Source: Conoideocrella luteorostrata (lineage: Eukaryota > Ascomycota > Sordariomycetes > Hypocreales > Clavicipitaceae). From it: a DNA stretch of 29,277 nt. The notes beneath the pieces were generated by a model. That model had not been told where the DNA came from, did not search any database, and worked only from the letters and a program-made list of their open reading frames with translations. The number at the start of each line of letters is the position of its first letter. The stretch's first letter is position 1. This document shows positions 1 through 29,277 of this stretch, piece after piece. The stretch lies in assembly GCA_032433595.1 (NCBI GenBank), contig JASWJB010000436.1:1-29277 (forward strand), read 5' to 3'. A program made the translations under genes and the position numbers.

Positions 1-75
1 AACACACCGAGTAATACGATCCCGGTGTCCGACATCCCACCGCCTCCGCCTCCGCCGCCACCACATGTGTTTTGA
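1..75 (+). CDS. Possible 3' end of an upstream gene, proline-rich C-terminus (partial)
   Basis: Frame 1 is open from the window edge to a TGA at 73-75. It reads as a short polar stretch, then about nine consecutive prolines, then His-Val-Phe and the stop. Proline-run C-termini are common in fungal proteins, and the long non-coding spacer that follows fits a gene end here. Only 24 codons are visible, so no family can be named. The proline run could also be a simple CCG/CCT repeat in non-coding DNA. This is a weak call. Confidence 0.35.
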   Translation, partial: NTPSNTIPVSDIPPPPPPPPPHVF

Positions 76-1409
76 GCCGACCTGGTCAAGTTATGCCGCT
101 ATGAGATGAAGCGCGGGTGAGTGAGATACGCGCGTTGTTTCGCATGAATGTTGGGGGTTGGAAGCGACACGGTTGTATCATGGTGGGCAACGGGGGAAGG
201 GGGACGGATAGAGGATGGAGAAGTGAATCGACTCGGGATGCGGGATTGAATGAGACAGAAGGTTATCGATGAGATGCAGTCGCACCTGGGTGATGGCACC
301 TGAAAGGATTTACTGCCGTGCCGTGCCGCGCCGTATACAAGAAAATAAAATGGAATAAAATGGAAAGGAACAAAACAGGTGTCTACTCCGTACAATGGCA
401 AAAATATTGAAATATCAATTACGGAGTGTTGGTAACTAACTAACTTACTGCAGCGTTCTTGCGGCGGTTGTTATTGCCCGGGAAGTACGCACTACCCTAG
501 ATGGCCACACTCCAAGTGAGGTCTCACGTGTGTATGTGCCCCGTACGGAGTACGTGACCGGAGTATGAAAGGAAGGAAAGGAGGATCTGCACACTGTCGA
601 GTGCTGAACAAAATTAAAAATAGACCGGGTGACCCTGGTCTTTGCTGACAGCTCAGTAATCTCCGTCTGTTGTCCATCCGCGCTGGTCTGCACGGCCTGC
701 ACCGCGCTGTATCGGTCGTGCCGTCAGCATGCGTGCCGTCTCCGACGCGGAATCTTCACTGAACACCCACGTGAAGTTGTCGTGTTTTCGTCATTTCCCA
801 TTTCTCATGATGGCTGGCGATAGTTGTGCGACATAAAGCAGGCCCGCTCCTCCTCCTCCAGCTGAGCTGCATCACGCTCGATGTGTTCAAGATGGACCGC
901 CAACTGTCAAATCCCAACTGCCAAGTCCCAGCTGCCCCAAGCCATCCATCCCATCCCATCCCGTGCCGTCAGTACGGAGCAATCAGTAGGTGCTCCGTCA
1001 TTACTCAGTTGGTGGCTTACTAAGTATCCGTGCATATTGTATGTATGTACGGAGTATGTACGTCGAAATATGCCTTGCACGTGGCGTCCGACAGGCACCA
1101 ACGGGGCCTCACTCGCCGCAGCTCACGAATTACTCCTAGTAGCAGGCACACGCACAATCCCGGATAAATGCAGCTGCACAGCAGCCCGTAACTGCAGTAG
1201 CACAAGCTGTCCATTGGCCCGTCTGCCAGTATTGGCAAAGCGACATGCTTGTTGTCTTGTACGAGTGGTGCAATGTTGTGTCCGCTTTGGACAACAACGG
1301 CCGTGTATCCAAAGTTGTCACATCCCAAGCATTAATTCGGCCTTCAACAACACTGGCCGCGGGTACGCTATGCATGGGGGTGCTCAACGCTGTTGAACAA
1401 GATGGAGAT

Positions 1410-1440
1410 GAAGAAGAAGAAGAAGAAGAAGAAAAAGAAG
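1410..1440. repeat. (GAA)n microsatellite
   Basis: Roughly ten GAA units with one A-rich interruption, continuing into a looser purine tract to about 1450. It would encode a Glu or Lys run in some frames, which creates a spurious acidic open frame here. Confidence 0.9.
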
Positions 1441-1990
1441 AGGAGAGAGATGCAGAAGCAGAACGGCTGCCACACTCCCCATGTCTCACCCTTTCCGCTC
1501 CCGTGGCCTGTTCTGTCCAGCTACAAGCGAAATATCGATTTTGGATGTATTGGGAAGCGGAATTTCATCCGGTGTGCTACCTACGAGGGCTGGAAGGGGG
1601 ATGGATGGTTGGATGGTTGAGTAGGTTGTGTTTGCACAGCACCAAATCACACTCCCTTGCCACGTCACTTGTCAAAATTTTCCTTGGCAGCCAACAAGCT
1701 ACGGAGTAGTTACAGTACGCCTTCTCGAATGCTCAATTAACGCAACAAAGAAATAGCTAACAACCCTCCGATATGGCGACGGGGCTCTCGCCATTTTCAC
1801 GACTAGCCAACAGGCAAGAATGTCTCGGCGCGTGCTGTGGTCCCAATATTGCCATTCAGCTTCTGCAAGCCACAATGTCTCTTGCAGGGCCACCTAGCTC
1901 TAGTCCTTGTCCGCCATCTCCACTATGGGCCGCTATTTGTTAAGGCTTAAGAGGCTGACGGGTGGACCAAATGGACGAGCCCAAGGTGTC

Positions 1991-2053
1991 GACAAATTAA
2001 TCGAGACATCGGGGCCGCCCTGCCACCGCCCCGAATGTCTCGATTAATCTGTC
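1991..2053. repeat. Near-perfect 63-bp inverted repeat (hairpin)
   Basis: The left arm at 1991-2015 and the right arm at 2028-2053 are reverse complements except for one mismatch and one single-base bulge. The loop is 12 nt (2016-2027). The arms share the core ATTAATCGAGACAT next to a GGGGC/GCCCC base. The element lies alone in the spacer, about 400 bp upstream of the next start codon. I recognise neither a mobile-element family nor a known regulatory motif in it. Confidence 0.85.
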
Positions 2054-2292
2054 AGGCGCCTGGCACCGTGGACGCACCAAGGGTTGCGAGGTAACAAAGG
2101 GACTAAGGCGGTTTAAGTCTTTTAGTTCAATAAGAGCGAGCTAAGCTTTGAGGGTCCACACAGCTTCAACATACGGCAATACGGAGTACGATGTTGTGCT
2201 GTTACTGTTGCTGCAGCCCCCCCCCCCCTCGATGTGCGGCTCGTTGGTAAAACTATTTCCTGTCCGCCGGCTGACTCTTGGGATGTGAGCTG

Positions 2293-2427
2293 ATGCATGT
2301 CTTCCACTTCCTCTCGTTTATGTTTCTTTTTGTTTCGACCTCAGCTTCATCACTGTCATTCGTCGGAGTAGTTGCCAGTTGTCGAACCCTACTCCCTACT
2401 CCAACTCTTACGAAGTACACAGAGTGA
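2293..2427 (+). other. Candidate upstream ORF before the cysteine-rich membrane protein
   Basis: An ATG at 2293 opens a 44-codon frame ending in TGA at 2425-2427, 24 nt before the main ATG at 2452. The product would start with a hydrophobic stretch rich in Phe, Leu and Val, resembling a signal peptide. A minimal ATG-TGA lies just before it at 2283-2288. Whether either acts depends on the transcription start, which cannot be seen here. If transcribed, they would be expected to reduce translation of the main frame. Confidence 0.35.
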
Positions 2428-2451
2428 GATCCTTTGACAAGAGCGTCGACT

Positions 2452-3792
2452 ATGAAGACGACCTCGGTTTTGGCTGCCGCCGCCGCCGCCGCTCTTTCGA
2501 CTGGAGTCGAGGGCCGCAACTTGGTCCCTAACCAACCTCGAGCCACCGCCTCCGTGGTTCTTCCTGATGATGGCGTATCTCCAAAGCCCACGCCTCCTCC
2601 TGGCTGGAATGACTTCCACTTTGGCTTGGTGAAACGAGCCACGACTTCCCAGAAGCCTTTGACCATGCTGGTTGCTCCTGATAACACTTGCGGCTGGATC
2701 TCGGCCACTGTCGCCATCCCTTATACTTGTGGCCGCGGCGCAACCTGCGGGTTGGTCTTGGCCCAATCGTCATTCTCAGGACTTGTCATGTGCTACAACA
2801 CGGCTGGCTACAATTTCCGCTTTGGATGTATCGATTACAGCTCCTACTACTCTTCTAGTGCTTGCGATCATCTCTGCGCCGAAAATACCCAGATCTTGAA
2901 GTGCACCTCCAGTGGCATGCCTTATTGCAACACCATTGCCTTCCCCGGCAGCATCACCGACTACTGGTGCAACTCCGTCAGCTACTCCACGGCCCAGCTT
3001 GCTCAGACTACCTGGCGCGGCCAGACCAGCCGAAGAGTCTATTCTAGCCTCGTGCAGACCTCGAGCACTTCCTTTGATCTCAGTTCCGTCCCAACCACTG
3101 TAAGCATTGGTGCTCCCACTGCCACCAGCGCGGAGACGTCTCCCACGACTTCTCAGACCAGCGACAATGGAGGAGAAAGCAAAACCCCCGTCGGTGCCAT
3201 TGTAGGCGGTGTTGTCGGCGGCGTTGCAGCCATCGGTCTCGGTCTTCTCGCCCTCTTCTTCTTCCTCCGCCGCAAGAAGAACAGGACCGAGGAGGGCAAG
3301 ATGCAAACCCCTCAGTCCAACCAGTCTCCCATGCCACCCAACGCCTCTCCTGGCATGCCCATGACCCAGGCCTACTATGATCCCAAGTTCGGCGGTTCTC
3401 CTCCTCTCCAGCAGCAGCAGGGCTATCCTCCACAAGGATATCCCCCACAGCAACAACAATACCAGCAGAATACGCCCCCTCCCCACGGAGGCTACTACCC
3501 TCAACAATCGCTTGACCCTCACTCTCCTACTACCTCACAAATGACAGATCCCCGATTGAGCCACATGACGACCAGTCCCACGCCAACATGGACAAACGCT
3601 TATGGAACACCACCTCCCCCTGGCCACCAGCAGCCCGTGGCAGCAGCCGGTCTCTCCCCCCCAATGCCAGGTCAACCCCAGGGCCAGTTTCCCGGACAGA
3701 CTCAACCACAGCATCCCCCGGGTGGTGTAGTCCACGAAGCTCCAACCCAGACGGGTGACAATCATCGCGGTCAGATGCATGAACTGAGTTAA
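2452..3792 (+). CDS. Cysteine-rich secreted ectodomain, single-pass membrane protein with Pro/Gln-rich cytosolic tail
   Basis: Single exon, 446 aa. I chose the ATG at 2452 because the frame upstream has only a TTG at 2434. Residues 1-21 form a signal peptide with an alanine run. A Lys-Arg at 60-61 is a possible Kex2 site. The ectodomain (about 75-175) has ten cysteines at 79, 92, 98, 113, 125, 137, 141, 150, 158 and 172. A Ser/Thr-rich stalk (about 200-243) suits O-mannosylation. The membrane helix is about 246-271, followed by the stop-transfer LRRKK. The tail of about 175 aa is rich in Pro, Gln, Tyr and Gly. This architecture is widespread in ascomycetes and recalls Mid2/WSC-type wall sensors, but I do not see a WSC domain. 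Surface sensing or wall anchoring is inference. The gene converges on the carnitine acetyltransferase. Confidence 0.88.
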   Translation: MKTTSVLAAAAAAALSTGVEGRNLVPNQPRATASVVLPDDGVSPKPTPPPGWNDFHFGLVKRATTSQKPLTMLVAPDNTCGWISATVAIPYTCGRGATCGLVLAQSSFSGLVMCYNTAGYNFRFGCIDYSSYYSSSACDHLCAENTQILKCTSSGMPYCNTIAFPGSITDYWCNSVSYSTAQLAQTTWRGQTSRRVYSSLVQTSSTSFDLSSVPTTVSIGAPTATSAETSPTTSQTSDNGGESKTPVGAIVGGVVGGVAAIGLGLLALFFFLRRKKNRTEEGKMQTPQSNQSPMPPNASPGMPMTQAYYDPKFGGSPPLQQQQGYPPQGYPPQQQQYQQNTPPPHGGYYPQQSLDPHSPTTSQMTDPRLSHMTTSPTPTWTNAYGTPPPPGHQQPVAAAGLSPPMPGQPQGQFPGQTQPQHPPGGVVHEAPTQTGDNHRGQMHELS

Positions 3793-4488
3793 CATAGTGT
3801 GCTAAGCGGTATATACTAAATTCGCGACCCCATGGATCATTTGGGGGAGGAGGAACTTGAGCCAGAGTTGGGGAAGATTGAGCGTTAGCGAACCTCGTTT
3901 TGACGGGATCTATTGCAGGACTGGCTAATGGTAGGCTTTCTCATATACTGGAGTTTTTTCGGGTTAGATTTTAGCACTTGCATTACTTACCTATTATTGG
4001 CCAACTACTACCGCCTACATTACATGAATGGTACATTGAGTATCTATGACACAAGGAAATACACTTCTATCTGTCTCATCATCTGTGGCTTGTGTTGCTT
4101 CACCATCCGGTCGGACGCCAAGACATTCTCTGTTCGGTTCATGACTGGATGTTGATTGATAAGATGCGAGGGAACCCCTCGAAGTACGTTGAATACTCGC
4201 AACGCCATTTTTCGTTAGCCGGTGTTCGACTTTTCAATCCAATCTTGTGATCCGTTGGACTGACCTCTAACTGACGGAGTTTTAAGCCATCGCGAGCGAG
4301 TCTAGTTGATATTCAGACACATACTTTTTTTGTTTGTTTGTTTGTTTGTCTCAACTCAAATAAAATGACGCCAGTAGCGGTAGTTCAAAAGCTCAATTTG
4401 TCGTCTGACTCCTATCACGATGACTATGGCTATCCAAAATAACGGTTTCATCACCCAACCCATCATATGATACATCCACGTACATGTT
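3793..4488. other. Convergent intergenic region (3' ends of two genes)
   Basis: A 696-bp spacer between two convergent stop codons. It is AT-richer than the flanking genes and holds a (TTTG)n tract at about 4325-4349. An 80-codon frame at 3913-4155 opens with TTG, has biased aromatic content and shows no recognisable domain. I treat it as chance. Confidence 0.75.
4325..4349. repeat. (TTTG)n microsatellite
   Basis: A T-run followed by about five TTTG units, in the 3' spacer between convergent genes. Confidence 0.85.
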
Positions 4489-7223
4489 TTACTCTGTCGT
4501 TAGTCTCAACTTCTTTCCTACATCCCTCCGTCTTGCCTGTACGGCGGCCCTCTCAGAAGCTTTACTCTCTGCCGGATCAGCACCCCTATCACGGGCTTTC
4601 AGTGCCTGTAGGAGCATCCCGGCATCAAAGAATCCATCTGTTTAATCCGGGTGTCAGTTTTTCTCTCCTTCATTGTTGGCTTTTTTGCTTGGGGGGAGGA
4701 GATGGGGGAGGAGAAGTGGGAGGAGAAGGGGGAAAGTGTCTAAGAAAATTCAGTACGAGAAACTTACAACCACCCAACTCATCATCATCACTCCCAACTG
4801 CACTCTCTTCTGTCTGACTCGCCGTTTCCTTGGCCGCCACACCTTCTGCCGTGATCAGCCTTCCACGAGACTTGAGGCGATTCACTTGTTGCGGCCTAGC
4901 GGACTCGACCTCTCTGGCACGGCTACTCTTCATGGTGGAAGACTTGCGGTTTGTGATTCTCAGGATACGTCGAATCTCTAGGAGATAGCTCTCCAGTGTG
5001 GCTACAAATCGCTTTGTCTGGCGATGCTTGCTCGACACGCAGATGGAGACGGAATCATCTTTAATAATGTACCCGATTCCGAAGCCGTCTCCGGATGTCG
5101 GACCAAAGCCGAACTGTCTCAGAGATGGGTTACCACAGTTGGATGTTGAAAGAACGGTCGTGTTGAGTTTATCCCATCCGCCGTCGGCAAATATGAATGG
5201 AAGAGGATGCGTTTCTCGGGATCGGGAGTTCGTGCTGTCGCCGCGCTCTCGGTTGGGCTTGACTTCTACGACTTGGTCCATGGATCCAGCCGATTCTTTG
5301 CCAGGACTGCCGACGGGCGAGTAGTCTGTGGGACTCGAGCGTCCAACACTGCTCATGCCACTCTCAATTTCATCATCGACGTACTTCTGCCAGACGCAGA
5401 AAAGCGCATACAAGTGACGATCACATCCCTCTGCCTTGAGGCAGTCTCTTGTACGGCTTGTATGTTTCTGGCAGGCGCGCTTGAGAGCTTCAATTTTCTG
5501 CTCGGCAGGATTATCTGCCCAGAAGGTTTGGACAAAGTCCACTGATTCTTGGGAAACTGTGCGAACTGCTTCTGTTCGCCCATGAAGATAAAATTTTGTC
5601 ATAGCCGGCTCGTAGGTACATTCTACACGGCCGTACAGTCCGTAGTATGCTGCTTGAAACGCCATTTGAACAAATGCATCAGGAGAGAATCCCATTGAAG
5701 TAATGAAGTTCTTGCCATAAGAGGTAAAGTCCAGACACTGAAACTCATTCTGTTCAATGAGATCAGCCAACCTGGTTTCAGCGAACCTTACAGCAATGCT
5801 CAGCTCGGGAATCATGTCCCACTCCAGTTTTCGTGGTGTGGTGTTGACGTCTCCAAAACTCTCGGGGTCTCGTTTCGATGGGTCAGGGCTCGTAGATGTC
5901 CACAGTGTCGGCGCCTGTCCATTGATGGTGCGCGCAAATCGTAGAATGGTGTCTGTGTAGACATCACTGGCGAATCGAAGAACGGTGTGGCCATCAACAC
6001 CAGTGTGTTCGAAATTGATTCCTGCACTTCCGTTCTTGCACACAATGATCTGCATCTTATCATACCACCGATTGGTGCACGTGCCAATTTGCACACCGTT
6101 CTTAACCTCACTCGAGCCGCATAACATATTCTGACACAAGGCCGCAACATCCTGAGGCTCCGTGTAATCAAGGCAAAGCGCGAAGAGCGCAGAGTCTACA
6201 ATATTGAGACAATCGGCGTTATTGGACTCAGGGTCTTTGGTCAGGACGTCTCTTAGGCCCGACCAAATTTTACGGTTCTCAGTGCTGAGCACACCCAAGG
6301 CGCCCTTCGCAGCGTCCTGAATAGGGGTCTGAGCCGCATCTTCCGTAATGGTCTGCAGATTCAGGGCAATGTCCTTCTCTGTCATGATGACATCCGAGTT
6401 GTCGTCAAGAACATCGAACCAGTAGATTTGGCCGTGGCAAATGACGACGACATGCTTGGCTTCGGGGTCTTGTACAATTTGACAGCCATTCTCTGTGGGT
6501 ACGCGAGCTGTCCCAAAGAGACGAGAAAATTGATACATGCACAAGGGCTTGCCTTTCACAGTATCCGGTGGGAGTTCCTCCTTGCGGACTGCACGAATAA
6601 ACTCCAAGGCAGAAACCACCAAGGACGCCGCACGTGTGACTTGATTGTTGCGTGCAGGTGTAGGATCATCCTCAAGAAGGAAAAAGGGGTTCAAGTTAAG
6701 GACCACGGGGTTATCAAAGTTCAAGTATGAGTCGTACCCTAGAAAGTAGAATTAGATCACAAATTTGGACCTGGCAGACGCTGTTGGCATCCTCGTTTCA
6801 CTTACAAAACTGCTCAATGTAACTCGTCTTGCCCTGAGCATATCTCTTCAACTTTTCTTGTAAATCTGGACCATCTGTAACAAGGAAGTCCCTCACAGCA
6901 TGCTCCGTTTCGGCTCGTTCTCTAGGTGTTTGCAACGGTCTAAGAGCTTCCAAGTACTTTTCGCAAGTGTTGGCTAGCTCGGGTATGGGAAGCTTAGGCA
7001 GCTTATCCTGGGCGGCAAATGTGATGCCACCGTCCCTATGACCCTCCTCGCTATTGTCCAGAGGCATTCTTGTATAGGTAGCAGATAAGTTCAAAGGTAC
7101 TCGCGGCGTAATGGAAGCGGTTGGCTCGGGAAGAGTGCGGGGGGTGGTAGAATTGATCAGAGGCTCGGCGAGCCTTGCTGCCAAAGAATTTGGCGGGTTG
7201 AAAACTCTGACTTTGGCGGTCAT
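4489..7223 (-). CDS. Carnitine O-acetyltransferase, Yat1/Yat2-like (choline/carnitine acyltransferase family)
   Basis: Transfers acetyl groups between CoA and carnitine, moving acetyl units during growth on acetate or fatty acids. Exons are 6806-7223, 4768-6738 and 4489-4637; introns of 67 and 130 bp both start GTAAGT; product 845 aa. An in-frame TAA lies 9 nt upstream of the ATG, fixing the start. The first junction restores EQFWYDSYLNFD. The catalytic His is H384 in FEHTGVDGH; the substrate region is about 505-532 (YGLYGRVECTYEP); the STS motif is at 670-672 in VLSTSN; a GFGIGY motif follows. A Ser/Pro-rich insertion at about 599-647 makes it longer than typical 600-650 aa enzymes, as in yeast Yat2. 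The last exon encodes a GGYGFFDAG tail ending LRLTTE. No obvious mitochondrial presequence or PTS1 is seen, suggesting a cytosolic enzyme. Family is certain; subclass is likely. Confidence 0.95.
4691..4732 (+). other. G-rich polypurine tract inside intron 2 of the carnitine acetyltransferase gene
   Basis: The + strand has four G-runs (4691-4696, 4704-4708, 4718-4720, 4728-4732) in an almost pure purine tract. It is therefore the template strand of the minus-strand gene that could form a G-quadruplex or a triplex. On the sense strand it is an unusually long CT tract. A CTGAC branch site and the CAG acceptor lie downstream of it. Confidence 0.7.
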
Positions 7224-7424
7224 GATGTGTTAGTTACGTGGCGGTGCAAGTATCGCTTCGGAGTACAGGGGTGAAACGCTGGTGCAGATGTTGAGGCCGC
7301 GAAGAGCTGTGCGGTAGAAGTAGTGACAGTCTTGAAGATAGTAGGCTGGCATATCACTAGTGTGTCATGGAATGAGTTGAAGGAGGATGGGCTTTGATGG
7401 TGATGGGATATTCGGACGACTTTG

Positions 7425-7433
7425 ATATATAAA
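7425..7433 (-). promoter_or_regulatory. Candidate TATA element
   Basis: ATATATAAA on the + strand, near-palindromic, about 200 bp upstream of the carnitine acetyltransferase ATG. The best canonical reading (TATATAAA) is on the + strand, where no gene follows, so the assignment to the minus-strand gene is tentative. Confidence 0.3.
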
Positions 7434-7548
7434 AGAAGCGAAGAAGTAACGTGAAGGCAGGCGACAGGGCTAAGATGTGAGATGGATGTGTAAGAACGTT
7501 TATACGTGTAACGGATGGCGAGTAGGAGGTATGCACGATATCATAGCC

Positions 7549-7750
7549 GTGGGGAAACGGAATATGTGGAGCAAGGTGGCCCAATTAGCACCAGTGTTAG
7601 TTAATTGCGCAAATGTAATAAGAAATCCCCAAGGTTGCTGCAACACCATATCAAGAGCAAGATCTCTAATGCGTTGACATGTGGGTCGAGTTGGAGACTT
7701 GAGAATGTATGGATCCCCGGGAGCGCTGGCTGGCTTGTGAAGAGCCGGGG
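7549..7750. promoter_or_regulatory. Cluster of candidate CreA/Mig1-type carbon-repression sites
   Basis: GTGGGG at 7549-7554, CCCCGG (complement CCGGGG) at 7715-7720 and CCGGGG at 7745-7750 fit the SYGGRG consensus of CreA. The last two are about 25 bp apart, as is often the case for functional pairs. Carnitine acetyltransferases are glucose-repressed in fungi that have been studied, so the context is sensible. Six-base sites also occur by chance. Confidence 0.35.
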
Positions 7751-8478
7751 TAGACCTTAATGGGTACCAAGGTGCAAAACGGGAAGCTAAGGCGTAGGAG
7801 GGAAGGATGATTCTTCAAGAGATACTTGTGATAGATGCCGCTAGCACCGTTGTCTTTCTCTTCCGTGCGTCCGGAGCCGTGCGTTCGCTCTGTAGACGAC
7901 TAAAGAGGACAAGATATTGCGCACTTGCCAAGTGGAAAGAACGGAATAGTTTGGACGTTCTTGCTTCGGGAGTATGCAACGAGGGAATTTTGTTTGAGGA
8001 TGGGTGAAAATAAATGAGAAAGACGGATGAGACAACCAAGGCATATTGGGGAAGCCCGAACTATGCATGTGCTAGTTACTTACTGCGGACGCAAGGTTGC
8101 AAGGTATCACCAGCTTAATGAGACTGCCAGGCACCGAGTACAGATTAGAAGGCAGTAATGTGATAGGCAGTTGAACGGGACCAGACTGGACGGCGACGGC
8201 GACAAATTGTCCAGGTGCGCAGCTGCCTGACTGGGTCGGCAAGCCGGTTGATAATGACCAGGAGGTTGACAGATTGTGGCGTTGACTTGGTTTGCAGGTG
8301 GTGGTGCCCGGCACATGGGGCAGTCAGTCAATGAACTTTGCTTGTGAGCCAGGGTCTCCAACCTATGGCGCTGGCGGAGATAGAATGAAGAGCCTGGTCT
8401 GGACGTTCCCGTGCTGGATACAAGGTGAGGCAAGGCTCAAGGAGAGCACCTAAATGACGTGAAGGGTGTGCTCTGAGG

Positions 8479-8520
8479 GATGAGATCTGATGGATGAGAT
8501 CTGATGGATGAACTCTGAAG
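8479..8520. repeat. 14-bp tandem repeat, three copies
   Basis: The unit GATGAGATCTGATG is present twice exactly (8479-8492, 8493-8506) and a third time with three mismatches (8507-8520). Each perfect copy contains AGATCT. No function can be assigned. Confidence 0.85.
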
Positions 8521-9194
8521 AACGAGTGAGGCAGTTCGCATAGAGCAGATGCAGAGAATGCGCGCTCTAGATTGCTCCAGACGCTGCAGGCGCAGAGCAG
8601 GCGCTGGGCAGGCGGTGGGGGAGTTGGTGTGCGTGCGGAGACCGACTGACAGAGTAGCTGTGACGGCCGTGACCACTGGAGGCGTCGCAATATGGGTGGT
8701 GACGGCTTGCTCACATGCAACAACCAGCCGTGGAGTCTGGGACGAGCAAAGTGAGGCCGCAACGTAGTATTCCTGCCCCGTTCTGCACTCCGCGGGTTAA
8801 TATGCATCAGGCCTGTTTCCTCATGTATTACGGAGCATCATGGGCACCCTGCATAGCCAAGGCCACGCCGTGGTTCGGACGAAGGGACCTTCGGTTGATT
8901 GGGGATTGACAGATTACCGGACGTGTAAAGAGCTTAGCCTTGCTCCGTCCGTGCCTTTACTGTGGATAGGTGCCTAGCGTTACGGCTAACCCATCCGTCT
9001 GCCCTATCTGTTGACCTCACCGGCCGCACTCAGAAACACCCCACTCACGGCCATCTGCGTGCGCCTTGGATTTCAGAGTATCAAGAGCCCATCAGGTCCA
9101 TCAGTCCATTAATTAAACAAGAGCAATAACTATGTAATACCCCAGTGCAGCCAAGGATTCCCAAGGTAAGTCTGTCCCGACTACTCAACGCTTG

Positions 9195-11160
9195 TCACGC
9201 CTCGGACACGCTGTGCCCTGGCGCAAACTTCTCCTGTGCTTTGGCCACCAAGTCATCGAATCGATCTTCTGGCTCCTTAATCTTTCCAAAAGCGACTGTA
9301 TTATGATCGAAAATAGCGTTCATCTGCTCCAATGTCTTCCCACGCGTCTCTTGGAAGAATAAGAAAACATGAACAAACGCCGCAACACAGAATGACCCGA
9401 AAATCATGTAGAAGCGCCACTGGATGTTTTCGAAGGCAGGGGGCACGAAGAAGGTGAGACTGAAGTTGCACGCCCAATTGAACAAGGTTGCCAGCGACAC
9501 AGCTTTCGAGCGAATATAGAGAGGAATGATCTCAGAGGGGTAGATCCATCCCATCGGCCTGTGGGGAGCGATTAGTGTAGCCCTGCTGATGGATGCATCA
9601 CAGCTCGAAGTAATGTGCTGTAGGTTCTAAGAATCAAAATGCGGGAGTCAAAGTTGTGTCAACTTACCCCCAAGTACATGCAAACGTCGCGATGAACAAG
9701 TAACTGCATGCAATAATCGCCTTGCTGGCCCCTCCACCTTCAATTACCCACGTAATCGTCGAGTTTCCTTTCAGACCTCCCGGAACGGCGTGTCCCTGTG
9801 TTGCCATTACCGCTCCACCGATGAAGAGCAGAATAGCCATCAAGGCGCTCCCTGTCATCATGACCTTACGACGCGGCAATCTGTCTATGAACAGCAGTGC
9901 AGGAACTGTCATAACGGTGTTGATGATGTACTGAATGCTGGATATTGTCAAGTTATTGGTTCCAGATAGACCTGCCATCTGAAACAGAAACGTAATATAA
10001 TACATGAATGCATTGGTGCCTTGAAAATGTTAGAAGTTGTTTCAATATGTCGTCTGTTAGTGGCAAAATACCGGAATACTGTGCCCACACATGTGCAAAT
10101 ATGCAGACATGTACACGGATAATATTGCGCCGCGTGAAGAGCTCCGTCCAACTGGTGGAATTATATTTTAGTTCGAGTCTAACAACTTCAAGGTTAATAT
10201 GCTATATCTGCATAAGTTGTTAATTGCGATGGATGAGAAACGCACTGAACACGTTCTCTGATTTCTTGCATTTCGGCAAGAACTTCGGCGTTTGTCTCGT
10301 CCCCTCTCGCCCGTAGTGAGGCGAGAACGGTGATGGATTCTTCCCATCGATCTTGCTTCGCAAGCCATCGAGGAGACCGAGGCATAAACGGCACGCATGC
10401 CAGGAGAAACATGGCAGGGATCATTTGCAAGCCCCAAGGTAACCGAAAAGATGCCGTCGACGATATGAATGACGTGCCGTACGAGATGTAATACATTATC
10501 AAGATCTAGAGTATAGGTAAGAAGCTGACGGCGGATTTGTTTTTACTTGCGGTCTGGCAGAACCTACACCCCATGTAATCATCCACTGCTGCAAGGAAAT
10601 GAGCTGCCCACGGCGTCGAGCCGGACTCAGTTCGGCAATGTAGATCGGACTACAGTATACCGTCAGAAACGTCATGATCAACATCACGATAAATAAGAAT
10701 GCATTTACCCTTGACTAGTCAGCATGCCCACTGCGAATCCATTGACAATCCGCGACACAATTAGCATCGCCCGGTTTTGAGCAGCACTCATGATTATTGA
10801 ACCACATATGAAAATAATGCAAGCGATGGCCATGGTATCGCGGCGACCGACTCTGTCTCCTGTCCATGATGCAAGCAAGGCACCAAGAAGGGAGCCCCCA
10901 GCCATAGAGGCAGTGATGCCTCCTTGAGCGACAGAGTCGGGCCTTGAAAAGTATTCCTTGTACTAATGAGAGATTAGAATTGAACTACCCTTCCCCATTA
11001 AGCAGCCGCCTCCCTCATGCCCGATTGGCGATCAACATATCGAACGTACCTGCGGTGTAGCCAAAATGGCAGAGAGAGAGGACACATCGAAGCCCTGCAA
11101 CAAGCCACCTAGCGTGGCAAGGCTGCATATGACATACAAGTTTGTGAGCTTTGGAGCCAT
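9195..11160 (-). CDS. MFS sugar transporter (sugar porter family), 12 membrane helices
   Basis: A probable proton-coupled sugar transporter of the plasma membrane. Exons run 11050-11160, 10709-10962, 10568-10649, 10246-10505, 10072-10178, 9668-10019 and 9195-9558; introns are 87, 59, 62, 67, 52 and 109 bp; product 509 aa, normal for the family. All phases close. Sugar-porter signatures are GDRVGRR (loop 2-3), YIAELSPARRRGQL, QQWMITWG, PRSPRWL, WAQYSGTNA in helix 7, DRLPRRK (loop 8-9), GPMGWIYPSEI in helix 10, and the terminal ETRGKTLEQ. The central loop (about 205-260) and the short C-tail are charged. The helix-7 motif differs from the QQxxG of classical hexose transporters, so I do not assign a substrate. 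Introns 3 and 4 use the less usual donors GTAGGT and GTGCGT. It is divergent from the zinc-cluster regulator at 12097, its likely controller. Confidence 0.94.
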
Positions 11161-11214
11161 GGTTCGATGCTACTTTGTGATGCAGGCAGGGTGGAAATCG
11201 ATCCGCTTGTGCAG

Positions 11215-11238
11215 GAACGACTAACTGAACGACTGACT
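11215..11238. repeat. 12-bp tandem duplication in the transporter 5' region
   Basis: GAACGACTAACT is followed directly by GAACGACTGACT (one difference). It starts about 55 bp upstream of the transporter ATG, so it probably lies in the 5' UTR or core promoter. Confidence 0.8.
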
Positions 11239-11264
11239 GTCTCGATATTTCGGCAGGTGGTTAC

Positions 11265-11276
11265 CGGAAGTTTCCG
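11265..11276. promoter_or_regulatory. CGG-N6-CCG palindrome, candidate Zn2Cys6 binding site
   Basis: CGGAAGTTTCCG is a perfect inverted repeat (CGGAA and TTCCG around GT), 105 bp upstream of the transporter ATG. CGG-N6-CCG is a classical site type for dimeric Zn2Cys6 factors such as Ppr1 and UaY. Use by the neighbouring regulator is inference. Confidence 0.5.
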
Positions 11277-11550
11277 CCAGCTGTCAATTGATCTGTACTC
11301 ACTGCCGGAGCTCTAACTTGCTGCTGCCATTAATTCCGGCGAAGGTCTTCCAGACGCGGATACTCTCAAGTATTTGTAGTAAGGAGCTGACTGACGCCAT
11401 CGTCAGATGTGATTATCTGCTTGTCCCCTATGGAGTATATACCGCCTCTAGTGTCCCAACCCCAGATTTGCTGAAGATGGAGACCCTACCACTCAAAAGC
11501 TGGCACCAAGCTGTCCAATCAGTGCTGGTTCCATGCGGATCGTAGATGCC

Positions 11551-11566
11551 CGGACGGATCGCTCGG
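11551..11566. promoter_or_regulatory. Direct CGG triplet cluster
   Basis: CGG triplets at 11551, 11555 and 11564 on the + strand give CGG-N1-CGG and CGG-N6-CGG direct spacings. This is a possible second zinc-cluster site in the shared promoter, with weak support. Confidence 0.3.
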
Positions 11567-12086
11567 CAAATAGACGACACGACCGACACCATCAAAGAGA
11601 TGTCGCTCACGGACGCATCGGCTATGAACAATCAACAGACTGACACAATCTAAGTCGAACCCCAGATTCTTTGATACTGAGTTTTGCTGGCCCATTTCTA
11701 CCCGCCATTTGAGCTCCTCTGCGTGGTCAATTGGACGAAGAGCAGGTCCAGCATCGGGTGCTGCTAAGCAAACTAAATCATCTCTCCGTCGTTATTTCGA
11801 AAATCATCAACTGTACGATCAACATTAACGTTGGACAGCATCGGGCGCAACGTCTGCTTAGTACTGCTACTGTGTAAGTTTCATCTTACAAGAACAACTC
11901 CACCGAGTTGCGTCGTCCCGTCTCTCCCATCGATTATCGAGACTACTGCAAACGTGACAAGCAACGGCCGCATCGTGCCGAAATCACCGAAGTTGACCCA
12001 GTACGATTTGTTGAATTGGAAGTTGTTATCGACTTCCTCTTGCTGGAATCCACCTTGATCTGGTCCGGCCCGTCGGTAGTTAATTT

Positions 12087-12110
12087 ATGTCCCATCATGC
12101 CGGTCGATAA
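12087..12110 (+). other. Overlapping upstream ORF at the regulator start
   Basis: An ATG at 12087 opens a seven-codon frame ending in TAA at 12108-12110, overlapping the main ATG at 12097 in another frame. The upstream ATG has T at -3 (weak), while the main ATG has A at -3 (good), so leaky scanning would be needed. It should lie in the mRNA because it is only 10 nt from the main start. Confidence 0.55.
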
Positions 12111-15100
12111 CTTGCTGGGGAAGGGAAAGCGTTCACGTACCGGTAATGCACAATCCGCCCTCTCAGCAGGAAATCCGACCAAATGGATGCCAAGCTAATC
12201 TAACACCCGTCTCTGGTCTATAGGCTGTGGTACTTGCAGAGCCCGTAAGGTATGCGCTCAACCTGTGTGCCGCCACCAGTAGCTGGTGGCCAAGACATGA
12301 CAAGGCGGTTGCCATTACTTGCGCAATGTCTTACAATATCCCCTTACGTCAATTGGTCTTGTTCTTACGCTGCATCAGGTGAAATGTGATGAACGTCCCG
12401 ATGGATGCGCAAATTGCGCCAGATTGCAAATCCCCTGTCTACGACCGGCAGCAAATAAGCCTGTCGCCACACCTGATGCAAAAGAGCAGGCAGCCAATGC
12501 GGAAAAATTTCATCGGCACCGAACCTTTCGGTCTTGCAACTCGTGTCGCACTGCCAAAGTTCGGTGCACTGGTGAAAGACCTACTTGTAACCGCTGCCAG
12601 AGACGGGATGCGAAGTGCCAGTATGATGGGAAAGCAGCTCCTCGATGGATCAATAGAGCTTCAAATTGGCGAGGAAGGTCCGAGTCTTACGACCGCCATG
12701 ACGCGACTCCTTCAAGCTTTGACTATTCCAGCGACGACAATTCAGTTGACACAGAGCCGTCTAGTTCATTCAGATTTGAGATTGACAGCCAAGAACAGCA
12801 ACTAAGTCAGACTAAAGTAAGGAAGCCATCAGCATCAGAAGATAATAGGGACATGGATAATACAAGACATTCATTGAGCTGGTAAGACATGAGGGCCAGT
12901 GCCTACTAAACTCTCATAACTCACACTTTACCCAGGCTATTTACCGCGCGCTTACCTTCTGATAAGCGTATGTTGCGTCTTGTGAAGATGTATTTTAATC
13001 TGATACATCCTCTTCGATGCTTTGGCTTCATTCACCGACCCTCGTGGATGCAAAATTATGAGGATCAGTCGGACAAAGAGCGGAATAACAACGCAGTTTT
13101 GTTAGCCATCTGTGCCCTTGGAGCAAAGTGAGCCGGTCTGAACCCGAATTATGCAACTGCACTGCCACGAGGTATGATGTTGCTAATACAAGGCATTTAC
13201 CAGATTCTATGCAGCTGCAACTACAAAATCCCAAAGTCGAGGAACTGCCTACATACTGCGAGCGGGCACACAGTGGGCTAATCGGGCGAAACAACTACTC
13301 TTTTTAAGTCTTAATAGCCCGACTTCAGAAACTATTATGGTTGGATCTTGTTCGCTCCCTTTGAACAATACTGTGAGAGACTAGCTAACTGTTCTAAGGC
13401 CGCAATACTGTTACATGAACATGAACTTCGAGTAGGCAACTACTCATCAGCTTTCATGATTACTGGCCTCGCGGTTCGTTTAGTACAAGGTCTTCAATTA
13501 AACGTGGAACCAATGTCTGTTCAACCTCGATTCAATTCAAACCTGGCGGCCGAAACCTTTCTTGAGTCTTGTCGCCGTATAATGTGGAGTGTGTACATTA
13601 TGGATGGCTGGGTAGGTAGTGGTGTGGATGAGTTAACTATGATCAATGAGAAGAACATCCGGATTCGGCTGCCATCTTCTGAGGCTGACTTCACCCTTGA
13701 GGCGGCCAACGCTTCACCCACCCCCATGTTCCCTTTGGATGGGCAGACTAATCATCGGCGCGGAGAGTTGGACGTTGCTGCACAGTTTGTACTACTGCTG
13801 GAACTACGCAAGAAGGTTCTCAGGTATGGATGACCTCGCTCCCTTTGACCTCCAGCAAGCCTCCCAAAAGTATTGTTTCAAGGCTAACGCACGTAATTTA
13901 TAGATTTGTCAAGCATCTCGACGAAACACAACCTCCGTATCTTGAAGACTCGGAATTCTCTGTAATCCACCGCTCACTTGCCCATTGGGCTCATTCTCTT
14001 CCCGAAAGTCTCCAGTTCGATCGCTCTGCCATTCAGAAGCGCAAGATTTCCGGTCAACATGGGGCTCTTATGCTGCTTCATGTATGCTATCATCAAACTG
14101 TGTGTGATCTTACTCGCATTGGAATGCCTGAACTCTTCCGCATACGCGTACCTTTTCAATTCTCGCCTGACAAGAAAGATTTCGTGGAGGGAGTCCAGAA
14201 TGTATGCTTCGATAGTTGCATTGCCGTAACGAATCTTTTTCGGGAAGCACTACATCATGGGCAGGAGATGTTTGCAGATACATGGCTGTGCGTAGTGGCA
14301 CATGATTCTATCCGCGTCATCGTGCATTACTTGAGTAAACATTTGGGAACGGTAGCGAGACATGAGGATGTTCTTCTGAGAGAGACTGCAATTTCGGGTT
14401 TAAGTGCAAATATGCAGGCTTTGGAGAGGTTAATACCTCTCCAAGCGTTGGCTAAGCCATTGGTAAGTCTGTCGCCGTGGCTTTTCTTTCCAAATAGGTG
14501 ACATGATACTAACCTAATATTGAAGCATGCCTCAGCTTTAGCTACTGTCAAGGCTGCTGAAATAGAGCTTCCCGCAGTTCTATCTGATACGACAGAAGGA
14601 TTGGGGATGTCCAGGGATGAAATGTGAGTTTTGGATCACATGCTACTTGTAACCGACGCTACCGTTTCAATGCTAATAGTTTTTCACGGCAGTGGGCCAC
14701 GAGCATCAAGTCCAGCACCTCACACACCAGAATACGTCCTGAATCCTCTCGCCATATACCGGATGGCGAGACAAGACATTAGAAAACACGAAAAGCAGTC
14801 AGTCGAATCAATCAGTGACGAGCATGACCAACAGGCCATCCACCAAGACCTATCTACACAAAACATGCAGCAAGCATCGCTTCCCCCAGAAGTAGCTAGC
14901 ATGCATGGCGATGTGAATGTCGCGGATCCCGAAATGGGTTATTACAATGGCCCCATCCTGGAAGCCTTTGACCTACCGTTGAGCTTCGATGACCTCCAAG
15001 CATATATGAGTTTACCGCCTTTGCTGAATCAGTTCAATGGTGGCGTTACTACTCTAAGACCAGACGGAGGTAGTGATTTTGTGTTTGGCGATTCAACTCA

Positions 15101-15203
15101 GACAAGTGGGCATTTTGGTTCATCAAATTACGGTACAGGGGTCGGTCAGACTGCTGACATGGGAGCCTTTGGTCCACCATCTGGTCAGGTTTGGATGGAG
15201 TAA
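12097..15203 (+). CDS. Fungal transcription factor with two tandem Zn2Cys6 clusters and a middle homology region
   Basis: Exons run 12097-12142, 12224-12249, 12379-12881, 12936-13127, 13204-13339, 13399-13823, 13904-14462, 14526-14623 and 14693-15203; product 831 aa. Cluster 1 (C17, C20, C27, C34, C37, C44) and cluster 2 (C77, C80, C87, C94, C97, C104) both fit C-X2-C-X6-C-X6-C-X2-C-X6-C, separated by 32 residues. Cluster 1 spans exons 1-3, with exon 2 only 26 nt. Joining gives KRSRTGCGTCRARKVKC, the usual start of such domains. The fungal-specific middle homology region begins about 193 (HPLRCFGFIHRPSW) and includes ESCRRIMWSVYIMDGW. The last 190 residues are Gln/Ser/acidic-rich, a likely activation domain. 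Intron 5 has an unusual GTTGGA donor but a good GCTAAC branch site. AATAAA lies at 15392. It is divergent from the sugar transporter, the likely target. Confidence 0.93.
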
Positions 15204-15391
15204 AGCGTCACTCATATTGTTAAGCGAGCTCGGATCGTGATGCAGCAGTCGTATAACATGTTTCCATTGCAAGACTGGTCGATGGGTTGCTCGATCATAA
15301 TTGGCTATCTAAGTAGAAGCTTCTGGCAAGAGCTTCTAAAATGACGGTTCGAAATGAGAGGGATGAACTAGGTCTCAATGAGCTTAAATTA

Positions 15392-15397
15392 AATAAA
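15392..15397 (+). terminator. Candidate polyadenylation signal of the zinc-cluster regulator
   Basis: AATAAA, 189 nt after the regulator stop codon, in an AT-rich stretch. Fungal poly(A) signals are degenerate, so this is suggestive only. Confidence 0.35.
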
Positions 15398-15767
15398 GTC
15401 TACGGAACTCTGGAGTAAGCCAGGTCGTAACCTGGTCGATCTGTATGGATCCTTTTCACATGTCAGCTGTCAAAACATTGTCGTACTGAACAGAGCCGAT
15501 ATCTACTCCGTAGAAGGATATGTATCGTGGGGGCGACAAGGACTCTTCCAACGGAGGCTCCACTAAACTGAGCATAAATGGAAAACATGATGGAATACCT
15601 GGCGACAGGGCAGTGACGATACGGTTACAGAATACGGAGCACACAATGCACACATGCTTGCTCGCGCATGCTAGATGTCTGAGCCAGGGTCGGGAAATCT
15701 CCCGACGTCGATCCACTGGTAATAGCGCCTGCATGAATCGTTGGCTCATCACATGCTGCTCATAAAC

Positions 15768-15816
15768 AAGCCCCCTAAAAGCTCTGGAAAGGGGGCTTCT
15801 GAAAAAAAAAAAAAAA
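15768..15816. repeat. Perfect 9-bp stem hairpin followed by an A15 run
   Basis: AAGCCCCCT (15768-15776) and AGGGGGCTT (15790-15798) form a perfect stem with a 13-nt loop. An uninterrupted run of 15 A follows at 15802-15816. It is about 565 bp beyond the regulator stop codon. A stem-loop plus A-run could be a retroposed transcript end, a small RNA end, or chance. Confidence 0.7.
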
Positions 15817-16689
15817 GGGTACGCAGACTTGGACGCCTGATTGGTAGATAATTTTGGTCTAAAGAAACTGTATGTACCCAGACGTTGCATATTTTGTGAC
15901 GCCTCATCATGTATATCTTGGAGTGTGCGATATGTAACTCAACGCCATTTCACATGAGTGAGACGTATCTGTGGGCTTTGAGGCTCTAGAAACCCACGTA
16001 CGAGTTCCTGGAGAACTAAAAACACCATTTGTTGACGAGACCTGTTCCACAAAGATCCAAGCGATCTCTAAGGGGTCGGCAAGGCAAATGCACCAGCGAA
16101 GCACTTTGTCTATATATCAGGGAGACGATCGATGCCGCGGCGGAGGTTGGTTGTTTTGAGCTGCCTTGTTTGAAGGAGATATTATCGGACGCACTGTGAA
16201 CTCCAGCCCAATGATGGAAAGAGAAAAGAAGCGTTGAATTGGAAGTAGATGGGTCGTGTATGCTGGTAAATGGAACCCATTTTAGCTATTTGCTACCATC
16301 TTTTGTCGTCATCTTGTATAATGCGCACGATGTCAATTTGGAGGTATCTGGTGCCTGATTAATCAAGAAAGGAGGATATGGCCTCTGCATGAATCAAACC
16401 GGCCAAATTGGGATACCTAAATACGATGGTCTCAGAAGTCACTTTGTCAAGTCCGCATCTCCTTGCTAAGGCGATTTACGGGGTGATTCTCTTTCTGCGA
16501 AAATCGAGGCTCAAACACAAATGGTGGTATTTACGTTGTTCTGGAGAATGTGGAAAGCTTGCTCCTGGGTACGCTTCCGGACAATCCCATAATTTAAAGC
16601 TTAGCCAGGTTTGAAAACTCCGCCTTGATTGCGCCATGCTAAAGTCAGCTCAAAGCTTTGGCTGTGATTTATCATCGCCATCTCCGCCG

Positions 16690-17120
16690 GCGTTCATGAC
16701 CGTAATTTAACGAACCACGGCGAGCGAGAAGTCCGCAAACACGACGGCCGCCACGGGCATAGCCACGCCGAGCAAGGAAGAACTGGCGATGACGGAGGCC
16801 CGGGGACCTCGAGCGGCCGAAGGCGATGACAGCCCGGCACGGCCCAGGATCGGCGCCCACGCCATCCACCCCTCGCGATGGCCATTGTGAAGATTCACTA
16901 GTACGGATTAGTTATGAGCGGCAATAAAGCGGGCGCCGGAAAGTCCGGACTGTTCGGCGTGGCATTAAATGGGGGTCCTCTGCGTAACCAGCAACTTTTC
17001 ATTTTTTCCATCTGGTCGGCAGCTGCAGACGCCCCGTTTCCGTCAGACCCCACCACCACTCTCGGCCTCGACGTCACGGAGAGAGGGGGATTGAGAGCTG
17101 CGACAGGCCGCAAAGACGTC
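16690..17120. other. GC-rich patch with small opposing open frames
   Basis: This stretch is visibly GC-richer than both flanks, which are AT-rich with TTTAAA-like words. A minus-strand frame at 16707-16898 (63 codons) ends in a hydrophobic stretch containing ASSSLLGVAMPVAAVV. A plus-strand frame at 16914-17123 (69 codons, ATG start) is Gly/Ala-rich. Neither matches a family I know. It could be a decayed gene, a short gene, or a GC-rich regulatory island. Confidence 0.35.
16936..16948. promoter_or_regulatory. CCGGAAAGTCCGG palindrome, distal copy
   Basis: A 13-bp near-palindrome (CCGG arms around AAAGT) giving CGG-N5-CCG, about 1.4 kb upstream of the ABC transporter ATG. It is identical to the proximal copy at 17996-18008. 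Confidence 0.45.
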
Positions 17121-17995
17121 TGATGTGACTCGCAACCGCTGCAATTCATGAATTAAATGGGCGAGTTAATGATTCATGTCAGCAATCTTTGAGAAGGCAA
17201 GTCAGCTGCAGTTGGGCGGACATGCGCAGTCCGCAGAATGCTTGCCCAGTTACCTCAGTTCGGTGCTCGGATTTCTGAGTACTGGTGCCAAGACGACAGG
17301 GATCAAGCGCGGTAATGATGTCGTTCACTAGATCCTCAGAGGAGTTGGGAAGGTGCGATTCGAGCGCAGGTAGTCGCAGCAGGTGCAATGGTTGACACTG
17401 AACTAGATCGCTCGTTTTTCAACAGTTTGTTAACAGTATGTCGAGTGTTTGTTAGTATATATGCACTATTTCATTTGTCCCTCCGTGTCGCCATAAGAAC
17501 GCGCATTTGACCAATCCCCATTTTATGGGTGTTGGAGTGGATCTTGCCGAGTAGCTTCTCCTGGGCCTAGTAAGAGCTGGCAATTAAGTCGCCTCGTAAC
17601 TATCGTAAGGCGTCTTTGGGCTACTTCGGAACTAGACGGCAATAGTGTGCATGCAAAGTCCGCAGTCGGCAACCTTCGCAGAATGGACGGATCTCACAAC
17701 ATGCTTCAATTGGGCTCCATCGGGCTCGATTCGTGGGTTTCCAACTATACTATACGATAAGATACTGGGAGAGCGCGAAGCCCTGAACTTTGACGACTGG
17801 GGGAACAACCCACCCCGAAGAGAAAGTCGAGTTGAGGGCAAAATCCAATGGCAATGTACAGCATGACGCTGAGACATCACCTGCCGAAAGCGCTAACGCA
17901 GCGCAAATCTGGCTATTACCCACCACCACCCCAAGTACCGAGCAGGCAGTAACAAGGGACTAGCATTACACAATATGATGATGATGATGACGGTT

Positions 17996-18008
17996 CCGGA
18001 AAGTCCGG
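17996..18008. promoter_or_regulatory. CCGGAAAGTCCGG palindrome, proximal copy
   Basis: Identical to the copy at 16936-16948 and 352 bp upstream of the ABC transporter ATG, a plausible distance for an activator site. CGG-N5-CCG suits a dimeric Zn2Cys6 factor. The site resembles, with one base less spacing, the CGGAAGTTTCCG site in the sugar-transporter promoter. Confidence 0.5.
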
Positions 18009-18029
18009 TTTTGTTTAGACCCCGACTTA

Positions 18030-18049
18030 GAACCCGACTGGCCGGGTTC
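18030..18049. promoter_or_regulatory. GAACCCG-N6-CGGGTTC inverted repeat
   Basis: Perfect 7-bp arms at 18030-18036 and 18043-18049 around ACTGGC, only 21 bp downstream of the proximal CCGGAAAGTCCGG. The arms include an everted CCG-N6-CGG. The pair of palindromes suggests a compact regulatory block about 300-350 bp upstream of the ABC transporter ATG. Confidence 0.5.
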
Positions 18050-18347
18050 CACAACCTGCGACATCCATGCTTGGGCCACAATAGGGCTAACCGTGTCTCT
18101 CACGGTGATTGTAATAACAGAGTTTGAGCTAAAGCGGAGATAGTTGCTGCGTGGTCTAAGTGGCTTGCTATGAACTGAGGGGGTTAGCTGTGTTCGTATA
18201 TTAATTGACGGTTGCCCTCTTCTCTGAAAGTCCAAAGAGTCCCCTTATTTTGTTTACCTGGTACGCATAAGGACCTGATGCTCTAAGTGGTTCTCGAATC
18301 CTTAACTAAAGCAACACATCCCTGCCGGTTGAAGGCAAATAGCCGTT

Positions 18348-21300
18348 ATGGCGCCTGAACGCCAAGAAGGAATAGCTCCAGAGCTACATATTGAAGAGCA
18401 AGCTACCACTCATATCCCAAGTCGATCTCATGAACATCGAAGAAGCTCTGTCGAGGTCCCCCTTCATCCCGGCACTGACTCTGAACCCGATGATCTCGAA
18501 CCAATAGCTCGACGCCAAACTTCAACAATGATAGAGGATCAAGACAGATCTGAGCTAGTTCGAATTGCTACGGCTCTTTCGCGCCGTCGATCAAGCGTAG
18601 CAGCCCAGCCTATTCCCAGCAACACCTTGGACACCATTGACGAGAACGATCCGGCCCTCAATCCTGAGAACAGAGACTTCGACCTTGAAAAATGGCTGCG
18701 CCGATTCATGGAACAAATCAGCGAAGAGGGGATAAAGGAGAAGTGTATGGGTGTCTCCTATCGAAATCTCGACGTTTTTGGTTCCGGTAGCGCCTTGCAA
18801 CTTCAAGATACCGTTGCATCTATGGTCTCAGCCCCTTTGAAGCTTGGGCAGTTTTTCAGCTTCAACAAAAACGACCGAAAACAGATCCTTCACAGCTTTG
18901 ATGGCTTCCTGAACGCCGGCGAGCTTTTAGTTGTGCTGGGTCGTCCGGGATCTGGATGCAGCACACTTCTTAAGACCATCTGCGGAGAATTGGAAGGCCT
19001 TCAGCTTGGGGACCAAACCAACATTCACTATACAGGTATTCCGCAAAGGCAAATGATCAAGGAGTTCAAGGGAGAAACGGTCTACAACCAAGAGGTAATA
19101 CAGAAGAGCTTCACAATAATGCTTGAGTAGCTGCATGGATGTTCTAACTTGTGAGGCCAGGTCGACAAGCATTTTCCCCATCTTACTGTCGGCCAGACTC
19201 TCGAGTTTGCCGCCTCAGTCCGTACGCCTCAGCATCGAATCCAGGGCATGTCCCGGGTAGAGTACTGCGAATACATTGCCAAGGTCGTCATGGCAGTCTT
19301 CGGCCTCAGCCACACCTATAATACGAAGGTTGGAAATGACTTTGTTCGCGGTGTCTCTGGCGGTGAGCGGAAGCGAGTTAGTATCGCTGAAATGGTTGTG
19401 GCTGGATCGCCACTTACTGCCTGGGATAACAGGTTTGTGGAATAATACCCCTAGGTTCGAACAGAACGAACATCTTTACTGACATATGATGTAAGCACTC
19501 GTGGCCTCGACTCAGCCACTGCCCTCAGATTTGTCCAGGCATTGCGTCTAGCATCTGACTTGGGCCACCAAGCCAACGCCGTGGCTATTTACCAAGCGAG
19601 TCAGTCCATCTATGACCTGTTCGACAAAGCTACCGTCTTGTATGAAGGCCGCCAGATTTATTTCGGCCGGGCTGATCAGGCCAAACGCTATTTCGAGAAG
19701 CAAGGATGGTTCTGCACCGCTCGTCAGACCACTGGCGATTTCCTCACGTCTGTCACAAACCCCCAGGAGCGAGTTGCCCGGGAAGGATTTGAAAACAAGG
19801 TCCCACGTACTCCGGAAGACTTTGAGCGATTATGGCGCCAGTCACCAGAGTATCAGTCCTTGCTTAACGAAATGGACGCGCACGACAAGGAGTTCTCGGG
19901 CGAGCGGCAAGGCGAAAGCCTTGCACAGTTCAGAGAGCAAAAGAACTTCCGACAGTCAAATCACGTCCGGCCCAAGTCTCCGTACTTGGTCAGCGTTTGG
20001 ATGCAAATCAAACTGTGCACAAAACGCGCTTATCAGAGAATTTGGAACGATATTTCAGCTACCGCCACTCAGACTGTATCCAACATCGTCATGGCTCTCA
20101 TCATTGGTTCAATCTTCTTCGGTTCCCCCGACGCTACTATCAGTTTCTACGCGCGAGGCTCTGTTCTCTTCATGGCTGTTCTTATGAATGCTCTGACTTC
20201 CATCTCCGAAATTACTGGCCTATACGATCAACGGCCGATTGTCGAAAAGCATGCGTCGTACGCGTTTTATCATCCGGCTGCAGAAGCGGCGGCAGGTATA
20301 GTTGCTGATATTCCAGTCAAGTTTGTCACTGCGGTTGCGTTCAATCTCGTGCTGTACTTCCTGGCCGAGCTGCGACGTGAACCCGGTCCATTCTTCCTGT
20401 ACTTCCTTATTACCTACGTTTCAACATTTGTCATGTCTGCCGTGTTCCGAACCATGGCAGCGGCTACCAAAACGGTCTCGCAAGCAATGACGCTGGCCGG
20501 CGTTTTGGTCCTCGCTTTGGTTATCTACACCGGGTTTGCTATTACAGTTCCCGAAATGCACCCATGGTTCAGCTGGATACGATGGATCAACCCTGTATTC
20601 TACGCCTTTGAGATTTTGGTTGCCAACGAGTTCCACGGCCGGGACTTCACCTGCTCTAGCATCGTGCCGCCGTACACGCCCAACATTGGTGACTCTTGGG
20701 TGTGTTCAGTAGTTGGCGCAGTAGCTGGCCAGTACACCGTCAATGGCGACGCCTTTATTGCCGCAAACTACCAGTATTACTATTCGCACGTTTGGAGAAA
20801 TTTTGGTATTCTGCTGGGTTTCTTGATCTTCTTTATGGCTACTTACTTTGTCACCGTCGAGCTGAATTCAGCAACTTCGAGCACCGCCGAGGCTCTTGTC
20901 TTTCGCAGAGGTCATGTCCCTGCTTACCTTTTGAAGGGAAAAACTCACGCTGTGCAGAACGATGAGGCTCCAACAACTCCCGATGAAAAGGCCACCAATG
21001 GAGAAAATGGTTCCGACGTCAAGGCGCTTGCACCGCATAAAGATATTTTCACTTGGCGTGATGTGGTATATGACATTGAGATCAAGGGCGAGCCTCGTCG
21101 GTTGTTGGATCATGTATCTGGTTGGGTCAGACCTGGTACGCTGACTGCTCTTATGGGCGTCAGTGGTGCTGGCAAGACTACTCTCCTGGATGCTCTAGCC
21201 CAAAGAACTACCATGGGAGTCATCACCGGAGACATGCTCGTAAATGGGAAACCACTTGACGCTAGTTTCCAGCGCAATACGGGTTACGTGCAGCAACAGG

Positions 21301-23156
21301 ACTTGCATCTTGAAACTGCGACTGTCCGTGAGAGTCTTCAATTTAGCGCCATGCTTCGCCAACCAAAGTCTGTCAGTAAAAAGGAGAAGTACGACTTCGT
21401 CGAGGAGGTCATCAAGATGCTCAAGATGGAAGACTTTGCTGAGGCTGTGGTCGGTGTCCCAGGCCAGGGATTGAATGTTGAACAGCGAAAACTTCTCACC
21501 ATTGGTGTGGAGCTGGCAGCCAAGCCGAAACTCCTACTTTTCCTTGATGAACCTACTTCTGGACTTGACTCTCAGAGCTCCTGGGCCATCTGCGCTTTCC
21601 TTCGCAAGCTTGCCGATTCTGGCCAGGCCATTTTGTGCACTATTCATCAGCCCAGCGCTGTACTGTTTCAAGCCTTTGATCGTCTTCTGTTCCTCGCCAA
21701 GGGAGGCAAGACGGTCTACTTTGGTAACATTGGTGAAAACTCACGTACTTTGCTTGACTATTTTGAGTCCAACGGTGGACGTACCTGCGGTGACCAGGAA
21801 AACCCCGCCGAGTACATGCTCGAAGTGGTGAACAAAGGCCAAAACGACAAGGGTGAAGACTGGCACAATGTTTGGCACAGTAGCCCCGAGCGAGTTGCTG
21901 TCATGGAAGAAATGGAAGGCATTCACAATGAGAAGGCACATGAAGCTCCAACGGGCGGGGAATCAGTTCAGAAGCACAGCAGCTACGCCATGCCATTCCT
22001 CACGCAGCTTACAGTCGTCACGCATCGCATTTTCCAGCAGTACTGGAGAATGCCTAGTTACATCTTTGCCAAGCTCGCTCTGGGTATATTTGCCGGTTTG
22101 TTTATTGGCTTTACGTTCTTCGACGCCAAGTCTAGCCTGGCTGGCACACAGACCGTCATTTTCAATACCTTTATGCTTACAACCATTTTTTCATCCATTG
22201 TGCAACAGGTAAGTTTGACTCTTGCACCCTTAGATCCTTAGACCTCTGGACGGGACGAATATACCCTATTACCCGCGTCACTGTACTGTATATTGACAGC
22301 CCACTCTAGATTCAACCACTTTTCATCACACAACGCTCCTTATATGAAGTACGGGAGCGTCCTAGCAAGGCATATTCCTGGGTTGCCTTCATCATTGCCA
22401 ACATCGTGGTTGAGATCCCATATCAAATTTTCACTGGTGTTCTTATTTGGGCGTGCTCTTATTACCCAGTAATTGGTATCCAGAGCTCTGATCGCCAGGG
22501 ATTGGTACTGGCCTTTGTCATTCAGCTATTCATCTACGCCAGCTCATTTGCGCACATGACCATCGTGGCGATGCCCGATGCACACACAGCAGGTGCCATT
22601 GTAAACGTTCTTCTCATTCTGAGCATCATTTTCAGCGGTGTCTTGCAAACTGCTGCTGCTCTTCCCGGTTTCTGGTATGTTCCCATCGTCGTGGTTGTTT
22701 CCATTCTCGTGATCATTCCTAGCTAACGAAATGTTCAGGGTCTTTATGTATCGCGTCAGTCCATTCACATACTGGATCGGCGGTGTCGTTGGAACCGAGC
22801 TTCATGGCCGAGAAATTGTATGCTCGGAAAAGGAGACCAACATTTTCAACCCTCCGCAGGGCATGACATGTGGACAATATCTTAAGCCTTTGCTGGAAAA
22901 GGCACCCGGGACTCTGCAGAATCCAGAAGCTACCTCTCAATGCAGATACTGCACTGCTAGCGTTGCCGACCAAGTCATTGCCGGCTCAGAAATCTTCTGG
23001 ACCGACAGGTTCCGCAATTTTGGCATCATGTGGGCGTACATCGCCTTTAACATTTTCATGGCGATTCTCTTGTACTACTTGTTCCGAGTGAAGCAGTGGA
23101 ACAAGGGATCTTCAAAGTCAAAGGCCAAGAAGAACAAGAGTAAGGAGAGCTCGTAG
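18348..23156 (+). CDS. PDR-type ABC multidrug transporter (ABCG full transporter)
   Basis: A plasma-membrane ATP-driven exporter of hydrophobic compounds, related to yeast Pdr5 and Candida Cdr1. Exons run 18348-19094, 19161-19432, 19496-22208, 22310-22674 and 22739-23156; introns are 66, 63, 101 and 64 bp; product 1504 aa, full length. Order is NBD1-TMD1-NBD2-TMD2. NBD1 has the degenerate Walker [10 protein letters not shown] (198-206), signature VSGGERKR (314-321) and WDNSTRGLDS, all typical of fungal PDR proteins. NBD2 has canonical GVSGAGKTT (from 894), Q-loop GYVQQQD, degenerate signature LNVEQRK (999) and [14 protein letters not shown] (about 1019). TMD1 contains [10 protein letters not shown], and TMD2 contains [15 protein letters not shown]. 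The last exon has a Cys-bearing extracellular loop, a final helix and a basic tail ending KNKSKESS. Intron 2 uses a GTTTGT donor. The promoter carries three palindromes. The drug or metabolite substrate is not predictable. Confidence 0.97.
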
Positions 23157-23689
23157 CACGAAGGTCACCTTTGCGGAAAAGTGCTTATTTTATTTGTTGG
23201 GTAAATCGGAGAAGTTGAGTGACTACATCTTGTAATACGCTTGTATCATGGCTACATATCTGCCAGGATTTGACACTTGAACAAACTTTTTTTTTTTTTT
23301 TTTTGAATTGTCACATAGTCTTCAGAATAATGAATTGTTATCATTGATAGGAAATAATTTCGGTCATGCAGTCAAATTTTCTACTTCTGATACAGATGTA
23401 AAATCGTCATAATCGCCAGGTGTTCTATTACACAAGAAATGAACTCATGGGCTGAACGTGCATAGCTGTTCTGCTGAAAACATGCCGAGCCCAGCTAGCA
23501 GGCTGGCCAGCATTTTGGCGTTATGGCCGGCGTGACTCACTACGCCTCGAGCTACGGATTAGTTTGATTTACACCATCTACCCAAGCTAAATACCTCTGC
23601 TTGAAATCCGCTTCCATACACGTCGATGTACCGGACGTGACCGAGAAAAATCAGCGGAACGACTCAATGGAAAGAGCTGTACACAAGCC
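23157..23689. other. 533-bp spacer between the ABC transporter and GNAT genes
   Basis: AT-rich 3' flank with an 18-base T-run at 23287-23304, then a presumed short promoter for the GNAT gene. No coding feature was seen. Confidence 0.75.
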
Positions 23690-24280
23690 ATGCCTCAACC
23701 TACACTCGCAACGTCCCGCCTCACCCTAACCCCCCTCACAGCTGCTACAGCCCACCTAAATCTTATTATCCGCCTCGACACCAACCCCCGCGTGATGAAA
23801 TACATTGAGAAACACGTTCTAACCACTCAGAAAGCCACGGACGACCACTCGGTCCGCCTCAAGGCCTCTCTCATAACCGACGGTCTGGGATACTGGGTGG
23901 GCTACTACGAAAACCAACCCATAGGATGGTGGTCCCTGGCACCCTGCACCAAAGACAACGGGGAGGTGGACCCTTCAAAGGCAGAGCTCGGATATCGTCT
24001 CCTTCCGCAGTATTGGCGTCAGGGTTTGGCGAAAGAGGGAGCGGGGAGGCTGGTGAGGTATGGCTTTGAGGAGATGGGCCTGAAAGAGGTTTTTGGGCAG
24101 ACCATGAATGTGAATGAGGGGTCGAGGAAGACGATGGAAGCTTGTGGTATGGGGTTTGTGAGGCGGTTTTGGGAGCAGTTTGAAGATGCCATTGAAGGGA
24201 CGGAGGAGGGGGAGGTTGAGTATGCGATTGAGAAGGGGGAATGGGAGGTGCTGGGGGAGGAGAAGAAGGGATTGGTGTAA
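23690..24280 (+). CDS. GNAT-family N-acetyltransferase (RimJ/RimL-like)
   Basis: Single exon, 196 aa, a normal size for the family; transfers acetyl from acetyl-CoA to an amine. The fold shows TSRLTLTPLT at the N-terminus, a central strand with GYWVGYYENQPIGWWSL (about 67-83), then motif A ELGYRLLPQYWRQGLAKEG (99-117) with the acetyl-CoA loop RQGLAKEG, and the conserved VNEGSRKTMEACGM near 141-154. This is the Acetyltransf_3 pattern. The C-terminus is Glu/Gly-rich. The substrate is unknown; small molecules, antibiotics and protein N-termini are all possible. An out-of-frame ATG at 23667 opens an overlapping 20-codon frame ending at 23729. Base composition shifts within the gene, with a C-rich first half and a G-rich second half. 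It lies downstream of, and codirectional with, the ABC transporter, but separately promoted. Confidence 0.92.
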   Translation: MPQPTLATSRLTLTPLTAATAHLNLIIRLDTNPRVMKYIEKHVLTTQKATDDHSVRLKASLITDGLGYWVGYYENQPIGWWSLAPCTKDNGEVDPSKAELGYRLLPQYWRQGLAKEGAGRLVRYGFEEMGLKEVFGQTMNVNEGSRKTMEACGMGFVRRFWEQFEDAIEGTEEGEVEYAIEKGEWEVLGEEKKGLV

Positions 24281-25951
24281 CTAGTTCGTGTACAACATGG
24301 CGCTGGATAGATGGAGTGCGTCAAATGAAGAAGCACGTAACGGCCCTCTGACGGCAAGTTGAAGCTGATTGACCTGTGCACAGAGACGACGTTCCAATTT
24401 GCATACGTACGCTACCGTAATGAATAATACAGGTCAGAACCCGTACGGATTGAAGCCCAGCCCGACACCCCGTGGACCGTTATGCCATTTCATTACCCGA
24501 GGTGGGTCGTTGCGGTGAACAATCGGCGATTTTACCGACCCAGCGCCGGCGTTTGCGCTGGAGAGGCGCTGTTTTGTATGTGCGTTTGCGCTGTGGTTAC
24601 AGGGGCGCAGAGAGGTGGCTATAGGGGCGCGCCACCCGTAGCGTAGCCGTACCTGTTCACCCCAGCCATTCGCCATTCTAGCTCCCGGCCAGGCACACGC
24701 ACGGTCGCGCAACCGGGTGATCGATGGAATAGCCGTCTCGGTTCGAGAAGTTCTATTTTGCCTGCAGGCTGCGCTAACGAAGGTGGCTTGCTGGGGCAGT
24801 TGACCTATGGGATGGACAAGCGACCGGACGGTTCTGGTCCTGTCGAGTCTGGTTTCAAAACTGGCACTGGGCATGTCAGGTCAGGTCCGCCGCATGAAGA
24901 AACGTGGATACCTTCAAACTCTGTATTGCACATTACGGAGCAGAGTCTGCAGATACGACCTGTCTGCAGGGGATTCGGATCCAGGAGGTGAGGACGAAGA
25001 CAAGATGGATGGTTGATTCCTCATTGCGGCATGACCTCATCCACCTGCTGCCATGTTTCACTGGTCTCACTGGTCTCAGTCATGGCGAATGCAAGCTACG
25101 AAAAAAGTCTTTCGGATCTGGCATCATGATCGCATCTTGATCGTACATTTGTTAACTACTCGCTAATAAATCGACAGATGCAGAAATGATCAACATTCTG
25201 GTCCTCCTATTCGGGCCATTCTTCATCAATCTCATCTACCCTGGTCCACCGACGCAAGCTTTGCAGTATGGACGAATACTAGTACGCCATGCACCGTGAC
25301 TACAATATTGTACAGCGCGGCTATAACACCTAGCTTTGCCAATATCCACCATTCTATTCAACGTTAGCACTTGGACGCCACATCTGTCTGCACGAGTAAT
25401 GCTGAGTCCCGCGACGGATGCAAGTGGATTGGCTCACAACCACTTCCGCATCCTAATGCGGCCAGGCAACTGTTTCCGCTGTCATCAATACTAATAGTTC
25501 TGTCGAGATGAGAAAGGGGAGTGCTGCGGAATGACCCAAATCTCATGCACACCACCCAAAAACCTTGCCAAGCATGAAACCAGGCCTCCGTGGGTAAAAG
25601 CCGGCGGACCTTGAGGACGGCGAGGCCACCCACACCCACCAAGGAAGCTGGCTGAAGGACGTTTCCTTTCCTGGAAACCCTTGACTTAGAAAACTTTTGA
25701 GACGACTGATCCAGGTTACTCTCTGTGATATACTATTCGAGGCGTGGAGGATGGCTTGCCGAACGGGAGTGTGAGTGGGTTGGACGCCACAAACTAAGGT
25801 GTGTGCCGGAAGGCGGAAAATGGTAGATCATATCAATGGCAGCTGTTTCAAAAGTCACTTTTCTTTTCGTGTCTTTCTCTACAGCGCCTGTTTGTGGATT
25901 TCCTTTCGTTGCATCTAGAGGATTGTCACAGGCCTCATATAAATTGGATTC
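24281..25951. other. 1.7-kb spacer before the rhodopsin-domain gene
   Basis: No supported gene. A 146-codon minus-strand frame at 24434-24874 starts at ATG but is Arg/Pro/Ala-rich with no recognisable domain. A 9-bp direct duplication (CACTGGTCT twice) lies at about 25060-25077. The last 100 bp before the start at 25952 are pyrimidine-rich, as in fungal core promoters. Confidence 0.65.
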
Positions 25952-27430
25952 ATGGATATGACGACCGATGTCGACCAGGCGATTGCCGCGGGGCGCGTAT
26001 CAGAGCCGCTGAGCAGGGAATTTCTGTTGGAGAGCAAAGACCGACCTGCTATTGCTGGAATATTATTCGTCACCATTTTGACGTCGGTGATTGTATTTGG
26101 GAGAGTCTTGTCAAGGACGTTTATTGTGAGAAGATTTGGGTATGACGATGCGTTGGCCGTTGTTTCGCTGGTATGTATATGCTTCGATGGTATTTTTTCC
26201 TGGTTTCTCCCAACATATGAAGATTGGGGCACTCTGCAGTCTGCTGTATAATAGAGACACACATGCTCACCATCCATCCATCTCAGGCATGTTTGATCGC
26301 GTTTGTCGGTCTATGCATCGAGCTCATCACTCTCGGATCGGGTCGTCACTTTGCCTACATCCAATATGTCCTCCCCGTCGACATTGTCATGCGGACCCAG
26401 ATTCTCGATTTTGTCGCCCACATTGTCTACACAACGGCGCTTCTGCTTTGCCGCGTCTCGGGTCTGGCATTCTACTACCGCATCTGCGGCCTTCACAGAG
26501 GCTTCCTGGTTACGATCCGTGCCGTAGGCGGCGTCATCATTGCTGGCTTCTTGCCGCAACTTTTCTTACTGATCTTCCACTGTCACCCCGTGACGGGGCT
26601 ATGGCCGTATGGCTGGGAGCCGGGCCATGAGAACTATACATGCTTGCAATGGGGGATCGTGTACAGCGTGAATTCGTCCGTGTCGTTGGTGTGTGACTTG
26701 CTGCTATTTGGTATTCCGGTGGCCATGCTGTGGATTTTGGAGATGCCGAGGAAGAGAAAGGTGCAGCTGGGATGTATCCTTCTGCCTGGTCTGGGGTGAG
26801 CTACATATGCGCCTGTGATGATGTTTTTCTACTGGCGAATGGCGAATGATGACAGCTAACTTGGAGGTTTGCACTAGTGTCGTTGGTATCTCGGTGGCTC
26901 GTCTGGTTCTCGTTATCCAGGGGCAGTGGGAAACCGACATGGTATGTTGCGAGTATTTCAAAATGGTGTATTGCCTAAAAAAAAAAAAACCACTCCAAAA
27001 AAACTGACCTTGTTTCTCCCCACAGTCCTGGTCTTATAATCCCATGCTTGCAGTCGAAACCTCAGAAATCGGCGCCACTCTCATCGCGCTCTCCATCCCG
27101 GGCGTCAAGCCCATCTTCGACAAATACATCCTCAACAAGAACCCGCACACCGAGTCCGGCAACTCAAAATACAACAGAAGCACGAGCAGACGCTCCAAGG
27201 GCACTGCCCTCAGCACGCTGCGACTACGTTCACGGCACAGCATGCTGACGAGCCAGGAAAACGCGGCAGTGTACGGGCACGAAGCCAGTGCCAGCTCGCA
27301 GCGCGAGGAGAACAACCGGGAGAGTGGAGGGGAGGACGGGATTTTCGTCAGAGTCGATTTTGACCTGAAGGAGGAGGCGCAGCTGGAGATGGGAGAGCGG
27401 AAGCCAGGTTCGAAATATGCACCGTACTGA
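25952..27430 (+). CDS. Fungal rhodopsin-domain integral membrane protein (SAT4/PTH11-like, seven helices)
   Basis: Exons run 25952-26170, 26287-26795, 26878-26941 and 27026-27430; introns are 116, 82 and 84 bp; product 398 aa. Seven hydrophobic helices are visible: AGILFVTILTSVIVFGRVL, then ALAVVSLACLIAFVGL, the QILDFVAHIVYTTALLL helix, GVIIAGFLPQLFLLIF, SVSLVCDLLLFGIPVAML, GCILLPGLGVVGISVARL and TSEIGATLIALSIPGV. The FHCHPVTGLW motif after helix 4 and the FGYDDALA loop are hallmarks of the fungal rhodopsin family. The C-tail of about 110 aa is hydrophilic, Ser/Arg-rich then Glu-rich. It has no CFEM domain, so it is not a full Pth11 type. Some relatives act as surface receptors, most are uncharacterised. 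An alternative start lies two codons later (ATG at 25958). Intron 3 carries an A13 run and a CTGAC branch site. Confidence 0.92.
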
Positions 27431-27600
27431 GTTTCGGGGCGGATGGCGATGATCATGATCGGGAGTGGGATAGACCGGCATTACCATAGATGGATTTTAC
27501 GACACATAGCGTGGGACATGTATAGACGCGACAATTTTGTTGCTTTTTCGATTCTTACTGAAAGCTGAGTAACTATGGAAAAGTGCTTGGCTATTTTGTC

Positions 27601-27630
27601 AGTTGCAGTTGCAGTTGCAGTTGCGGTTGC
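27601..27630. repeat. (AGTTGC)5 hexamer microsatellite
   Basis: Four exact AGTTGC units and a fifth with A to G, followed by a degenerate copy. It lies 170 bp after the rhodopsin-domain stop codon. Confidence 0.88.
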
Positions 27631-28079
27631 AGTTCGTTGCAGCGGTTCATATTGATGTTGTTGCGAGGCTGTTTGCTTGTGTGACGGGGCCATGAGACAG
27701 AAAACAACGGAGACGAAACGACGGAAATGAGCCTCCCTGTCAATACGGATGCGACGAAGCAATGCATTGCGACATCCATACTCCGCGCAATACTGTGTAC
27801 TCTGTATATTGGCGGACTCTGATGTCGGTTTCCATGTTGCCTGCCCGCATTTGTCTGGCGGCAAGTCCGAAGCTCAGCCGGCCTTGCTCGAGTCAAGGCG
27901 GCGTGCGGTTCGGCCGCATTGGGGACTTAATGAGTAGAGAGTCCTTCTGTGGACACCCTGTGTAACTTAGCTTACGTACTATTAATGCTCCGTAATTGCA
28001 GTTCACCTGAATTATCCTCTCAGCACGCTAGTTAGTGATCAGCTTGTCACCGCTTCGCCTGGCCGTTAGTTGTCCCGTT

Positions 28080-28113
28080 TACGGAGTAACGACGGAGTAC
28101 GGAGTACGGAGCA
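28080..28113. repeat. Cluster of TACGGAGTA motifs with 7-bp period
   Basis: TACGGAGTA at 28080-28088, GACGGAGTA at 28091-28099, TACGGAGTA at 28098-28106 and TACGGAGCA at 28105-28113. The last three overlap to form a (TACGGAG)n heptamer tandem. This is the densest group of the dispersed motif in the window. Confidence 0.9.
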
Positions 28114-28972
28114 CGCCAATATCCTCCATCACTATTGTTCGTCCCTGCGTCCGAAGCGCGAACTGGCCCCAAGGATAATCTCCCGCGAATTTTCGTGCAG
28201 CAGAACGGAACGGGGGCTGTGGGATCCGCGGGAAATGCCCATATGGACAGGAAAAGGGAAAGAGAACCCTGGGGGCTCCAGGACCCTTGCGTTTTCTCTT
28301 CACGGCGTACATGTAACTAACCACAGTACGGGCATCAGGGCGCTGATAGTTATCTTTCCGTACATCCATTTCCGGCCTCGCCGTTGCCAGCCGCAAGCAT
28401 TTCAACATTTTTTTTTCCTTGCTTGGCACAGTCACGGACGGACCCATCATACAATCAACCGGCTGAACCAGCACTTACGCTAGCTAGACCTCATTTTTCC
28501 GCCCGGGCTCCCGATCAGCCTGGAGCTCACTGTGATACTGGTAACCTGAATTCGACGCCCATGTCCCCTACGGAGCATAATTTCTGGAGTCAGTCCGCCC
28601 CAGCGTGGACCCAAGCTGCACTCGCCTCCAGTTGCCATGTGGCTGGCCTTGGCCCGGGACTTACTGCAATGCCATGACTTATCGCTCGAACCAAACTCTT
28701 GTAATTATCGCCAGGGTCTTGCTAGAACTGGAGAAAGAAGGGCTCCATTCAGTAAGTAGCCCGGTTTCTGTCGTCGGCAAGCAATCCGTCGTGGCCGTCT
28801 CAAAAAGCCATAATAACCTCTTGTTGGTTCCCGTATCCCGCTGTCAAGTTTCATATCCAAGCCACTTTTATTTCCGTCTTTTCAATTGCCATAGTAAAGT
28901 TGGCTGTGGTGCACAGCTGAGGATATAACCCACCATTCTTAGTCGGCGCTGGTAGCTGCAACGCAAACCGAC

Positions 28973-29277
28973 ATGCGATTATATCAGTACTCGGCCATTG
29001 CCACGGCTGTGGTTGCTGGGCTTGCTGCCGCCGGTACAGATGGCTTGTTCGAATCCACACCCACACCCAACTTGATTCCGTCCCAGGAAAATGCTGGATC
29101 GGACAAGCTGTTCCCTATGGCGGACTGCAATGGGTTCAGACTGGAGGAGGCGACGATTGACCAAATGCAGAAGGCTATGGAAAATGGCAATTTGACCAGT
29201 GTTCAGTTGGTAACCTGTTATATGACGAGAGAGTTCCAAACACAACAGTATATCAAGTGAGTCCTTTTCGTTGGCGC
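28973..29277 (+). CDS. Secreted amidase-family protein, first exon only (partial, runs off the window)
   Basis: Exon 1 is 28973-29256 (94 codons plus 2 nt), followed by a GTGAGT donor at 29257; the rest lies beyond the window. Residues 1-21 form a signal peptide ending around AAAG. After a linker come LEEATIDQMQKAMENGNLTS and VQLVTCYMTREFQTQQYI, the conserved N-terminal helices of fungal amidase-signature proteins. The catalytic Ser-cisSer-Lys triad and the GGSSGG signature would be in later exons and cannot be checked. The signal peptide points to secretion. The reaction would be amide hydrolysis, substrate unknown. The truncation is from the window edge, not a visible defect. Confidence 0.87.

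Follow-up and report, generated by a model that had tools for sequence, protein, structure and literature searches.

Classical zinc-cluster factors dimerise to read two DNA triplets, and Pfam lists architectures with two such clusters. In Gal4, the side chain of Lys18 hydrogen-bonds the guanines of CGG (PMC5559640, in part). An Alternaria factor with two Zn2Cys6 domains is cited in an introduction (PMC10305253, in part), and PoZCP55 receives a passing mention as one of the two-cluster kind (PMC7295025, in part). The survey by Shelest tabulates pairings of different domain types, and the portion of its table that was available has no row for a pair of Zn clusters (PMC5415576). In the open-access literature, as distinct from subscription papers, and within the accessible parts of its articles, we found no description of DNA binding by a tandem-cluster protein. 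Searching the literature under the identifiers of Aspergillus, Fusarium and Ustilaginoidea relatives of the regulator analyzed here returned no relevant title.

The window, meaning the whole stretch of DNA that was analyzed (29,277 nucleotides), comes from Conoideocrella luteorostrata, a fungus that kills insects. At 12097-15203 (+) it contains a regulator gene whose nine predicted exons give, in the spliced model, a protein of 831 aa, the length claimed in the preliminary description. Exon 1 (12097-12142) provides the start codon and a basic N-terminus (MPVDNLLGKGKRSRT), and exon 2, of 26 nt (12224-12249), encodes the 5' part of cluster 1, GCGTCRARK, with C17 and C20. Intron 2 (12250-12378, phase 0) cuts cluster 1 after ...CRARK, at a predicted position that is common to the paralogues C119, C356, and C239. 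Exon 3 (12379-12881) encodes the remaining part of cluster 1, the linker, cluster 2, and the hinge ahead of the middle region. The remaining coding sequence, up to the stop codon TAA, lies in exons 4-9 (12936-15203), placed by the spliced model at 12936-13127, 13204-13339, and 13399-13823 (exons 4-6) and at 13904-14462, 14526-14623, and 14693-15203 (exons 7-9), all on the plus strand. Cluster 1 (C17-C44; 12226-12438 (+)) matches Pfam Zn_clus and has intron 2 inside it, while the 32-residue linker between the clusters (12439-12534 (+)) ends in RHRTFRS at its C-terminal side. Cluster 2 (C77-C104; 12535-12618 (+)) holds no intron and gives a Zn_clus match at C436:12529-12633 in the scan of the organism's own genome, where C436 denotes the regulator. 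The middle homology region (Pfam Fungal_trans, residues 209-419; 12985-13752 (+)) extends across exons 4-6; Zn2Cys6 regulators frequently, though not universally, have such a region.

All eight introns of the regulator gene are of the GT-AG type, with a weak donor at intron 5 (GTTGGA). Intron 1 reads GTAATG...TATAG and has a CTAAC branch-like motif; a loose branch-like motif near the acceptor is reported for the regulator introns as counted without a chance control. We also noted, at 12087-12110 (+), an upstream reading frame of 7 codons (ATG...TAA) that runs in another frame across the predicted start codon at 12097 and could dampen translation of the regulator.

When exons 1-3 were spliced, the strict pattern C-X2-C-X6-C-X6-C-X2-C-X6-C matched at residues 17 and 77, in agreement with the two complete Zn2Cys6 clusters, C17-C44 and C77-C104, reported earlier as lying 32 residues apart. 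Both clusters fit the broader Zn2Cys6 pattern, C-X2-C-X6-C-X5-12-C-X2-C-X6-8-C. The unspliced window contains one strict six-Cys match, which is cluster 2 by position, cluster 1 being split by intron 2, and none of 100 simulated first-order Markov windows contained such a match. The domain search for two GAL4-type matches that had been proposed gave the same picture, Pfam Zn_clus scoring 48.1 bits on the 831-aa protein (cut-off 21) in two stretches and Fungal_trans (PF04082) scoring 78.9 bits (cut-off 23). NCBIfam profiles, a prokaryote library, gave no match. As predicted from these exons, the regulator is a Gal4-class protein with both clusters and one middle homology region.

It could be argued that this architecture is an annotation artefact, exons 1-2 being separate from exon 3 and the clusters belonging to different proteins. 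The public model of the locus (P0001), which begins far downstream, would fit such a view, which we nevertheless regard as hardly credible. Against it, the same intron is predicted in three paralogues. The sequences of C119, C356, and C239 place a phase-0 GT donor at the same cluster-1 codon as in C436, and the next exon of each is predicted to open with V-K-C after AG. In the DNA of this genome, a phase-0 intron in cluster 1 after C-x2-C-R-x-R-K is predicted in these four genes and is missing from C33. This common predicted intron supports the joining of exons 1, 2, and 3. Both clusters also stand in one chain in 81 of the 120 listed relatives. Finally, the open frame of exon 3 has no in-frame ATG upstream of cluster 2, and skipping exon 2 would shift the reading frame (46 nt vs. 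46 + 26 = 72), so that a product with cluster 2 only would be hard to make.

The public protein P0001 (QQS21_011859, 463 aa) is identical to residues 369-831 of the regulator. As it begins at residue 369, both clusters and part of the middle region (12097-13600 (+)) are absent from it. With residues 1-368 as query, 62 proteins were listed, none of them near-identical over the N-terminus within the length range used, outside which very short models fall, and none of the named rows among these 62 came from C. luteorostrata. The public protein of the C33 paralogue, P0165 (QQS21_002696), begins inside cluster 2, although a single open frame of the DNA contains both clusters. That gene models omit DNA-binding exons is an established difficulty: among 16,760 "middle region only" entries, CeGAL puts forward a domain for 14,482 (PMC10141177, in part), and for Aspergillus ploA the cluster was added to the gene model from cDNA (PMC5988728, in part). 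The intron in cluster 1 gives a reason why annotation can leave these proteins with a single cluster or without any, and database counts of the two-cluster architecture are probably too low.

The homologue search with the regulator scored 7,994 candidates and listed the best 120 of 136 proteins. Its relatives include ANIA_11216 (P0108) of Aspergillus nidulans. By pattern, two clusters were found in 81 of these 120 relatives, one in 18, and none in 21; for relatives of at least 700 aa, the corresponding numbers were 68, 10, and 7 of 85. A search with the C33 paralogue, for which 120 of 377 proteins were listed, gave 63 proteins with two clusters, 4 with one, and 53 with none, or 63, 4, and 2 of the 69 that reach 700 aa. 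Rarity of the two-cluster design is ruled out by the 81 relatives and the 63 C33-type proteins. Species with two clusters include members of Seiridium, Coniella, Cryphonectria, Fusarium, Claviceps, Penicillium, Aspergillus, Septoria, Alternaria, and Phialocephala, which we take to represent several classes of filamentous ascomycetes. Among the 18 one-cluster relatives, the cluster is of the cluster-2 type in 16 (15 by pattern, P0013 by eye) and of the cluster-1 type in 2; because 16 of 18 retain the cluster-2 type, these models point to missed cluster-1 exons rather than to loss of cluster 2. The gap between clusters spans 16-44 residues across the tandem proteins, so the 32 residues of the regulator lie inside the subfamily range, and the C33-type linker measures 22 residues in 39 of 63 proteins and 28 in 18 of 63. 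The preliminary description had left the rarity of the pair open, setting against it the case that the architecture is common and well described. The first half of that case holds, since two clusters are the norm in the regulator family and in a paralogous one, and for the second we found no functional description in the open literature. The two-cluster design is widespread in filamentous fungi yet little studied, and the regulator is one more case of it.

At least seven genes of this genome carry the cluster pair (C436, C119, C356, C239, C33, C31, and C1), a lower bound because scoring covered 150 of the 391 candidate Zn_clus sites and the scan for split clusters covered 44 loci, with two genes among them present twice. 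C356 (L060) and C239 (L062) are tandem regulators with a predicted intron at the shared codon inside cluster 1, so that domain scans detect only one cluster in them. C31:126306-126749 (L002) and C1:99233-99853 (L003) have both clusters in one open frame, with spacers of ~84 and ~146 residues, respectively, and a second cluster of a different type (C-x2-C-H-R-L-K-V-K-C); these two pairs are less related to the regulator and possibly of separate origin. Half-cluster matches were also seen near L033 and L046 and may be due to chance. In a tree of the middle region with 53 tips, whose deep branch order is not usable, the window family formed one clade (47 tips, support 0.888). These 47 tips were C436, C119, and 45 proteins picked by step from 105 family proteins; of the C33-type proteins, three passed the length filter, and a single one of these joined C33 in the tree. 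C58, C115a, and C16, with fewer than 300 matched positions, were left out of the tree.

The 28-residue clusters of 81 window-family proteins were compared, related sequences being included without down-weighting. Mean pairwise identity at non-Cys positions was 0.70 for cluster 1 (n = 79) and 0.45 for cluster 2 (n = 76), while in C33-type proteins clusters 1 and 2 were about equally conserved (0.72 and 0.74). The two clusters of the same protein share 0.21 in the window family and 0.27 in the C33-type; the baseline for unrelated clusters, obtained from single-cluster genes of this genome compared with each other, is 0.27 (n = 23). Because this likeness does not exceed that of unrelated clusters, there is no sign of recent duplication, and a recent internal duplication of one cluster is not supported. 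Between subfamilies, identity was 0.425 for cluster 1 against cluster 1, 0.29 for cluster 2 against cluster 2, and 0.16 and 0.27 for the crossed pairs. Common descent of cluster 1 in both subfamilies is supported by the value of 0.425, this cluster also carrying the shared predicted intron. Common descent of cluster 2 was likewise considered and is not shown by sequence, as 0.29 is near the unrelated 0.27. In a single comparison, cluster 2 of the regulator was nearer to cluster 1 of C33 (0.41) than to its cluster 2 (0.27). At the position of Gal4 Lys18, Lys or Arg occupies all 79 of the 28-residue clusters 1 (78 Lys) and all 76 clusters 2 (62 Lys). A PDB sequence search (phmmer) gave Ppr1 (1pyi) as best match of cluster 1 and Gal4 (1d66) as best match of cluster 2; 16 sequences were listed, each matched in one stretch.

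The 75 residues that follow the last cluster were scanned for heptads with a simple in-house rule, not a published coil predictor. As controls we went down the own-genome Zn_clus table and took 40 loci whose open frame was 250 aa or longer, known tandem pairs being left out; removal of L057 (no pattern match), L030 (frame too short), and L045 (C356, tandem) left 37. A heptad-like segment was present in 1 of 81 window-family proteins, 0 of 63 C33-type proteins, and 8 of 37 single-cluster genes of this genome, the counts for tandem proteins not being independent since these proteins are related. Before the removal of C356, the counts were 8 of 38 for controls and 1 of 95 for tandem proteins, shorter proteins included. 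The sole positive protein of the window family, P0014, contains VVQLVEAFFANMHSLR, which we interpret as helix 1 of the middle region. A coil is a typical, not a universal, trait of Zn2Cys6 proteins, and it was not evident in the scanned relatives of the regulator (apart from the P0014 segment) or in the structural model of the homologue P0006; as 29 of 37 single-cluster genes also fail the test, absence of a coil is weakly diagnostic. In that AlphaFold model, built with 50 aligned sequences, both clusters have a pLDDT of about 85-94 and two short helices each. Confidence falls below 50 at linker residues 71-87 and is low through most of the hinge. A single 7-residue helix and no coiled coil lies between cluster 2 and the middle region, which is helical and largely confident.

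From sequence comparison, we lean toward a reading in which the two clusters both bind DNA and jointly read a composite site, the middle region being a sensor and a possible dimer interface. Cluster 1, the more constrained of the two, would read a CGG-type triplet, and cluster 2, on a flexible tether, would read a second and probably somewhat different half-site. Together they would recognise a composite site, a task for which classical members rely on a coiled-coil dimer. A signal, probably a metabolite, would be sensed by the middle homology region, through which the protein may also dimerise. A linker that varies from 16 to 44 residues argues for a flexible tether and against a fixed half-site spacing. 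The earlier suggestion that a monomer reads two triplets, or a dimer four, is plausible: both clusters are intact, a basic residue occupies the Gal4 Lys18 position, and no coil is evident, all in favour of two-triplet reading, while the variable linker, the less conserved cluster 2, and a middle region that weakly resembles Cep3 and could dimerise are neutral or count against it.

Two other readings have to be weighed against this one. Cep3 is a homodimer, and Cep3 of CBF3 is among the best structural matches that Foldseek returned for the P0006 model (6gyp_C, E 3.6e-5; 2veq, 1.2e-3; 4 at E up to 0.001), so on this model a dimer of the regulator through its middle region is possible. Four clusters would then read two composite sites, or two would bind while the others add affinity. 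We give real weight, short of belief, to this reading: Gal4-class readers of triplet pairs are typically homodimers (PMC5559640, in part), but the resemblance to Cep3 is weak, the six best rows having 9-11% identity, TM-scores of 0.30-0.33 (by query length), and an rmsd of about 9-14 Å, and a coiled coil is not evident. It seems to us unlikely that specific DNA reading falls to one cluster alone, most probably cluster 1, with cluster 2 serving as a structural, backbone-contact, or protein-contact module. The difference in conservation (0.70 for cluster 1 vs. 0.45 for cluster 2) would agree with it, as would the long relatives that by pattern have one cluster (10 of 85) or none (7 of 85). However, cluster 2 retains its Cys pattern, with Lys or Arg aligned to Gal4 Lys18 in all 76 copies that were compared, and it is the cluster-2 type, not cluster 1, that 16 of the 18 one-cluster models retain.

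The joint reading by both clusters can be extended, tentatively and with more doubt than conviction, to an ancient group of Gal4-class regulators in filamentous ascomycetes. In this group a diverged cluster pair in one chain would have replaced the coiled-coil dimer, a single chain reading a two-part site, and the group may have been overlooked partly because an intron cuts cluster 1, which gene models would then often miss. If one chain suffices, the family would offer a natural setting in which to test how this large class of fungal regulators encodes spacing and orientation.

A Sugar_tr transporter gene, recognised by Pfam in two of the three open frames tried, lies divergently to the regulator at about 9190-11000 (-) and is, by position alone, a candidate target. 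Between the transporter and the regulator, CGG/CCG triplets were not enriched (33 seen vs. 26.0 expected, sd 5.4; densest 60 bp, P = 0.27), nor were they upstream of C119 (33 vs. 27.8, sd 5.6; P = 0.22). Autoregulation or control of the transporter through a CGG array was rejected for want of enrichment, and because CGG is not enriched in either region we put forward no target with confidence. Elsewhere in the window, we observed a gene for a PDR/CDR-type ABC transporter at 18333-23156 (+), downstream of the regulator and on the same strand, a carnitine/choline acyltransferase gene at 4670-6751 (-), a GNAT acetyltransferase frame at 23591-24277 (+), and a fungal rhodopsin-domain (Fung_rhodopsin) frame at 26221-26796 (+).

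Among known systems, AlcR is a single-cluster protein, unlike the regulator. AlcR, and possibly Pho7, offers a precedent for Zn2Cys6 binding as a monomer, without a coiled-coil dimer (PMC5559640, in part). With Gal4 and Ppr1 (PDB 1d66 and 1pyi), the regulator shares the six-Cys cluster and the basic residues between Cys 2 and Cys 3; Gal4 has one cluster and a coiled coil (PMC5559640, in part), whereas the regulator has two clusters and no evident coil. Dual-specificity fungal regulators such as Cmr1/Pig1 also carry two DNA-binding domains per chain, but of different types, C2H2 and Zn2Cys6 (PMC5415576, in part). CCG_02279 and CCM_00582, of Tolypocladium and Cordyceps, have two C6 zinc domains per protein, combined with DUF3468 and not with the Fungal_trans of the regulator (PMC6471507, in part). 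The C33-type subfamily (P0165, P0168, P0238, and relatives) has tandem clusters and a middle region as the regulator does; it differs in its linker, mostly of 22 or 28 residues, and its C33 copy has no intron within cluster 1. The clade of C119 and Ustilaginoidea virens UV8b_06261 (P0055), which includes Fusarium fujikuroi P0034, named "related to nitrate assimilation regulatory protein nirA", has tandem clusters and a related middle region, and C119 has the same predicted intron position. At about 29-36% identity to the regulator, this clade is represented by a separate paralogue in the same genome.
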